From Limnobacter sp. SAORIC-580 (GTDB lineage Bacteria; Pseudomonadota; Gammaproteobacteria; Burkholderiales; Burkholderiaceae_B), in contig NZ_CP053084.1 in assembly GCF_013004065.1 (NCBI RefSeq), positions 1,426,001-1,490,000 of the forward strand: a stretch of DNA of 64,000 nucleotides, given 5' to 3'. Under the pieces are notes generated by a model, which worked only from the letters and a program-made list of their open reading frames with translations, was not told the origin of the DNA and searched no databases. Both the position numbers and the translations under genes were made by a program. This document shows positions 1-64,000 of this stretch, piece by piece (the first letter of the stretch is position 1; every line of letters begins with the position of its first letter).

Positions 1-1
1 A

Positions 2-595
2 GAAACGGCAATCGAACAGGTGAAGGGTTTGGGGTTCAATGCCAGCGATGTCAAACACATTGTGCCCACGCATCTCGACCTGGACCATGCCGGTGGTTTA
101 AGCGATTTTCCAGAGGCCAAAGTACATGTGTTTGAGCCCGAGCATCGCCATGCGATCAAGCCGAGCCTTCGTGATTCCCTGCGTTTCAGAAAAGCGCAGT
201 TCGAGCATGGGCCCAAGTGGGTTATTCATTCAAAGCCTGCGGAAACCTGGTTTGGCTTTCAAGCCATTCGCCCCATTGCCGGGATAGAGCTGTTGATGGT
301 GCCCTTGATTGGCCACACGCGCGGCCACGTTGGCGTGGCCGTGAAGCAGGGCAAGGACAGGGGCAACAAGTGGTTATTGCATTGTGGCGATGCTTATTTT
401 CATCGCAGTGAAGTGGCCTTGAAGCATGAAGACCCCATGCCCGCAGGCGTCGCATTCTTTGAAAAACTGGTGCAAACGTTACCGGCAGAGCGGGTGGCCA
501 CACAGGCACGTTTGCGTGAGCTGGTCAAAAGCAGTGGCGATGAAGTTGAGCTGTTTTGCGCGCATGACCCCGTGGAGTATGCGCGCTACAGTTGA
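2..595 (+). CDS. MBL-fold metallo-hydrolase, 5' end outside window
   Basis: This is the C-terminal part of a metallo-beta-lactamase-fold hydrolase. The reading frame is open to the first bases of the window, so the true start lies upstream; the in-frame GTG at 20 is internal. The metal-binding motif is visible as THLDLDHAGG, the form seen in lactonase and quorum-quenching type MBL proteins. A later LLHCGDAYFH segment supplies the second metal-site Asp, and FCAHDP near the C-terminus the last His. These proteins usually bind two zinc ions and hydrolyse esters, lactones or thioesters. The substrate cannot be told from the sequence. It converges with the hydratase gene 6 bases downstream. Confidence 0.8.
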   Translation, partial: ETAIEQVKGLGFNASDVKHIVPTHLDLDHAGGLSDFPEAKVHVFEPEHRHAIKPSLRDSLRFRKAQFEHGPKWVIHSKPAETWFGFQAIRPIAGIELLMVPLIGHTRGHVGVAVKQGKDRGNKWLLHCGDAYFHRSEVALKHEDPMPAGVAFFEKLVQTLPAERVATQARLRELVKSSGDEVELFCAHDPVEYARYS

Positions 596-601
596 ACGGG
601 A

Positions 602-1375
602 TTAACTTTTTGCTTTTCGTGCTGCAGCCAATTGCGCTTGCAGCGCATCGATGCGCTGGTGGTTGTCCTCGGAACCAATGTAACTTCTGAACAACCATTC
701 CTGCGTGCGCATGGACATGTCCAAATCCTGGTTCAACACCACATTGGACAGTCGTTTCGTTTCAGCCAGACAGGCGCGGTCGTATTGCGCCATTTCACGC
801 GCAATTTGCGCAACGGAGCTGAGCAATTCGCCTTCTGGAAACACCTTGCTGACATAGCCCATGCGCTCGGCTTCTGCCGCATCGTAAATACGACCAGTCA
901 GCGCCACTTCCTTGGCACGTCCCATGCCAATGATGCGCCACAGCGGATCCATGATGGGGGTCAGTGACAGCACAATTTCGCGTTGTCCAAACTTGGCACG
1001 AGTGGAGGCATAGCGGATGTCGCACATCATGGTCAAATCAAAGCCGCCAGCAATTGCTGCACCACCCACGGCGCATATTACAGGCTGCTCACAAAACAGG
1101 ATGGCGCGGTAGGCGCGGTGAAACAAAGCAGTGTAAGCCTCGTTGCTAACCTTCTCCAGCTTGCGAATTTCATTCAAATCAAAGCCTGCTGAAAAGTAGC
1201 GCTCACCCCCGGTGAACACAATCACATTCACATCCTGGCGCATACCCAGCGCATTGAACATGTGGGTCACTTCCTCCAGTACATCGGGGGCCAGTGCATT
1301 GCCTTTGTCTGGGCGGTTGATGGTGACTGTGGCCACGCGTTCGGCCACCTCTAGATTGAGATACTGAAAGTTCAT
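602..1375 (-). CDS. Enoyl-CoA hydratase/isomerase family protein
   Basis: A 257-residue crotonase-fold protein. The open frame runs further upstream into the LVIVD gene, but ATG at 1375 gives the normal family length and begins with a typical strand (MNFQYLNLEV); ACGGA lies about 10 bases upstream. ATGs at 1381 and 1384 are alternatives. The oxyanion-hole segment FSAGFDLNEI and the helix GGFDLTMMCD are clear. In classical hydratases two glutamates act: the second is kept (GQREI), but the first is Asp here (GGFDL instead of GGCEL). The usual PGAGG turn is replaced by a TPIMDP segment. It may be a hydratase with altered activity or an isomerase-like member. It is probably last in an operon with the LVIVD and DUF305 genes. 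Confidence 0.8.
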   Translation of the reverse strand: MNFQYLNLEVAERVATVTINRPDKGNALAPDVLEEVTHMFNALGMRQDVNVIVFTGGERYFSAGFDLNEIRKLEKVSNEAYTALFHRAYRAILFCEQPVICAVGGAAIAGGFDLTMMCDIRYASTRAKFGQREIVLSLTPIMDPLWRIIGMGRAKEVALTGRIYDAAEAERMGYVSKVFPEGELLSSVAQIAREMAQYDRACLAETKRLSNVVLNQDLDMSMRTQEWLFRSYIGSEDNHQRIDALQAQLAAARKAKS

Positions 1376-1395
1376 TGACATCATTTCCGTTTGAA

Positions 1396-2865
1396 TTATT
1401 TCCATGCGTTGTTGGTCACCTTGACCACATAAAAGCCCTGATAGCCATCGGTGTACCAAATTTCCTTGCGCTCGGGTACAAAAGCCGGGCTGGACATGGC
1501 CCAGTTGCTGGCAGGTGCCGGCAACGTTAACACACGCGGTTTCACTGGCGCATTGAAGTAAGCCACTTCAACAGGGTTGGCTGGGTCGCGAATATCAAAA
1601 ATCCTCAAGCCTGACAAAATCATGCTGCACGCCACAATGGTTGGGTTGACGCGCGTAGGAATGTTGCAGTAGTGCCCAGCGTACCCGCCAGTGGGGTTCT
1701 GCGCACCGGGGTCACTTGCAATTTCTTCGCGGTTGGCGATGTTGTGCACATCGAGCCGCAAGTTCGAAATCACTTTGGGTTTTGTTTCATCCGAAATGTC
1801 GATAATGCGTGCAGCGCCCACGTTGGGACCATGAATACCGACAGGAATAGGGCCGCCATTGCCGCCTGAATACTCATCCACCTCCATCACATATTGCTTG
1901 CCGTTTCGAGTAAACGGGATGGCGTTTTGTGGAATTGTTACAGTGTCCCAAGTCAGTCGTGAAACTTCACGTACTTGCGGGTTGGCTTTGCGGGCTTGAA
2001 TTTCTGAAATATCAAGAATCAGCATGCCAGCCGGGTCACCGATGCTGGCTACATAAGCGCGGTTGCCATCAGGGCTGATCGACAAGCCATGTGATGAATA
2101 TTGCCCGGCCCACAATGGGTGCGGCAGGCTGGGATTGGAAATGTCGAGCGCCACCAGTGTGGAGGTGGAGGGTGAACCCGAGAAGAATGTTTTTCCATCG
2201 GGTGAAATACCGCTTTCATGGCCAAACAAACCCAAAGGCGTGGACGATTTCAACACGGGGTTGCGACAGTCTTCTGACACATCGTAAATATCCACAATGC
2301 CTGGGCCAAATGCGGGGTTACCCAACACGGCTGCCAACACACCACCTTCCTGGCTGACCACCAGCGATTCATGCGGCGACAGCATGGCAGGCGTAACAAG
2401 GCGGGCAGTACGCACAGGCCTGGTGGGGTCGCTCATGTCGAACACATTCACGCCCAGTTCCATGTCCAGAATATTGGTGGGGAACAGCAAGGTGCTGTCG
2501 GCAAATGCACAGTCGCGGCCTGCTTTGTCACGGTAGCGTTCCACCTTGAAGCCGCCCACAGTACCTATCACTCGTTCGGGCGCGAACGAGCCTACCATTT
2601 GTGTGTTGCATGAAAAACCCGCAGCAGCCAGACCGGCATCGTGATCAGCTTGTGAAACGCGACCCTGCATGCCTGTTTCAGGCTTTGCGCCCGGACCACA
2701 TTGACCTTGCGGGGTGGCAGTTACATTCAAACCATCTACCACTTGGCTTGGGTTTGTTCGCCCGCCGCTTGTTGAACTGCTGCTGTCTGAACCACCCAGA
2801 CAACCTGCTACCAGTGTAGGTAACAACAAGGCAGCCAGTACCACTTGTGTCGGTTTTTTCAACAT
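1396..2865 (-). CDS. LVIVD-repeat beta-propeller lipoprotein
   Basis: A 489-residue exported protein. The N-terminus is a lipoprotein signal (positive start, hydrophobic stretch, lipobox LVAGC near residue 22) followed by a Ser/Gly-rich linker. The body contains repeated units such as VFDMSDPTRPVRTARLV, DISNPSLPHPLW, IIDISDETKPKVI and IFDIRDPANPVEVAYF. These are the LVIVD pattern that forms beta-propeller blades in extracytoplasmic proteins. No catalytic motif was recognised. The gene starts 18 bases after the DUF305 gene, so the two are likely co-transcribed and act in the same compartment. Function unknown; a binding or scaffold role is an inference from the fold. Confidence 0.8.
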   Translation of the reverse strand: MLKKPTQVVLAALLLPTLVAGCLGGSDSSSSTSGGRTNPSQVVDGLNVTATPQGQCGPGAKPETGMQGRVSQADHDAGLAAAGFSCNTQMVGSFAPERVIGTVGGFKVERYRDKAGRDCAFADSTLLFPTNILDMELGVNVFDMSDPTRPVRTARLVTPAMLSPHESLVVSQEGGVLAAVLGNPAFGPGIVDIYDVSEDCRNPVLKSSTPLGLFGHESGISPDGKTFFSGSPSTSTLVALDISNPSLPHPLWAGQYSSHGLSISPDGNRAYVASIGDPAGMLILDISEIQARKANPQVREVSRLTWDTVTIPQNAIPFTRNGKQYVMEVDEYSGGNGGPIPVGIHGPNVGAARIIDISDETKPKVISNLRLDVHNIANREEIASDPGAQNPTGGYAGHYCNIPTRVNPTIVACSMILSGLRIFDIRDPANPVEVAYFNAPVKPRVLTLPAPASNWAMSSPAFVPERKEIWYTDGYQGFYVVKVTNNAWK

Positions 2866-2883
2866 GATGGGAATGTCTCCAGT

Positions 2884-3537
2884 TCAGGATTTTTTGAGTT
2901 GTTGTAATTTCAATTGGATCCAGCCAATTTCCATGCCTTGGTCGCGAATCATGGCGCTGGCCAGGGCTTTGACCAGGCTTGTTTCACCGTTGCGGTTTGC
3001 AAACCAGGCCATGGGAATTGCGGCGCGGTGGTGGGCCAGCATCAGCTCCAAAAACAAAACTTCTTTCTCAATGCCATTGGCGTTTTTGAGTTGTTCAAGT
3101 TGTTCGGGTGTGGCCACACCGGCCATGGCACCGCCATCGGCCTTGCATTGGGCCTGATAAAGCTGATCGTCCAGGTGGCGCACGTTGGTGGCATTTTCAA
3201 CCCAGGCCATGGGTGGGCCATCCACCATCACGGGTTCGTTCCAGGCTGTTAGCCAGCCTTCCATTACACCCATTTCACGGGTTTGTTTCATGATGATGGA
3301 TTGCGCCAAAGCCTGAATTTCAGGTGAAGCGGCACCGCGCATCATCATCGACATTTGAATGGCCTGCGCGTGGTGCAGCAGCATGCTTCTTGCGAATCCC
3401 GAGTCGATCGGGTTGACTGTGTTGGCCGATTTTTCCGAGAGTTTGTAAGCGTAAAAACCAAAGGCCGCCAGTACAATGGCGGCGCACAATACAAACAGGG
3501 CGCGTTTGCGCCTTGAGGCCTGAAAGGGGTGGTGCAT
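2884..3537 (-). CDS. DUF305 family protein, membrane-anchored
   Basis: A 217-residue protein. Residues about 10-30 form one hydrophobic segment (signal anchor). The rest matches DUF305: an FARSMLLHHAQAIQMSMMM helix and a second LMLAHHRAAIPMA helix, giving paired His and Met residues in a ferritin-like four-helix arrangement. DUF305 proteins are often found near copper-handling or redox genes, and the His/Met-rich helices suggest metal binding, but no metal is proven here. It is the first gene of the minus-strand set DUF305-LVIVD-hydratase. Its upstream region (3538-3623) borders the convergent-side end of the nitronate monooxygenase gene. Confidence 0.82.
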   Translation of the reverse strand: MHHPFQASRRKRALFVLCAAIVLAAFGFYAYKLSEKSANTVNPIDSGFARSMLLHHAQAIQMSMMMRGAASPEIQALAQSIIMKQTREMGVMEGWLTAWNEPVMVDGPPMAWVENATNVRHLDDQLYQAQCKADGGAMAGVATPEQLEQLKNANGIEKEVLFLELMLAHHRAAIPMAWFANRNGETSLVKALASAMIRDQGMEIGWIQLKLQQLKKS

Positions 3538-3623
3538 GTCTCGCGGATATTATTGGATGTATATGCTATTTATACTTCCAAAAATCCCTTTTGGATGCAG
3601 GACTTAGCTGGTTTATTCCTGGT

Positions 3624-4649
3624 CTAAAATCCCTGCGCGAGCTCGTGGGTAATCATCGCAGCGCTCGCATTTTTGCATTCACTGGCATTTTGCCCGGCCC
3701 ACAGGGGCGAAAAGTCGCCTGAACCCATGCTTTCTGCCTTGGCCCGCAGTGGCGCAATACCGGGTGTGGCCAATGGAAATTCGGGTGGGAATTCAGACAG
3801 GGCACCCAGTTCACGCATCACCCGGTTCACAATGCCGCGTGCAGGCCTGCCACTGAACAGGTTGGTCAATGCCGTGTGGCGTGCAGCCTCACTTTGCAAT
3901 GCTTTTCTGTGAATGGCGCTGGTGCTGCATTCCGGTGCCAGCAGGTAGGCGGTACCCACTTGCACTGCACCTGCACCCAAAGCCATGGCTGCGGTTACGC
4001 CCTTTGAACTGGCAATTCCTCCAGCGGCTATCACGGGTACATTTACAGCTTTGACGATTTGCGGCAACAGCGCAAATGTGCCCATTTGCAGGTTTAAATC
4101 ATGGTTCAGAAAGTGCCCGCGGTGTCCGCCAGCTTCCAAACCTTGGGCGATGATGAAGTCGCAACCTTGGGCTTGAAGCCAAAGTGCCTCGTCCACCGTG
4201 GTCGCAGATGAAATAATTTGTGCACCCATGGCTTTCACGCGCTTCAGCAATTCAGGTTTGGGCAAACCAAAATGAAAGCTGACGTAGGGCGGCTTGAATT
4301 CCTCGAGCAGTTCAGCTGATTCTGCATTGAACGGTGTTCGGCCCTGGCCACTTGGAAACTCTTCAATGTTCAAGCCCATTTCACTGTAATAAGGTGCCAG
4401 TGCGTTTTTCCATTTCAGGTTGCGCGCCGCGTCTATTTCCGGTGGAGTATGGGCAAAAAAATTAACGTTGTAAGGCCTCTTGGTGCCTTCCTGGATGGCC
4501 AGTAATTCGGTGCGAAGTTGGCTGGCAGTGAGCATGGCGCAGGGCAGGGAGCCCAAGCCGCCGGCATTGCTGACCGCAATGCACAGCGCACTGGTTTGCA
4601 CACCCGCCATGGGCGCCTGCACAAGCGGGTATTGCGTGTTGAAAATCAT
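3624..4649 (-). CDS. Nitronate monooxygenase (2-nitropropane dioxygenase family)
   Basis: A 341-residue FMN-dependent TIM-barrel enzyme that oxidises alkyl nitronates such as propionate-3-nitronate, a toxic metabolite. Visible features are the N-terminal QAPMAGV segment, NVNFFAHTPPE, the catalytic-His region QGLEAGGHRGHF, and the phosphate-binding stretch VIAAGGIASSKG followed by ALGAGAVQVGTAYLL. All are typical of class I-like family members. ATG at 4649 gives a full-length N-terminus. It starts 13 bases after the MFS permease gene on the same strand and is probably co-transcribed with it, suggesting linked uptake and oxidation, although the substrate is not known. Confidence 0.85.
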   Translation of the reverse strand: MIFNTQYPLVQAPMAGVQTSALCIAVSNAGGLGSLPCAMLTASQLRTELLAIQEGTKRPYNVNFFAHTPPEIDAARNLKWKNALAPYYSEMGLNIEEFPSGQGRTPFNAESAELLEEFKPPYVSFHFGLPKPELLKRVKAMGAQIISSATTVDEALWLQAQGCDFIIAQGLEAGGHRGHFLNHDLNLQMGTFALLPQIVKAVNVPVIAAGGIASSKGVTAAMALGAGAVQVGTAYLLAPECSTSAIHRKALQSEAARHTALTNLFSGRPARGIVNRVMRELGALSEFPPEFPLATPGIAPLRAKAESMGSGDFSPLWAGQNASECKNASAAMITHELAQGF

Positions 4650-4662
4650 ATTACTTTCAGCT

Positions 4663-5982
4663 TTAGTCTTTCAGTTCAAGTGCACGGTTCAGGCTAAGCG
4701 CAGCCAGTGAGCCCACAGCGCCTGAAAGCAGGTAAAGGCTGACGTATTCCAAACCGAAATGCGCGGCCAAACCCAAGGCCACCAGTGGCGCAAAACCCGC
4801 GCCCACCAGCCAGGCCAAATCGGAGGTAAGCGCAGCACCCATGTAGCGGTACTTGGCCTTGAAGTTGGCAGTTACTGCACCAGCAGCCTGGCCATAAGAC
4901 AAACCCAGCAGAACGAAACCGATCAGGATAAATGCGGTTTGCCCGTTGTCGCCACCGCCCATCATGTGGGGCACGAAGAAGCTGAACAAAGCAATCAAAA
5001 TTGCCAGGAAGCCCAGGGTGTTTCTGCGACCCAGTTTGTCGGCGATCACGCCACTGAGTACCACAGCACCGGCAGCCAACACCGCGCCTGCAATTTGAAT
5101 GACCAGAAATTCGGAAATAGAGCGTTCGGAGTGCAGGGCAATCCAGGACAGCGGGAACACGGTAACCACATGGAACAGCGCGTAACTGGCCAATGCAGCC
5201 AAAGCACCCACCAAAATATTGTGGCCTTGCGAGCCCACAATTTCAGTGACTTTCACGGGTTGTAGTTCGCGCTCTTCGAGCAAGCGTGCGTATTCACTGG
5301 TGGCCACCAAGCGCAGGCGTGCAAACAGGGCTACCACGTTGATGGCAAATGCCACGTAAAAGGGGTAGCGCCAGCCCCAGTCCAGGAAGTCGGCTGTCGA
5401 TAACGCAGACAACAGATAGGCAAACAAACCAGCCGCGATGATGAAGCCGATTGGGGCTCCCAGTTGGCCCAACATGGCGTACCAGCCCCGTTTGTTTTCA
5501 GGGGCATTCAAGGCCAAGAGTGAAGGCAACCCGTCCCAGGAGCCGCCAAACGCGAGGCCTTGACCAATTCGAAGCACAGCCAGTAACACAATGGCAGCAG
5601 CGCCCAGCGAAGCATAGCTGGGCAAGAAAGCAATACCCGCCGTGGAAATACCCAGCATGAACAGAGCTACAGTCAATTTGGTTTCTCGCCCGAATTTTTG
5701 TTGCACCATCATCAAGGCCACAGTGCCCAAGGGGCGGGCGACGAAGGCGAATGAAAAAATCAGGAAAGAGTAAAGCGTGCCGGTGAGCGGATCTTCAAAC
5801 GGGAAAAACACCGCAGGAAACACCAACACCGAGGCAATTGCATACACAAAAAAGTCGAAATATTCAGAAGCCCGCCCGATAACCACCCCAATGGCAATTT
5901 CGCCAGGTGTGACGTTGCTGTTGCTGCCATGGTGGCCCGGTGTGACGCCTTGTTCCGCGTGAATTGTACTTGTGCCGGACAT
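4663..5982 (-). CDS. MFS transporter, metabolite:H+ symporter type
   Basis: A 439-residue permease with about 12 hydrophobic segments. ATG at 5982 is chosen because GAGGAG lies 9 bases upstream. The longer open frame to 6093 would add an unlikely leader. The first helix region (GVVIGRASEYFDFFVYAIAS) resembles the EWYDFF-like motif of the MHS subfamily (ShiA, ProP, KgtP), with charged residues inside helix 1. An inter-helix DKLGRR motif is present near residue 335. Members import organic acids, shikimate or betaines with protons; the substrate here is not determined. It is the first gene of a two-gene unit with the nitronate monooxygenase and is divergent from cyoA. Confidence 0.85.
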   Translation of the reverse strand: MSGTSTIHAEQGVTPGHHGSNSNVTPGEIAIGVVIGRASEYFDFFVYAIASVLVFPAVFFPFEDPLTGTLYSFLIFSFAFVARPLGTVALMMVQQKFGRETKLTVALFMLGISTAGIAFLPSYASLGAAAIVLLAVLRIGQGLAFGGSWDGLPSLLALNAPENKRGWYAMLGQLGAPIGFIIAAGLFAYLLSALSTADFLDWGWRYPFYVAFAINVVALFARLRLVATSEYARLLEERELQPVKVTEIVGSQGHNILVGALAALASYALFHVVTVFPLSWIALHSERSISEFLVIQIAGAVLAAGAVVLSGVIADKLGRRNTLGFLAILIALFSFFVPHMMGGGDNGQTAFILIGFVLLGLSYGQAAGAVTANFKAKYRYMGAALTSDLAWLVGAGFAPLVALGLAAHFGLEYVSLYLLSGAVGSLAALSLNRALELKD

Positions 5983-6060
5983 TTGAAGTTCTCCTCGAAT
6001 CTTTGCTTGCGACAATATTATTTTTATTTTCAATGGGTTGAAAGTGGAATTTGCCGACTG

Positions 6061-6073
6061 GGACAATATGTCC
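6061..6073. promoter_or_regulatory. Dyad GGACAATATGTCC between MFS gene and cyoA
   Basis: A 13-base dyad with perfect 5-base arms (GGACA / TGTCC) around ATA lies in the 156-base divergent region. The octamer GACAATAT within it also occurs at 6011-6018, 51 bases away, about five helical turns. This spacing would suit a regulator binding two sites on one face of the DNA. No regulator can be named. Confidence 0.3.
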
Positions 6074-6138
6074 AATGCCCAGCGCCACCCCATGTCAGTA
6101 AATTAGCATGAAATCATTTCCTAACTGTGCTGGGTATT

Positions 6139-7179
6139 ATGTTCAAGCCACTGAAACGTAGTCTTTTGTTGCTGGTGCCGCTTTTCCTGCTTGCAGGTTG
6201 TAACACCATTGTGATGAACCCCAAGGGGGATATCGCATCGCAACAGGCCGATTTGATCGTGCTTTCCACAGTGTTGATGCTGATCATCATTGTGCCGGTT
6301 ATTTTCCTCACTTGCTTTTTTGCATGGAAGTATCGCAAGGCCAACTCGCAAGCTGAGTACGATCCTGAATGGGACCACTCCACCAAGCTGGAGCTGGTTA
6401 TCTGGGGCGCGCCTTTGCTGATCATCATTATTCTGGGCTTGGTCACTTGGGTAAGTACCCACAAACTCGACCCCTATCGCCCATTGGATCGGATTGACGC
6501 GAGCACACCGCTGCCAGCTGACCACAAACCACTGGTGGTTCAAGTGACATCGCTGGACTGGAAGTGGTTGTTCATTTACCCCGAGCAAGGAATTGCGACC
6601 GTGAATGAGCTGGTAACCCCAGTGAATGTGCCCGTGCGCTTCAAGATTACTTCCAGCACCGTAATGAATTCGTTCTACATTCCTGCGCTGGCCGGTCAAA
6701 TTTACTCCATGCCCGGCATGGAAACTACTTTGAATGCGGTGATCAACGAGCAAGGCGAGTGGGAAGGCTTTTCGGCCAATTACAGTGGTGCCGGTTTTTC
6801 ACACATGCGCTTCAAATACCGCGGCGTTAGTCAGGATGAGTTTGACAATTGGGTAGCGCGCAACAAATCGTATGGCAAAGAGCTGGACCGTGCAGCCTAC
6901 CTTGAACTCGAGAAGCCCACCACCAAGCACCCCGTGGAGTACTACGGCAAGGTGGAGCAAAACCTGTTTCACGCCATTGTGAACCGTTGCGTAGTCGAAG
7001 GCACGGTGTGTATGGACACACAAATGATGGCGGATTCCATGCGCAATCGCACCAATTTGTCAGCCGACGAACTGGCAATCCTGATCAATGAAGCCATGTG
7101 CACCATTGCACCCAACGCGGACGCGCTTCCACTCATTACTTCATCCAAGAAGAACGGCTATGACTCAGTATCCAATTGA
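6139..7179 (+). CDS. cyoA: Ubiquinol oxidase (cytochrome bo type) subunit II
   Basis: A 346-residue lipoprotein subunit of the terminal quinol oxidase. ATG 6139 starts a classical lipoprotein signal ending in the lipobox LLAGC; GTG 6127 is an in-frame alternative. Two transmembrane helices follow (about residues 40-65 and 85-105), then the periplasmic cupredoxin domain with the family signatures [20 protein letters not shown] and [19 protein letters not shown]. The CuA ligands of cytochrome c oxidases are absent, as in quinol oxidases. The C-terminus is longer than in Escherichia coli CyoA and has a Cys-containing tail. The last 20 bases overlap cyoB. Confidence 0.95.
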
Positions 7180-9163
7180 AACAAGCCCGATATTCGGGCG
7201 GCTAACACTCAACGCGATCCCGTATTACGACCCCATTATTATGGGTACGCTGGCAGTGACCATTCTGATCGGGATCACACTGCTGGCCTTGATTCACAAG
7301 AATCGTTTGTGGGGTACTTTGTGGAACGACTGGTTCACCAGCATTGACCACAAAAAAATCGGCATCATGTACATGATTTTGGGGTTGGTCATGATGTTGC
7401 GTGGCTTTGCAGACGCCATCATGATGCGTGCCCAACAAGCCATTGCCTTCAACGGCAATGAAGGCTTTTTGCCACCGCATCACTACGATCAAATTTTCAC
7501 GGCCCACGGCGTGATCATGATTTTCTTTGTGGCCATGCCTTTGATCACGGGCCTGATGAACTACCTGATCCCCTTGCAAATTGGTGCACGCGATGTTGCG
7601 TTCCCGTTCCTGAACAACTTCAGTTTCTGGATGACGGCCATGGGTGCTGCGCTGATCATGGCATCCCTGTTCGTGGGCGAGTTCGCAATGACCGGCTGGT
7701 TGGCCTACCCACCTTTGTCTGGAATTTTCCAGAGTCCGTATGTGGGGGTTGACTATTACATCTGGGCCCTACAAATAGCGGGGGTCGGTACCCTGCTGTC
7801 GGGTGTTAACCTGATCGTGACTATTGTGAAAATGCGTGCCCCTGGCATGAGCCTGATGAAAATGCCGATTTTCACCTGGACATCGCTGTGTGCCAACGTG
7901 TTGATTGTTGCTGCCTTCCCGGTATTGACTGCCGTATTGGGCATGTTGACCATGGACCGTTATTTGGGCACCAACTTCTTCACGAACGATCTGGGTGGCA
8001 ACTCCATGATGTACGTGAACCTGATCTGGATTTGGGGACACCCCGAGGTTTACATCCTGATCCTGCCGCTGTTTGGCGTGTTCTCTGAAGTGGTGTCCAC
8101 GTTCAGCTGCAAGCGCTTGTTTGGTTATAGCTCCATGGTGTACGCCACGGTCGTAATTACCATTCTTTCCTACCTGGTTTGGTTGCACCACTTCTTCACC
8201 ATGGGCAGTGGCGCCAGTGTCAATGCGTTCTTCGGCATTACCACCATGATTATTTCCATCCCCACGGGTGCGAAAATATTCAACTGGCTATTCACCATGT
8301 ACAAAGGAAAAATCAGTTTCGAGTTGCCCATGATGTGGACCATTGCCTTCATGATTACTTTCGTAATCGGTGGCATGACAGGTGTGTTGCTGGCCGTACC
8401 ACCCGCTGACTTTGTGTTGCACAACAGCCTGTTCCTGATTGCTCACTTCCACAATGTGATTATTGGTGGCGTGTTGTTTGGCCTGTTCGCAGCCATCAAC
8501 TTTTGGGCACCCAAAGCGCTGGGCGTAAAGCTCAATGAATTCTGGGGCAAGGTGTCCTTCTGGTTCTGGGTCATTGGTTTCTACTTCGCCTTCATGCCAC
8601 TGTATGTGTTGGGCCTCATGGGTGTTACACGTCGCATGAGCCAGTTTGAAGATCCGTCCCTGCAAATCTGGTTCCAGATTGCAGCCCTGGGTGCAGCCAT
8701 GATTGCAGTGGGTATTGCCGCCATGATCATGCAGTTCTACGCAACATACCGTGATCGCGCCAAGTTGCGCGACACCACCGGTGACCCCTGGGGTGGTCGT
8801 ACGCTGGAGTGGGCAACTTCAAGCCCGCCCGCAGAGTACAACTTTGCGTTTACTCCCGTGGTGTACGACACCGATGCGTGGGCTGACATGAAAAAGAATG
8901 GCTACAAGCGCCCAACAAATGGTTTTGTTGATATTCACATGCCCAAGAACACCGCTGCAGGCTTCATTATTTCTGCAATCAGCGCGGTCATTGGTTTTGC
9001 CCTGATCTGGCACATTTGGTGGCTGGCCGCAGGTGGTTCAGTGGCCTTGTTGGTGGCTGTGATTGCACACACATTCAATTACAAACGCGACTTCTATATC
9101 AAGGCCGACGAAGTGGCCCGCACGGAAGACGCGCGCACGAAACTGGAGCAAGCCCATGTCTGA
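7160..9163 (+). CDS. cyoB: Ubiquinol oxidase (cytochrome bo type) subunit I
   Basis: A 667-residue catalytic subunit of the proton-pumping quinol oxidase, holding heme b, the heme o/CuB centre and the proton channels. ATG 7160 matches the family N-terminus; the open frame from 7088 is a shadow extension inside cyoA. Visible landmarks are [11 protein letters not shown] (low-spin heme ligand region), [12 protein letters not shown] (CuB His and the cross-linked Tyr), [12 protein letters not shown] (two further CuB His) and [12 protein letters not shown] (heme His pair). Size is close to E. coli CyoB at 663 residues. It overlaps cyoA by 20 bases and cyoC by 8, indicating translational coupling. 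Confidence 0.96.
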
Positions 9164-9803
9164 TTTAGTGATGAATTCAGCGATGAATGCAGCCGGGACT
9201 GCATCGGCTGATCCAAGTTCACGTTATTACGTGAAAGATCACCACCCGAAAAACGGTTCCTCGCTAGGTTTCTGGATTTACCTGATGAGCGACTGCCTTA
9301 TTTTCGCTTGTCTGTTTGCAACCTACGCGGTCATTGGTCGCAACTACGCCGGTGGCCCGACGGGCGCGGAAATTTTCGATCTGAATTTGGTGGCCCTGAA
9401 CACAGCATTCCTGTTGCTCAGTTCAATCACCTATGGCGTGGCTATGGTGGGCATGCAAAACCGCAACCTGAAGAAAACCATTCAGTGGCTTGCCATCACC
9501 GGCGTGCTTGGTCTGGCATTTCTGGCTGTTGAAATCTACGAATTTTGGCATTTCATCAGCATTGGTGCCACACCGCAAACCAGTGGTTTCCTGACCGCCT
9601 TCTTTGCACTGGTGGGTACCCATGGTTTGCACGTGTTCTTCGGCATCATCTGGCTGGTGGTGTTGTTGTTCCAATTGAACAAGCACGGTCTTATTGTTGA
9701 AAACCGCCGCCGCGTGATGTGCCTTTCCATGTTCTGGCACTTCCTCGACGTGATCTGGATCGGTGTGTTTACCTTCGTTTATTTGATGGGAGTATTGCCA
9801 TGA
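9156..9803 (+). CDS. cyoC: Ubiquinol oxidase (cytochrome bo type) subunit III
   Basis: A 215-residue membrane subunit of the oxidase with five predicted helices. ATG 9156 has GGAG at good distance and follows the usual overlap with cyoB. The N-terminal 30 residues (Ala/Asn/Ser-rich) are variable. The conserved part starts at [20 protein letters not shown], and [17 protein letters not shown] and [15 protein letters not shown] follow, all subunit III signatures. Subunit III stabilises subunit I and supports proton uptake. The stop codon overlaps the cyoD start (ATGA). Confidence 0.95.
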
Positions 9804-10201
9804 GCGCACATCCACACAACGCCAACGACCATCACGACCACCACGATGATGAAGATGAAGTACATGTCAGCATGCGCGATTACACCATCGGCTTTGTGCT
9901 TGCAGTTATCCTGACGGTAATCCCGTTCGCCTTGGTCATGGGCGGGGTATTTGAAAGTTCAACCACCACGGCTTTGGTGATTCTGGCGCTAGGTGCTGTT
10001 CAAATGGTGGTGCACATGGTTTACTTCCTGCACATGAACAGCAAATCGGAAGGTGGCTGGACCATGCTGGCCTTGATGTTCACCCTGATTATTGTGGTGA
10101 TCACGCTGGTGGGTTCAATTTGGGTGATGTACCACTTGAACACCAATATGATGCCGGGCATGAATCACGAGGCCATTGAGTCGATTCAACAGTTGAAGTG
10201 A
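9800..10201 (+). CDS. cyoD: Ubiquinol oxidase (cytochrome bo type) subunit IV
   Basis: A 133-residue subunit with three predicted helices, needed for assembly of the CuB site in the E. coli enzyme. ATG 9800 overlaps the cyoC stop and is preceded by GGGAG. Family motifs are MRDYTIGFVLAVILTVIPFA, VQMVVHMVYFLHM and the last helix TLIIVVITLVGSIWVMYHLN. Compared with E. coli CyoD (109 residues) it carries an N-terminal extension rich in His and Asp (HHDHHDDEDE), which could bind metal; this is an inference from composition only. The heme O synthase gene cyoE does not follow; a SURF1 gene does. Confidence 0.95.
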   Translation: MSAHPHNANDHHDHHDDEDEVHVSMRDYTIGFVLAVILTVIPFALVMGGVFESSTTTALVILALGAVQMVVHMVYFLHMNSKSEGGWTMLALMFTLIIVVITLVGSIWVMYHLNTNMMPGMNHEAIESIQQLK

Positions 10202-10217
10202 AGGAGTGTGGTGCGGG

Positions 10218-10988
10218 ATGAATGATGTGTCAAAGCCCCATTCAGTGCATGCATCCAGTTCAATCAAAAGGCTGCTGGGCTTTGCCCTGGCGGCCTTTTT
10301 TTTCACCGTATTCCTTTCGCTCGGCACCTGGCAGGTTTTCAGGCTTGACTACAAACTCGACCTGATTGAGCGGGTTGAAAACCGGGTGCATGCTCCGCCT
10401 GTTGATGCACCGAGAGCAGCTGAATGGCCGGCCGTAAACCGCGATACCCATGAATATTTGAACGTGAAACTGCAAGGTGCCTTGCTGCCCCAGTACACCA
10501 CTCGTGTGCAGGCCACCACCGCATTGGGGGCTGGGCACTGGTTACTCACGCCCCTGCGCCAGGCCAACGGCGAGATTGTGTGGATTAATCGGGGGTACAT
10601 TCCGGTGAATGAAGCCGACCCCATGACAGTTGATAATACCCAGGGTCAGTTCGAAGTGCGCGGCTTGCTAAGACTCAGCGAAACGGGTGGCGCATTTTTG
10701 CGAGAGAACGACCCGGCCGGCAATCGCTGGTACTCACGTGACATTGACGCGCTTTCAAAGCATCACAATTTGAAGTCTGTTGCCCCATACCTCATTGATG
10801 CGGGCACGCCACGCAACCTTGGAGAAGAAATTACGGGATTTACCCCCAAAACTTATCCAGTGGATGGATTAACCGTCATCAAGTTTCACAACAGCCATTT
10901 GGTGTACGCCTTCACTTGGTATGCTTTGGCCTTGATGGTGGCGGGTATCACCGTGTGGCTGAATCGCAAGCAAGCTACTCAGGCCTAA
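10218..10988 (+). CDS. SURF1 family oxidase assembly protein
   Basis: A 256-residue inner-membrane protein with a transmembrane helix at each end (about residues 18-40 and 228-248) and a periplasmic domain between, the SURF1 layout. Signatures are FLSLGTWQVFRLDYK just after helix 1, INRGYIPVN in the middle and NSHLVYAFTWYALALM at the end. SURF1 proteins help insert heme a or o into terminal oxidases. Start ATG 10218 has GGAG 11 bases upstream; a GTG at 10206 is in frame but unlikely. It lies 16 bases after cyoD and is clearly part of the oxidase operon. Confidence 0.9.
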   Translation: MNDVSKPHSVHASSSIKRLLGFALAAFFFTVFLSLGTWQVFRLDYKLDLIERVENRVHAPPVDAPRAAEWPAVNRDTHEYLNVKLQGALLPQYTTRVQATTALGAGHWLLTPLRQANGEIVWINRGYIPVNEADPMTVDNTQGQFEVRGLLRLSETGGAFLRENDPAGNRWYSRDIDALSKHHNLKSVAPYLIDAGTPRNLGEEITGFTPKTYPVDGLTVIKFHNSHLVYAFTWYALALMVAGITVWLNRKQATQA

Positions 10989-11027
10989 GCCCGCTTTTTC
11001 AGGTTCCCCAGCAGGATTCGTATTTCA

Positions 11028-12365
11028 ATGGCCATTAATTCCGACATTGTTTCCATTCGCCAAGGCGCCAGCGCGTTTGATGAAACAAACGTATTGAATG
11101 AAACCGGCCACAAAAACATGTTGCATTTGATTCACCTGCGCTGGTTGGCTGTGGGTGGTCAAATCGCCACTATCTTGGTCGCCACTTGGGGCTTTGGCAT
11201 ACAGTTGCCCCTGTTTAACATGTTGGCCGTGATGGTGTGCCTGATCGCGTTCAATATTGGCAGCCATCTTCGCTGGCACGAAGAACGCGTGGTCAGCAAT
11301 CGCGAATTGTTTTTGGCCATGCTGGTGGATATCGCCAGCCTGACAGCACAGCTTTATTTCACCGGCGGTATTAACAATCCCTTTGTATTTCTGTTTTTGT
11401 TGCAGGTTATTTTAAGTGCGGTGTTGTTGCGCGCAGAGTCGACCTGGCTGGTGGTGGCCATTACCACGCTGTGTCTGGCTTTTTTGTCGATCGTCAACAA
11501 GCCACTGGTGTGGCCGCTGAACAGCACTTACAAACTTGCCGATTTGTATGCCACAGGCCTGGTCATTTGCTTCGTACTGAACGCGGCTTTGTTGGTTATT
11601 TTCATTACACGAATTGGGCGCAACTTGCGCGCTGGTGACGCCGCTTTGGCCAGCCTGCGGCAGCGCGCCGCGGAGGAAGAGCACATTGTGCGAATGGGCC
11701 TGTTGGCCAGTGGTGCCGCACATGAACTGGGTACGCCCTTGGCGACCATGTCTGTGGTGTTGGGCGACTGGAAACGCATGCCCCAATTTTCAAAAGACCC
11801 GGCCATGCTGGAAGAAATCGAGGAAATTGAAGGGCAACTGCTTCGTTGTAAAAGCATTGTCAGTGGCATTTTATTGTCGGCAGGCGAAACGCGTGGGGAG
11901 TCTTCTTCAAAAACCAGCCTGAACGAGTTTTTCGAAAGCCTAGTGGAAGAGTGGGAAAGCAGCCGCCCAGCCCAGTACTTTGAATACACCAACAGCATTG
12001 ACGAAGAATTCACCGTTGCGTTTGATTCAACTGTGAAGCAAATGGTGTTCAATGTGCTGGACAACGCACTGGAAGTGTCACCGAACTGGTTGCGATTTGA
12101 AGTGTCCAAAAATCAGGAACAATTGTTTTTAACCGTCGCCGATCAAGGCCCGGGTTTCAGGGCCGACATTCTTGAACAGGTGGGCACGCCCTACAATTCG
12201 AGCAAGGGTCGCCCGGGTGGTGGTCTTGGTTTGTTTCTGGTCATGAATGTGGCGCGCACATTGGGCGGCACACTCACGGTGAACAATCGCAAAGAGGGCG
12301 GTGCAGAAGTGGTGATTGCCTTGCCGTTAAATGCCATGATTTTGCAGGAGAACAAATCGCCATGA
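11028..12365 (+). CDS. regB: Redox-sensing histidine kinase, RegB/PrrB/ActS family
   Basis: A 445-residue membrane sensor kinase. Six hydrophobic segments span about residues 35-200, with the RegB quinone-site motif GGINNPFVFL between them. The H-box is ASGAAHELGTPLA with the phospho-accepting His at about 232. A Cys at about 274 (LLRCKSI) corresponds to the redox-active Cys described for RegB. The ATPase domain shows NVLDNALEVSP, DQGPGF and GRPGGGLGLFLV. RegB senses the ubiquinone pool and redox state and phosphorylates RegA, which controls respiratory and energy genes. Its place straight after the quinol oxidase operon fits that role. The stop overlaps the regulator start (ATGA). Confidence 0.92.
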   Translation: MAINSDIVSIRQGASAFDETNVLNETGHKNMLHLIHLRWLAVGGQIATILVATWGFGIQLPLFNMLAVMVCLIAFNIGSHLRWHEERVVSNRELFLAMLVDIASLTAQLYFTGGINNPFVFLFLLQVILSAVLLRAESTWLVVAITTLCLAFLSIVNKPLVWPLNSTYKLADLYATGLVICFVLNAALLVIFITRIGRNLRAGDAALASLRQRAAEEEHIVRMGLLASGAAHELGTPLATMSVVLGDWKRMPQFSKDPAMLEEIEEIEGQLLRCKSIVSGILLSAGETRGESSSKTSLNEFFESLVEEWESSRPAQYFEYTNSIDEEFTVAFDSTVKQMVFNVLDNALEVSPNWLRFEVSKNQEQLFLTVADQGPGFRADILEQVGTPYNSSKGRPGGGLGLFLVMNVARTLGGTLTVNNRKEGGAEVVIALPLNAMILQENKSP

Positions 12366-12910
12366 GCCAAGGTAGCAGTATGGAAAGGCTTTTGTTGCTG
12401 GTTGAGGACGACGAGGCATTTGCCCGCGTGTTAAAGCGTTCATTTGAGCGGCGTGATTACAAAGTGCTTCACGCCAGCAGCCAGGAAGAAATGCAAGCGG
12501 TACTTTTGAAGCAAACGCCAACCCATGCAGTGGTCGATTTAAAGCTAAGCGGCAATTCTTCAGGCCTGAATTGCGTTCAGGCCCTGCATGCACACAACCC
12601 AGCCATGTTGATCGTGGTGTTAACTGGCTTTGCGAGTATTAACACCGCAGTTGAGGCTATTAAACTGGGGGCCTGCCAGTACTTGGCCAAACCCTCGAAC
12701 ACCGACGACATCGAAGCAGCTTTCGGCCATGTGGCGGGTAGCGAACCTGTTGAACTCACCAACCGGACCACTTCGATCAAAAACCTGGAATGGGAACGAA
12801 TCCACGAGGTCCTGGTGGAAACCGATTTCAATATTTCGGAAACGGCGCGCCGGCTGGGCATGCACCGACGCACGCTGGCCCGCAAACTCGAAAAGCGCCG
12901 CGTGAAATAA
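12362..12910 (+). CDS. regA: Response regulator, RegA/PrrA/ActR family
   Basis: A 182-residue two-domain regulator. The receiver has the acidic pair (LVEDDEAF), phospho-acceptor Asp at about residue 59 (VVDLKLSG), the switch Thr (VLTGFAS) and the Lys (YLAKPS). The C-terminal Fis-type helix-turn-helix (NISETARRLGMHRRTLARKL) is nearly identical to that of RegA/PrrA proteins. The protein binds GC-rich DNA sites and controls oxidases, carbon and sulfur metabolism genes in relatives. ATGA overlap with the kinase gene shows coupled translation. Likely targets in this window are cyo and sox; that is inference. Confidence 0.92.
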   Translation: MSQGSSMERLLLLVEDDEAFARVLKRSFERRDYKVLHASSQEEMQAVLLKQTPTHAVVDLKLSGNSSGLNCVQALHAHNPAMLIVVLTGFASINTAVEAIKLGACQYLAKPSNTDDIEAAFGHVAGSEPVELTNRTTSIKNLEWERIHEVLVETDFNISETARRLGMHRRTLARKLEKRRVK

Positions 12911-12932
12911 GCGGCACTGATGGCCGCTGGGG

Positions 12933-13415
12933 TCAGTTCAATTCTTCTTCACTGGGCAGCACAGGCAGGGCGATTACTTCAATGCCCTCATCACGCAACT
13001 CTTCAAATTCCTCGGGGCTGGCCTGTCCGCGAATGGCGCGAATGGGGGCTTCTTCATAATGAATTTTGCGAGCCTCTTCCGCAAAGCGGTCACCCACGTC
13101 TTCCGAGTGATTAATCAAGGCCTGAATGGCCTGGCGGGCCATGACAAAGGCAGTGGCCACATCTACTGAGTTGGGCTTTTGCGCTGCGGGTGCAGCTGGC
13201 ACATCGGCGCTTTTCGCCTCACCACCTTTGGACCCAACAGGTGCCTTTCCGCCAATGTTGATCCTGGAGGGCACTTTGCGAATGGCAGATGTGCCACACT
13301 CGGGGCAGGTCAGCAGTTTTTGTTCGCGTTGGTCATCAAAATCCTCGTTGGATCGAAACCAGCCTTCGAAGCGGTGGGAGTATTCACACTCCAGGTCGTA
13401 AATAATAATTGCCAC
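12933..13415 (-). CDS. DUF1178 family protein
   Basis: A 160-residue cytosolic protein of unknown function, conserved in proteobacteria. The N-terminal half has the DUF1178 signature MAIIIYDLECEYSHRFEGWF and a CPECG zinc-ribbon-like pair, with the earlier Cys at about residue 10. The middle is a Pro/Ala-rich linker, and the C-terminal half contains VGDRFAEEARKIHYEE and RGQASPEEFEELRDEG. It is convergent with the regulator gene 22 bases away and divergent from the small gene at 13532. Confidence 0.85.
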   Translation of the reverse strand: MAIIIYDLECEYSHRFEGWFRSNEDFDDQREQKLLTCPECGTSAIRKVPSRINIGGKAPVGSKGGEAKSADVPAAPAAQKPNSVDVATAFVMARQAIQALINHSEDVGDRFAEEARKIHYEEAPIRAIRGQASPEEFEELRDEGIEVIALPVLPSEEELN

Positions 13416-13531
13416 AATGTTTGAATCTGTCTCTGAATTTGGTTATTTTACAGTGGAATGGTTTGCCTACCGCTGAATTCGAATCTCTTCTAGAATTCGA
13501 TCAACAACAATCAAGGCCCAAAGAGGTTTGT

Positions 13532-13909
13532 ATGTCCCGAAAAAAGTCACTTGAACCGCATTTGCGAGGCATCGTTGACTTGGTATCTGCCACGCTTGAC
13601 GAAGGCACGCGTCAGGTTGAGGGTGTGCATCGCCGAATTGCAGACATTCCGTTTTCAGTGTTGAAGAAGATTCGTCCAATTGCGCCAATTTCATCGGCTG
13701 TGCACATGGTGGAGAAGAAAATTACCCACTCAGCCTACGACACGGTGCGCCTTGTGGCCAAGGTGGGTGCACAGGCTGTACACAATGTGTTGCCCACAGA
13801 CCCCACCAGCCAGGGCATCTCCAAACCCGACTACAAAATCGACCATGACAGCCTGAGAAAGCGGAAAACTGAGCAAAAGGCCGGGCAAAAGACTAAGAAG
13901 AAACCCTAG
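13532..13909 (+). CDS. Hypothetical protein, 125 residues
   Basis: Not confidently recognised. ATG 13532 has AGAGG at good distance; the longer frame from 13409 has no such support. The sequence is mainly amphipathic helix (HLRGIVDLVSATLDEGTRQV, then IRPIAPISSAVHMVEKKI) and ends in a Lys-rich tail. No signal peptide, membrane helix or catalytic motif is seen. The first 80 residues loosely resemble the helical N-terminal region that precedes the hydrolase domain in some large bacterial alpha/beta hydrolases; this is a weak impression. It is upstream of the sox promoter region on the same strand but separated by 119 bases. Confidence 0.6.
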   Translation: MSRKKSLEPHLRGIVDLVSATLDEGTRQVEGVHRRIADIPFSVLKKIRPIAPISSAVHMVEKKITHSAYDTVRLVAKVGAQAVHNVLPTDPTSQGISKPDYKIDHDSLRKRKTEQKAGQKTKKKP

Positions 13910-13920
13910 CGTCAAACTGC

Positions 13921-13949
13921 TTGCACAAGTGAAGTTTAGAGCGTAAATT
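13921..13949 (+). promoter_or_regulatory. Candidate sigma-70 promoter for the sox operon
   Basis: TTGCAC (13921-13926) and TAAATT (13944-13949) are spaced by 17 bases. The match to consensus is modest (3/6 and 4/6), but the position is right, just upstream of the palindrome at 13954 and about 80 bases ahead of soxC. Confidence 0.35.
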
Positions 13950-13953
13950 CTAG

Positions 13954-13973
13954 ATATGAGCATATGCGCATAT
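13954..13973. promoter_or_regulatory. 20-bp palindrome, candidate sox operator
   Basis: ATATGAGCATATGCGCATAT is an inverted repeat across all 20 bases apart from one mismatched pair (A at 13959 against G at 13968). It lies where the transcript start of the sox operon would be if the candidate promoter is used. AT-rich palindromes of this kind are typical for winged-helix repressors of the ArsR family, to which SoxR and BigR belong; no such gene is in the window, so the regulator is unknown. Confidence 0.45.
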
Positions 13974-14028
13974 AAATATTAAGTACGATGCGCAATGTGT
14001 CCACAATGATCATATCCAGGAGACATTT

Positions 14029-15405
14029 GTGTCGTTTGACATTCCTTCAGGCACTCCGTTGGGCCAAATTCGACGAGCCCCGGAAAATTTTGTCAGTCGC
14101 GGTGACATGGCTTTCGTCAACCGTGCCAGCGACACAGACCGCCGTGGTTTTTTCAAGAAAGCATTTGCCGCAGCGGTGGCCAGCAGTGCAGCAGGTGCTA
14201 TGGTGGCCTCGCCCCGGTTTGCCATGGCAGCGCAGGGCGACCTGGCCATTTTGAATTTGCCTGAACACAGCAAAGGGTTGGGGCAACCCGTGGCCACCAT
14301 GCCTTATGGCATGCCTTCGCAGTATGAGAAGAACCTGCAACGCCGTGAGTCTCCGGGCCTGACCCGTGTGGGTGGCTCCTCTGTTTCATTTTGCCCCTTG
14401 CAGGGCTTGTTCGGAATCATTACGCCATCAGGGCTTCATTTTGAGCGTCACCACCAAGGTTGGTGGGACATCGACCCCACCCAGCACCGCTTGATGATCA
14501 ACGGCTTGGTGAAAAGGCAAATGGTGTTCACGGTGGATGAACTCATGCGCATGGAATCGGTTTCCCGGGTTCATTTCATTGAGTGCGGCGCCAATTCGGG
14601 TATGGAATGGGCCAATGTTGCAGTGCCCACCGTTCAGTACACGCACGGCATGTTGAGTTGCTCCGAATTCACAGGTGTGCCGCTGATCAAGGTGCTGGAA
14701 TACTGTGGTGTGGATCTGAAGAAGGGACGCTTCATTTTGGCCGAAGGTGCCGATGGTTCCTCCATGACCCGCACCATTCCCATGGAGTTGGTTGAAAGTG
14801 GTGAAGTGTTGCTGGCCTATGGCCAAAATGGAGAAATGCTGCGCCCCGAAAACGGCTACCCCCTGCGTTTGGTCGTACCGGGCGTGCAAGGCGTAAGCTG
14901 GGTGAAGTACTTGCGCCGCATTGAAGTGGGTGACAAACCTTATGGCACCAAAGACGAGGCCATTCACTATGTTGATTTGATGCCAGATGGCACGCATCGC
15001 CAGTACACCTCGATTCAGGAATGCAAATCGGTAATCACCACGCCTTCCGGTGGTCAACAGTTACTCGGCCCTGGCTTCTACAACATCACGGGGCTGGCCT
15101 GGAGCGGCCGGGGAAAAATTACAGCGGTTGATGTTTCAACTGACGGCGGGAGAAGCTGGAAAACAGCCAAATTGCAAGGCCCGGTTCATGACAAATCGCT
15201 GACCCGTTTCAACCTGCCTTGGGTGTGGGACGGCAAAGGTGAGGTCTTGTTGCAAAGCAGGGCAGTGGACAGCACCGGTTATGTTCAGCCCAGCTACCGA
15301 ACTCTTCGCGAAAAACGCGATGACAAAAGCATTTACCACAACAACGCAATTCAAAGTTGGCGCGTGGATGCCGCTGGTGAAGTGCACAACGTGCATGTGG
15401 GGTGA
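14029..15405 (+). CDS. soxC: Sulfane dehydrogenase subunit SoxC (molybdopterin)
   Basis: A 458-residue periplasmic molybdenum subunit of the SoxCD complex, which oxidises the sulfane sulfur bound to SoxY with release of six electrons. GTG 14029 is the start, with CCAGGAGA at ideal distance. Residues 36-68 carry a Tat signal (RRGFFK followed by an Ala-rich stretch), as expected for a folded molybdoenzyme. The molybdenum-ligand Cys lies in FIECGANSGMEW. The C-terminal dimerisation domain includes ITGLAWSGRGKI and VSTDGGRSWK. Stop overlaps the first possible codon of soxD. First gene of soxCDYZAXB. Confidence 0.95.
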   Translation: MSFDIPSGTPLGQIRRAPENFVSRGDMAFVNRASDTDRRGFFKKAFAAAVASSAAGAMVASPRFAMAAQGDLAILNLPEHSKGLGQPVATMPYGMPSQYEKNLQRRESPGLTRVGGSSVSFCPLQGLFGIITPSGLHFERHHQGWWDIDPTQHRLMINGLVKRQMVFTVDELMRMESVSRVHFIECGANSGMEWANVAVPTVQYTHGMLSCSEFTGVPLIKVLEYCGVDLKKGRFILAEGADGSSMTRTIPMELVESGEVLLAYGQNGEMLRPENGYPLRLVVPGVQGVSWVKYLRRIEVGDKPYGTKDEAIHYVDLMPDGTHRQYTSIQECKSVITTPSGGQQLLGPGFYNITGLAWSGRGKITAVDVSTDGGRSWKTAKLQGPVHDKSLTRFNLPWVWDGKGEVLLQSRAVDSTGYVQPSYRTLREKRDDKSIYHNNAIQSWRVDAAGEVHNVHVG

Positions 15406-15407
15406 AA

Positions 15408-16232
15408 ATGAACAAAATGGAGAACAGGACCAAATTAGTCGGCTTGCTCAGCCATGCTGCGGTGGCTGTGTTGCTGTGTTCGCTGCTTTGGAAAACAGGA
15501 GCTGCCCAGGCGTTTGACGGTTTGGGGCGTGTGGCCACTCCCGATGAAGTCAAAGCCTGGGACATTGATGTCCGTCCTGATTTTGTCGGTTTGCCCAAAG
15601 GCAGCGGCAGTGTGGCCAAGGGTATGGAAGTGTGGGATGCGCAATGCGCCTCTTGCCACGGCGTGTTTGGCGAAAGCAATGAAATCTTTACACCAATTGT
15701 GGGTGGTACCACAGCGGAAGATATTAAAAAGGGTCGTGTGCAATCATTGAAAGATGGTTCGGCCCCACAGCGAACCACCTTGATGAAAGTCCCAACCTTG
15801 TCCACCTTGTGGGATTACATCAATCGCGCAATGCCATGGACTGCGCCGAAAAGCCTGAGCACTGAAGAAGTGTATGCGGTGACAGCCTATATTTTGAATA
15901 TGGGTGGTGTGGTGGGCGACGACTTTGTGCTGAGCGACCAAAACATGACTCAAACCCAAGCCAAATTGCCGAATCGAAATGGCATGCAAACCAACCATGG
16001 CATGTGGTTGCCCTCGGGTAAACCCGATGTGAAAGAGCCGCGTTGCATGTCAAACTGCAAACCTGACGCGAAAGTCATTTCTTTTTTGCCCGATTACGCA
16101 CGTGATGCACATGGCAATCTACAGGACCAGAACCGTTTGGTGGGACCTGTTCGGGGTGTGTCGACTTTGTCACCGGCCCACAACAAATCCGCAGTGAACA
16201 ATGAAGTGACGGGGCGGGTCCAAGAGAAGTGA
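15408..16232 (+). CDS. soxD: Sulfane dehydrogenase cytochrome subunit SoxD
   Basis: A 274-residue c-type cytochrome that takes electrons from SoxC. ATG 15408 is chosen (GTG 15402 and ATG 15417 are in-frame options). A signal peptide with hydrophobic core LLSHAAVAVLLCSLLW is followed by the mature start after AQA. One heme site is present, CASCHG at about residue 83. The C-terminal region has a CMSNC pair that is not a heme site. The protein is shorter than two-heme SoxD forms. The conserved pieces PTLSTLWDYINRAMPW and VTAYILNMGGVV are typical of SoxD. The sequence between genes ends with a strong ribosome site for soxY. Confidence 0.92.
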   Translation: MNKMENRTKLVGLLSHAAVAVLLCSLLWKTGAAQAFDGLGRVATPDEVKAWDIDVRPDFVGLPKGSGSVAKGMEVWDAQCASCHGVFGESNEIFTPIVGGTTAEDIKKGRVQSLKDGSAPQRTTLMKVPTLSTLWDYINRAMPWTAPKSLSTEEVYAVTAYILNMGGVVGDDFVLSDQNMTQTQAKLPNRNGMQTNHGMWLPSGKPDVKEPRCMSNCKPDAKVISFLPDYARDAHGNLQDQNRLVGPVRGVSTLSPAHNKSAVNNEVTGRVQEK

Positions 16233-16261
16233 TTCACGAAATTTTTAGGAGGAATTAGTCA

Positions 16262-16735
16262 ATGAACCAAAACAGACGCACCGTGCTGAAGGCCTCTTCA
16301 GGCCTGACAGTGCTGGGCTTGGCAGTTGCTGCCGGATTGATCAAACCAAACGAGGTATTTGCAGCGGCCGGTTATCCCGAGAAAGCATTCGGTGCAAAGT
16401 CGTTGGACGAGCTGATGAAAGCACTGGGTGCAGGTATGCCCACTGAGAGTAAAGACATCACAGTGATTGCACCTGATATCGCCGAAAACGGTGCGGTGGT
16501 GCCAGTGGGTGCCGACAGCAAGCTGAAAAACACCACAGAAGTGGCTTTGCTGGTGGCAAACAATCCCTCCATGTTGTCTGCTCAATTCATGATTCCTGCT
16601 GGCACAGATGCCAAGGTGAATACACGCGTAAAAATGGGTAAGTCAAGCGATGTGTATGCGCTCGTGAAGGCCGATGGCAAGTATTACTTTGCCAAGAAAG
16701 AGGTCAAGGTGACCCTCGGTGGTTGTGGCGGTTAA
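16262..16735 (+). CDS. soxY: Thiosulfate oxidation carrier protein SoxY
   Basis: A 157-residue periplasmic carrier on which the sulfur intermediates are bound. A Tat-type leader (NRRTVLKASSG) is followed by an immunoglobulin-like domain and the hallmark C-terminal swinging arm GGCGG, whose Cys carries the sulfur. AGGAGG lies 8-10 bases before ATG 16262, the strongest ribosome site in the operon, fitting the high level of carrier needed. It forms a heterodimer with SoxZ, encoded 22 bases downstream. Confidence 0.96.
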   Translation: MNQNRRTVLKASSGLTVLGLAVAAGLIKPNEVFAAAGYPEKAFGAKSLDELMKALGAGMPTESKDITVIAPDIAENGAVVPVGADSKLKNTTEVALLVANNPSMLSAQFMIPAGTDAKVNTRVKMGKSSDVYALVKADGKYYFAKKEVKVTLGGCGG

Positions 16736-16757
16736 TTAAAAAATTCAGGAGAAAAAC

Positions 16758-17069
16758 ATGGGTGATCCAATGAAAATTCGCGCCAAAGCCAGTGGCGACG
16801 AAGTGGAAGTGAAAGTGTTGATGGCGCATGAAATGGAAACCGGCCAGCGCAAGGCCTCCGATGGCAGCCTTGTGCCCGCATGGTTTATTCAAAACGTCAC
16901 GGCCAAGTGCAATGACAAAGTGGTTTTGATGGCCAATTGGGGCCCAGCGGTGTCCAAGAATCCCTTCCTGTCCTTTTCTTTCAAAGGCGGCAAAGTGGGT
17001 GACACAGTCGAAATCACATGGACTGACAACAAGGGTGATTCCCGAACTGACAAAACCAAAGTGGCGTAA
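16758..17069 (+). CDS. soxZ: Thiosulfate oxidation carrier complex protein SoxZ
   Basis: A 103-residue protein without its own signal peptide, as in known SoxZ, which is exported together with SoxY through the Tat system. Signatures are MKIRAKASGDEVEVKVLMAH, then PAWFIQNVTAKCNDK and the terminal VEITWTDNKGDSRTDK. AGGAG precedes ATG 16758. Standard length. Confidence 0.96.
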   Translation: MGDPMKIRAKASGDEVEVKVLMAHEMETGQRKASDGSLVPAWFIQNVTAKCNDKVVLMANWGPAVSKNPFLSFSFKGGKVGDTVEITWTDNKGDSRTDKTKVA

Positions 17070-17106
17070 TCTCCAATTAATTCATAACCATAAAAAGGGG
17101 TGTGAG

Positions 17107-17943
17107 ATGAGGCAAACAGCAAAAACAGCGGCCAAGCTAGCCGTTGTGGCCTTTGTGGGCGCCGGAGCAATGGCTTCCTTCACCATGAGTGCGTACGCTC
17201 AAAAAACCACCGAGCAAGGTATTCAGGAATACCGCGACATGCTGGCCGATGGCAATCCGGCAGAGTTGGTTGAACTGCGCGGCGAAGACCTTTGGAGCAA
17301 GCCGCAAGGCCCTAAAAATGCATCACTTGAGCAATGTGATATGGGTGCAGGGCCTGGCAAGTTAGAGGGTGTTGCCGCCACAATGCCACGTTTTTTCGGT
17401 GATGCGGGCAAAGTGATGGATGTTGAAACTCGCCTGGTGCATTGCATGGTGACTTTGCAAGGTCGCGATGTTGCAGAGGTTACCAAGAAGCCATACTCGG
17501 GCGCAGGTGAAAAGCCCACTGAGCTCGAGTCGCTGGTGGCGTATATCTACGCGCAATCGCGTGGTGCTGCCATCAAGGTTCCTCAAGGCCATCCCGAGGA
17601 GAAGGCATCGCGCGCCCGTGGCGAGAAAATTTTCTTCTACCGTGCCGGCCCCTACGATTTTTCATGTGCAAGTTGCCACGCAAGCGATGACCAGCGCATT
17701 CGCCTGCAAGGCTTACCGAACCTGACCAAACCCGAACCTGCACAAGCCGCATTCGCCGCCTGGCCGGCCTACCGGGTGTCGCAGGGCGCGGTTCGTTCCA
17801 TGCAATGGCGCATGTACGATTGTTTCCGTCAGCAACGTTTCCCCGAGTTGAAGTATGGCTCGCAAGCGTCGATCGACCTGATTACCTTCCTGGGTGTGAA
17901 AGCCGAGGGCGGTACCATGCAGGCCACTTCGCTTAAGCGCTAA
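17107..17943 (+). CDS. soxA: L-cysteine S-thiosulfotransferase subunit SoxA
   Basis: A 278-residue periplasmic cytochrome c subunit of SoxAX, which couples thiosulfate to the SoxY cysteine. ATG 17107 starts a Sec signal peptide ending MSAYAQ; the longer frame from 16999 lies within soxZ. Two cytochrome-like domains are seen. The first has lost its heme motif (only isolated Cys remain in EQCDMG and LVHCMV). The second has FSCASCHAS and, near the C-terminus, MYDCFRQQRFPEL with the Cys that is the modified heme ligand and active site. It is therefore a mono-heme SoxA. Confidence 0.94.
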   Translation: MRQTAKTAAKLAVVAFVGAGAMASFTMSAYAQKTTEQGIQEYRDMLADGNPAELVELRGEDLWSKPQGPKNASLEQCDMGAGPGKLEGVAATMPRFFGDAGKVMDVETRLVHCMVTLQGRDVAEVTKKPYSGAGEKPTELESLVAYIYAQSRGAAIKVPQGHPEEKASRARGEKIFFYRAGPYDFSCASCHASDDQRIRLQGLPNLTKPEPAQAAFAAWPAYRVSQGAVRSMQWRMYDCFRQQRFPELKYGSQASIDLITFLGVKAEGGTMQATSLKR

Positions 17944-17960
17944 CAACAAGGAGAACAAAC

Positions 17961-18602
17961 ATGCTTCGTACAATCAAATATTCAACTGGGCTGTTACTGG
18001 TCGCTATGTTGGCAGCGTGCGCAAATACAGACAGCCAATCTGTCGTGGCCGAGCCAAGCAATGAAGAGATCCACCAGCTCATGTTGTCATCGTTCAAGGA
18101 GAAGGGCATCGCCAAACTTGAACGCGTGAACCAAACCGAGCTTCAAAAAGCGTGCTCTTTGGCGGAGACAGCACCTGGCGGTTTGCCTGATGCGAAACGC
18201 ACCGAGCTGCAAAATGCCGCCTTGTCTGCGGTGAAGTATCCAGCCGATGGCAAATTTCTGGGTGACTGGAAAGCAGGCGAAAAAATTGCTCAAACCGGCG
18301 TGGGTTTTCAGTTCTCCGACAAGGAAGGTACGGCTGCGGGCGGCAACTGTTACGCCTGTCATCAACTGGCACCTCAAGAATTGTCGTATGGCAACATTGG
18401 TCCTTCCTTGTACCAGTACGGCAAGCTGCGCGGCAATTCTGAAGAAATCATGAAGTACACCTGGGCCAAAATCTGGAACTCGCATGCCTACAACGCATGT
18501 TCCAACATGCCACGTTTTGGGGCCGAGGGCATTTTGACTGAAACCCAGTTGAAAGATGTGATGGCCCTGTTGATGGCACCAGAATCACCGGTCAACAAGT
18601 AA
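17961..18602 (+). CDS. soxX: L-cysteine S-thiosulfotransferase subunit SoxX
   Basis: A 213-residue mono-heme cytochrome c that pairs with SoxA. The N-terminus is a lipoprotein signal (lipobox LAAC at about residue 20), so it may be membrane-tethered. The heme motif is NCYACHQL and the Met ligand is probably in SNMPRFG. An N-terminal extension of about 80 residues before the cytochrome domain is larger than in the shortest SoxX forms. AAGGAG lies just before ATG 17961. It ends 6 bases before soxB. Confidence 0.93.
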   Translation: MLRTIKYSTGLLLVAMLAACANTDSQSVVAEPSNEEIHQLMLSSFKEKGIAKLERVNQTELQKACSLAETAPGGLPDAKRTELQNAALSAVKYPADGKFLGDWKAGEKIAQTGVGFQFSDKEGTAAGGNCYACHQLAPQELSYGNIGPSLYQYGKLRGNSEEIMKYTWAKIWNSHAYNACSNMPRFGAEGILTETQLKDVMALLMAPESPVNK

Positions 18603-18608
18603 ATACCT

Positions 18609-20336
18609 ATGCAGATGAATCGACGCGAATTCATGGGCATGTTGGCGGCCGCCTCGGCTGCTGGCATGGCGATCAACTCACCCCATGTGCTGGCTGGTGG
18701 TCACGGTGAAAAACTGTACGACCTGAAACCTTTTGGCAATGCCAGCTTGCTGCACATGACCGATTGCCATGCCCAACTGGTGCCGATTTATTTTCGAGAG
18801 CCCAATGTGAATTTGGGCGTGGCTGCCGCATTTGGAAAAGCACCCCATTTGGTGGGCGAATCGCTGCTGAAAGCCTTCAACATCAAACCCGGTTCAGCAC
18901 AGGCACATGCATTCACCTATCTGAATTTTGAAGAGGCTGCGAAGCACTACGGCAAGGTGGGCGGATTCGCGCATTTGTCAACTTTGGTCAAAATGATGAA
19001 GTCCAACCGGCCAGGTGCGCTGTTGCTTGATGGCGGCGACACCTGGCAAGGCTCGGCCACCAGCTTGTGGACCAATGCGCAAGACATGGTCGATGCTGCA
19101 AAAATGTTGGGCGTGGATGTGATGACTTTGCACTGGGAATGCACTTACGGTTCAGATCGAATTCTTGAAGTGGCTGAAAAGGATTTCAAAGGCAAAATCG
19201 ACATCATTGCGCAGAACATCAAAACCGCCGATTTTGGCGACCCCGTGTTTCCCAGCCATGTGATGAAAACAATCAATGGTTGCAAGGTTGCAATCATTGG
19301 CCAGGCGTTTCCTTACAGCCCAATTGCCAATCCGCGTTACTTTGTGAAGGATTGGTCTTATGGCATCCAGGAAGAAAGCATGCAGGAAGTGGTGAATGAA
19401 GTGCGTGCCAAAGGCGCGCAAGCAGTGGTTCTGCTTTCACACAACGGCATGGATGTTGACCTGAAAATGGCAAGCCGTGTCACCGGCATCGATTTTATTC
19501 TGGGTGGCCACACACACGATGGTGTGCCCAATGCCATTCCTGTGAAAAATTCGTCGGGTACCACCTACGTGACCAACGCGGGCAGCAACAGCAAGTTTTT
19601 GGGTGTGCTCGACATGGATATTCAAGGTGGCAAGTTGCGGGATTTCAAATACCGTTTGTTGCCCGTGTTCTCGAACATGCTGCCAGCCGATCCCGACATG
19701 GATGCCTTTGTGCGCAATGTGCGCAAACCCTATATCGAAAAGCTGAGCGAACCCCTGGCCGTGAGCGAAGGCTTGCTGTACCGCCGTGGCAATTTCAATG
19801 GCAGTTGGGATCAATTGATTATTGATGCCTTGATTGAAGTGAAAGACGCTGAAATTGCGTTTTCTCCTGGTTTCCGTTGGGGTACTTCCTTGCTGCCCGG
19901 CCAAACCATCACGCGCGAACACCTGATGGATCAAACCGCAATTACTTATCCCAACACCACGCTCACGCAGATGAAAGGCGAGTTCATCAAAACAGTGCTT
20001 GAGGATGTGTGTGACAACCTGTTCAACCCCGACCCGTATTATCAGCAGGGTGGTGACATGGTGCGTGTGGGTGGTTTGACCTACACCTGCAACCCCAACG
20101 GCGAAGCTGGTCAGCGTATTTCAGACATGCGCTTGAACGGCAAACCCATTGAGGCCTCGAAAACTTACAAGGTGGCGGGTTGGGCCCCTGTGGCTGAGGA
20201 AGCCCGCAACAACGGCGAACCGCCAATTTGGGACGTGGTAGAAACGTACCTGAAAGACCAGAAAACAGTGGCCACCAAAGTGCCTTACACACCCAAATTG
20301 ATCGGAATGAACGACAACCCAGGGTTTGTGGTCTAA
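18609..20336 (+). CDS. soxB: S-sulfosulfanyl-L-cysteine sulfohydrolase SoxB
   Basis: A 575-residue periplasmic enzyme of the 5'-nucleotidase fold with two manganese ions. It hydrolyses the terminal sulfonate from SoxY-bound thiosulfate to give sulfate. A Tat leader (NRREFMG) is present. Metal-site segments are HMTDCHAQLVP, LLDGGDTWQGS, HWECTYGS, LLSHNGMD and LGGHTHDG. Length is typical. It is the last canonical gene of the operon; with SoxCD also present the cell can oxidise thiosulfate fully to sulfate. Confidence 0.96.
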   Translation: MQMNRREFMGMLAAASAAGMAINSPHVLAGGHGEKLYDLKPFGNASLLHMTDCHAQLVPIYFREPNVNLGVAAAFGKAPHLVGESLLKAFNIKPGSAQAHAFTYLNFEEAAKHYGKVGGFAHLSTLVKMMKSNRPGALLLDGGDTWQGSATSLWTNAQDMVDAAKMLGVDVMTLHWECTYGSDRILEVAEKDFKGKIDIIAQNIKTADFGDPVFPSHVMKTINGCKVAIIGQAFPYSPIANPRYFVKDWSYGIQEESMQEVVNEVRAKGAQAVVLLSHNGMDVDLKMASRVTGIDFILGGHTHDGVPNAIPVKNSSGTTYVTNAGSNSKFLGVLDMDIQGGKLRDFKYRLLPVFSNMLPADPDMDAFVRNVRKPYIEKLSEPLAVSEGLLYRRGNFNGSWDQLIIDALIEVKDAEIAFSPGFRWGTSLLPGQTITREHLMDQTAITYPNTTLTQMKGEFIKTVLEDVCDNLFNPDPYYQQGGDMVRVGGLTYTCNPNGEAGQRISDMRLNGKPIEASKTYKVAGWAPVAEEARNNGEPPIWDVVETYLKDQKTVATKVPYTPKLIGMNDNPGFVV

Positions 20337-20341
20337 ATTGC

Positions 20342-20785
20342 ATGAAAGCAATTTGGCTGTTTGTGTTGTTTGCCTGGTTTTCACCCGCGTTTGGCGCGGG
20401 TGGCGGTACTCTTTCTTTTCCATCGAATCTTCAGCACGGGAAAGTACCCGCCGTGGTGATTTTGTTTTCTTTGCCCGATTGTGCTTACTGCGAAAAAGTC
20501 AGACAACAATCGCTTCGTCACATTCACGCCGATCCTGGTTACGAGGGTAGGGTGGCAGTTTACGAAATTGATTTCTCCGACAACAAACGCAGTTTTACCT
20601 GGTTTGACGGCAACAGGTATACCGGCAAATCTCTGGCTGGTCCGTTAAATGTGAAGTTTTCACCCACAGTCATGGTGTTCAATGCCAAAGGTACTGCGGC
20701 TGGAAAGCCCTTGTTGGGCGCCAGTTTGCCCGAGTTTTATGGCGCTTATCTGGATGAATTGATCAAGTCTGCCTGGGCCTTGTAG
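20342..20785 (+). CDS. Periplasmic thioredoxin-fold protein, SoxS/SoxW-like
   Basis: A 147-residue exported protein: signal peptide ending in FSPAFGAG, then a thioredoxin fold with the active site LPDCAYCEKVRQ and a later TVMVFNAKG segment. It starts 6 bases after soxB, so it belongs to the sox transcript. Periplasmic thioredoxins such as SoxS or SoxW keep the SoxYZ cysteine reduced and active in other bacteria, and that is the likely job here. CAYC is not the usual CGPC. Assignment to SoxS or SoxW cannot be settled by eye. Confidence 0.75.
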   Translation: MKAIWLFVLFAWFSPAFGAGGGTLSFPSNLQHGKVPAVVILFSLPDCAYCEKVRQQSLRHIHADPGYEGRVAVYEIDFSDNKRSFTWFDGNRYTGKSLAGPLNVKFSPTVMVFNAKGTAAGKPLLGASLPEFYGAYLDELIKSAWAL

Positions 20786-20797
20786 TTGGCCGTGTTT

Positions 20798-22195
20798 TCA
20801 GTCGCTGGCGGTGCCTTGGTTGCTTTTGAAATCCGAAATCGCTGCACGAATTCTGTCCAGCATGGCCTTGGAGGGCTTGTGCTTGGTAATTTGGCTGGCC
20901 AGTTCATATCCCCTGGTGTCCATGTTTACAGCAAAACAAAGCTCCAGCAGGCTGGTCAATGTTTCGGGTTCAAGCGTGGGCAGTACATCTGAATTACTCT
21001 CGAAAAACGCGGTCAGTTTGTCACTGGCTTTCACCCCTCGTCCATCGGCGATGTCTTTTTGTATCGCCATCATGGCGCGTGCCAGGTCGAGCTCGGCAGA
21101 GTTCACGGTGCTGCGCATTTTTGCAGTCAATTTCTCAGCCTCTTCATGTCGACCTTCTTTTACATAAATTTTCGACAGCTGAAGGTAGTCGTGAATTTGC
21201 GAAAGTGAGGTGTTTCGAGATCGGTCAATTACTTTCGTCAGGTAGTTCTTTGATCGTGTATTGTCGCCAATCCGAACGGCCAGGTCGGCCAGCTTGCGCA
21301 AGCGTGTAGTCGATGACAGTGATTTCGCACCCATTTTCTCAAGAATATCCAATGCATCGGCAGGGCGGTTCTGTTCCCAAAGCACGTCAGCAAACAGGTC
21401 GCTTGCTGCCAGGTATTCCGGGTTTGTTTTCACGACTTCACTGAGCAGTTCATTGGCCTCTTCAAACTGTTTTTTCTCAAGATTCACCCTGGCCAGCAAC
21501 AACTGCATCCAGGGCTTGGGGGCTTTCTCAAGTTTGGCGAGCAATTCCTGCTCGGTTTTCTCATACTGTGCAGACCTGTAGAACGACTCAACACGCATGC
21601 GTTCAAGTTCATTCAGGTACTGGGGAAACCGGGATTCCAGATCTTCGCAAATGCCCGGTACTTCCTGAAAGCGTTCCTCGAACATTGAACGGTAGGCTTC
21701 AGCCAGGCGAATCTTCCGGTTGAATATTCGAACCACACGGTCTGACAGCGTCGATGCCGTGAAAGGTTTGATCAGGTAATCGTCAGGCTCAAACTCGGCC
21801 ACTGCGACAACATTGCCATAACTTCGCTCACCGGTCACCATCATGAATGCGGTGGACCAGGCCAGTTTTTTGTTCACCCGCAAGTCTTCCAGCAATTGTT
21901 GGCCGTTGCGGTCGCCTTCAAGCTGATATTCGCAAACAATCAGCGCGAATTCTCGAGAACTCAAATGTTGTTCAACTTCAGAAACCGAGCTGGCGAAAAT
22001 AACTGACTTGGCACCCAATTGCGAAAGTTGATCCTGAAGCGCGCGGCGAGTAGCCAACGCAGAATCGACCACCAGTGCAGTTTTGCCCTTCAGCGGCGTC
22101 ATGTCCTTCACGGCCTGCTTCATCTGCTCAGGCTTGCCTGTGTTGTCCTTTGCAGCGGTGTCGGGATTGTCTGCCGGTAGGTCAATCTGCATCAT
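20798..22195 (-). CDS. Response regulator receiver protein with TPR repeats
   Basis: A 465-residue protein. Residues about 36-155 are a CheY-like receiver: LVVDSALATR, then CEYQLEGDRNGQQLLEDLR, MMVTGERSYGN and DYLIKPFTA. The position that normally holds the phosphorylated Asp is Glu (residue 89, CEYQL). From about 200 to the end there are tetratricopeptide helices (FEEANELLSEVVKTNPEY, LKLADLAVRIGDNTRSKNYL and others). No DNA-binding or enzymatic output domain is seen, so it probably works by protein contact. ATG 22195 (or 22192) lacks a strong ribosome site. It is convergent with the sox operon and has no nearby kinase gene. Confidence 0.8.
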   Translation of the reverse strand: MMQIDLPADNPDTAAKDNTGKPEQMKQAVKDMTPLKGKTALVVDSALATRRALQDQLSQLGAKSVIFASSVSEVEQHLSSREFALIVCEYQLEGDRNGQQLLEDLRVNKKLAWSTAFMMVTGERSYGNVVAVAEFEPDDYLIKPFTASTLSDRVVRIFNRKIRLAEAYRSMFEERFQEVPGICEDLESRFPQYLNELERMRVESFYRSAQYEKTEQELLAKLEKAPKPWMQLLLARVNLEKKQFEEANELLSEVVKTNPEYLAASDLFADVLWEQNRPADALDILEKMGAKSLSSTTRLRKLADLAVRIGDNTRSKNYLTKVIDRSRNTSLSQIHDYLQLSKIYVKEGRHEEAEKLTAKMRSTVNSAELDLARAMMAIQKDIADGRGVKASDKLTAFFESNSDVLPTLEPETLTSLLELCFAVNMDTRGYELASQITKHKPSKAMLDRIRAAISDFKSNQGTASD

Positions 22196-22454
22196 GAATT
22201 TCGAGAGGGCAACATGGAGATACTTTATTCTCCGCGCTTTTTAACAATTTATTGCCTTCAATTGCGGGGTGTTTTGGCATCTTTCTTTGGGTTTGCCGGG
22301 TTAAATAGAATGACGCTTCTATTAACAACTGTTTACTTTCCCTTGGATGGGTGAATATTTCATGGTTTAATAACGTGCGCAAACCTTGTTACTCAAAGGT
22401 CAAATCCAAATATTGACCAGACAAGGTATAAAAGAAAAATCAACGGAGACATCA

Positions 22455-23483
22455 ATGATCAAAGCTGGCGTATGGCGTTTATTGGCCATTTCGGGAGTGG
22501 TTGCATTTGCGGCAGGTTGCGCAAGCGTTGAGCGGGGTGCCACAAACCTCGCGATTAACCTGATTGAACGCCGAATTATTCCTCCTCAGCTTGAAATCGA
22601 CGATGTCGACATGGCCTGTCGTTTTGCCACAGGCAACTTTCCTCTAATCTCAGGTGGTACCCGCGCGTTTGGTGGCGACCCCCAACTGCTTGAATCCCTG
22701 TTGCTGGTTTCCTCTGCCGCCTGTTCCGAACAGCGCGCCGTGGAAGAAGAGCTGCGCTACCTGCGTGCCTCCAAGCAAAACAACATTGAAGAAGCCCAAG
22801 ACGCCCGTATCGGTCAAAAGCGCTTGCTGGAAATTACGGCCCGCCGTCAGCTGCGCGCGTTTGAAGCCATGCGCAACAAGCTTGAAGACAAATACAACTT
22901 CGAGTACGGCGAGGGTTGCCCCGAGTTTGAACGAGATTTCGACGAACTGACCTACCTGCTAGGCACCGTGGCTGGCCTTCAAGCCGTGGTAAACGACATT
23001 GCTTCCCAGCAAATGGTAGGTGTACCCACCGACATCGCACCGAAATCCGAACGCGCGCTCACCTGCATATCGAATGCCAAATGGTGGGGTGCTCCCAATG
23101 CAGCGCGTGCTGTGGTGTGGAGTATTTTGCCGGGTGCCTCTGAAGGCAAAGACGTGTGGGGTACATTCCGCCTGTCCATGCTGATTGGCGAGCGTCAGGG
23201 TGTTCGCCTTTCTCACGTGATGTACGGTTTGTCCTCGCTGGCAGTGGGCGATACCACCCGTTTCCGCGACTCGACCAAGCGGTTTGCCAATGTCAAAGAT
23301 TTCAAACCAAGCGAACAATACGCATTGGTTGAAGGTATTTCCGTTGCTGTGATGACCAACCTTTCCGACCGTTACTGGACAGAAAATGTAGGTACTCGCA
23401 CCCCAGTGGGCAGCATGGGAAAGTATTGGGATGAAGAAGCCGCGATGCCTGCTGGCATGAACGTGGACGACTTGTTGAACTAA
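22455..23483 (+). CDS. Lipoprotein of a TRAP-like transporter locus, unknown family
   Basis: A 342-residue predicted lipoprotein. ATG 22455 is preceded by CGGAG, and the signal ends at the lipobox FAAGC near residue 22. The mature protein is helical, with a region of heptad-like charge around residues 95-135 (VEEELRYLRASKQNN onwards). It could correspond in role to the T component (TatT-like lipoprotein) of some TRAP systems, because it is directly followed by a binding protein and a TRAP-type permease, but no clear family signature was recognised. It ends 79 bases before the binding protein gene and probably shares its transcript. Confidence 0.65.
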   Translation: MIKAGVWRLLAISGVVAFAAGCASVERGATNLAINLIERRIIPPQLEIDDVDMACRFATGNFPLISGGTRAFGGDPQLLESLLLVSSAACSEQRAVEEELRYLRASKQNNIEEAQDARIGQKRLLEITARRQLRAFEAMRNKLEDKYNFEYGEGCPEFERDFDELTYLLGTVAGLQAVVNDIASQQMVGVPTDIAPKSERALTCISNAKWWGAPNAARAVVWSILPGASEGKDVWGTFRLSMLIGERQGVRLSHVMYGLSSLAVGDTTRFRDSTKRFANVKDFKPSEQYALVEGISVAVMTNLSDRYWTENVGTRTPVGSMGKYWDEEAAMPAGMNVDDLLN

Positions 23484-23562
23484 GTTTTTGCTCACAGCAA
23501 GCCTTGACAGCACTCTAGCAGCTGGTACAAGGCGCAGAAACACAATTTTGGGAGACCAGACA

Positions 23563-24603
23563 ATGACATTTAAAATGAAAGCAATCACAGCAGGCTTCGG
23601 CTTGGCTCTGATGGCGTCCGCATCACCGGCTTTGGCCAAACAGAAAGTATGCGTGTTCGACATTCTGGGCGCGGGCGGTGATGTGTTCAACCTGAGCAAA
23701 GACTACGTTCTCGCCGCCAAGGGCTTTGGTGCCGACCTGGAGCTTGAAGCGTTCACCGATGAAAAAATCGCCTCGGAAAACTTCAAGACCGGCCAATGTG
23801 ACATGTTGGTTGCTACGTCTTTCCGTACCCGTGCATACAACTCGGTTGCCGGTTCAATCGACGCCTTGGGTGCTGCTTCCGTGGTGAAAGACGGCAAAGT
23901 GGACATGCCTTTGAGTTATGAAGTTGTCAAGCGCACCATTCAACTGTTCGCTACTGAGAAAGCAGACGCGCTAATGACGCAAGGCAACTATCAGGTGGCG
24001 GGTATTTTCCCGTTTGGCGCTGCTTACTTGTATGTGAAAAGCCGCGACATCAACTCAGTTGAAAAACTGGCTGGCAAGAAGATTGCCTCGTTTGATTACG
24101 ACTCAGCCCAAAAGGAAATGATTTCCAAAGTGGGCGCCTCACCCGTGTCGGCTGACATTTCCAACTTTGGTGCCAAGTTCAATAACGGCTCTGTTGACAT
24201 TATTGCTGCGCCTGCTGCTGCCTACAAACCTTTGGAACTCTACAAGGGCTTGGGTAACGCAGGGGCTATTGTTCGCTTCCCGGTTGCTGTTCTTACTTAC
24301 CAATTGATCGTGAACAAGAGCAAGTTCCCTGAAGGCTTCGCACAAAAATCACGTGACTACTGGTCCAAGAAATTCCCGGCCGGCATGCAAATCATTACCA
24401 ATGCTGAAAAGGGCATCCCCAATGGTGCATGGATGGATATTCCTGCCGCCGACTCTGTGAAATACACCATCTTGTTGCGCGAATCCCGTATCAGTCTCGC
24501 CAAGAGCGGATCTTACGACCCCAAGGCTTTGAACATCATGAAACAGATTCGTTGTGGTGTGAACCGTGCCGACTCTGAGTGTTCTACAAAAACTGAGCTG
24601 TAA
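23563..24603 (+). CDS. AdeT-like periplasmic solute-binding protein (DUF6091 type)
   Basis: A 346-residue secreted protein. ATG 23563 has GGGAG upstream; the leader ends SPALAKQ. The mature protein opens with KVCVFDILGAGGDVFN and has CDMLVATSFRTRAYN, AGSIDALGAAS, KKIASFDYDSAQKEM and GSVDIIAAPAAAYKP. These match the AdeT1/AdeT2 group, first described as efflux adaptors in Acinetobacter and now usually listed as putative solute-binding proteins. A binding-protein fold plus the following TRAP-type permease makes uptake or sensing of a small solute more likely than efflux. C-terminal Cys residues (IRCGVNRADSECS) may form a disulfide. It is followed by a terminator-like hairpin. Confidence 0.75.
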   Translation: MTFKMKAITAGFGLALMASASPALAKQKVCVFDILGAGGDVFNLSKDYVLAAKGFGADLELEAFTDEKIASENFKTGQCDMLVATSFRTRAYNSVAGSIDALGAASVVKDGKVDMPLSYEVVKRTIQLFATEKADALMTQGNYQVAGIFPFGAAYLYVKSRDINSVEKLAGKKIASFDYDSAQKEMISKVGASPVSADISNFGAKFNNGSVDIIAAPAAAYKPLELYKGLGNAGAIVRFPVAVLTYQLIVNKSKFPEGFAQKSRDYWSKKFPAGMQIITNAEKGIPNGAWMDIPAADSVKYTILLRESRISLAKSGSYDPKALNIMKQIRCGVNRADSECSTKTEL

Positions 24604-24611
24604 CAGAATTT

Positions 24612-24630
24612 GGCGGGGCTTATTCCCGCC
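24612..24630 (+). terminator. First hairpin after the binding protein gene
   Basis: GGCGGG and CCCGCC form a 6-bp stem around a 7-base loop, 9 bases after the stop codon. No T-run follows, so it may protect the transcript end rather than terminate. Confidence 0.35.
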
Positions 24631-24646
24631 AGTTTGCCTTTGCAGT

Positions 24647-24673
24647 AAAGGGGCTTGCCGTTGCCCCTTTTTT
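24647..24673 (+). terminator. Rho-independent terminator
   Basis: AAAGGGGC pairs with GCCCCTTT around an 8-base loop and the 3' arm runs into six T residues. It would limit transcription from the binding protein gene into the permease gene and allow less permease than binding protein. Confidence 0.75.
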
Positions 24674-24734
24674 ATTATCTTAAATAGCTAATTAGATCAG
24701 TCAATCAGTCGATTGACGCTGATAAGGATCCGTT

Positions 24735-27431
24735 ATGCAGAGTTCCGCCGGCAAAAAATGGTTTGGTCGCACGCCATCCGAATGGCTGTCCAGCCTCCCG
24801 ATTTTCTCACTGCTGTTACTTACCCTGATTATTGGTACCGGCGAAATGGTGCATGGCCAGCTCTTGCGGCTAGGCGAGCGCATGTTTGGCGATCCCGAAA
24901 ACCAGGTTCAATACTTCCTGTTGCGTGCCGATCCTTCAGCACCCACCTGTGAAGCCAACCCCGACATTGATGCACTGGTCGCCAAACAGCTTGCCGATGC
25001 TGAAAGCGCGCCCAAGTCCGATCTCGATTTGTTGTTTGGTGATGTTGCAATTGATCCGAACGAAATCCGTGCCTCGCTGGAGGCTGCGCGCGACCAGTGT
25101 CGCGAGCGCTTCGCCGTGTACGAACGGGTCAGCAAAGCGATTACTCCTGAAGTGGAGGCATTCCGCGAGGTCGAAACCGGTTTCTTTGGTATTTTCAAGT
25201 TTGGTACAGAGAATCGCCCATTGATTTTGTTGATCATGGTCGCGATTGCCGCCATTTCAACCACCAAGCATTTTCATCACATCAGCCTGCGTCCACCCCG
25301 CACCAAGAAAGACTTTCAGGTCTATTCATTGGCGATGTTGGGTGCCAACTTGCTGATGACGATTTCGGCCAGCTACTACCTGAAACTTCAATACGATTCG
25401 GGCGTGGCGGTTGAAAATCCGCTGATCAGCATTATCGCGATTGCCCTGTTTGCAGCACTGTCCTTCATCAGTTTGAAAGACGTGCTGAAAATTCCCGCAC
25501 AAGCCGAGGAGGGCGGAAGTTACGGCATGGGTCTGTTGAGTATCCCGTTGTATGCGTTCATGGCCTTGAATGCGGGTATCAACTTCTTCATGGACGATTA
25601 CGTCGCAGGTTTGGCAATTTATTTTGGCCAAATCACCGAATTGTCGAGCATTTTCCTGAACCTGGCCTTGTACCTGTGGGCAGGTATGTTGCTCAAGCAA
25701 ACCCGCGTGGTTTCCCTGTTCATGGACATTCTGCGTCCATGGAAATTACCGCCTGAGGTGTTTACCTACATTGTGTTGCTGGCTGCTGCTGTGCCCACAG
25801 CCTACACAGGCGCCTCTGGTGTGTTCGTGATCGCGGCTGGTGCCATTGTGTACCGTGAGGTACTGGCCGTTGGCGCACGGCGCCACTTTGCATTGGCCGC
25901 TACCGCCATGTCGGGTTCACTGGGTGTGGTACTTCGCCCTTGTCTGCTCATCGTGGTTATTGCGGCCTTGAACAAAGAAGTTACTACAAGCGAATTGTAT
26001 GGCTGGGGTTTGTTCGTATTCATCCTGACCTCTACGATTTTCATGATCATTGCGCTGCTGAAAGCAGAAGGGCGTGTGACAGAGCGTGCAAAGGCCAAAG
26101 AGGCCCTACCGCAGTCGCTTCGCGCCTTGGTGCCAGTTTCGCCTTACATCTTGATCATGTTGTTGGTGGTTTACGGCTATGAGTACCTGCTGGATACCAA
26201 GCTGGACGAATTTACTGCACCAGTGATGTTGCCCGTGATCATGTTGTTCGTGATTATTTTCGACAAGCTGCGTGGTGGCCCCACCAAAGTAGGTGGCGAT
26301 ACACAGGCAGACAAGAAAAAGAACGAAGGCCTGGAAATGGCGGTACGCAGCGCTACAACAGAAACGATTGGTCACATTGGCGCTCTGATCATGTTGATGG
26401 CCCTGTCCATTAGCGTAGGCGGCATGATCGAACGCTCTGGTCTGATGAGCATTGTGCCTGCCGAAATGGGCAGTATCTGGATGGCGTTGACTATCTTCAT
26501 GTTCATGATGGTCTTCATCGGCATGGTCATGGATCCGTTCGGTGCGGTTATCCTCGTGTCGGCCACGGTCGCACCAATTGCCTACAGCAACGGCATTCAT
26601 CCTGTTCATTTCTGGATGATTGTGATCACCGCGTTTGAGTTGGGTTATCTGTCACCGCCTGTCGCGTTGAACCAGCTGCTTGCAAGGCAGGTGGTTGGCG
26701 AAGAAGAAATGGACAAAGCCGCCGAGGAAACAAAGCACAAGCCTTTCTACTATCGCTACGAGCGCTGGTTGCTGCCCGTGTACACCTTGTTTATCGGCTT
26801 GCTGATTGTGACTTACGGTGGTCAGGCTTTGATCAACAATGCGGATGGTTTAAAGCCAGTCAGTCACTTCCTTGGACTGGATCAACTTCGCCCGGCAGTG
26901 CTTGATCAATCGCCTACACCGGCTGTAGAACCAGCACCTGCTGCTGAACCTGTTGCAGATCCAGCAGCCATGGACCCCGCAGCAGATACCATGCTTGATC
27001 CGGCTGCGCCCGCCGCAGACGACTTGTTGGGCGGTGAAACAGCTGCTGCTCCCGCAGCACCTGTTGCTGCACCAGCCGGTCCAAGCCCGGCCCAGCTTCA
27101 AGCGGAGGTGACTGAGGTGGTCAGCAACTGGGCGGCAGCCTGGAGTGCACGCGATGTGGAGGGCTACCTCAGCTTCTACTCGGCCAACTTCGAGTTGCCT
27201 GGTGCGCAAAGCCGGGCACAATGGGAAAGCCAGCGCCGTGCCCGAATCGCAAGCAAGGCAAGTATTGAGGTCGATATCAGCAACCTGAATGTTCAAATCA
27301 ATGGCGAAGAAGCCACTGCCGAGTTTGACCAGGCCTACAAAGCCGACAAGTACTCGGACAATGTTCGCAAAACATTGCGTTTGAAGAAAGAAGACGGCCG
27401 CTGGAAAATTGTGACCGAGCAAGCCAGCTGA
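24735..27431 (+). CDS. TRAP-type large permease (DctM-like) fused to NTF2-like domain
   Basis: An 898-residue membrane protein. ATG 24735 has AAGGA upstream. Two N-terminal helices flank a periplasmic segment with Cys residues (about 30-160); a hydrophobic block of many helices runs to about residue 700, with DctM-like pieces (TGASGVFVIAAGAIVYREVL, MFMMVFIGMVMDPFGAVILV, ELGYLSPPVALNQLL). A Pro/Ala-rich linker (about 725-785) follows, then an NTF2/SnoaL-like domain (VVSNWAAAWSARDVEGYLSFY through DGRWKIVTE). TRAP permeases import solutes using an ion gradient. No separate small DctQ gene is present; the extra N-terminal helices may replace it. The substrate is unknown. Confidence 0.75.
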   Translation: MQSSAGKKWFGRTPSEWLSSLPIFSLLLLTLIIGTGEMVHGQLLRLGERMFGDPENQVQYFLLRADPSAPTCEANPDIDALVAKQLADAESAPKSDLDLLFGDVAIDPNEIRASLEAARDQCRERFAVYERVSKAITPEVEAFREVETGFFGIFKFGTENRPLILLIMVAIAAISTTKHFHHISLRPPRTKKDFQVYSLAMLGANLLMTISASYYLKLQYDSGVAVENPLISIIAIALFAALSFISLKDVLKIPAQAEEGGSYGMGLLSIPLYAFMALNAGINFFMDDYVAGLAIYFGQITELSSIFLNLALYLWAGMLLKQTRVVSLFMDILRPWKLPPEVFTYIVLLAAAVPTAYTGASGVFVIAAGAIVYREVLAVGARRHFALAATAMSGSLGVVLRPCLLIVVIAALNKEVTTSELYGWGLFVFILTSTIFMIIALLKAEGRVTERAKAKEALPQSLRALVPVSPYILIMLLVVYGYEYLLDTKLDEFTAPVMLPVIMLFVIIFDKLRGGPTKVGGDTQADKKKNEGLEMAVRSATTETIGHIGALIMLMALSISVGGMIERSGLMSIVPAEMGSIWMALTIFMFMMVFIGMVMDPFGAVILVSATVAPIAYSNGIHPVHFWMIVITAFELGYLSPPVALNQLLARQVVGEEEMDKAAEETKHKPFYYRYERWLLPVYTLFIGLLIVTYGGQALINNADGLKPVSHFLGLDQLRPAVLDQSPTPAVEPAPAAEPVADPAAMDPAADTMLDPAAPAADDLLGGETAAAPAAPVAAPAGPSPAQLQAEVTEVVSNWAAAWSARDVEGYLSFYSANFELPGAQSRAQWESQRRARIASKASIEVDISNLNVQINGEEATAEFDQAYKADKYSDNVRKTLRLKKEDGRWKIVTEQAS

Positions 27432-27450
27432 ACAAGCCAGCGTGTGAATG

Positions 27451-27482
27451 AAAAAGCCCCTGACAAGTCAGGGGCTTTTTTT
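27451..27482 (+). terminator. Strong rho-independent terminator
   Basis: A 14-bp perfect stem (AAAAAGCCCCTGAC with its complement) around a 2-base gap, followed by a T-run, 20 bases after the permease stop. The A-tract on the other side makes it bidirectional, so it could also stop minus-strand transcription from the tRNA gene. Confidence 0.9.
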
Positions 27483-27487
27483 ATGCC

Positions 27488-27562
27488 TGGTCTCGCGGAC
27501 AGGAATCGAACCTGTATCTAAGCCTTAGGAGGGCCTCGTACTATCCATTGTACTACCGCGAG
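27488..27562 (-). tRNA. tRNA-Arg (anticodon CCU)
   Basis: Read on the minus strand it folds into a full cloverleaf. The acceptor stem is CTCGCGG/CCGCGAG (7 bp, perfect), the anticodon stem AGGCC/GGCTT encloses the loop CTCCTAA with anticodon CCT, and the T-arm is ACAGG-TTCGATT-CCTGT. Discriminator A and a genome-encoded CCA end are present (27488-27491). It reads AGG codons. Confidence 0.95.
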
Positions 27563-27727
27563 ATGAGCGCATTTTACACCGCAACTGGAGTCAGCCTGTA
27601 CTCAAGCCTGTGCTGATTTAGAGATTTTGCTTCGCCCAGCCTTCCAAATTTAGAAAAAATCCAACACGAGTTGGGAGTTAATCAATAAATACGCCATGAA
27701 ATCAACCGTTTGAAATTTGCATGGTCC

Positions 27728-27743
27728 TGGCATGCACACTGCA
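27728..27743 (+). promoter_or_regulatory. Candidate sigma-54 promoter ahead of ECF sigma gene
   Basis: TGGCAT-N5-CTGCA matches the -24/-12 consensus TGGCAC-N5-TTGCW with the invariant GG-N10-GC exactly spaced. It predicts a start near 27754, about 30 bases before the sigma gene ATG. The adjacent gene for a sigma-54 activator makes this match meaningful. Confidence 0.6.
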
Positions 27744-27782
27744 CAACGCTTGTTACCACACACAAGCAAACAGAGGCAGGTC

Positions 27783-28388
27783 ATGGAACACACCGCAAAC
27801 GTTCAGCAGTTCGAAATCACCGTTTCAGGTATTGACGAAAACACAGCAACACCGCTGACCGCGGCACAACTTTGCACGCTTGAGGCCTTGTTGAAGTCGC
27901 AGCAATCGCGTTTAACCCACTTCGTGCGCAAACACCTGCGCCGTGAGGATTATGTGGATGACCTTATTCAGCAAACCCACCTGGCTGCATTTCGCAACTG
28001 GGCGAGTTTTCGTGGAGAGTCCAAACCAGAAACCTGGTTGTTTGGCATTGCACTGAATCTGGTGAAAAACTTTCGTTACCGCGACACCAGTTTTCGCTTT
28101 CAAGGCGATGATTTTGATGAGCAAATCAGCCTGATTCCTGCCGATTCCATGTGCGAGCCTGAAGAATCCCTGATGCGTCAGGAGCGCATGGAAACCCTCA
28201 AGTCTGCAATTGATCACCTTCCGGGCAAAATGCAAACAGTGGTTCAGTTGGTGTTGCTTGAGGGGTTTACCTATCAGGATGCTGCACTTGAACTGGACTT
28301 GCCCATTGGTACGGTTCGCTCTCGATTGTCGCGCGCACGGGACATGCTGCGGGTGGAGGTGATGGGGCAGTCAGAATCACAACATTGA
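27783..28388 (+). CDS. ECF-type RNA polymerase sigma factor (HrpL-like role proposed)
   Basis: A 201-residue sigma-70 family factor with only regions 2 and 4. ATG 27783 has GAGGCAGG upstream; the frame to 27717 runs into the promoter. Region 2 is FVRKHLRREDYVDDLIQQTH and WLFGIALNLVKNF; region 4 is LPGKMQTVVQLVLLEGFTYQDA with the helix-turn-helix IGTVRSRLSRAR. No anti-sigma gene follows. It is preceded by a sigma-54-type promoter and followed by an HrpS-like activator gene, an arrangement reminiscent of control of hrpL in type III secretion. It is clearly paralogous to the second factor at 30847-31422 (both share WLFGIALN and IPIGTVRSR-like segments). Confidence 0.85.
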   Translation: MEHTANVQQFEITVSGIDENTATPLTAAQLCTLEALLKSQQSRLTHFVRKHLRREDYVDDLIQQTHLAAFRNWASFRGESKPETWLFGIALNLVKNFRYRDTSFRFQGDDFDEQISLIPADSMCEPEESLMRQERMETLKSAIDHLPGKMQTVVQLVLLEGFTYQDAALELDLPIGTVRSRLSRARDMLRVEVMGQSESQH

Positions 28389-28467
28389 CTAATCCCAAGG
28401 GGTGATCCAATGCTGGCACGCAGCCCTCACAATGAACTTTATTCATTTCATTGTGCCGTGGCTGCAA

Positions 28468-29799
28468 ATGACCGAGTTAACCCTTTGCATTGAATCCCCC
28501 GAACTCAAAAGCAGATTGCGTGCCGCAGCGTTGTTGATGCAGGCCAGTGTTCACGAACTGTCACTGATCGACCTGTTGGGCAAACGCAGTTTGCCCGCGC
28601 ATTGGCTGCTGGTTGATCAGGGCCTGGAGCAGCTTGGGGATTTAATTGAGCACTTCAAAGCCCAGGGTAGAAAGCCTGAAACACAGATCATTCGTTTTAT
28701 CGAGAAACCCTGGCAAGAGTACGTTTATCATGACATTCCCATTTTTGCGTCCATTGTGCACCCGGCCAATCCTTTGGCTGCAGTTCATGTACTTGAAAAG
28801 CTGATACGAACCAAACCTTTTCGTTCTGGTAAAAAGCCACTGCCCAACAGCAACCTGGGGCCCTACAGTGACGAATTTGTTCGTTCGCAACCCATGCGCC
28901 ATGCGGTATCCCAATTACAGCGCTTAAAACAGCTGCCCATCGACACCGTGTTGCTTGGGCCTACGGGTGCTGGCAAAGACACCGCTGCGCGTTGGCTGCA
29001 CGCGCACTCTGGCGTGAAAGGCGAGTTTGTACATGTGAACTGTGCTGCCTTGCCAGAGCAGCTTTTTGAAGCCGAGGTGTTTGGCGTGATGGCAGGTGCT
29101 TTCACCGGGGCGCAAAAAGACAGGCCAGGAAAATTGGAGCTTGCGCACAATGGCACCCTGTACCTGGATGAAATAGACAGCCTGCCTTTGTCATGTCAAG
29201 CCAAGTTACTGAATGCCCTGCAATATCGCGGCGCAATCCGGCTGGGTGGGCATGTGTTCTACAACTCGGTTTTTCGGGTCATCGCTTCGACAAAAACCAA
29301 ACTTGAAACCTTGGTGGAACAGAACAGATTTCGGGAAGACCTTCACTTCAGGCTCAGTGTGTCGCAGGTTCGAATTCCTGCCTTGGCAGAGCGACTCGAA
29401 GACATCATTCCCCTGTACTGTCATTTCCTGAACGATGTGGCCGCGCAGTTCAAGCTGGAAGTTCCCAAGCTGGACCTTGAAGATACGGACGAGTTGTTGA
29501 GCCGACCATGGCCTGGCAATGTGCGCGAGTTACACGCATTTGCACAACGGCATGTGATGGGGCTGGGCGAACCTTGCACGGTGCCTGGCAGCGAAGCACC
29601 TGCCGGTTTGAAGCAGCGTTTGCTGGCTTTCGAAAAAGCCGTTCTGATTCAAACATTGCATGCACACCGCGGGTGCGCACGCCTGGCCAGTGAAAGCCTT
29701 GGTATTCCCTTGCATTCCCTTTACTACCGCATGAAACGTTTCGATTTGCTTGAAAAAAACGGGAACCATTCCGATGACAAAGCCACTCAATGTTCATGA
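28468..29799 (+). CDS. Sigma-54-dependent activator, HrpS-like
   Basis: An AAA+ activator of 443 residues from ATG 28468 (ATG 28432 and GTG 28402 are in-frame options; none has a strong ribosome site). The first 125 residues may be a degenerate receiver-like domain. The AAA+ core has Walker A GPTGAGKDTAARWLH (164 onward), an intact GAFTGA loop (210-215) that contacts sigma-54, Walker B GTLYLDEIDSLPLS, FREDLHFRL and WPGNVRELHAFAQRHVMG. The GKDT Walker A variant and the end (GLKQRLLAFEKAVLIQTL, then a Fis-type helix-turn-helix) resemble HrpS of plant-pathogen type III secretion. It probably activates the promoter at 27728. Confidence 0.85.
   Translation: MTELTLCIESPELKSRLRAAALLMQASVHELSLIDLLGKRSLPAHWLLVDQGLEQLGDLIEHFKAQGRKPETQIIRFIEKPWQEYVYHDIPIFASIVHPANPLAAVHVLEKLIRTKPFRSGKKPLPNSNLGPYSDEFVRSQPMRHAVSQLQRLKQLPIDTVLLGPTGAGKDTAARWLHAHSGVKGEFVHVNCAALPEQLFEAEVFGVMAGAFTGAQKDRPGKLELAHNGTLYLDEIDSLPLSCQAKLLNALQYRGAIRLGGHVFYNSVFRVIASTKTKLETLVEQNRFREDLHFRLSVSQVRIPALAERLEDIIPLYCHFLNDVAAQFKLEVPKLDLEDTDELLSRPWPGNVRELHAFAQRHVMGLGEPCTVPGSEAPAGLKQRLLAFEKAVLIQTLHAHRGCARLASESLGIPLHSLYYRMKRFDLLEKNGNHSDDKATQCS
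29762..29789 (+). promoter_or_regulatory. hrp box-like promoter, full consensus match
   Basis: GGAACC (29762-29767), 15 bases, then CCACTCA (29783-29789) fits the hrp box GGAACC-N15/16-CCACNNA recognised by HrpL-type sigma factors. It lies at the 3' end of the activator gene, 48 bases before the ATG of the small ORF at 29838, the right distance for a promoter of that ORF. Confidence 0.65.
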
Positions 29800-29837
29800 A
29801 ACGACGTTTATCGGCCTCGTGCCTGTAATTATCACCA

Positions 29838-30056
29838 ATGATCAAACCAAACACTTCGCCAATACAGTCTGCGTCTTCACAAGCAAGCAGTGCAGCCAAC
29901 CCAACTGGTTCTGCTGCGCGCACCACCTTCAAAGCCATTCTCTCTGAACTCAAAGCTCGCCCGATGAAACCTCTTTCTCTGCAGCGCTTCCCGGGCCTTT
30001 CTACACCCCGTACGCTCGCACAACAAGTTCACAGCGACACCGCTGGTGTTGTCTAG
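29838..30056 (+). CDS. Small unknown protein, candidate hrp-box-driven product
   Basis: A 72-residue ORF starting at the first ATG after an in-frame stop; no good ribosome site is visible. The N-terminal 30 residues are Ser/Ala/Thr/Pro/Asn-rich with almost no charge (NTSPIQSASSQASSAANPTG), a composition typical of type III secretion signals; the rest is basic (FKAILSELKARP). No membrane helix or Sec signal. A full hrp box match lies just upstream, and a CesT-like chaperone gene is nearby. A role as secreted substrate or structural subunit is a hypothesis. It overlaps another frame (29750-29947) that looks less gene-like. Confidence 0.5.
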   Translation: MIKPNTSPIQSASSQASSAANPTGSAARTTFKAILSELKARPMKPLSLQRFPGLSTPRTLAQQVHSDTAGVV

Positions 30057-30071
30057 GCATTCACAAATCCC

Positions 30072-30410
30072 ATGTTACAAAGCCCTCCCGGAAACTGGTT
30101 TTTGATTAACGAGCAACTTGTTGAAGGTTTGGGGCAGGCTGAATTATTGCAGTCGTGGTCGTGTCCCTCCGAGTTTCAGGCCACCCTGGTGTTAAACAGC
30201 TATGAAAGTAACTGCTTGCGAGATTGGCTGTCGCAGCGTTGGCTTGCTAAGTCTCTGGAGCAAACCTGTATTTTTGAGCTTGAATATTCCAAGCTGCATG
30301 TTTCCAGGTTGATGTTTGCCAACAATGTGCTGGATGCAAAAGAGAAATTCGAGTTGTGGCTTCAGGCTGTTTTAGCCGACCGGACCAAGGCTGCACAAAG
30401 CCGAGGCTGA
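30072..30410 (+). CDS. Unknown protein, 112 residues
   Basis: Not recognised. The ORF begins 15 bases after the small ORF, without a clear ribosome site. It is acidic to neutral, rich in Leu and Trp (WLSQRW, FELWLQAVLAD), with no signal peptide, membrane helix or known motif. The helical C-terminal half (LMFANNVLDAKEKF onwards) could support protein contact, as in small secretion chaperones, but there is no signature to claim that. It is likely co-transcribed with the small ORF from the hrp-box-like promoter and converges with the CesT-like gene 5 bases away. Confidence 0.5.
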   Translation: MLQSPPGNWFLINEQLVEGLGQAELLQSWSCPSEFQATLVLNSYESNCLRDWLSQRWLAKSLEQTCIFELEYSKLHVSRLMFANNVLDAKEKFELWLQAVLADRTKAAQSRG

Positions 30411-30415
30411 TCGCC

Positions 30416-30847
30416 CTAGGTTGAGCCTTTGTGCTGAAAGTAGGTTTGTTTGTAGGCAAACGCCACATGAACAAAGCCTTGAAATTGCGACATGATTATG
30501 TCTTTGCTTTCACTCACAATTTCAACACACAGGCGCAAGCAGTTGTCGTGGTTTGAAATTGCGGTTGACACACCTTCGGGCATGTCGTTTTTCAATTCAC
30601 TAAACAGGGCCAAGGCCAGTTTAATTTGGTTTTCCTGAACCTGTAACGATTTCCCCAAGCTGAAAATTCTTGCGCTTACCCTGCAATCTGCGCCGCCAAG
30701 GTGTTGCAGCTCAATCGTGAAGTTCTTTTCAAAATCAATTCGATAGCCATCTTCACCGGCACATTGCTCGGTGTCGCTGAGAGTCATTCCCAGTGATTCC
30801 AGAATTTTGTTGAGTGCCCCATAACGGGTTGCCAAATTTGCGTTCAT
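30416..30847 (-). CDS. CesT-like type III secretion chaperone (putative)
   Basis: A 143-residue acidic protein with the layout of CesT-family chaperones: an N-terminal helix (YGALNKILESLGMTL), a strand block with DGYRIDFEKNFTIELQHL, then a helix (QIKLALALFSEL), strands (CLRLCVEIVSES) and a C-terminal helix with FVHVAFAYKQTYF. CesT chaperones bind the N-termini of secreted effectors and sometimes regulators. Its ATG overlaps the stop of the preceding ECF sigma gene by one base (TGATG), so the two are made in a fixed ratio. The identification rests on pattern and length only. Confidence 0.5.
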   Translation of the reverse strand: MNANLATRYGALNKILESLGMTLSDTEQCAGEDGYRIDFEKNFTIELQHLGGADCRVSARIFSLGKSLQVQENQIKLALALFSELKNDMPEGVSTAISNHDNCLRLCVEIVSESKDIIMSQFQGFVHVAFAYKQTYFQHKGST

Positions 30848-31422
30848 CAGTCCATATACAGGTCGTAGATTGATTTCAATTGGGCACGCGATCTTGAAAT
30901 TCTCGAACGCACCGTGCCAATTGGAATACCCAGAATGTCAGCCGCTTCCTGGTAAGAATTGCCATGCTGAACCACCAAAACCAGGGTTTCACGCAGATCG
31001 TTGGGCAAATTACCAATCGCCGATTCCAGTTTGATGCTGAATTCGTTTTTCATGCAATGCTGCATGGGGTCAGACCCCTCCGCTTGTTCCAGTTCAAGGT
31101 CTTCATCCGAAGTGAAATGAAATTTGTACTGTGGAGAGCGGCGCGCGGTGTTCCGAATAATGTTCAGTGCAATGCCAAACAGCCAGGTCGCTCTTTTTGC
31201 ATCACCTCGAAAGCTGTCCCAGCAGCAGTAAGCCTCAATCAAGGTTTGCTGGAATACATCCTCGACCGCGTTTTCATCACGAAAATGTTTGATGATGAAG
31301 TTGCGCAACCGCTTTTCCTGCTTGGCAACCAACAATTCAAACTCCGAGCGAGTTGTTTCCAGATTCGCCCTTGAGCACCTTTGAATCGCGGTGATCTTTA
31401 ACTTGGGGGCAATCGGTTTCAT
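30847..31422 (-). CDS. Second ECF-type RNA polymerase sigma factor
   Basis: A 191-residue sigma-70 family protein from ATG 31422, chosen because AGAGG is 6 bases upstream; ATG 31458 is an in-frame alternative. Region 2: LRNFIIKHFRDENAVEDVFQQ and WLFGIALNIIRN; region 4: LPNDLRETLVLVVQHGNSYQEA with IGTVRSRISRSR. It is paralogous to the factor at 27783. Translation is coupled to the CesT-like gene, and a hrp-box-like sequence lies about 195 bases upstream. No anti-sigma gene is adjacent; the chaperone-like partner could take that place, which is speculation. Confidence 0.82.
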   Translation of the reverse strand: MKPIAPKLKITAIQRCSRANLETTRSEFELLVAKQEKRLRNFIIKHFRDENAVEDVFQQTLIEAYCCWDSFRGDAKRATWLFGIALNIIRNTARRSPQYKFHFTSDEDLELEQAEGSDPMQHCMKNEFSIKLESAIGNLPNDLRETLVLVVQHGNSYQEAADILGIPIGTVRSRISRSRAQLKSIYDLYMD

Positions 31423-31616
31423 GTCGAGCCTCTCTACTTGAAACGGAAGTGGAATCATGGTCGGCCTTGGCGAGTTGTTTAAATAACGCCACAGCGTATC
31501 AAGGCTGCAAAAAGTCCGAACGAGGTGTCACCATGGATAGGGGGTGGGGTGACATGCTGCTTTATTAGCCTTGAAAATTGTGCTAACCACGCGGAACAAA
31601 TTTCCTATCTTGGTCA

Positions 31617-31645
31617 TGAGTGCTGGCACAGCCGCAGATGGTTCC
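31617..31645 (-). promoter_or_regulatory. Second hrp box-like element
   Basis: On the minus strand GGAACC (31645-31640), 16 bases, then GCACTCA (31623-31617) matches GGAACC-N15/16-CCACNNA with one mismatch. It points towards the second ECF sigma gene. The implied leader of about 190 bases is long, so it is weaker than the element at 29762. Confidence 0.4.
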
Positions 31646-31710
31646 AGTCCTGCCCGAAATGAATCCAAATTATTGGTATCATCAAGCGGTCATTGAACTA
31701 TCAGGTTGTC

Positions 31711-33672
31711 ATGAGCCAGTACCAAGAATCGTCCATCCGTGTCCTTAAAGGGCTAGAGCCAGTCAAGCAGCGCCCCGGCATGTACACCCGCACCGATTGC
31801 CCCTTGCATATTATTCAAGAGGTGATCGACAACGCAGCCGACGAGGCCTTGGGGGGGTTCGGTACGCGCATCACGGTGACCATTCACACCGATGGCAGTG
31901 TCTCGGTGCAGGACGAAGGGCGGGGCATTCCGATTGGTCTTCACCCCGAAGAAAAGGTGCCGGTTATTGAGCTGGTGTTTACCCGCCTGCATGCCGGCGG
32001 CAAATTCAACAAGGCCGATGGTGGCGCTTATCGCTTCTCAGGCGGCCTGCACGGTGTGGGTGTGTCAGTAACCAACGCCCTTTCAACCCGGCTTGAGGTG
32101 AGTGCGGTACGCGACAAGCAGGTGGGCACACTGGTGTTCAGCGGTGGCGATGTAATCGAACCCCTCAAAGTACGCCCGCAAACTAGCAGCGATCCGAAAA
32201 AGGGTACCACCGTGCGTGTGTGGCCCGACCCCCAGTACTTTGATTCCGCTGTATTGCCCTTGAACGAAATGGACCGCCTGTTGCGCAGCAAGGCCGTGTT
32301 GTTGAAAGGTGTCGAGGTGGTGTTGGTTTCTGAGAAAACCGGTGAAGCCAAGCGCTGGAAATTCGATGACGGACTACGTGGTTTTTTAAAGGAAGAGTTG
32401 CTCGACCGTGAACTGGTGGCTCCCATGTTCAGCGGCGACCTGAGCGTTGATGTACTTCGCGATGAAGGTTTTGCAGAAGGCGAGGGTGCAGCCTGGGCCC
32501 TGGCTTTTGTGGCGGAGGGTGCACCCGTGCGTGAAAGCTATGTGAACCTGATTCCGACTTCTGCTGGTGGTACACATGAATCGGGTTTGCGCGAAGCAGT
32601 GTTTCAGGCCATCAAGGCATTTTGTGAAATGCACTCGCTGATGCCCAAAGGCATCAAGTTGATGCCTGATGACATCTTTTCCAAGGCGAATTTCGTGTTG
32701 TCGGCCAAAGTGCTCGACCCGCAGTTTCAGGGACAAATCAAGGAACGCCTGAACAGCCGCGATGCAGTGCGTTTGGTGTCTTCGTTGGTGAAGCCTGCAT
32801 TTGAATTGTGGTTGAACCAGCACGTGGAAGACGGCAAAAAAATTGCTGAACTGGCCATTAAACAGGCGCAAGCCCGTTCACGTGCAGCGCAGAAAGTCGA
32901 GAAACGAAAAAGCTCTTCAGTGGCCATTTTGCCAGGCAAGCTGACCGACTGTGAAAGCACCGACATTACACTGAATGAGGTGTTTCTGGTTGAGGGTGAT
33001 TCTGCTGGTGGGTCGGCCAAAATGGGCCGTGACAAAGAATTTCAGGCCGTGTTGCCTTTGCGTGGAAAGGTGCTCAATGCCTGGGAAACCGACAAAGACC
33101 GCCTCTTTGCCAATCAGGAAATTCATGACATTGCGGTGGCCATTGGCGTGGACCCACACGGCGTGAATGACAATCCCGATTTAAGCGGTTTGCGTTACGG
33201 CAAAATTTGTATTCTTTCCGATGCTGATGTGGATGGTTCACATATTCAGGTGTTGTTGCTCACCTTGTTCTACAAGCATTTTCCTGCGCTGATTCGAAGC
33301 CAGAACTTGTATGTGGCTCGTCCACCGCTGTTTCGCGTGGATGTGCCCGCACAGGGAAAAAAGCCCGCGCGCAAACTGTACTGCCTCGACGAAGCCGAGC
33401 TTTATGCGGTGCAAGACAAACTGGGCAAAGAGGGTGTGAAAGAGGCGAACATCAAGATTTCCCGTTTTAAAGGCTTGGGTGAAATGAATGCCGAGCAGTT
33501 GTGGGAAACAACCTTGAACCCTGACACACGTCGCTTGTTGCCGGTTACCTTGGGCAGCATGGATGTGCCCGAAACCAATGCCATGATGCACATGTTGATG
33601 GGCCGCACGGAAAGTGGCGCGCGCCGCACCTGGCTGGAGGACAAAGGCAATTTAGTGGAAGTGGATATTTAA
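31711..33672 (+). CDS. parE: DNA topoisomerase IV subunit B
   Basis: A 653-residue GHKL ATPase subunit of topoisomerase IV, which unlinks daughter chromosomes. ATG 31711 is preferred over TTG 31693. Signatures: KQRPGMYTR and EVIDNAADEALGG (ATP site), DEGRGIPIG, SGGLHGVGVSVTNALS, and the TOPRIM motifs VEGDSAGGSAK, and ILSDADVDGSHI. The length fits ParE rather than full-length GyrB. parC, often next to parE in this order, is not here: the neighbour downstream is dnaE2 in convergent orientation. Confidence 0.93.
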   Translation: MSQYQESSIRVLKGLEPVKQRPGMYTRTDCPLHIIQEVIDNAADEALGGFGTRITVTIHTDGSVSVQDEGRGIPIGLHPEEKVPVIELVFTRLHAGGKFNKADGGAYRFSGGLHGVGVSVTNALSTRLEVSAVRDKQVGTLVFSGGDVIEPLKVRPQTSSDPKKGTTVRVWPDPQYFDSAVLPLNEMDRLLRSKAVLLKGVEVVLVSEKTGEAKRWKFDDGLRGFLKEELLDRELVAPMFSGDLSVDVLRDEGFAEGEGAAWALAFVAEGAPVRESYVNLIPTSAGGTHESGLREAVFQAIKAFCEMHSLMPKGIKLMPDDIFSKANFVLSAKVLDPQFQGQIKERLNSRDAVRLVSSLVKPAFELWLNQHVEDGKKIAELAIKQAQARSRAAQKVEKRKSSSVAILPGKLTDCESTDITLNEVFLVEGDSAGGSAKMGRDKEFQAVLPLRGKVLNAWETDKDRLFANQEIHDIAVAIGVDPHGVNDNPDLSGLRYGKICILSDADVDGSHIQVLLLTLFYKHFPALIRSQNLYVARPPLFRVDVPAQGKKPARKLYCLDEAELYAVQDKLGKEGVKEANIKISRFKGLGEMNAEQLWETTLNPDTRRLLPVTLGSMDVPETNAMMHMLMGRTESGARRTWLEDKGNLVEVDI

Positions 33673-33699
33673 TCATTGAAGTAAAAAAGCGTTGTGTGA

Positions 33700-36600
33700 T
33701 TACTTGAAGTCTCGCGACGGCGTTTGCAGTTGCGCAAGCAGGTGGGTGTAATCCACCAGCCTGCGTGCCACCAAATTGCACACTTCACCTTCGCGCTGCC
33801 AAATACCAAACACCCCCATAATTTGCGCATTGCGCAGCACCTGTCGCTGTTCTTCGGCTAGGCTGTTCCACACAATTACATTCACATTGCCTGTTTCATC
33901 TTCAAGATTTAAAAACACGGTGCCGTGCGCAGTGGCCGGGCGTTGTCGGTGTGTCACAATGCCACAGGCCCTTGCCAGCCTGCCGTTGGGGTAAGTGCGC
34001 AATTCTTCAACCTGCTTTATTTTGTACGGTGCCAGTTGCTTGCGCAAAAATGAAATAGGGTGGTGTTCCAGGCTTGAACCTGTGGCGCGGTAATCGGCCA
34101 GCATGTCTTCCAGTTCACCGGCTTTGGGCAATTCAAGCGGTGTTTCATTGCTGCGGGTGTTGGTCAGCAGGTCTGTGTGGTTTGGGCCGTGCCGAACGCC
34201 CCTTGTTTCAGTTGCTGCGGTTTGCCACACGGCCTGGCGGCGGTGCCCTGCCAGTTGCTCAAGCGCATTTGCATCGGCCAGTGCAAGCAGGTCGCCGCGG
34301 TCAAGCCGGGCGCGCTTGGTCAAGTCTTCTACACTTTCAAACAGCCCTTGCTCGCGGGTTTGAACAATACGCACAGCAGCGTCATGTTTCAAGCCATTGA
34401 CTCGGTTTAAACCCAGACGAACAGGCCACACCTTACCTGTGCAGCTTTCCAGTCGGGTTTCAAGGGCGCTGCACTGCACATCCACGGGCCGTACTGTCAC
34501 GCCATGTCGTTGTGCATCTTGAATCAGCTGTGAAGGCGCATAGAAACCCATGGGTTGCGCGTTGAGCAAACCACATAAAAATGCATCCGGGTGGTGGCAT
34601 TTCAGCCAGGACGATGCATACACCAACAAGGCGAAACTGGCGGCATGGCTTTCCGGAAAACCATATTCGCCAAAGCCTTCCATTTGTTTGAAAATACTTT
34701 CTGCAAACTCACGGGTGTAACCACGCTCCAACATGCCGTTCACCACTCGCTCGTAAAAATGGTGCAGGCCGCCTTTGCGTTTCCATGCGGCCATTCCGCG
34801 GCGCAATGCATCGGCCTCGCCTGGTGTAAAGCCAGCAGCCAGAATTGCAACCTGCATCACTTGTTCCTGAAAAATAGGAACACCTTGGGTACGGCCCAGT
34901 GCCTCTTTCAAGGCATCAGAAGGGTAGTTCACTGCTTCTAAGCCCTGTCTGCGTTTTAAAAACGGGTGCACCATGCCGCCTTGAATGGGGCCGGGGCGCA
35001 CAATCGCCACCTGAATCACGAGGTCGTAGTACTGCCGGGGTTTTAGGCGGGGAAGCATGCCCATTTGCGCACGGCTTTCAATTTGAAAAACACCCACGGT
35101 GTCGGCCTTGCACATCATGTCGTATGCCGTGCTGTCTTCGGGTGGTATGGCTTGCAGGGTTCTGGGGGCACCGGGTTTTTTGTGCAACTCGTCCAACGTC
35201 ATTCGAATGGCGCTCAACATGCCAAGTGCAAGAACGTCTACCTTCATCAAGCCCATGGCGTCCAAGTCGTCCTTGTCCCACTGAATGACGCTGCGCTCTG
35301 GCATGGAGGCATTTTCCACTGGCACCAGTTCAGTCAGGCTATCGCGTGCAATCACAAAGCCGCCTGTGTGTTGCGACAAGTGCCGCGGAAACCCCAGCAG
35401 TTCATCGGCCAAATGCACGCAATGCTGCACAGTGCTTTGGCGAACATCAATGCCTGCCTGCACCATGTGATCCACGCTCATGCTACGGCTGTAACCGCCA
35501 TCTTGCGATTTGGCCAAATCTTCAATCAAATCTGTACCCAATCCCAAGGCTTTTCCCACATCCCGCAATGCTGAGCGGGGCCTGTACACCACCACGCTGG
35601 CGGCCAGTGCGGCCCGGTCGCGACCATACTTCTTGTAAATGTATTGAATCACTTCTTCGCGGCGCGTGTGTTCAAAGTCCACGTCAATGTCGGGTGGCTC
35701 GTTGCGTTCCCGGCTGATAAAACGCTCGAACAGCACGGCCATTTTGTCGGGGTTGACTTCGGTAATGTGCAGGCAATAACACACCACCGAATTGGCAGCA
35801 GACCCACGGCCCTGGCACAAAATATTGCGGGAACGCGCAAAACGGACAATGTCGTAAACCGTTAAAAAGTAGGCCTCAAATTTCAGTTCCTCAATCAGCT
35901 GTAATTCATGTTCAATTTGTTTTTTAACTTTGGCAGGTACATTGCTGCTGTAGCGTTGGGCAGCGCCTTCTTCTACAAGTTGACGCAAGTATTGTGTAGG
36001 TTCCAGGCCTTCTGGGCTTATTTCACGGGGGTATTGGTAGCGCAACTCATCCAGTGAAAATACACACTGTGCGGCCAGCGTTACAGTTTGTTGCAGCAAA
36101 CGGTGCGGGTAAGTTTGGGCAAGTTGCTGCAAAGGTTGCAGACACCGTTGTGCATTCGTTTCCAGAAATGGCTTGGCGTCGTTCAGCTTGCAGTTCAAGC
36201 GAATGGCAGTTAGCACGTCATGCAGATTTTTTCGTTCACTTGAATGCATAACTGGTAAGTTACTGGCCATGAGTTCAACACCGTGCAAGTGGGCCAATGC
36301 CTGCAGGTATAGCAGCCATGGCCTGTCGAATCCACGGTGCTGCAAATTGCACACCACATGCAAGCGGCCAGTGAAACGTTTGGCACACCAACTTAACAAG
36401 GCAGTAAAATTTTCCTTGCTGCGTTCGTCGGGCACCAGCAGCAATTGAAGTCCGGGTGGAATATCAGCAAGGTCGTCACGGGTGAAGTGGTAGTCGCCTT
36501 TGGCTGCACGGCCACGGGCCTGGGTAATCAGCCTGCACAAGTGGGTGTAGCCGGTTTTGTTTTTCACTATCAAGGCAATGCGCTGGCCGGTAAATGCACT

Positions 36601-36840
36601 GTTGTTTGCGAACACAAACTGGGCGCCTACCAACAGTTGAATACCACATTCCTTGGCGGCCTGATGTGCACGAACAATGCCCGCCAGCGAACATTCATCC
36701 GTGATGCCAATGGCGCTGTAACCCAACAGTTTGGCTTGTTGCACCAGTTCTTCCGGGTGTGACGCACCTTTTAAAAAACTGAAGTTACTCAACGCCAGTG
36801 CTTCAGCAAAAGGTGGTGCGGTGTGCAATGGCGCATTCAT
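33700..36840 (-). CDS. dnaE2: Error-prone DNA polymerase III alpha subunit DnaE2
   Basis: A 1046-residue C-family polymerase for mutagenic translesion synthesis. The N-terminal PHP domain (FSFLKGASHPEELVQQAK) is followed by the polymerase core with the metal-binding aspartates in PPDIDVDFEHTRREE, the VVVYRPRSALRDVGKALG segment, a helix-hairpin-helix region and a C-terminal OB domain (RQRPATAHGTVFLNLEDE). It is shorter than replicative DnaE (about 1160), as expected for DnaE2. It starts 12 bases after imuB and is the last gene of the lexA-imuA-imuB-dnaE2 operon, so it should be SOS-induced. Confidence 0.95.
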   Translation of the reverse strand: MNAPLHTAPPFAEALALSNFSFLKGASHPEELVQQAKLLGYSAIGITDECSLAGIVRAHQAAKECGIQLLVGAQFVFANNSAFTGQRIALIVKNKTGYTHLCRLITQARGRAAKGDYHFTRDDLADIPPGLQLLLVPDERSKENFTALLSWCAKRFTGRLHVVCNLQHRGFDRPWLLYLQALAHLHGVELMASNLPVMHSSERKNLHDVLTAIRLNCKLNDAKPFLETNAQRCLQPLQQLAQTYPHRLLQQTVTLAAQCVFSLDELRYQYPREISPEGLEPTQYLRQLVEEGAAQRYSSNVPAKVKKQIEHELQLIEELKFEAYFLTVYDIVRFARSRNILCQGRGSAANSVVCYCLHITEVNPDKMAVLFERFISRERNEPPDIDVDFEHTRREEVIQYIYKKYGRDRAALAASVVVYRPRSALRDVGKALGLGTDLIEDLAKSQDGGYSRSMSVDHMVQAGIDVRQSTVQHCVHLADELLGFPRHLSQHTGGFVIARDSLTELVPVENASMPERSVIQWDKDDLDAMGLMKVDVLALGMLSAIRMTLDELHKKPGAPRTLQAIPPEDSTAYDMMCKADTVGVFQIESRAQMGMLPRLKPRQYYDLVIQVAIVRPGPIQGGMVHPFLKRRQGLEAVNYPSDALKEALGRTQGVPIFQEQVMQVAILAAGFTPGEADALRRGMAAWKRKGGLHHFYERVVNGMLERGYTREFAESIFKQMEGFGEYGFPESHAASFALLVYASSWLKCHHPDAFLCGLLNAQPMGFYAPSQLIQDAQRHGVTVRPVDVQCSALETRLESCTGKVWPVRLGLNRVNGLKHDAAVRIVQTREQGLFESVEDLTKRARLDRGDLLALADANALEQLAGHRRQAVWQTAATETRGVRHGPNHTDLLTNTRSNETPLELPKAGELEDMLADYRATGSSLEHHPISFLRKQLAPYKIKQVEELRTYPNGRLARACGIVTHRQRPATAHGTVFLNLEDETGNVNVIVWNSLAEEQRQVLRNAQIMGVFGIWQREGEVCNLVARRLVDYTHLLAQLQTPSRDFK

Positions 36841-36852
36841 GTTCAGAGTGCC

Positions 36853-38214
36853 TTATGCAAAGTAACCATGTAAAAACCAGCGTGCATCTTCTTCAAGCAG
36901 GTCTTGATACAGCCACACCAAACTGGAATTGCTGTCGCGTGCGCAGTAGTAATCGCGCTTGCAAGGTTTGGCATCCCACCAGCCAAACTCAACACGTTCG
37001 GGGCCGCTAAGCAATTGCCATGGGCCACCCACTTGCCACTGTGGGGCTTTTCCTTGAAGTGGCTTGGGCGTTGGCAACAGCCACAATGGGCGCGGGCTGC
37101 TGGCCGCCAATGTCGCATTGTTCAATTCAGGGGCATGTTGGTTTTCAATTTTCTTAAAGGCAGTGTTCGCAGGTTTTTGCAGCGGGGTGTGTTGCAACAC
37201 AATGCTGCATTCGGGCCTTGGGTCACTTTCTGTGGCTGCAAATAATACGGTTTGTTCGCCCAAGCGCGCGCGAAGAACATCGCAGGTGTTGTTCCAGTTA
37301 CGAGTGCCTTCTGCCGGATCGGGTAAAAAACTGCGATTCACGTTGGGCAGCAATTCACTGTGCATGCATTGCACTCGAAGGTTGCGTATGTCGTCGTCAA
37401 ATTGCATCCGCCCCAGTTGGTGGTGCAGCAGGCGCTTCCATGTGTCGATGCAATCGGTGGCTTGCGCACTTCTCAGGCGTAAAACCTCTTCACCGTGCGC
37501 GTGAACAAAGGCCCAGTGCAATTCACGCGTGCCATGTTTTTGCTGCTTTAGCCAGTTGCACACTGCTTCAAGCAGTGCTTGTGCATGGTGCTCAATCAGA
37601 TCAAGCCTGTCGCTGTGAAAAGGCAATTCCTTTTCTTGCTCGAATGTATCCGCAGGTTCGTGGGGTGCCGTTGCTATGGCGAGTTTGTTTTGAAGCCCAA
37701 AACCCGAATCAAGTTCAGCCAAGGCTTGTGCGCCAAACCGTTTTAAAAATCCATCGCGTGGCAAACGCCACAAATCACCAATGCGGCCAAAACCGCATTG
37801 TCGCCAGGTGGTTTGCAGCTTCACATCGCAATCAAGCACTGAAATTGGCAGGGCCAGCAAACTGTTTTCATTGAAATTCAGCATGGCCAGAAAATCGTCT
37901 AGATTGCGTGCGGGGGCGCACTTGCCAAGCCACCATGCGCCGGTTGCAGTGTGGTGGTTGGCCAGTTGCAATTCGCCAGAAAATTCCTCGGTACTTTCCC
38001 AGAATTGCGAAAGCAAAGCCTGTGCGCCACCAAACAACCTGAAGCTGCTCTGCACTTCAACCAGCCAACCCACATATTCATGATGCTGGTCTTGTCGCCA
38101 GCACACCACTGGGCTGTAATGTGCTGCCAATTCAAACAAGGAATTGGCATCAAATTGTGATTTGACTTCGCGTGGGTTGCGGGATTGTTTGTAACTCAGG
38201 GCGATCCAGCGCAC
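36853..38214 (-). CDS. imuB: Y-family polymerase-like protein ImuB
   Basis: A 453-residue protein from GTG 38214, chosen because AGGAG lies 7 bases upstream and the resulting N-terminus (VRWIALSYKQ) matches ImuB; the frame to 38253 would add 13 residues. It has a Y-family fold with degenerate catalytic acids, consistent with ImuB acting as a hub that links ImuA, DnaE2 and the beta clamp. Typical regions are WRQDQHHEYVGWLVEVQSSF and FGRIGDLWRLPRDGFLKRFG. Its start overlaps the imuA end by 65 bases, giving translational coupling. Confidence 0.9.
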   Translation of the reverse strand: MRWIALSYKQSRNPREVKSQFDANSLFELAAHYSPVVCWRQDQHHEYVGWLVEVQSSFRLFGGAQALLSQFWESTEEFSGELQLANHHTATGAWWLGKCAPARNLDDFLAMLNFNENSLLALPISVLDCDVKLQTTWRQCGFGRIGDLWRLPRDGFLKRFGAQALAELDSGFGLQNKLAIATAPHEPADTFEQEKELPFHSDRLDLIEHHAQALLEAVCNWLKQQKHGTRELHWAFVHAHGEEVLRLRSAQATDCIDTWKRLLHHQLGRMQFDDDIRNLRVQCMHSELLPNVNRSFLPDPAEGTRNWNNTCDVLRARLGEQTVLFAATESDPRPECSIVLQHTPLQKPANTAFKKIENQHAPELNNATLAASSPRPLWLLPTPKPLQGKAPQWQVGGPWQLLSGPERVEFGWWDAKPCKRDYYCARDSNSSLVWLYQDLLEEDARWFLHGYFA

Positions 38215-38902
38215 GAACAAGCTCCTGTGAGTGCGGGGTGTCGGGTAAAGCACCTTGCGGTTTTGGTAAATTGATCAGTATTGCCTGCTCAAGCACAGGC
38301 CCCCTGCGTTTGATCAAATGCACTCGCAGGCTATTGCTGCTTTGGGCCGTCAGGCACAAGCGCAGTGAAGCCGGGGAGGGTTGTATTTGTGCCCGAATGG
38401 GGCGAAATACAAAACTTAAACCCTGTGAACGAGTGGCCTGGTACTGCAAGCGACGCAACACAGTTGGGTTGCAGAGTGTTTTTTCTTCAGGCAGCCACAT
38501 GAAAAGTGCACCGAAGGAATCGCTTTGCAGCACCTGTTCGATCGCCCAAAGTCGATCTTGGGGTTTGTCGGTTTGAACCAAGTGCACTTGATCCAAGGCC
38601 ACACCGAACTGCTCAAACGCCGGCGTGAGTGGTAGCAGCGGTGCGCCAATCAGCACCAGTTTTTTTTTCTCCAGCGATAGTTTGCGCAACACCGGCATTA
38701 GAAAGCGAAGCTCGCCAATGCCATGGTGTTTTAACAGCAGTTCAATCAGGTTGCGGGTAGGCCAGCCACCCCCGGGCAATTGTTGATCCAGGGCAGCAAA
38801 GCCGCTGGGTATACGCGCACTGGTGTCGGTGGCAAGCTGGTGGGCACGCCACACGCCGGGGTGAATGCTGGCAAGATCAGACGACACAACAACCCCCGAC
38901 AT
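38150..38902 (-). CDS. imuA: Translesion synthesis protein ImuA (RecA-like)
   Basis: A 250-residue RecA/SulA-related protein. Near the N-terminus IPSGFAALDQQLPGGGWPTRNLIELL corresponds to the RecA-like nucleotide-binding part, but without a full Walker A lysine; KKKLVLIGAPLLPL and FGALFMWLPEEK follow. ImuA, ImuB and DnaE2 together perform SOS mutagenesis. It starts 25 bases after lexA with no recognisable ribosome site and has no own LexA box, so it is expressed from the lexA promoter. Confidence 0.9.
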   Translation of the reverse strand: MSGVVVSSDLASIHPGVWRAHQLATDTSARIPSGFAALDQQLPGGGWPTRNLIELLLKHHGIGELRFLMPVLRKLSLEKKKLVLIGAPLLPLTPAFEQFGVALDQVHLVQTDKPQDRLWAIEQVLQSDSFGALFMWLPEEKTLCNPTVLRRLQYQATRSQGLSFVFRPIRAQIQPSPASLRLCLTAQSSNSLRVHLIKRRGPVLEQAILINLPKPQGALPDTPHSQELVRALDRPELQTIPQPTRSQITI

Positions 38903-38936
38903 TGCTTTTTAGTGCAATAACTGCTTTTTAATGCAA
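38903..38936. repeat. 15-bp near-perfect direct repeat across lexA stop
   Basis: TGCTTTTTAGTGCAA (38903-38917) and TGCTTTTTAATGCAA (38922-38936) differ in one base and are offset by 19. The copy at 38922 contains the lexA stop codon; the other lies in the gap before imuA. Confidence 0.8.
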
Positions 38937-39590
38937 CTGGCCTTGGCGAATCAAACCAACAGCCAAACCTTCAATTGCGAATGTTTCGGTTCGCAAGTCG
39001 ACTTCAATGGGAGCGAAATCGCTGTTCTCGGCTTGCAGTTCAACCACATGGCCTTTCTGGAAAAAACGTTTCACGGTGACATCGTCGTTCACGCGTGCAA
39101 CCACCACCTGGCCCGCTCTGGCAGTACTGGCTTTTTTTACGGCCAGCAAATCGCCATCCATAATGCCGATGTCTTTCATCGACATGCCGCGTACTTTCAG
39201 CAAGTAATCGGGCTTGTCTGGAAACAGAGAGGGATCAACAGGAATTTGTTTTTCCACATGTTCTTGGGCAAGAATCGGGCTGCCTGCGGCAACACGACCA
39301 ATAAGTGGCAATTGCATGAATTGCTCCATTGCACGTTCGGCGGCCTTGCTGGCAGTTTCTTCCAAACCTTCGGCGTATTCACCCAGCAAGCGAATGCCCC
39401 GTGACGTACTGGCATCCAGTGCAATGACATTTTTTTTGGCCAGAGCCTGCAAGTGATCTTCTGCTGCATTGGCTGAGCGAAATCCCAGTTGCCGTGCAAT
39501 TTCGGCGCGAGTGGGTGGCCTGCCAAATTGGGTAATTTGGTCTCGGATTAAATCAAGAATTTCTTGTTGACGAGCAGTTAAACCTTTCAT
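38928..39590 (-). CDS. lexA: SOS repressor LexA
   Basis: A 220-residue repressor-protease. ATG 39590 gives the standard N-terminus ([15 protein letters not shown]); the longer frame runs through the LexA box and is excluded. The winged helix-turn-helix is [15 protein letters not shown]. The self-cleavage bond is A102-G103 (RVAAGSP), the nucleophile Ser137 (GMSMKD) and the general base Lys174 (VTVKRF). A consensus LexA box lies 24 bases upstream of the start. The gene heads the SOS mutagenesis operon with imuA, imuB and dnaE2, so it represses both itself and the cassette. Confidence 0.96.
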
Positions 39591-39613
39591 GGCACCAATC
39601 TCGAATGGACATG

Positions 39614-39629
39614 CTGTGATTATATACAG
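39614..39629 (-). promoter_or_regulatory. LexA box
   Basis: CTGTGATTATATACAG keeps the CTGT/ACAG half-sites and the AT-rich centre of the SOS box CTGT-N8-ACAG. It lies just upstream of lexA and is the only such site seen for the whole lexA-imuA-imuB-dnaE2 operon. Confidence 0.9.
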
Positions 39630-39722
39630 TAAATCAAAACTTGCAAACACATTTGCCTGAATCCAATTGCTGCATGTGACAGGTAATACATTCATCTTCG
39701 GGAGAGACAGTCTGGGAGACAC

Positions 39723-39758
39723 GGCCAGAAGCGGAGCGACAAAGTCGCATCCGCGGCC
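39723..39758 (+). other. Stable hairpin in leader of yaaA
   Basis: GCGGAGCGAC pairs with GTCGC-A-TCCGC around a 3-base loop, with a bulged A, and outer GGCC/GGCC arms can close an internal loop of AGAA. It sits 130 bases before yaaA. No T-run follows, so it is not a standard terminator; a regulatory leader or processed RNA is possible. Confidence 0.35.
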
Positions 39759-39885
39759 AACCTCAAAAACACCAGTCACTCGCATACCTTGCATTGGGTA
39801 TTTTTTCCCGACTTCACACCACCCTGTCCCTGAATCACCTGCCAGATCCTGCGATAATAAACCCGTAGTAATAACCAGGTGATTC

Positions 39886-40662
39886 ATGTCCATGCTTGTA
39901 GTTCTTTCTCCCGCAAAATCGCTCGATTACGATACACCCTTGTCCGTTTCAGCCAGTACACAGCCGCAGTTTGTTGAGCAGGCCGCAGCGCTGGTGAATA
40001 TTCTTCGCCCCATGAGCCCGGCCGATATTTCCGAACTCATGTCGGTCTCTGACAAGTTGGGTGTGCTTAACGCAACGCGTTACAGCGAATGGTCAACCAA
40101 GTTCACCAAAAAGAATTCGCGCCCTGCGTTGCTGGCATTCAATGGCGATGTGTACGATGGTTTTGATGCAAAAACCCTGGACGAAGACGGTTTGGCTTTT
40201 GCACAAAAGCATGTGCGTATTCTGTCGGGCCTGTATGGCATTTTGCGTCCACTCGATTTGATGCAACCCTATCGCCTTGAAATGGGCACCAAGCTGCCCA
40301 ACCCTGCCGGCAAAGATCTATACGCCTATTGGAAGCAGACCGTGGCGCCGGCCCTGAACAAGGAACTCGGAAAAAAAGACCCTGTGTTGGTCAATCTGGC
40401 TTCAGATGAGTATTTCAAGTCGGTTGATACCAAGGCCTTGAACGCACGCGTGGTTCAACCCGTGTTTCAGGATTACAAAAACGGCCAGTACAAAATTATC
40501 AGTTTCTTCGCCAAAAAAGCACGTGGTTTAATGGCCCGTTACATTGTTGACCAACGCATCACAGATGTAGAGCAACTGAAAAAGTTCAAGGTGGCAGGCT
40601 ACGCATTTGCACCCAAAGAATCCACCGAGAACACTTGGGTGTTTCGCCGCAAGGAAGCTTGA
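39886..40662 (+). CDS. yaaA: Peroxide stress protein YaaA
   Basis: A 258-residue cytosolic protein of the DUF328/YaaA family, which lowers free iron and DNA damage under peroxide stress. Conserved N-terminus [14 protein letters not shown], middle [17 protein letters not shown] and [21 protein letters not shown], and end [19 protein letters not shown] 39886 or 39892 could start it; AGGTG is 4 or 10 bases upstream. Two bases separate its stop from the surE start. It is divergent from lexA, so oxidative and DNA-damage responses share this intergenic region. Confidence 0.93.
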
Positions 40663-40664
40663 TC

Positions 40665-41426
40665 TTGACCATTCCACATATTCTGATCAGCAACGACGAT
40701 GGTTACAGTGCCCCCGGCATTTTGGCCTTGCATGGCGCTTTGCTTGAACGATTTGGCAACACCGTTCACCTGGAGGTGATGGCACCCGAGCAAGACCGCT
40801 CGGGCGTGTCCAATGCCCTCACACTTGACCGGCCGCTTACAGTACGCAAAGCCGCCAACGGATTTCGTTATGTGAATGGCACCCCCACCGATTGCGTGCA
40901 TGTGGCGGTGACTGGTTTGCTGGAACGTCGCCCGGATCTCGTGGTGTCTGGCATCAACAACGGCGCCAACATGGGCGACGACACCATTTATTCAGGCACT
41001 GTGGCAGCCGCCATGGAAGGCTTTCAGTGTGGTTTGCCCGCGATCGCTTTTTCGCTGGCTGGCAAAGGTTATGCGCACCTGGACAGCGCAGCCCGCGTGG
41101 CGGCTGAAATTGTTGAGCGCTTCCTGAACAACAAACTTGGTTTGGAACATTGCCTGCTGAATGTGAACATTCCCCCGATTCCTTACGATGACATGCAAGG
41201 TTACGAATGCACCCGTTTGGGCAAGCGCCACCATGCCGAACCCGTGATTCCCACCCAGAATCCCAAAGATGAAACCGTTTACTGGATTGGCCCACCCGGC
41301 GGTGCCAAAGATGCTGGCCCAGGCACCGATTTTTATGCGGTCAAGCAGGGTAAAATTTCGATCAGTCCTTTGAAAGCTGATTTAACGCACACCGAACAAA
41401 TGAAGACCCTGGCCGATTGGCTGTAA
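40665..41426 (+). CDS. surE: 5'/3'-nucleotidase SurE
   Basis: A 253-residue survival protein that dephosphorylates nucleoside monophosphates. TTG 40665 is taken as start: AAGGA lies 9 bases before and the protein then opens [17 protein letters not shown], the family N-terminus with the metal-binding DD. Other motifs are [24 protein letters not shown], and [19 protein letters not shown]. It follows yaaA by two bases and precedes pcm, the common surE-pcm pair. Confidence 0.94.
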
Positions 41427-41435
41427 AACAACAAC

Positions 41436-42176
41436 ATGGATCAAAAGCCCCGCTTCAAGCCAGCACCTGCGCTGATTACCCAGTCTGCGCGCAAACTGGA
41501 CCGCATTCCGGAACGCATCGGTGGTTCAAGCCTGACCTCCGAGCGTGCGCGTGGGCATTTGGTTCAAAAACTGAAAACTCTGGGTATTGTGAATCAGCGT
41601 GTGCTCGATGTAATTGGTGCTGTGCCGAGGCATTTGTTTGTGGACGAAGCATTTGCATCGCGAGCCTACGAAGACGCAGCCTTGCCAATTGGCCATCAGC
41701 AAACCATTTCACGGCCTTTCACCGTGGCCCGTTTTGCTGAATACGCGCTGGATGGCCGTGCAGAGCTGGACAATGTGCTGGAAGTCGGCGCGGGTTGTGG
41801 TTACCAGGCTGCGGTGTTTGCCAGCATCGCAAAGCGGGTGGTCAGCATAGAACGCATTGAGGCGTTATACGACAAGGCCCTGCGCAACTTAAAACTTGCC
41901 GGCTTTCAGAAAGTCAAAGTAATTCATGGCGATGGTTTGGTGGGGTTGCCCGCACAAGCACCGTTTGATGTCATCATTGTGGCCGCTGCGGGTTTGGAAA
42001 TACCGCAAGCCTTGCTCAAGCAGTTAAAAATTGGCGGGCGCCTTATAGTGCCCGTGGCTGACCAGAATCAGCAAAATCTGGTCATTGTTGATCGTTTGGC
42101 GGTCGACAAATGGCACCGAGAGAAAAAAGACTTGGTAAAATTCGTACCCCTGTTACAAGGAACTCGCATCGTATGA
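41436..42176 (+). CDS. pcm: Protein-L-isoaspartate O-methyltransferase
   Basis: A 246-residue repair enzyme that methylates isoaspartyl residues in damaged proteins using S-adenosylmethionine. Motifs: VPRHLFVDEAFASRAYEDAA, IGHQQTISRPFTVA (substrate loop), NVLEVGAGCGYQAAVFA (SAM site) and PFDVIIVAAAG. ATG 41436 carries an N-terminal extension of about 30 residues relative to the E. coli enzyme, common in Burkholderiales. The stop overlaps the nlpD start (ATGA). Confidence 0.94.
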   Translation: MDQKPRFKPAPALITQSARKLDRIPERIGGSSLTSERARGHLVQKLKTLGIVNQRVLDVIGAVPRHLFVDEAFASRAYEDAALPIGHQQTISRPFTVARFAEYALDGRAELDNVLEVGAGCGYQAAVFASIAKRVVSIERIEALYDKALRNLKLAGFQKVKVIHGDGLVGLPAQAPFDVIIVAAAGLEIPQALLKQLKIGGRLIVPVADQNQQNLVIVDRLAVDKWHREKKDLVKFVPLLQGTRIV

Positions 42177-42997
42177 AACGTGGCGCATTAACCAGAACCC
42201 CATTGCTGGGTTACACACGTGCATTGGCAGTTGGGTTTGCAACACTGACCTTCCTGGCCGCCTGTACAACAACGGGTAACCAGGCCCCGGTGGTCGATCG
42301 TTTGCCCTCCCGTTCTACTGACACCGCAGTGGCCACCGACGGTGTTTACACCGTCAAAGCTGGCGATACCCTGTACAGCATTGCGCTTGATTTTGGTCTG
42401 GATTGGCGTGAGCTGGCGCGGTCCAACAATTTGAGTGATCCCAGCAAGCTAAGCATTGGTCAAAAGCTGCGTGTGACGGGTGCGCCTGGTGCTGTCGCGG
42501 CTGGTGCATCTGGGGCAAGCACTGTTGAAGACACTGGCGTTGAAGTAACCCCGATTACTCCTGCTGGCGGTGCAAAACCGGTCGAGGCCACACCAGCACC
42601 GGAAATCAAGCCGCCGGCTCCCGTTGCTGTTACTTTGGGTTTTATTTGGCCGCATCCAGGTGAAATTATTCAAGGGTACAAAGCGGGTGTGAACAAGGGT
42701 ATTGACCTTGCTGCCAAAGTGGGTGACCCCGTAATTGCCTCTCAGGCGGGGCGTGTCGTGTATTCAGGCAACGCGCTGCGCGGTTATGGCAACTTGATTA
42801 TCCTGAAACACGACAACAACTTGTTGACCGCCTATGCCCACAACAAAACCTTGTTGGTGAAAGAAGGTGAGCCTGTCACCAAGGGCCAGAAAATTGCGGA
42901 AGCAGGGCAGTCCGATTCTGATCGCCCCAAACTGCACTTCGAAGTGCGCAAGCAAGGCAAACCTGTTGACCCGATGGATTACCTCCCGGCCCGTTAA
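42173..42997 (+). CDS. nlpD: LysM/M23 lipoprotein NlpD, amidase activator
   Basis: A 274-residue outer-membrane lipoprotein. The lipobox is LAAC with Cys at about 31. LysM (YTVKAGDTLYSIALDFGLDW) binds peptidoglycan; an Ala/Pro linker follows; the LytM domain has NKGIDLAAKVGDPV, YGNLIILKHDNN, YAHNK and LHFEVRKQG. The first zinc His is replaced (NKGID), so it is most likely a non-catalytic activator of an AmiC-type amidase, as NlpD is in E. coli. The longer frame to 42110 lies inside pcm. In many relatives rpoS follows nlpD; here rlmD does. Confidence 0.92.
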   Translation: MKRGALTRTPLLGYTRALAVGFATLTFLAACTTTGNQAPVVDRLPSRSTDTAVATDGVYTVKAGDTLYSIALDFGLDWRELARSNNLSDPSKLSIGQKLRVTGAPGAVAAGASGASTVEDTGVEVTPITPAGGAKPVEATPAPEIKPPAPVAVTLGFIWPHPGEIIQGYKAGVNKGIDLAAKVGDPVIASQAGRVVYSGNALRGYGNLIILKHDNNLLTAYAHNKTLLVKEGEPVTKGQKIAEAGQSDSDRPKLHFEVRKQGKPVDPMDYLPAR

Positions 42998-43015
42998 TTT
43001 TTATTGAATGTAGCC

Positions 43016-44389
43016 ATGGGCCGCAAAAAGAAAAAAGATCGAACACCCGTGGTGTTTCCACGGGTGCAAGTTGCCATTGAATCAATCGACCTGGATGCCA
43101 ATGGCATTGGCCATGTGGATGGCAAAGTGCACTTCATCGATGGTGCAATCACCGGCGAAACCGTTGTTGCCGAAATTACGCGAGTAAAGCCAAGCTATTC
43201 AAAAGGCAGAACACTGCAGGTGCTGAATACGGTTTCCACTCGCACCACGCCCAAGTGCCCGCATTATGGGGTGTGTGGCGGATGCGCCATGCAGCACATT
43301 GAGCCCAATGCCCAGGTGGCCATTAAAAACCGCGCGCTTGAAGACCTGTTGCAGCGAATTGGTCGCCAAACTCCCGAGCAGATGATGCCCCCCATTTATG
43401 GTTCATTTTGGGGTTATCGACACCGTGCGCGTTTAAGTACCCGCTTTGTGATCAAGAAAGAGCGGTTCTTTGTCGGGTTTCACGAGAAAGCATCTTCTTA
43501 CGTGGCGGACATGCAGGAATGCCATGTGTTGCCCAAGCATGTGTCCAACATGATTGTGCCCCTGGGCAATATGCTGGTCACGCTGAGCATTTTCATGCGT
43601 ATTCCCCAAATTGAACTGGCCGTGGGCGATGGTGTTACCGCAATGGTGTTACGCCACCTGGAACCCTTGAGTGAGTCAGACCTCGATACGATTCGATCCT
43701 TTGGCCGAAAGTGGGGTGTTGACTGGTGGCTGCAACCAGGTGGCCCAGCCACTGCACATCGTCTTGAAGCTGACAAGCCAGTGGACCTCACTTATCGCAT
43801 TCCCAGTTTTGGTATTCGAATGCGATTCAGGCCGACTGATTTCACGCAGGTGAACCACATGATCAACGACGCCATGATTAGCCGTGCGGTGTCATTGCTC
43901 GATTTAAAGCCCGAAGACCGCGTGCTTGATCTGTTCTGCGGCTTGGGTAATTTCTCCTTGCCTTTGGCCACGAAAAGCAGTTACGTGAAGGGTTTTGAAG
44001 GTTCGCAAGACCTGGTTGACCGAGCCGGCGAGAATGCTAAATTCAACGGCCTGGCCGATAAAACCGAATTTCATGTGCGCAATCTGTTCGAAGTGGAAAC
44101 ACCTGAATGGGAAAGTTGGGGGCAATACGACAAAGTCTTGGTCGATCCTCCGCGCGACGGGGCCTTGGAAATTTGTAAGGCAATCGTAGGTGCGCGTGCA
44201 GAGTTTCAGCCCAAGCGCATTGTTTATGTCAGCTGCAACCCGGGCACCTTGGCTCGGGATACGGCGGTACTTTGCAATGTCGGCTCGTACAAGTTGATGA
44301 AAGCAGGGGTGGTGAACATGTTCCCCCATACATCGCATGTTGAGTCGATTGCAGTGTTTGAGCGAGTGGAGTACAGCGACTATTCCTGA
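43016..44389 (+). CDS. rlmD: 23S rRNA (uracil-1939-C5)-methyltransferase RlmD
   Basis: A 457-residue methyltransferase. ATG 43016 is chosen over TTG 43004. A TRAM domain (AIESIDLDANGIGHVDGKVHF) binds RNA; the [4Fe-4S] cysteines are in CPHYGVCGGCAMQH and CHVLP. The SAM site is VLDLFCGLGNFSLPLA; VDPPRDGA and the catalytic Cys in YVSCNPGTLARD follow. It is followed by a strong terminator and lies in the position usually taken by rpoS. Confidence 0.92.
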   Translation: MGRKKKKDRTPVVFPRVQVAIESIDLDANGIGHVDGKVHFIDGAITGETVVAEITRVKPSYSKGRTLQVLNTVSTRTTPKCPHYGVCGGCAMQHIEPNAQVAIKNRALEDLLQRIGRQTPEQMMPPIYGSFWGYRHRARLSTRFVIKKERFFVGFHEKASSYVADMQECHVLPKHVSNMIVPLGNMLVTLSIFMRIPQIELAVGDGVTAMVLRHLEPLSESDLDTIRSFGRKWGVDWWLQPGGPATAHRLEADKPVDLTYRIPSFGIRMRFRPTDFTQVNHMINDAMISRAVSLLDLKPEDRVLDLFCGLGNFSLPLATKSSYVKGFEGSQDLVDRAGENAKFNGLADKTEFHVRNLFEVETPEWESWGQYDKVLVDPPRDGALEICKAIVGARAEFQPKRIVYVSCNPGTLARDTAVLCNVGSYKLMKAGVVNMFPHTSHVESIAVFERVEYSDYS

Positions 44390-44423
44390 CTCTGGCGAAC
44401 AGAATTCAGCTGCGCAAATAACA

Positions 44424-44448
44424 AACGGGGCCGTTGCGGCCCCGTTTT
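44424..44448 (+). terminator. Rho-independent terminator after rlmD
   Basis: AACGGGGCCG pairs with CGGCCCCGTT around TTG, followed by TT. Ten GC-rich base pairs; ends the yaaA-to-rlmD transcript. Confidence 0.85.
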
Positions 44449-44528
44449 CGTTGGTGCGTTTGCCTCACCAACTCGGCGGTCAGTATAGATACCAACCCAC
44501 TGAGACTTCATATTGCGCTTCTGCAATT

Positions 44529-44560
44529 CACTTTGCAACAACTTTCGATGTTGCAAAGTG
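44529..44560. repeat. 12-bp perfect inverted repeat
   Basis: CACTTTGCAACA and its exact complement TGTTGCAAAGTG flank an 8-base centre. It lies in the space between rlmD and the convergent membrane protein gene. A smaller dyad (AGTTAC/GTAACT) is at 44582-44599. No T-run follows on either strand. Confidence 0.8.
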
Positions 44561-44619
44561 TCAAAAAAGTGCTTTGAAATCAGTTACTTTCAGGTAACTT
44601 AATCCCAGCAGGCGCTTGT

Positions 44620-45324
44620 TTACTCGCGGCTGCCACCTGTAAATACCATGAGCAGTTGCAGCAAGTTCACGAACAGATTGTACAAACTCAGGTAAATGCT
44701 CAAGGCTGCGGAAATGTAGTTTGTTTCACCGCCGCGCATGACACGTTGCAGGTCGTACAAAATGAACAGCGAGAACAAGCCCACGCAAATGGTGGAAATG
44801 GTCAGTGACAGGGCTGGCATTTGCAGGAAGATGTTGGCTACAGAGGCCACAATCACCATAACCAAACCGATCAGCAGTCCCTTACCCATGTTGGTGAAAT
44901 CACGCTTGGTCACCGCGGCATAGCTGGCCAAACCAAAGAAAATACCGGCTGTGCCCAGCGCAGCCATCATGATGATGGAGCCGCCATTGGACAGACTGAG
45001 TGCGACCGACAAAATGCCGGAGAGCATCAAGCCCATGAAGAAGGTAAAGCCCAGCATGAGCACAACACCGAAGGAATTATTTCGGTTGCGTTGAATGCCC
45101 CAGATGAAGCCGAACATGGCGGCAAGCATGACCACGAAGGAAAGAATGGGGCTACCGGCGAACAAGCGGAAGAAGCCGAATTGAATGCCCGCAAACGCAC
45201 CCAGGGCCGTCGGAACCATCGACAGGGCCAACAAGAAGTATGTGTTTCGCAGAACCCGGTTGGTTTCTACGGTAGATACACCACCGGCTGTGCGGCCAAA
45301 TTGTGCAGTTCTGAATTCAGACAT
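44620..45324 (-). CDS. Bax inhibitor-1/YccA family membrane protein
   Basis: A 234-residue protein with seven hydrophobic segments, the BI-1 fold. After a short soluble start (VETNRVLRNTYFLLALSMVP) come helices containing FIWGIQRNRNNSFGVVLML and TNMGKGLLIGLVMVIVASVAN, and the end NYISAALSIYLSLYNLFVNLLQLL with the C-terminal acidic/Asn residues typical of the family. Bacterial relatives (YccA, YbhL, BsYetJ) are linked to protease control or calcium leak; the exact role here is unknown. AAGGAG precedes ATG 45324. Confidence 0.9.
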   Translation of the reverse strand: MSEFRTAQFGRTAGGVSTVETNRVLRNTYFLLALSMVPTALGAFAGIQFGFFRLFAGSPILSFVVMLAAMFGFIWGIQRNRNNSFGVVLMLGFTFFMGLMLSGILSVALSLSNGGSIIMMAALGTAGIFFGLASYAAVTKRDFTNMGKGLLIGLVMVIVASVANIFLQMPALSLTISTICVGLFSLFILYDLQRVMRGGETNYISAALSIYLSLYNLFVNLLQLLMVFTGGSRE

Positions 45325-45419
45325 GTTTACTCGCTCCTTTGTAAAACGCGAATTTGTATGGATTTAGAGTAATGGTAATGGCGAAAAGTTTCAATTCAAG
45401 ACGTGGGTCAGCCCCGTGA

Positions 45420-45448
45420 TTGGGTTTTTTATATAAACCAGCTATAAT
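45420..45448 (+). promoter_or_regulatory. Sigma-70 promoter for ndk
   Basis: TTGGGT (45420-45425) and a perfect TATAAT (45443-45448) with a 17-base spacer, 48 bases before the ndk start. Confidence 0.75.
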
Positions 45449-45496
45449 CGCGGGTTAATTTTCACGCTTTTCTAATCTTTTCGGAGTGGTTACACC

Positions 45497-45922
45497 ATGG
45501 CAATCGAGCGCACCCTGTCCATCATCAAGCCTGATGCTGTTGCAAAAAACGTAATTGGTCAAATTTACAGCCGCTTTGAAGCCGCTGGCCTGAAGGTAGT
45601 GGCCGCACGCATGGCTCACCTGTCACGCGCTGAAGCTGAAGGCTTTTACGCAGTGCACAAGGCACGTCCTTTCTTCAACGACCTGGTTGAGTTCATGATT
45701 TCTGGCCCAGTGATGATTCAAGCCCTGGAAGGCGAGAACGCAATTGCCAAGAACCGCGAATTGATGGGTGCCACAAACCCCAAGGAAGCCGCTGCCGGTA
45801 CCATTCGCGCCGACTTCGCTGAAAGCATTGACGCCAACGCGGTTCACGGCTCGGATGCCCCTGAAACAGCTGCGAACGAAATTGCTTATTTCTTCCCAGC
45901 GTCACAAGTATTTTCACGCTAA
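45497..45922 (+). CDS. ndk: Nucleoside diphosphate kinase
   Basis: A 141-residue enzyme balancing nucleoside triphosphate pools. Family features: [17 protein letters not shown] at the start, the phosphorylated His in [12 protein letters not shown], and [12 protein letters not shown]. Exact standard length. A sigma-70 promoter and a terminator flank it, and rlmN follows, as usual in this group. Confidence 0.97.
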
Positions 45923-45945
45923 TCTAGTTCGATTGCGTTGAATTC

Positions 45946-45974
45946 CGGGGGCGCACATGCGTCCCCGTTTGTTT
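45946..45974 (+). terminator. Terminator between ndk and rlmN
   Basis: CGGGGGCGC pairs with GCGTCCCCG (one G-T) around ACAT, followed by TTTGTTTT. It starts 23 bases after ndk and ends about 15 bases before rlmN, so it may let some transcription through. Confidence 0.75.
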
Positions 45975-45988
45975 TGAAAGGACACACC

Positions 45989-47128
45989 ATGAGTGCACAA
46001 CTCGACAACTTGCTGGACTACTCGGTGCCCGAGCTGATTCAGTGGTGTGGCAATTTGGGTGAAAAACCATTCAGGGCCAAACAACTGGCCAAATGGATAC
46101 ACCAGTCGGGCATGGACAATTTTGATTCCATGACCGACCTTGCGAAATCATTTCGCCAGAATTTGAACAGCCGTGCCTGCATCAAGGCCCCCAGTATCAT
46201 TTCCGACAACGTATCCAAAGACGGCACACGCAAGTGGCTCTTTGATGTTGGCAATGGCGATGCAGTTGAAACGGTATTCATCCCCGAAGAGCGCCGCGGA
46301 ACCCTGTGCGTCAGCTCGCAGGCTGGCTGCGCGGTCAATTGCCGTTTTTGCTCTACTGGCAAACAAGGTTTTTCCCGCAACTTAAGTACCGCTGAAATTG
46401 TGGCCCAGTTGTGGAAGGCCAATGTGTTGCTGCGCGAAGCTGGCGACCGTGTTTACGCCCAAGAGCGCCCGGTTACGAATGTGGTCATGATGGGCATGGG
46501 CGAGCCCCTGCTGAACTACGATGCCTTGGTCCCGGCTTTGCAATTAATGCTGGATGACACGGCTTACGGTCTTTCCCGCCGCAGGGTCACTGTGTCGACA
46601 TCGGGCGTTGTGCCCTTCATGGACAGGCTTTCGCAAGATTGCCCCGTGGCCTTGGCTGTTTCATTGCATGCCCCCAATGACGCATTGCGCGATCACCTCG
46701 TGCCGCTGAACAAAAAGTACCCATTGCGTGAGTTGCTCGATGCCTGCCTGCGTTACCTGAAATTTGCGCCGCGTGATTTCATTACTTTTGAGTATGTCAT
46801 GCTTGATGGGGTAAATGACAAGCCAGAACATGCCCAGCAATTGCTTGAAATCGCCAAAATCGTGCCTTGTAAATTCAACCTGATCCCGTTTAATCCATTC
46901 CCGGAGTCGGGTTTGCTCAAGTCAACCAGCCCTGCAATCAAAACGTTTGTGGATATCCTTGGCGGCGCGGGTGTGGTAACTACAGTTCGCAAAACCCGGG
47001 GTGATGACATCGATGCAGCATGCGGTCAACTGGCTGGCGAAGTTCGAGACCGAACCAAGGTCAAGGAAAGGCTTGTAAGTACGGTGTCCCTGGAAGAACT
47101 GAGGGGTTCCTCCAAACGCAGGGACTAG
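45989..47128 (+). CDS. rlmN: Dual-specificity rRNA/tRNA (adenine-C2)-methyltransferase RlmN
   Basis: A 379-residue radical-SAM enzyme that methylates A2503 of 23S rRNA and A37 of tRNAs. ATG 45989 has AAAGGAC upstream; the longer frame runs through the terminator. The radical SAM cysteines are in [23 protein letters not shown] and [13 protein letters not shown] follow; the methyl-carrying Cys is in [11 protein letters not shown]. Length typical. Confidence 0.95.
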
Positions 47129-47393
47129 GCAAACAGCGTGCATGCTTTGTCATACAATGAAAGCAAGATTGAGTGTGTTGTGGCAGTGATTGCGTATTAA
47201 TTCAATTATAAAAACGATATTTTTGCCGCCAAACTTGTGGCGCATTCTCAAAAAACTCCTCAACACATTGAATTTTCATAGAAATCGCTTGAACCTACCT
47301 GCTTGCTTCGATTATGCTGCAAAGGTGGTGGCGGTAAAGAACTACAATGATTAATCGGGGCCCTTTGCGCCTGCCGACGCTTGGAAAGACCAA

Positions 47394-48491
47394 ATGAATG
47401 AAAATCGTGCGATGAGCAAAACTGAATCATCAGATGCCAGTGCAGGTCAAGATGCAAAACCGGAGCCAAGCAATGGCTCCTTCGCTGAAAAGCACCCCAA
47501 TTTGACTCTGCTTGAATCGGGCCAGAACCCGGGCGAAATTTTACGTGCTGCCCGTGAAAAGGCTGGCTATTCCTTGAGCGACATCAGTGCTCAAACCAAA
47601 ATCAACGAACGTCAGCTTGAAGCCATTGAAAGTGGTGATGTTGGGCGCCTACCGCCCGAGACCTTTGCCAAGGCTTTCATTAAAAGTTATTGCAAGGCCC
47701 TGAAGATGGACCCTGCACCGGTCATCATGTCCTTCGGGTTTTCCGAGGCCAGTGCCCAGGTCAAAGCCGCTCGTTCTGGCCAGGCCGAAAGTGGGCGCTC
47801 CGAGCCGCTTGAGCCCAAGATGCCCAACAGCTCCAAGCGCTTGTCCACTTTGAATTTTGATCGTAAAACAGGCAAGAAATCGCTGAGCTACGGCATTGTG
47901 CTGGCAGCAGTGGTGGTCATGGCCGTGTTTTATATTCCCGTGTTCATGTCGAGTCAAACCACCGAAGTGGGTGATGCAGAGGTGATCGAACCCAACGAGG
48001 CGCCTGTGGCCACGGCACCAGGTTCCGAGAGTGCTGTGTCAGCGGATGGTTCTTTGCCTTTGGGCCTGGAAGCCCCAGCTGCGGCCGGTGATACGGCTGT
48101 GTTCCCGGCACTTCAGCAACCTGCTGAGCCTGTGGGTGAATCTGCACCCCCCGCAACCGCAGCACCAAACGCCACCGGTGCGGCCAGCACAACAGCCGCT
48201 GCACCTGTTGCTGATGCTGCAGCGCCAGCGGTAGCCCCCTTGGCACCCAATGTTGAAAGCGTGTTGCGGTTTAACTTTCAAGAGCAGTCCTGGGTGACCG
48301 TTCGCGATGCAAATGACAAAGTGTTGATTTCCCAACTCAACGACGGTGGCAGCAATCTGGAAGTGAAGGGTCAAGCGCCCTTTAAGTTGATTGTTGGCAA
48401 CGCCAAGGCGGTAAGTGTATCCAGCAATGGAAAATCAGTTGATCTGACTTCATCCATTCGTGGAGAAGTGGCTCGAATCACTGTTCAATAA
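47394..48491 (+). CDS. rodZ: RodZ-like cell shape protein with HTH and DUF4115 domains
   Basis: A 365-residue bitopic membrane protein. The cytoplasmic helix-turn-helix (GEILRAAREKAGYSLSDISA through RLPPETFAKAFIKSYCKAL) is the RodZ HTH_25 that contacts MreB. One transmembrane helix (YGIVLAAVVVMAVFYIPVF, about residues 164-182) is followed by a Pro/Ala-rich periplasmic linker and a DUF4115 domain (SWVTVRDANDKVLISQL). RodZ links MreB to the wall elongation machinery. ATG 47394 has GGAAAG upstream. The 265-base region before it holds a possible promoter (TTGAAC 47289, TATGCT 47313) but no gene; pilF, often located there, is missing. Confidence 0.88.
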   Translation: MNENRAMSKTESSDASAGQDAKPEPSNGSFAEKHPNLTLLESGQNPGEILRAAREKAGYSLSDISAQTKINERQLEAIESGDVGRLPPETFAKAFIKSYCKALKMDPAPVIMSFGFSEASAQVKAARSGQAESGRSEPLEPKMPNSSKRLSTLNFDRKTGKKSLSYGIVLAAVVVMAVFYIPVFMSSQTTEVGDAEVIEPNEAPVATAPGSESAVSADGSLPLGLEAPAAAGDTAVFPALQQPAEPVGESAPPATAAPNATGAASTTAAAPVADAAAPAVAPLAPNVESVLRFNFQEQSWVTVRDANDKVLISQLNDGGSNLEVKGQAPFKLIVGNAKAVSVSSNGKSVDLTSSIRGEVARITVQ

Positions 48492-48557
48492 AATCTGTGC
48501 GGGGGCTGTTTCAGCCTCCGCCTTTCAGCAACCTGTCTATCTCGCCAGAAGTTCATC

Positions 48558-49805
48558 GTGATTCCAAATACCCCCTTGAAGCGACACAAGACCCATCAAG
48601 TGGATGTCCGCTGGAAAGAGCATGTTGTGTCCATCGGCGGCGGTGCTCCTGTTTTGGTGCAGTCGATGACCAACACTGACACGGCCGATGCCCTGAACAC
48701 AGCATTACAAATCAAGGCTCTCTATCTTGCCGGCAGCGAGATGGTTCGAATCACGGTGAACAACGACGCTTCTGCAGAAGCGGTGCCTTACATTCGTGAG
48801 CAGCTGGACAAAATGCGAATTCCCGTGCCATTGGTGGGTGATTTTCATTACAACGGACATTTGTTGCTTCAAAAATACCCGGATTGCGCAAAGGCCTTGT
48901 CGAAGTACCGCATCAACCCCGGCAATGTCGGTTCATCCCGTTCGCGCGATGACAACTTTGCGGCCATGATTTCAATTGCTGCTGAACACGACAAGCCAGT
49001 TCGCATTGGCGTGAACTGGGGCAGCCTGGATCAAAACCTGCTGGCCCGAATGATGGATGAAAACGGCAAGAAAGCCGACCCGCTGCCAGCGCAGCAACTG
49101 ATGTACCAGGCGCTGATTGAATCTGCGGTCAGTAGTGCACACAAAGCGGTCGAGCTCGGTTTGCCCGCCAATAAAATTGTGTTGTCCTGCAAGGTGAGTC
49201 AGGTTCAAGACCTGATTGCGGTGTACCGGGAATTGTCGGGTCGAAGCGAGTTTCCCCTTCATCTTGGCTTGACTGAGGCGGGAATGGGCACGAAAGGTAT
49301 TGTGGCATCTACTGCTGCCTTGTCTGTGCTCTTGCAAGAAGGCATTGGTGACACCATTCGCGTGTCGCTTACGCCCGAGCCCAATGGTGACCGTTGCAAG
49401 GAAGTGCTTGTTGGGCAGGAAATTTTGCAATCGCTGGGCTTGCGTGCCTTCACACCGCAGGTAATCGCCTGCCCTGGGTGCGGCCGAACCACCAGTACTG
49501 TGTTTCAGGAACTGGCCGATCAAATTCAAACCTACCTGCGCGATCAAATGCCGATCTGGAAAAACCAGTATGTAGGCGTTGAAGAAATGAAAGTGGCTGT
49601 GATGGGCTGCGTGGTGAACGGTCCGGGTGAAAGCAAGCACGCCGACATCGGTATTTCGCTGCCGGGCACCGGTGAGGCTCCTTCTGCCCCCGTGTTTTTA
49701 GACGGCAAACGCACGGTGACGTTGAAAGGCGAGAACATCGCTCAGGAATTTCAGGCGATTGTGCAGCGTTATGTCGAGCAAAGGTACGCTGGCGGCAACA
49801 AGTAG
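48558..49805 (+). CDS. ispG: 4-hydroxy-3-methylbut-2-enyl diphosphate synthase
   Basis: A 415-residue enzyme of the non-mevalonate isoprenoid pathway that converts methylerythritol cyclodiphosphate. GTG 48558 is the only sensible start. The N-terminal barrel has [28 protein letters not shown], and [11 protein letters not shown]; the C-terminal [4Fe-4S] cysteines are in [13 protein letters not shown] and [12 protein letters not shown]. It is longer than the E. coli protein by an insertion of about 40 residues, normal for betaproteobacteria. Followed by hisS. Confidence 0.95.
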
Positions 49806-49855
49806 CCCAAGAATAGGCGACAATACCGGGTTGAGAAATTAAGTTGAATGCGTCA

Positions 49856-51181
49856 ATGAGTCATCCTGAGTCGCCGGAACAATCCAAAGCCAAAAAGCAA
49901 CCCCGACTTCAATCCGTCAAGGGAATGAACGATGTTTTGCCCGTAGAAGGCATTCATTGGGAGAATCTCGAGGTCATGCTTCGTGAGTGGTTGACCTCTT
50001 ATGGTTACCGCTTGATCAAAACCCCTGTGCTTGAGCCCACGTCGCTGTTTCGCCGGGGCATTGGTGAAGTCACCGACATCGTTGAAAAAGAGATGTTTAG
50101 TTTTGTGGATCGCTTGAATGGCGACGAACTTACTTTGCGGCCAGAATTCACCGCGGGCATTGCACGCGCCACCATTCAACACAACCTGACTTACGCAGCG
50201 CCTCAACGGGTGTATTCCATGGGGCCTGTGTTTCGCCATGAGCGCCCTCAACGCGGGCGTTACAGGCAGTTTCATCAGCTCGATGTTGAAGCGCTGGGTT
50301 TTGCCGGCCCTGATATTGATGCGGAGTTGATTGTGATGCTCTCGCGCCTGTGGCGTGAGATGGGGCTTGAAGATGTGCGCCTTGAAATCAACTGCCTGGG
50401 TGAAGCACCAGAACGTCTGGCGCACAGGCAGGCGCTGATTACGTATTTTGAAGCGCACGCCGACTTGCTGGATGAAGATGCCAAGCGCCGCCTGCACAGC
50501 AACCCTTTGCGGATTCTGGATACGAAAAACCCCACCATGCAAGACATGGTCAACGGCGCACCGCGTTTGTCGGAATTCTTGGGGACGGAATCCCTGGCAC
50601 ATTATCAGGGCGTAAAACGCCTGCTTGACGATGCGGGCGTGCGTTACATTGAAAACCCGCGTCTGGTTCGTGGTCTGGATTACTACAACCTCACTGTGTT
50701 CGAGTGGATTACTGATGCCTTGGGCACGCAGGGCACTATTTGTGGCGGTGGTCGCTACGATGGCTTGATTGAAATTCTGGGTGGCAAGCCCACGCCAGCC
50801 ATCGGATTTGCAATTGGCCTGGAACGTTTGCTCGAGTTGTACCTCGAAGTAAATCAGCCCGATGACACGGCTGACCTGGATGTGTATGTGGTGCATCAAG
50901 GTGAAGGAACGGCTCGCCGCGCTTTTACTTTGGCTGAAGAGTTGCGCGATGCGGGGTTTGCCGTGGTACTGCACGCCGGTGGTGGTGGCTTCAAAAGCCA
51001 AATGAAGCGCGCAGATGTCAGCGGTGCTGCCGTGGCGGTTATTCTGGGCGAAAACGAATTAAATGCGGGCACTGCGGCAGTCAAACTGCTGCGTGGTGAA
51101 AGCAAGCAGCAGGAATTCAAACAAGAGGGATTGGCCGAAGCCATTTTCGGTCTGCTTTACAGAGAAGGAGAGGAGTCTTGA
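49856..51181 (+). CDS. hisS: Histidyl-tRNA synthetase
   Basis: A 441-residue class II synthetase. ATG 49856 is preferred to TTG 49844. Motifs: [11 protein letters not shown] (start of the core), motif 2 region [21 protein letters not shown], the histidine loop [15 protein letters not shown], motif 3 [12 protein letters not shown] and a C-terminal anticodon-binding domain. Its stop overlaps the yfgM start. A 382-residue antisense open frame covers it and is not a gene. Confidence 0.96.
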
Positions 51182-51822
51182 GTCGATACAGCCTTGAAGA
51201 ACAAGAACAACTGGCCAGTTTGAAGGCATTCTGGTCCAAATACGGCAGTTTTATCTTGACCGTGTTGATTCTTGTGTTCGGTGCCTTTGCCTTGAACAAC
51301 GGTTGGAAATGGTGGCAGGCACGCCAGTCTACTGATTCAGTTGTGGTTTATGAACGTTTGGAGGCAGCCACGCGTGAGGGCAATATCGAACTGGTGGGAG
51401 AAATCCAGAAGACCCTGTTCGAGGAGCATGCCAGCTCCCCTTACGCACAGCGTGGGGCGTTGATTGCGGCCAAAGCCTTTTTCGATGAAGGCAAGCTGGA
51501 AGAAGCGAAAGCATCGTTGAAGTGGGCTTCTGAAAAAGCCAAGCTGGACGAGTATGTGGCAACTGCCCGTTTGATGTTGGCCGGTATTCTGATTGAGCAA
51601 TCCGAGTTCGATGCAGCCAAATCGGCCTTGAGCGAGAACTACCCGGGCTTTGAAGGCCTTTTTCACGATCGTTTGGGTGACCTGGCCCTGGCGCAGAAAG
51701 ATGTGGCAACAGCGCGCAAAGAATATGAATTGGCGCTTGGCACCGTTCAAGCCGACAGTCCGTGGAAGCAGGTGATTGAGCGCAAAATCAGTGCCTTGCC
51801 CAAAGTGGAGGCCAAACAATGA
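51178..51822 (+). CDS. yfgM: YfgM family TPR-like membrane protein
   Basis: A 214-residue inner-membrane protein. TTG 51178 overlaps the hisS stop and is preceded by AGGAG. One helix ([19 protein letters not shown], about residues 25-43) anchors a periplasmic tetratricopeptide-like domain ([23 protein letters not shown] repeats, then [22 protein letters not shown]). In E. coli YfgM associates with the Sec translocon and chaperones. The hisS-yfgM-bamB-der order is conserved in proteobacteria. Confidence 0.9.
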
Positions 51823-52997
51823 GCGAACCAATGAAGCACGTCATTAAAATTTCATCTCTTGTCGCTGTTTTGGCCTTGTTGGGCGGTTGTGCTGCCATCA
51901 GTTCGACCATGAGCAGCCTGAACCCCTTCGGCAGCAGCGCTGTGAAACCTGCTGAATTGCAGCCCTTTACGTCTCAATTGAAAGTTGCCAACGCCTGGTC
52001 CGTGGATGTAGGCGACTCCGAGCAAGGCAGCTTTACACCCGTTTTACTCGACTCTACTGTGTATGCGGCGTCCGAAGAAGGCCAGTTGGTGGCCATCGAC
52101 AGGGCTACAGGCAAAACAAAATGGAAAGTGAAAGTCGGTGCCAAGCTGAAAGCGGGTGTGGCTGCCACGCTTGACACCATTGCAGTGATCGACGTGAACA
52201 ACAACCTTGTCGCGTTTGATGCCAATGGCAAACAAAAATGGCAAACCGGCGTGGGCGCAGATGTCAGCAGCGTGCCCGTGGGTGCTGCTGGCACCATTCT
52301 GGTTCGCGGCATCGACTTCTCGGTGATCGCTTATTCAGCGTCAAATGGTGCACAACGCTGGAAGTATACCCGCCAGCTTCCGCCGCTGACTTTGAGAGTC
52401 AATACCCCAGTCGATGTCAACAACGCGCGCGTATATGCTGGTTTTCCGGGTGGTCGGCTGGTGGCGCTTGATCTGAGCGCGGGCACTGTTGTTTGGGAAG
52501 GTACTTTGGCAACACCCAGTGGAACCACCGAAATTGAGCGCATCACCGACGTAACCGGGACGCCAATTTATAACTTCCGTGAAGTGTGTGCAGCGGCGTT
52601 TCAAGGCAAGGTGGGTTGCCTGGACTCGGTTAGTGCCCGCCCAATCTGGACCACCGATTTTTCTGCACCCAGTGGTGCCTCTGTAGACGACCGTTACATG
52701 ATTGCCCCCAATGAACTGGGCGATTTGTTTGCGTTTTCCCGCAGTGGCGGCAAGCAGGTTTGGAAAATTGAAAACTTCCAGCGTCGCCAGCCCACCACGC
52801 CGACTGTAATTGGTCGCGCTGTGGCTGTGGGCGACTACGAAGGCTATGTTCATTTCATTGATCGAGACACCGGCAAAACCATTGCGCGAACAAGAGTGGG
52901 TTCCACCTCTTTTGCCAGCCAGCCTGTGCCTGCTGACACCGATGCGCTGATCGTGCAATCGCGTGGCGGCAGTGTGGCCCTGATATCTGTCCAGTAA
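51819..52997 (+). CDS. bamB: Outer membrane protein assembly factor BamB
   Basis: A 392-residue lipoprotein of the BAM complex that folds outer-membrane proteins. The lipobox is LLGGC at about residue 24. Eight-bladed PQQ-like propeller repeats are visible (GQLVAIDRATGKTKWKVKVG, LVAFDANGKQKWQTGVG, GRLVALDLSAGTVVWEG, DLFAFSRSGGKQVWKI). The ATG overlaps the yfgM stop (ATGA). Standard length. Confidence 0.95.
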   Translation: MSEPMKHVIKISSLVAVLALLGGCAAISSTMSSLNPFGSSAVKPAELQPFTSQLKVANAWSVDVGDSEQGSFTPVLLDSTVYAASEEGQLVAIDRATGKTKWKVKVGAKLKAGVAATLDTIAVIDVNNNLVAFDANGKQKWQTGVGADVSSVPVGAAGTILVRGIDFSVIAYSASNGAQRWKYTRQLPPLTLRVNTPVDVNNARVYAGFPGGRLVALDLSAGTVVWEGTLATPSGTTEIERITDVTGTPIYNFREVCAAAFQGKVGCLDSVSARPIWTTDFSAPSGASVDDRYMIAPNELGDLFAFSRSGGKQVWKIENFQRRQPTTPTVIGRAVAVGDYEGYVHFIDRDTGKTIARTRVGSTSFASQPVPADTDALIVQSRGGSVALISVQ

Positions 52998-53005
52998 AGT
53001 AAAAC

Positions 53006-54331
53006 ATGAAACCTGTCATTGCCCTGGTTGGGCGCCCAAACGTGGGCAAGTCCACATTGTTCAATCGCTTGACCCGAACAAGAGACGCCTTGGTGGCCAA
53101 CCAGCCTGGTCTAACTCGTGATCGCCATTATGGTGTAGGCCGTATTGGCCCCAGAGAATATTTGGTAGTGGACACTGGCGGGCTTGAGCCTGTGGCCAAA
53201 GACGGTATTTACGCCGAAATGGCCAAACAAAGCCGACAGGCAATTGTTGAGTCTGACCTGGTTTTGTTTCTTGTGGATGGTCGCCAAGGCGTCACCCCGC
53301 ACGACCACGTGATTGCCGCAGAGCTGCGCAAGGCCAAGCGAGAAGTAATTCTGGTGGTCAACAAAACCGAGGGCTACACCCACTCGATGGCCGCCGCCGA
53401 CTTCTTCGAGTTGGGTTTGGGCGAACCGGAGACCATATCTGCCAGCCATGGCGACGGCGTGCGCCAGTTGATGGACATTGCTTGTGAAAAGCTGCCTGTG
53501 TTGCCCGAAGATGAAGAGGGCGGAAGGCGCATCAAGGTGGCCATTGCCGGACGTCCCAATGTGGGCAAGTCCACCATGGTAAATACCTTGTTGGGTGAAG
53601 AACGCGTGATTGCGTTCGATTTGCCGGGTACCACTCGCGACAGTATTTATATTGATTTCGAGCGCAATGACAAGCCTTATACCTTGATTGACACAGCCGG
53701 TTTGCGCAAGCGCGGTAAGGTGTTTGAGTCGGTTGAAAAGTTTTCAGTGATTAAAACCCTGCAAGCCATTGAAGACGCCAATGTGGTGATCTTGATGCTG
53801 GATGCCCAGCAGGATATTTCCGATCAAGACGCCTCTATTGCTGGCTTCATTGTTGAAGCGGGGCGTTCACTGGTGTTGGCTGTGAACAAATGGGACAGCC
53901 TGGATGATTACCGCAAGGAACGAATCAAGGCTGAAGTAGGGCGCAAGCTGACTTTCCTGAATTACGCCAAGTTTCATTACGTGTCTGCCACAAAGCCTTT
54001 TGGAATTGCAGCCATGATGAAATCAGTCGATGAAGCGCACGCCGCGGCTTTCGCCAAGTTGTCAACGCCCAAACTGACGCGCCTGATTCAGGAGTGTGTT
54101 GAGCACCAACAACCCCCACGCAAGGGCATATTCAGGCCCAAATTGCGCTACGCGCACCAGGGCGGGCAGAACCCGCCCATTGTGATTGTTCACGGCACAG
54201 CGCTGGATGCCATTCCTGACAACTACAAGCGTTACTTGGAAACCCGAATTCGCGAGCGTTTCAAGCTGGATGGAACGCCGCTTCGGGTTGAATTCCGAAG
54301 CAACGTGAACCCGTTTGACAAGAAAGATTAA
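53006..54331 (+). CDS. der: Ribosome biogenesis GTPase Der
   Basis: A 441-residue double GTPase needed for 50S assembly. Two G domains each have their P-loop ([14 protein letters not shown] at the start and [14 protein letters not shown] near residue 185), with DTAGL-type G3, NKTE/NKWD G4 motifs, and a C-terminal KH-like domain ([22 protein letters not shown]). Its stop codon lies in a 13-bp tandem duplication. hfq, often the next gene, is absent here. Confidence 0.96.
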
Positions 54332-54352
54332 CGCGAAAAATTAACGCGAAAA
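54327..54352. repeat. 13-bp tandem duplication across der stop
   Basis: ATTAACGCGAAAA occurs twice in direct succession (54327-54339, 54340-54352). The first copy includes the der stop TAA; the second ends right against the stop of the next, convergent gene. Confidence 0.9.
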
Positions 54353-54667
54353 TCAGAACGGGATTTTGCGGGTCAGGATGTCCTTGTACATCACCCAGTC
54401 ACCCATGAAGCTGTAAAGCGGGTACTTGAATGTGGCTGGGCGGTTCTTCTCGAAAAAGAAGTGGCCCACCCACGCAAATGCATACCCAGTCAGCAAACCA
54501 TACAGCAGCCAAACAGGCTGGCCGGTGGTAATCAATTTGAACAAACACACCAGTGCCAGTGTTGAGCCTACAAAATGCAGTCTGCGACAAGTCAGGTTGT
54601 TGTGTTCAGCCAGGTAAAAAGGATAAAAATCGGCAAAAGTCTGAAATCTGTTTCCGGTTTTTGGCAT
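54353..54667 (-). CDS. DUF962 (Mpo1-like) membrane protein
   Basis: A 104-residue small membrane protein of the Mpo1/YGL010w family. ATG 54667 is chosen because GGAG lies 8 bases upstream; ATG 54673 is in frame. Conserved parts are FADFYPFYLAEHNNLTCRRLH, FAWVGHFFFEKNRPATF and PLYSFMGDW, with His residues that bind iron in the yeast dioxygenase Mpo1, which shortens 2-hydroxy fatty acids. Whether the bacterial protein has that activity is unproven. Confidence 0.85.
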   Translation of the reverse strand: MPKTGNRFQTFADFYPFYLAEHNNLTCRRLHFVGSTLALVCLFKLITTGQPVWLLYGLLTGYAFAWVGHFFFEKNRPATFKYPLYSFMGDWVMYKDILTRKIPF

Positions 54668-54818
54668 GCCCATGTCTCCATTTGTTTATTTTTAGTCGTT
54701 GTAGTTTACATCCCTTGCCGCTTCAGGCCTGTATCTGCTCAGAAATTTGGACTTGAAAGCTGTGGCATTTCGGGTAGGATGAATAAAACGACCATAAGAA
54801 TATTTTAGGAGGTTTGTG

Positions 54819-55292
54819 ATGCAAGTTAAAGAAGTCCTGCGTGTAAAGGGCAACACGCTTTTTACTGTCACCCCTGATACTCATTTGTCCGACTGCGTGG
54901 TTACCATGGCTGATCATGACGTGGGTTCATTGGTGGTGATGGACAAAGGGGCGCTGGCCGGCATCGTAACCTTCCGCGAAGTGATACGTGTTCTGGCCAA
55001 ACGGCAAAAAGAGCACCGCACCGGCCCCACGCCGCCTGTGGCTGAAATTGTGGTTCGCGAGGTCATGAACACAGAGCCCACCGTGGCCACCCTGGATATG
55101 GAGGTGGATAGCCTTCGCAAACTGATGCTTGAGAATCACCAGCGCTATTTGCCCGTGATGGATGGAAACACACTGTGCGGTGTGATTTCGTTTCACGACG
55201 TGGCCAAAGCGGTGCTTGAGGAACAAGGGTTTGAGAACAAAATGCTGAAGGGCTACATTCGCGATTGGCCCATGGAAGAAAGCAGCAATTGA
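54819..55292 (+). CDS. CBS domain-containing protein
   Basis: A 157-residue protein made of two CBS domains (FTVTPDTHLSDCVVTMADHD and PTVATLDMEVDSLRKLMLEN onward), which as a pair bind adenine nucleotides or SAM and act as energy sensors. No attached enzyme domain. ATG 54819 has TAGGAGG 7 bases upstream, a strong ribosome site. The target is unknown; the next gene, 33 bases on, encodes an FAD oxidoreductase. Confidence 0.9.
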   Translation: MQVKEVLRVKGNTLFTVTPDTHLSDCVVTMADHDVGSLVVMDKGALAGIVTFREVIRVLAKRQKEHRTGPTPPVAEIVVREVMNTEPTVATLDMEVDSLRKLMLENHQRYLPVMDGNTLCGVISFHDVAKAVLEEQGFENKMLKGYIRDWPMEESSN

Positions 55293-55325
55293 GTTGAAAA
55301 CAAAAGCAGTACAGGTGGTATCAAA

Positions 55326-56354
55326 GTGAAAAAAAGAGTTGCGATTGTTGGTGCGGGCATGTCGGGTTTGGCCTGCGCACGCGAATTGGTTCAGCTGGGT
55401 CACGAGGTTACTTTGTATGAAAAAAGTCGTGGCCCGGGGGGGCGCATGCCTACGCGCTGGCTAAATCGAGACATTGATCCCCCTTTGGGCTTTGATCATG
55501 GTACCCAGTATTTTCAGGCTTCGTCCCCGGCATTTGTTGAATTGATTGACCAGGCCCAAAAGGTGGGTGCTGTGGCGCCTTGGGCTGGTTCTGTTGTTAA
55601 TTTGGGCTACGGGCTTTCCTCCCCCCATGCAAGCACGACCACGCGGTGGGTGGGTACGCCTGGAATGGCCAGTTTGGCGCGCTTCATGGCCCATGGGCTT
55701 GATGTTCGTTTGCAATGCCGGGTGGCTGGTGTTGTTCGCACTGAGGGTGTTTACCAATTAACCCTGCACCTGGCTGATGGCACCGTCAGGGTAGAGTCTG
55801 GCTTTGATGCGGTGATTAGTGCTGTGCCGGCCGAGCAGGTGGTGCCGTTGTTTGATGAAGTTCACAAACCCTTGGCGCAATTGGCCGTTGCTGTTGAATC
55901 CAGCGTTACTTGGTCTGTCATGCTCACGCCTCGCGAGGCTGTGAAAGTAGATTTCGATGGGGCCTTCGTGGTGGACAGCCCATTGGGCTGGATTTGTCGC
56001 GATTCCTCAAAGCCTGGCAGGGCTGTGGGTGACCGTTGGATCTTGCAGGCCACTGCCGATTGGTCTCGACTTCATCAGGACTACGCTGCCGAGGAAGTGG
56101 GCAAGATGCTGCTCGATGTGTTTTGCAATGTGACTGGCCAGTTGATCGAAGAGCCTTTGACGGTTACCGCGCATCGCTGGTTGTATTCGTTGCCCAGCAA
56201 CCCGGTGGGTATGCCTTGTTATTTCAGCGAGGAACACATGCTGGGTGCATGTGGAGACTGGCTTAATGGTGCGCGGGTGGAAGACGCATTTTTGAGTGGT
56301 CACACACTGGGGCATCAGCTGTCGAACGCATTCAGCAGTACTTTGATTCAGTAG
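55326..56354 (+). CDS. FAD-dependent amine oxidase/renalase-like protein
   Basis: A 342-residue oxidoreductase. GTG 55326 is preceded by AGGTGG. The N-terminal Rossmann fold binds FAD: VAIVGAGMSGLACARELVQ, then YEKSRGPGGRMPTRW. FDHGTQYFQAS and the C-terminal ACGDWLNGARVEDAFLSG resemble bacterial renalase-like proteins that oxidise dihydropyridine-type NAD(P)H isomers or amines. Substrate unknown. The stop lies in an 11-bp tandem repeat. Confidence 0.85.
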   Translation: MKKRVAIVGAGMSGLACARELVQLGHEVTLYEKSRGPGGRMPTRWLNRDIDPPLGFDHGTQYFQASSPAFVELIDQAQKVGAVAPWAGSVVNLGYGLSSPHASTTTRWVGTPGMASLARFMAHGLDVRLQCRVAGVVRTEGVYQLTLHLADGTVRVESGFDAVISAVPAEQVVPLFDEVHKPLAQLAVAVESSVTWSVMLTPREAVKVDFDGAFVVDSPLGWICRDSSKPGRAVGDRWILQATADWSRLHQDYAAEEVGKMLLDVFCNVTGQLIEEPLTVTAHRWLYSLPSNPVGMPCYFSEEHMLGACGDWLNGARVEDAFLSGHTLGHQLSNAFSSTLIQ

Positions 56355-56411
56355 CAACTCAGTAGCAACTGAGCAGCAAATAAGTTGCAATTGAGAAGTC
56401 GCAATTGAGTA
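56349..56411. repeat. Two tandem duplications after oxidoreductase gene
   Basis: CAGTAGCAACT is repeated head to tail (56349-56359, 56360-56370); the first copy holds the gene's stop TAG. Then GTTGCAATTGAGAA (56384-56397) is followed by GTCGCAATTGAGTA (56398-56411), differing at two bases. The two sets are partly complementary to each other and could form a weak hairpin. Confidence 0.85.
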
Positions 56412-56484
56412 AGCTCAACACCCGCGCCGTTCAGGTGCGGGATATTCCGATAAAATAATGTTTTGCCTATTCGAGTGAACACGC

Positions 56485-57591
56485 ATGTCCGGAAGCAGCC
56501 TGGGTCGCCTTTTTGTGGTCAGTAATTTTGGGGAAAGCCATGGGCCCGCCATTGGTTGTGTGGTTGATGGCTGCCCACCCGGTTTGCCTTTGACTGAAGC
56601 AGATTTGCAGGCCGATTTGGATCGACGCAAGCCAGGCACTTCCCGCCATGTCACTCAGCGTCAGGAAGCAGACCAAGTTGAAATTCTTTCCGGCGTTTTT
56701 GAAGGCGTGACAACGGGTGCTCCAATTGGTTTGTTGATTCGCAATCAAGATCAGCGCAGCAAAGACTACGGCAACATCATGGACACGTTTCGCCCCGGTC
56801 ATGCCGATTACACCTACTGGCACAAATACGGCATTCGTGATTATCGCGGAGGCGGGCGCTCATCGGCCCGCATGACAGCTCCCATGGTGGCTGCGGGTGC
56901 TATCGCGAAAAAATGGTTGACCAGCAAGCTGGGTATCGAGATCCGTGGTTGCATGACTCAAATTGGTGAGGTGGATATTCCGTTTTCCACTTGGGACGAT
57001 GTGCACACCAATCCTTTCTTCGCGCCGAACAATGGAAAAGTTGCCGAGCTCGAGGCCTACATGGACACCCTGAGAAAGTCCGGCGATTCTTGCGGGGCAG
57101 GCTTGCGTGTTCAGGCCACTGGGGTACCGGTGGGTTTGGGTTCGCCTTTGTACGACAAACTGGATGCTGATATTGCCCACGCCATGATGAGCATTAACGC
57201 TGTAAAGGGTGTTGAAATTGGTGCCGGTTTCGCTTGTATCGCTCAAAAGGGTTCTGAGCATGGCGATGAAATGACCCCTGAGGGCTTTGGATCTAATCAC
57301 GCAGGCGGTATTCTCGGTGGTATTTCAACAGGGCAGAACATCGAAGTTCGTATGGCGATCAAGCCAACGTCCAGCATTCGCTTGCCCAGAAAGTCGATCG
57401 ACAAAGCGGGCAATCCGATTGATGTTGAAACCTACGGTCGCCACGACCCTTGTGTTGGTATTCGTGCAACGCCAATCGCAGAGGCCATGCTGGCTTTGGT
57501 CATTATGGATCACCTGCTGGTGCACCGCGCGCAGTGTGCAGACGTTCAGGTGGACACTCCTCAAATTCCACCTGGCATTTCCAATTATTAA
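56485..57591 (+). CDS. aroC: Chorismate synthase
   Basis: A 368-residue enzyme of the shikimate pathway that makes chorismate from EPSP using reduced FMN. Signatures: [56 protein letters not shown] and [16 protein letters not shown]. Length typical. It is followed 27 bases later by an MFS permease gene. Confidence 0.97.
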
Positions 57592-57618
57592 GTCCTCAAC
57601 CAAAAAGCGGGCAGGCAT

Positions 57619-58800
57619 TTGCAACTGGGCTGGTTAGCGCTTTTTTACGCAGCGTATTTCGCATTTGTCGGCTTGTATTCGCCGTTTTTAGGGCCTTACC
57701 TGAAATCGATTGGCCATAACCTGGATGTGATCGCCCTGGCTTTGGGCATGATGCAGTTGATGCGAATTGTCGGCCCCTTTGCCTGGGGTTGGCTAGCGGA
57801 CCACACTGGTAACCGGGTTCGCTGGATTCGACTTGGCACCTTTGCGGGTTTTTGTTTTGCAGCCCTTGCGTTCTGGTATCAGCAAACGCCTTCTCACCTC
57901 ATTGTTCTTGTGTTGTTGTTGAACCTGAGTATTTCAGGTTTGGTGCCCATGTCCGATTCATATGCCATGGAGCGTTGTGCCGGTTGTACTGGCCAATATG
58001 GCCAGGTGCGTTTGTATGGCTCACTGGGCTTTGTGTTGGCAGTGCTGGTTTTCGGGGCTGTGGCTGATCGCTTTGGTTTTGCCTCTTATCCGTTTTGGGC
58101 TTGCGCCATGTTGCTGCTCGGGTTTGTAGCAGCCTTGAAATTCACGCCCGATTCTCCCCGGGTGACCAGTACGGAAAATTCAATCCTGTTCACCGGCAGT
58201 GGCTTCAAGCGCCTGTTGTTGCCAGGTCCCATGCCACTTTTCTGGTTGGCTGCATTTTTCATGATTTTCGCGCATGGGGTTTTCTATGCCTTTTTCTCGC
58301 TTTACCTGCTCGAGTTCAATTATTCCGAAATGAGTATTGGTGGCTTGTGGGCATTTGGTGTGATGTGTGAAGTGGTGTTTTTTGCCCTTCAAGCCCGCTT
58401 TTTCAAACGCTTTTCCCTGAACACCTGGCTTTGCGTCAGCTTCGCAGCGTGCGCATTCCGGTTTGCCCTGACAGCGGCATTCCCTGAATACGGCTGGCTG
58501 ATGCTTTTTGCACAGGGTTTGCATGCTTTAACTTTTGCGGCACACCACACCGCCACAATTTCCTGGTTGCGAGAAAACTTGCCAGTCAAGCTGGTGGTTC
58601 GTGGCCAAGCCATGTATGCCACCATTGCATATGGGCTTGGTGGATCTGCCGGTACATTTTTAGGCCGCTTCGCATGGGAGTGGGGCGGGCCTGCCAGTGC
58701 ATTTGCCATGGCCTCGGTCAGTGGTTTGATTGCCCTGCTTCTAGGTTGGCGCTTTACGATTGCCAGCAAGCAGCCAACTTCGGCACTTTTGTCGGGATAA
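57619..58800 (+). CDS. MFS transporter, HcaT/PPP type
   Basis: A 393-residue permease with about 12 hydrophobic helices. TTG 57619 is the start; AGG lies just upstream and the protein opens directly in helix 1 (LALFYAAYFAFVGLYSPFLG). WLADHTGNRVRW is the loop 2-3 MFS motif, and GQVRLYGSLGFVLAVLVFG is typical of the phenylpropionate permease (HcaT) group. Substrate unknown; aromatic acids are one option given the group and the neighbour aroC, but this is inference. Confidence 0.85.
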   Translation: MQLGWLALFYAAYFAFVGLYSPFLGPYLKSIGHNLDVIALALGMMQLMRIVGPFAWGWLADHTGNRVRWIRLGTFAGFCFAALAFWYQQTPSHLIVLVLLLNLSISGLVPMSDSYAMERCAGCTGQYGQVRLYGSLGFVLAVLVFGAVADRFGFASYPFWACAMLLLGFVAALKFTPDSPRVTSTENSILFTGSGFKRLLLPGPMPLFWLAAFFMIFAHGVFYAFFSLYLLEFNYSEMSIGGLWAFGVMCEVVFFALQARFFKRFSLNTWLCVSFAACAFRFALTAAFPEYGWLMLFAQGLHALTFAAHHTATISWLRENLPVKLVVRGQAMYATIAYGLGGSAGTFLGRFAWEWGGPASAFAMASVSGLIALLLGWRFTIASKQPTSALLSG

Positions 58801-58890
58801 ACTGTCGAATGCAGGTAATTGATGTCAACTTTGCAGCATTGAGCGCCGTTTCTACAGAACGGTTTTACTGACAATTACAGGTGAAAAACA

Positions 58891-59724
58891 ATGGTATTTT
58901 CTGGATTGAAGCGACGCACCACATTAACGCTGAGCCTTGCGTTTTCAACTGGTGTGCTGGCCGCGTGTTTAACCACTCAAACCACCTCTGGTGGGGCGGT
59001 TGGGGTTGATCGTTCCCAGTTTGTGCTTGTTTCCTCAGCAGAAGTGGATGCCGCAGCAGCCAAAGGTTATGCCGATGTGATCGCCAAGGCGCAAAAGGAA
59101 GGCAAACTGAACAGGGATGCCAAGCAGGTGGCCAGGGTGCGTGCCATTGCCAATCGCCTGATTCCCCAAACTGTGGCATTCCGGCCGGATGCGCCACAGT
59201 GGAAATGGGAAGTCAATGTGATTGAATCTGACCAACTCAATGCCTGGTGCATGGCGGGCGGAAAAATCGCGTTTTACTCGGCTTTGATTGAAAAACTGGC
59301 GCTGACTGATGATGAAATCGCGGCCATCATGGGGCACGAAATTGCCCATGCTTTGCGGGAACACAGTAGGGAACGAATTTCGCAGCAACTTGCCACGAAT
59401 GTTGGACTGGATCTGGCTTCGGCAGTTTTTGGTTTGTCGCGTGGTGCATCCGATCTTGCGGGTATGGCCGCCAATGTGGCAATTTCACTGCCGTATGGCC
59501 GTTCTCATGAAGTGGAATCAGACCGAATTGGCGTGGAGTTGGCCGCGCGTGCAGGCTACAACCCCCGTGCTGCAATCAGTGTTTGGCAGAAGATGAGCCG
59601 GGCTGGTGGTGGTTCACCACCCGAGTTGTTGTCTACGCACCCATCGCCCGAAAACCGGATCCAGGATCTCGAGGTTTATTCAGCCAGGGTGCAACCTTTG
59701 TATGAGCAAGCCAAGAAGCGTTAA
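58891..59724 (+). CDS. M48 family metalloprotease, lipoprotein
   Basis: A 277-residue periplasmic zinc protease. A lipoprotein signal ends in LAAC (about residue 26). The catalytic HEIAHALREHSRER motif and the third zinc ligand in HEVESDRIGVELAARAG are intact, with a STHPSPENRI end. This is the layout of LoiP/BepA-type proteases acting in outer-membrane protein quality control, without the TPR domain of BepA. Confidence 0.9.
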   Translation: MVFSGLKRRTTLTLSLAFSTGVLAACLTTQTTSGGAVGVDRSQFVLVSSAEVDAAAAKGYADVIAKAQKEGKLNRDAKQVARVRAIANRLIPQTVAFRPDAPQWKWEVNVIESDQLNAWCMAGGKIAFYSALIEKLALTDDEIAAIMGHEIAHALREHSRERISQQLATNVGLDLASAVFGLSRGASDLAGMAANVAISLPYGRSHEVESDRIGVELAARAGYNPRAAISVWQKMSRAGGGSPPELLSTHPSPENRIQDLEVYSARVQPLYEQAKKR

Positions 59725-59884
59725 GCACCGGCGAGCAAGTTGATTTTGAGGCGCAGCCATGCCGGCTGTGCTGCAAGGCCGGGGCTGGCTGTGGCATAAT
59801 CAGGGGTTATTCTCTAAGCAATTTGCTGCTCCGTTCAGCGGAACAAACCCGTTGAATGAGTCAGCCCGAAGCAGGTCCTTGAAA

Positions 59885-61285
59885 ATGGCAAAAACTCTTT
59901 ACGACAAACTCTGGGAAAGTCATGTGGTGCGCACCGAAGAAGATGGCACCTCACTGATTTACATCGACCGCCATTTGCTGCATGAAGTGACCAGCCCCCA
60001 AGCCTTTGAAGGTTTGGAGCTAGCTGGCCGCGACCTGTGGCGCAACAGTGCCAACCTGGCTGTGGTGGACCACAACGTGCCTACCACTGACCGTTCCAAA
60101 GGCATCGCCGACCCAACTTCGCGATTGCAGGTTGAAACACTGGACAAAAATGCAAAAGCCCATGGCCTGACCTACTTCGATATCAAAGACTTGCGCCAAG
60201 GCATTGTGCATGTGATCGGGCCCGAGCAGGGCGCAACCTTGCCTGGCATGACCGTGGTTTGCGGCGATTCGCACACCAGCACCCATGGCGCCATCGGTGC
60301 GCTGGCATTTGGTATCGGTACCTCGGAAGTTGAGCACGTTATGGCCACCCAGTGTTTGCTGATGAAAAAAGCCAAAAACATGCTGGTGCGCGTGGAAGGT
60401 ACTTTGGGCAAGGGTGTTTCTGCCAAAGACGTGATTTTGGCCATTATTGGCAAAATTGGTACGGCTGGCGGTACCGGGTATGCCATTGAATTTGCGGGCT
60501 CCGCCATTCGCGGATTGTCTGTTGAAGGTCGCATGACCATGTGCAACATGGCCATCGAGGGCGGTGCACGCTCTGGCATGGTGGCCGTCGACGAAAAAAC
60601 AATCGAATACGTGAAAGGTCGCCCATTCAGCCCGAAAGGCGAGATGTGGGATACGGCAGTTGCTTATTGGCAAACCTTGCATTCAGATGAAGGTGCACAT
60701 TTCGACCATGTGGTTGAGCTGCGTGCGGAAGACATTAAACCGCAGGTGAGCTGGGGTACTTCACCAGAAATGGTGACTGATGTGCACGGTGTGGTGCCAG
60801 ACCCCGCTTCGGTGGCCGACCCGGTGAAGCGCCAGGGCTACGAGCGTGCCTTGCAGTACATGGGCTTGAAGCCTTTGCAGAAAATTGAAGACATCAACGT
60901 GGATACCGTGTTCATTGGTTCTTGTACCAATTCGCGCATTGAAGATTTGCGCGACGCTGCGGCGGTGGTGAAGGGCAAGAAAAAAGCGGAAACGGTCAAA
61001 TTGGCCATGGTGGTCCCTGGGTCGGGCTTGGTCAAAGCGCAGGCTGAAAAGGAAGGTTTGGACAAAATATTCCTTGAAGCCGGGTTTGAGTGGCGAGAGC
61101 CCGGTTGTTCCATGTGCCTGGCCATGAATGCGGATCGTTTGGGCAGTGGGGAGCGTTGTGCCTCCACCAGCAACCGGAATTTTGAAGGACGTCAAGGTGC
61201 GGGCGGCCGTACACACCTTGTCAGCCCGGCCATGGCGGCTGCGGCAGCGATTGCAGGCCATTTCACTGATTCCAGAACCTTTTAA
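59885..61285 (+). CDS. leuC: 3-isopropylmalate dehydratase large subunit
   Basis: A 466-residue aconitase-family enzyme of leucine synthesis. ATG 59885 matches the family start ([15 protein letters not shown]); the open frame back to 59759 is not coding. Substrate and cluster motifs: [34 protein letters not shown] and [10 protein letters not shown], supplying the three Fe-S cysteines. The 160 bases before it contain a CATAAT box (59793-59798), a possible -10, with no clear -35. Works with LeuD encoded downstream. Confidence 0.96.
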
Positions 61286-61303
61286 AACAAAGGAGTGTTT
61301 GAT

Positions 61304-61441
61304 ATGAAGATCGTTTCCGTATTTCTGCTTGCTTTGTCAGCCCTGTCATTGTCCGCTTGCAACACCATTGAGGGCATGGGCAAGGACATCAAGGCGGGCG
61401 GCGCTGCCATTGAACGCACCGCAGACGAAAACAAGAAGTAA
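61304..61441 (+). CDS. Entericidin A/B family lipoprotein
   Basis: A 45-residue lipoprotein too short for most gene calls. AAAGGAG lies 8 bases before ATG 61304. The signal peptide (MKIVSVFLLALSALSLSAC) ends in a lipobox with Cys19, and the mature part NTIEGMGKDIKAGGAAIERT is the entericidin pattern. In E. coli, entericidins form a toxin-antidote pair; single copies between leuC and leuD are common in this order. Role here unknown. Confidence 0.9.
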   Translation: MKIVSVFLLALSALSLSACNTIEGMGKDIKAGGAAIERTADENKK

Positions 61442-61532
61442 TGTTTACTGGTATTTCTAAGCTGTGCAGGCAAGCGTTTGCTTGCTTGTATGGTTTGAAC
61501 TCCGGATCAACCGGAATATTCACGGATTAATT

Positions 61533-62174
61533 ATGGACAAATTTGTAACCCACACTGGCATTGCCGTTGCATTGAACCGCGCCAATGTGGACACCGATGC
61601 CATCATCCCCAAACAGTTTCTGAAAAGCATCAAGCGCACCGGTTTCGGCGAGCACTTGTTCGATGGTTGGCGTTACCTGGACGAAGGCGAGCCTGGCATG
61701 GATTGCACCAAGCGCCCCCTGAATCCTGATTTCGAGCTGAACAAGCCAGAATTCAAAGGCGGCACCGTGTTGGTCGCAGGTCCCAACTTCGGGTGTGGGT
61801 CCTCCCGTGAGCATGCGCCCTGGGCGCTGCAACAGTATGGTTTCAAGGCGGTTATTTCCAGCAGTTTTGCGGATATCTTCTTCAATAATTGCTTTAAAAA
61901 TGGTTTCTTACCCATTGTTTTAAAAGAAGAAGAGCTGAAAGAAGTTTTCGCCGCAATTGATGCAAAACCTGGCATTGAGATCACAGTAAGTCTTGAGCAC
62001 CAAACCGTGAGCATTGCTGGAAAAAGCTACAGCTTCAATGTAGATGCATTCCGCAAGCATTGCCTGATGAATGGCTTTGACGACATTGGCCTGACTTTGC
62101 AGCATCGCGATGACATTGTGGCTTTCGAGAAAAACCGCCTGGCCAACCAGCCTTGGCTTGCCAACACAATCTAA
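61533..62174 (+). CDS. leuD: 3-isopropylmalate dehydratase small subunit
   Basis: A 213-residue partner of LeuC. ATG 61533 matches the family N-terminus ([20 protein letters not shown]). Signatures: [16 protein letters not shown] and [19 protein letters not shown], the swivel-domain active-site loop. Length typical. Starts 91 bases after the entericidin gene and ends 23 bases before leuB. Confidence 0.96.
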
Positions 62175-62197
62175 ATATAAAAAAGCAGAGAACACGA

Positions 62198-63292
62198 ATG
62201 ACTTTAAAAATTGCCGTAATGCCCGGTGACGGCATTGGCCCGGAGATTACCGCGCAGGCTGTCAAGGTGCTTGAAGCCCTGAAAACCGATGGCTTGAACA
62301 TCGAGTTTGAGCACGCATTGATCGGTGGCGTGGCCTACCGCGAAAAAGGCGTGCCTTTGCCGGAAGAGACCGTGGCTTTGGCCAAAGCTTCGGATGCTGT
62401 GTTGTTTGGCGCTGTGGGTGACTTTTCTCTCGATACGCTCCCGCGCCATTTGCGGCCAGAGCAAGCAATTTTGGGCATTCGCAAAGCCTTGAATCTGTTT
62501 GCCAATTTCCGCCCCGCGATGGTCTATGATGAGTTGGCTGATGCGTCTACCCTACGCCCTGAAATAGTGGCAGGACTGGACATTCTGATTGTTCGTGAAC
62601 TGACTGGCGATATTTACTTTGGAACGCCGCGTGGCAACCGCATCGCCGAGGATGGTCCATTTAAAGGCGAGCGTGAGGCATTTGACACTATGCGCTACGC
62701 TGAAACTGAAATTCGCCGCATTGCCCATGTGGCCTTTCAAGCGGCACAAAAGCGTGGTGGCAAGCTGTGTTCGGTTGACAAAGCCAACGTGCTGGAAACT
62801 ACCCAGTTTTGGCGTGACATTGTGACTGAAGTAGGCAAGGAATACAGCGATGTCGAATTAAGCCACATGTACGTTGACAACTGTGCCATGCAGTTGTTGA
62901 AAAACCCAAAGCAGTTCGACGTCATCGTGACGGGTAACCTGTTCGGTGATATTTTGTCAGATGAAGCGTCCATGTTGACTGGCTCTATCGGCATGTTGCC
63001 ATCGGCCTCGCTGAATGAATCCAATTTCGGTTTGTACGAGCCAATTCATGGTTCCGCGCCCGACATTGCTGGCAAAGACCTGGCTAACCCCATGGCCACC
63101 GTGCTTTCTGCAGCGATGATGCTGCGTTACACCTTTGGCCTTGAAGATTATGCAAACCGCATTGAGAGCGCAGTGAAAACGGTGTTGGCCACTGGCCCGC
63201 GTACGGGTGACATTTGGCGCGATGGCAAGGCGCGCACCGGAACAGCGGGTATGGGTGATGCAATTGTTGCGGCACTGGCCAAGCAACAATAA
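62198..63292 (+). CDS. leuB: 3-isopropylmalate dehydrogenase
   Basis: A 364-residue NAD-dependent decarboxylating dehydrogenase, third step of leucine synthesis. ATG 62198 opens with [14 protein letters not shown]. Other motifs are [24 protein letters not shown] (specificity loop), [18 protein letters not shown] (metal-binding Asp residues) and [18 protein letters not shown]. Length typical. Confidence 0.96.
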
Positions 63293-63336
63293 AGCGAAAT
63301 CGCAATTCAAGAATTTAAAAGTACTGGAGTTTTTTT

Positions 63337-64000
63337 ATGTTGAAAGTTGGTTTGGTTGGATGGCGAGGCATGGTGGGTTCCGTGCTGATGCAACGCATGC
63401 AGGAAGAGAATGATTTCGCGCATTTCGAGCCGATTTTCTTCTCCACTTCCAATGCGGGTGGCAAGGCGCCAGCTTTCGCTGGCAACGCGGGTCCCTTGCA
63501 GGATGCAAACAACATCGACGCTCTGAAGCAAATGGACGTGGTGTTGACTTGCCAGGGCGGTGACTACACCAATGAAGTATTTCCCAAGCTGCGCGAGGCT
63601 GGCTGGAATGGTTACTGGATTGATGCGGCCTCAAGCCTGCGCATGAAAGACGACGCCATTATTATTCTTGATCCGGTGAACATGAACGTGATTAAGGATG
63701 GCCTGACCAAAGGCATCAAGAATTATGTAGGTGGTAACTGCACCGTGTCGCTGATGCTGATGGCTTTGGGTGGTTTGTTCCAGAACAATCAGGTGGAGTG
63801 GATTACTTCCATGACTTACCAGGCCGCTTCTGGCGCTGGTGCGCAAAACATGCGCGAACTGATTTCGCAAATGGGCAGCATTCATGGTTCGGTCAAAGAC
63901 CTGTTGGCCGATCCCGCATCTGCCATTCTGGAAATTGACCGCAAGGTGGCTCAGCATATTAATTCCGACGCATACCCGACCGATAACTTTGGCGTGCCAC
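63337..64000 (+). CDS. asd: Aspartate-semialdehyde dehydrogenase, 3' end outside window
   Basis: The first 221 residues are present; the gene runs off the window. CTGGAG precedes ATG 63337. The NADPH-binding start [18 protein letters not shown] and the catalytic Cys in [13 protein letters not shown] are clear, with the FFSTSNAGG segment of the gamma-proteobacteria-like form. The enzyme makes aspartate semialdehyde for lysine, threonine, methionine and wall diaminopimelate. leuB-asd adjacency is common in betaproteobacteria. Confidence 0.95.

Follow-up and report, generated by a model that had tools for sequence, protein, structure and literature searches.

The window analyzed here is a stretch of 64,000 nucleotides from Limnobacter sp. 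SAORIC-580, a free-living water bacterium, and contains a control locus that is syntenic across the genus Limnobacter. In order, the locus comprises a predicted σ54 promoter ahead of an ECF sigma factor gene (ECF1) and an activator gene, a box ahead of two small ORFs, and a second box ahead of a second ECF sigma factor gene (ECF2) and the gene of a protein with a predicted chaperone fold. Every element named in a sequence-only reading of this DNA was located in the sequence, and Pfam searches bear out the identity of the two ECF proteins and of the activator. The genes, promoter elements, conservation, predicted folds and box enrichment are computational results, and the relatives that enter the counts are not independent samples.

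The predicted −24/−12 σ54 promoter of the ECF1-activator operon (TGGCATGCACACTGCA, GG-N10-GC; 27728..27743, + strand) is matched in 15/15 aligned loci (14 from Limnobacter and one from the outgroup genome G027), each of which has an ECF gene behind it as in the HrpRS/σ54/HrpL circuit. Upstream of the promoter lies a possible IHF site (AATCAACCGTTTG; 27700..27712, + strand), picked by eye from the alignment, with several relatives deviating, and similar to the IHF consensus, WATCAANNNNTTR. ECF1 (201 aa; 27783..28388, + strand) has Sigma70_r2 and Sigma70_r4_2 matches above cut-off and occupies the same place in this genome and in all 13 genus relatives with a full-length locus. The activator ORF (28402-29799, + strand) matches Sigma54_activat (PF00158, 172.9 bits) and HTH_8; its AAA+ domain carries a Walker A motif (GPTGAGKDT) and GAFTGA, as expected of a bEBP, and a Fis-type HTH lies at the C-terminus. 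Activators were found in 14/16 genus genomes, and 13 of the 15 activators compared have GAFTGA, the other two GAYTGA. Since homology begins only at residue 18-23 in 8/14 relatives (at residue 1-7 in the other 6), translation may really begin with the ATG at 28468, giving a protein of 443 aa.

About 138-160 residues with no Pfam match precede the AAA+ domain of the activator. HrpR and HrpS are not known to have an N-terminal regulatory domain, and the earlier description of the activator as HrpS-like does not hold for its architecture. Among the 25 best NCBIfam rows for each ECF protein, the superfamily model alone scores over its cut-off. The activator and the ECF factors are not assigned to HrpS or HrpL.

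Two hrp-box-like predicted ECF promoters lie within the locus. Box A (GGAACC-N15-CCACTCAAT; 29762..29791, + strand) overlaps the 3′ end of the activator gene, ahead of the small ORFs orf72 and orf112. A box follows the activator gene in 14/14 Limnobacter loci examined; its GGAACC is replaced by TGAACT in G001, and its position relative to the gene is shifted in G014, G004 and G015. No box A was found at the ECF-activator locus of the outgroup G027. Box B (GGAACC-N16-GCACTCA; 31617..31645, − strand) precedes ECF2, from which a long leader separates it, and retains both GGAACC and CAC in 14/14 loci while the spacer otherwise diverges (G002 and G010 lie outside the alignments of both boxes). A third box, C, precedes an unlinked gene for a 153-aa protein and is exact in 9/16 genus genomes, from which alone its sequences were taken.

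By count within the window, box A is not beyond chance (1 observed, 0.69 expected in shuffles); the significance of box A, box B and the σ54 element comes from their conservation (14/14, 14/14 and 15/15), not from their number. The Limnobacter sp. SAORIC-580 genome contains 4 exact boxes (A, B, C and one more) versus 0 in the reversed control; the fourth, at C1:2354320, is located within a gene and probably reflects chance. Over 16 genomes, exact boxes number 53 versus 22 in the reversed control. The relaxed box GGAACC-N14-18-CACNNA shows no genome-wide excess (39 versus 85 reversed), and we dropped this count as evidence. A conserved box-like string at C1:1542704 of the same genome was set aside as weak, its spacer being conserved as well and an ORF call overlapping it.

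Behind box A, orf72 (29838..30056, + strand) encodes a small protein with an N-terminus rich in Ser, Ala and Thr. It is recognized by tblastn in 10/13 relatives with a full-length locus, and an ORF of 60-103 aa occupies its position in all 14 loci listed. With no NCBIfam family and no Pfam match above cut-off, it is a candidate secreted anti-sigma factor by position and composition only. The small protein encoded by orf112 (30072..30410, + strand), likewise with no Pfam or NCBIfam match above cut-off, has a homologue in 14/14 genus relatives examined, weak in G004.

On the opposite strand, ECF2 (203 aa; 30847..31458, − strand), which carries Sigma70 domains in Pfam, is about 40% identical to ECF1; its identity is 94-100% in 10/14 genus relatives and 74-78% in the remaining 4. 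Its gene overlaps by one base, at the stop, the gene for a 143-aa protein (30416..30847, − strand). Predicted models and structural matches give both modelled box-linked proteins, the 143-aa protein and the unlinked 153-aa protein, the class I type III secretion (T3S) chaperone fold (alpha-beta3-alpha-beta2-alpha), and their best structural matches are the T3S chaperones ExsC, SicP, SigE and CesT. The margins are small, within about 1 Z unit for the 153-aa protein. Pfam and NCBIfam assign the chaperone-fold protein to no family: the 143-aa protein has no Pfam match at E ≤ 1, including CesT (PF05932), three homologues of the 153-aa protein have none at E ≤ 5, and the PF05932 matches of this genome lie elsewhere and below cut-off. 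The label "CesT-like" given earlier to the partner of ECF2 thus stands for the predicted fold and fails for the Pfam family. Alternatively, both proteins could be YbjN/AmyR-type regulators, which have the fold in common with the chaperones but would never bind substrates of a type III secretion system (T3SS). The narrow margins leave room for this; the four chaperones heading the structural matches speak against it, and we regard it as doubtful.

A non-flagellar T3SS is encoded in the same genome more than 1.2 Mb from the control locus. The remark that no secretion system is visible therefore holds for the window but not for the genome, and the suggestion of a type III system encoded elsewhere was right. 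A genome without type III genes or further boxes, with proteins of unrelated families, had been named as the outcome that would speak against the sequence-only reading; this is not what we found, since the genome has T3SS genes and further boxes and the chaperone fold is predicted, although Pfam and NCBIfam name no family for the chaperone-fold protein. Non-flagellar sctV occurs in 14/16 genus genomes, at identities of 44-99%.

Promoters within the T3SS island have boxes of the type seen at the control locus. We built a matrix from boxes A, B and C only, which are non-T3SS sites and hence independent of any T3SS box. In 512,795 b around the T3SS it identified 5 promoter-placed boxes of at least 16 bits, a number reached by 0/300 permuted matrices in the same regions (mean 0.1, maximum 2). 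Applied to 147,000 b of T3SS regions from other genera (four genomes), it gave 0 promoter-placed matches, even at 13 bits or more. Without the position filter the excess is modest (19 matches versus 6.5, equalled by 8/300 permuted matrices). A box-like element also precedes sctV in 13/14 genomes under loose criteria applied post hoc (6 of the GGAAC type, 7 TGAAC or CGAAC). The loose pattern, again post hoc, occurs in 25/430 ORF upstreams versus 2 reversed and 5 permuted; it is not specific to the circuit, because it also matches 5/127 ORF upstreams in T3SS regions of other genera (4 of them in G030) versus 1 reversed and 0 permuted. The 13/226 for Limnobacter control loci is not a background rate, since these loci were chosen for holding box matches. 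The box-linked T3SS genes are sctV, a gene resembling sctI that precedes sctJ, and a ZorAB-like pair. In the SAORIC-580 genome the sctV and sctI boxes, found after the pattern was loosened in light of the relatives, are weak (7.4 and 8.0 bits), and that of the ZorA-like gene scores 21.7 bits. By the matrix test, hrp-type boxes precede T3SS operons. We consider it likely that the control locus is the control unit of this distant T3SS.

The T3SS boxes might instead be read by another ECF factor, the ECF pair in the window forming a separate, self-contained regulon that shares just the common −35 element. Many ECF groups indeed share GGAAC −35 elements, the scores of two of this genome's three T3SS boxes are far below those of A, B and C, and the loose pattern extends to other genera. 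Against this, the T3SS boxes have both halves and their spacing in common with the window-type boxes, and the matrix built from the latter finds more T3SS promoters than permuted matrices do, with no such match in other genera. The T3SS regions examined contain no homologue of ECF1, ECF2 or the activator at E ≤ 0.01, and the linked proteins have predicted T3S-chaperone folds. A separate reader of the T3SS boxes is, in our judgment, improbable.

Several genomes depart from the pattern. In G015, whose assembly is 93% complete, the locus is retained, yet neither a non-flagellar sctV nor a T3SS-type sctN was found. G005 keeps it alongside a mere T3SS remnant at the metH site (sctU, sctT and a shortened sctN), which rules out that this genome never had a T3SS; it also keeps the 153-aa gene with its box, and we infer that its T3SS loss was recent. 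In the outgroup G027 the ECF-activator pair sits beside the same downstream gene. This genome carries an sctV-like gene on C18 whose neighbours look flagellar by eye, and a second, 32% identical, on C42. The retention of the locus in G015 and G005, the 153-aa gene and box in G005 and the boxless pair in G027 would suit a regulon core to the genus whose task is independent of the T3SS, linked for example to flagellar export or envelope state, and into which the T3SS was later and partly wired. The T3S-chaperone folds predicted for the two box-linked proteins that were modelled and the box-like elements before sctV in 13/14 T3SS-bearing genomes (loose, post hoc) weigh on the other side, and we hold such an independent core regulon to be rather unlikely, if somewhat less so than a separate reader.

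If the locus controls the T3SS, σ54 RNA polymerase driven by the activator would transcribe ECF1 and the activator gene itself, closing a positive loop. ECF1, and then ECF2 expressed from its own box, would guide polymerase to GGAAC[CT]-N15/16-CACNNA boxes before ECF2 and its chaperone-fold partner, orf72-orf112, the 153-aa gene and the T3SS genes; either factor could be the reader. The likely partners of the chaperone-fold proteins would be a secreted regulator or other substrates of the T3SS, which could let secretion act back on the activity of the ECF factors, in the manner of Bordetella or ExsC/ExsE. The reader of the boxes, the direction of the cascade and the feedback are proposed steps.

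By analogy, the circuit would work like HrpS/σ54/HrpL, but it has two ECF factors, and its link to a chaperone is reminiscent of Bordetella BtrS/BtrA/BtcB. In Pseudomonas syringae, according to the portions of the sources cited, a σ54 promoter drives the ECF gene (PMC8999054) and T3SS genes have boxes reported as GgAACc-N16-17-CCAN (PMC4149516); Limnobacter shares the σ54 promoter ahead of an ECF gene and the boxes at T3SS genes. It differs in having two ECF factors, ECF2 with its own box, an activator with an extra N-terminal domain inside the ECF operon, a locus far from the T3SS and a chaperone-fold gene coupled to ECF2. In the plant-associated betaproteobacterium Herbaspirillum rubrisubalbicans, the T3SS cluster has hrpL at one of its ends, no σ54 promoter is reported to have been found before that gene, and boxes like GGAACC-N15-CCACTCAAT precede T3SS operons (PMC3487950). 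This printed HrpL-promoter consensus is identical to box A, whereas ECF1 lies behind a σ54 promoter at a locus unlinked to the T3SS. Bordetella BtrS, as the cited portions describe it, is an ECF factor that activates T3SS genes and has a link to a chaperone of the CesT family; BvgA switches on btrS, and a secreted anti-sigma factor is known (PMC10732220, PMC7498569). Limnobacter shares the link between ECF factor and chaperone, the latter by predicted fold, and has no identified secreted anti-sigma factor. In the text cited for Pseudomonas aeruginosa, the ExsC/ExsE cascade acts on the AraC-type ExsA, with the anti-activator ExsD (PMC7303211); the Limnobacter circuit has ECF factors in place of an AraC-type target, and sequence identity in the ExsC/ExsE comparison is 8-18%.

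A bolder version, which we regard as a minor possibility, is that Limnobacter represents a third type of T3SS control by ECF factors: the σ54/activator loop would start ECF1, ECF2 would amplify through its own box, the chaperone-fold partner and orf72 would report secretion to the sigma factor, and the ZorAB-like proton-channel pair would be co-regulated with the injectisome and might be an energy or sensing part.

HrpL-type control of T3SSs is known from plant-associated bacteria, and control by an ECF factor from Bordetella; Limnobacter is an aquatic genus not known as a pathogen. Its locus places hrp-type promoter logic in such a genus and away from the secretion genes, and the core locus is kept while the T3SS varies and is sometimes lost or decayed. 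It offers a tractable case of a secretion island wired to a core regulator, gives a list of box-linked genes and raises the testable question of the injection target of Limnobacter. A T3SS has already been reported for Limnobacter sp. MED105 (PMC2702493); among titles and abstract openings in the open literature we found no account of T3SS regulation in the genus. A plasmid search with ECF1 and ECF2 as queries gave generic sigma factors, for ECF1 among the 30 of 877 records listed and for ECF2 among the 12 of 1089; two of the listed ECF1 matches, on plasmids of Pantoea agglomerans, are possible HrpL proteins.

Each element named in the sequence-only reading was found at its given position in the window. 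A sigma-54 promoter element (TGGCATGCACACTGCA, 27728, + strand) precedes the ECF1 gene (27783-28388, +) and a sigma-54 activator ORF (28402-29799, +; start possibly 28468), and a full hrp-type box (site A, GGAACC-N15-CCACTCAAT) lies at 29762-29791 (+). On the minus strand, a near-match box (site B, 31645-31617) is located upstream of the ECF2 gene (30847-31458). A gene for a 143-aa chaperone-fold protein (30416-30847) begins within the ECF2 stop codon; two small ORFs, orf72 and orf112, lie between box A and this gene. ECF2 has a long leader (31459-31600, -) in which, besides the box, another conserved stretch, TTGATACGCTGTGGCGTTATT, lies close to the start codon; this may reflect a further promoter or a leader with a regulatory role.

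The locus is real, conserved and regulatory. The activator is present in 14 of 16 genus genomes, SAORIC-580 included, with relatives in named Limnobacter genomes such as MED105, L. parvus and L. alexandrii; it was not found in the incomplete assemblies G002 (85% complete) and G010 (65% complete), and one G010 contig begins inside the last residues of the activator. The 143-aa protein occurs in 15/16 genus genomes versus 0/44 genomes outside the genus. All 13 genus relatives with a full-length locus share the gene order: upstream gene (TRAP-transporter-like, as judged by eye), ECF1, activator, small ORFs, chaperone-fold gene, ECF2 and a gene we take to be parE; in 10 of these, orf72 can be identified from its sequence. 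The outgroup locus (G027) has one ECF gene and the activator adjoining parE, and neither the chaperone-fold gene, orf72 and orf112 nor a box after the activator gene was found there.

The sigma-54 element is present in 15/15 loci, including that of the outgroup. Box B retains GGAACC and CAC in 14/14 loci while its spacer diverges, and box A follows the activator gene in 14/14 Limnobacter loci (TGAACT in G001). As the position of box A relative to the gene is shifted in three genomes (G014, G004 and G015), coding constraint is argued against. The hrp-type box as a bare pattern is at chance level in the 64 kb (one occurrence against 0.69 expected). Exact matching across the SAORIC-580 genome, a single contig of 3,297,222 bases with the window at 1426001-1490000, yielded 4 sites versus 0 in the reversed control (53 versus 22 across the 16 genomes): A, B, one inside a gene, and site C, which occupies the same place upstream of an unlinked 153-aa chaperone-fold gene in 9 genomes, both box halves being intact while the spacer diverges. 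A relaxed pattern gave no excess genome-wide (39 versus 85 in the control).

The type III-like export system that had been proposed to lie elsewhere is indeed encoded in this genome, as a non-flagellar type III secretion system (T3SS) gene set. One of two FHIPEP genes in the genome (170151-172112) leads this set, which includes the T3SS ATPase, SctQ-, SctR-, SctT-, SctU-, SctL- and SctJ-type proteins, a secretin, an SseC-type translocator and a below-cut-off SctD-like match. Non-flagellar sctV is found in 14/16 genus genomes (44-99% identity) and is missing from G005 and G015. G005 retains sctU, sctT and a shortened sctN next to metH (G005:C27:29510-32779, L162), and a nearby acyl-CoA-dehydrogenase-like block is rearranged relative to SAORIC-580; this partial T3SS is either a decaying island or a mis-assembly. 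For G015 (93% complete), neither sctV nor T3SS-type sctN was found, and metH likewise was not found.

A matrix trained on 35 A, B and C sites, none within the T3SS, was run over 512,795 bases of T3SS surroundings from 14 genomes, and matches ending 10-120 nt upstream of a same-strand ORF were counted as promoter-placed. Five reached at least 16 bits (sctV in G002, G003 and G007, an sctI-like gene in G007 and a ZorA-like gene in G000), versus a mean of 0.1 and a maximum of 2 for 300 column-permuted matrices. The excess without the position filter was modest (19 versus 6.5; 8/300 permuted matrices reach 19). Promoter-placed matches were absent, even at 13 bits or more, from 147,000 bases of T3SS regions in four genomes of other genera. 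These sequence comparisons support control of the unlinked T3SS by the locus as a predicted regulatory link.

In a post hoc reading that combined visual inspection with a less strict pattern, a box-like element was seen before sctV in 13/14 genomes, all but G011 (6 with GGAAC, 7 with TGAAC or CGAAC), and a GGAAC-type element lies upstream of the sctI-like gene in 4/6 homologues. The loose pattern matched 25/430 ORF upstreams versus 2 (reversed) and 5 (permuted pattern); because it also matches in other genera (5/127 versus 1 reversed and 0 permuted, 4 of the 5 in G030), it is not specific alone. G030, a genome from another genus of the family, has box-like T3SS-region sites (G030:C1:175880-176610, L154), of which one precedes a small gene by 30 nt; the fetched stretch contained no ECF1/ECF2 homologue at E <= 0.01 and no matrix match. 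Box scores in SAORIC-580 were 21.7 bits for the ZorA-like gene, 8.0 for sctI and 7.4 for sctV.

The ZorA-like (L005:8888-9913 = C1:193888-194913, -; NCBIfam ZorA1, E 2.8e-63, 214.5 bits, cut-off 750) and ZorB-like (L005:8094-8891 = C1:193094-193891, -; ZorB1, E 8.4e-95, 316.8 bits, cut-off 400) genes open the minus-strand T3SS gene set of SAORIC-580, with both matches under the curated cut-offs. They probably encode a ZorAB/MotAB-like proton-channel pair within the non-flagellar T3SS island. Homologues occur in 10/14 (ZorA-like) and 9/14 (ZorB-like) islands, with a GGAAC-type element upstream of the ZorA-like gene in 8/10.

It is most likely that the circuit works in three steps. Sigma-54 and the activator would drive transcription of ECF1 and the activator, as read from the DNA; ECF1, then ECF2, would direct polymerase to the hrp-type boxes, the T3SS ones among them, as box conservation and enrichment suggest; and the chaperone-fold proteins may service T3SS substrates, perhaps coupling secretion to sigma activity, as we infer from their fold, their gene coupling and the ExsC/ExsE and Bordetella precedents (the latter from the available text of PMC10732220). 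The sigma-54 start and the box are shared with P. syringae, where the available text of PMC8999054 gives the hrpL sigma-54 promoter as the target of HrpRS. Herbaspirillum shares the box, with hrpL and the same consensus but no sigma-54 promoter upstream of hrpL in the available text of PMC3487950, and Bordetella has a similar chaperone link. In Limnobacter these features occur together, with a pair of ECF factors and a locus lying apart from the T3SS genes. The activator had been read as HrpS-like; its architecture differs from that of HrpS, and we therefore withhold the HrpS label. The ECF factors are likewise named by type and not as HrpL.

A further box-like string of SAORIC-580 (C1:1542704-1542731, -, L142) has a conserved spacer in at least 8 genus genomes and adjoins genes that, on visual inspection, look like a type I secretion operon; coding constraint is possible. 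Another SAORIC-580 box, GGAACTTTGACAGCTTTGAGTCCACTCA (L115:5102-5129 = C1:2683101-2683128), lies about 60 nt upstream of an ORF; the N-terminus of its product, polar and rich in Pro and Gln, resembles by eye those of secreted T3SS proteins.
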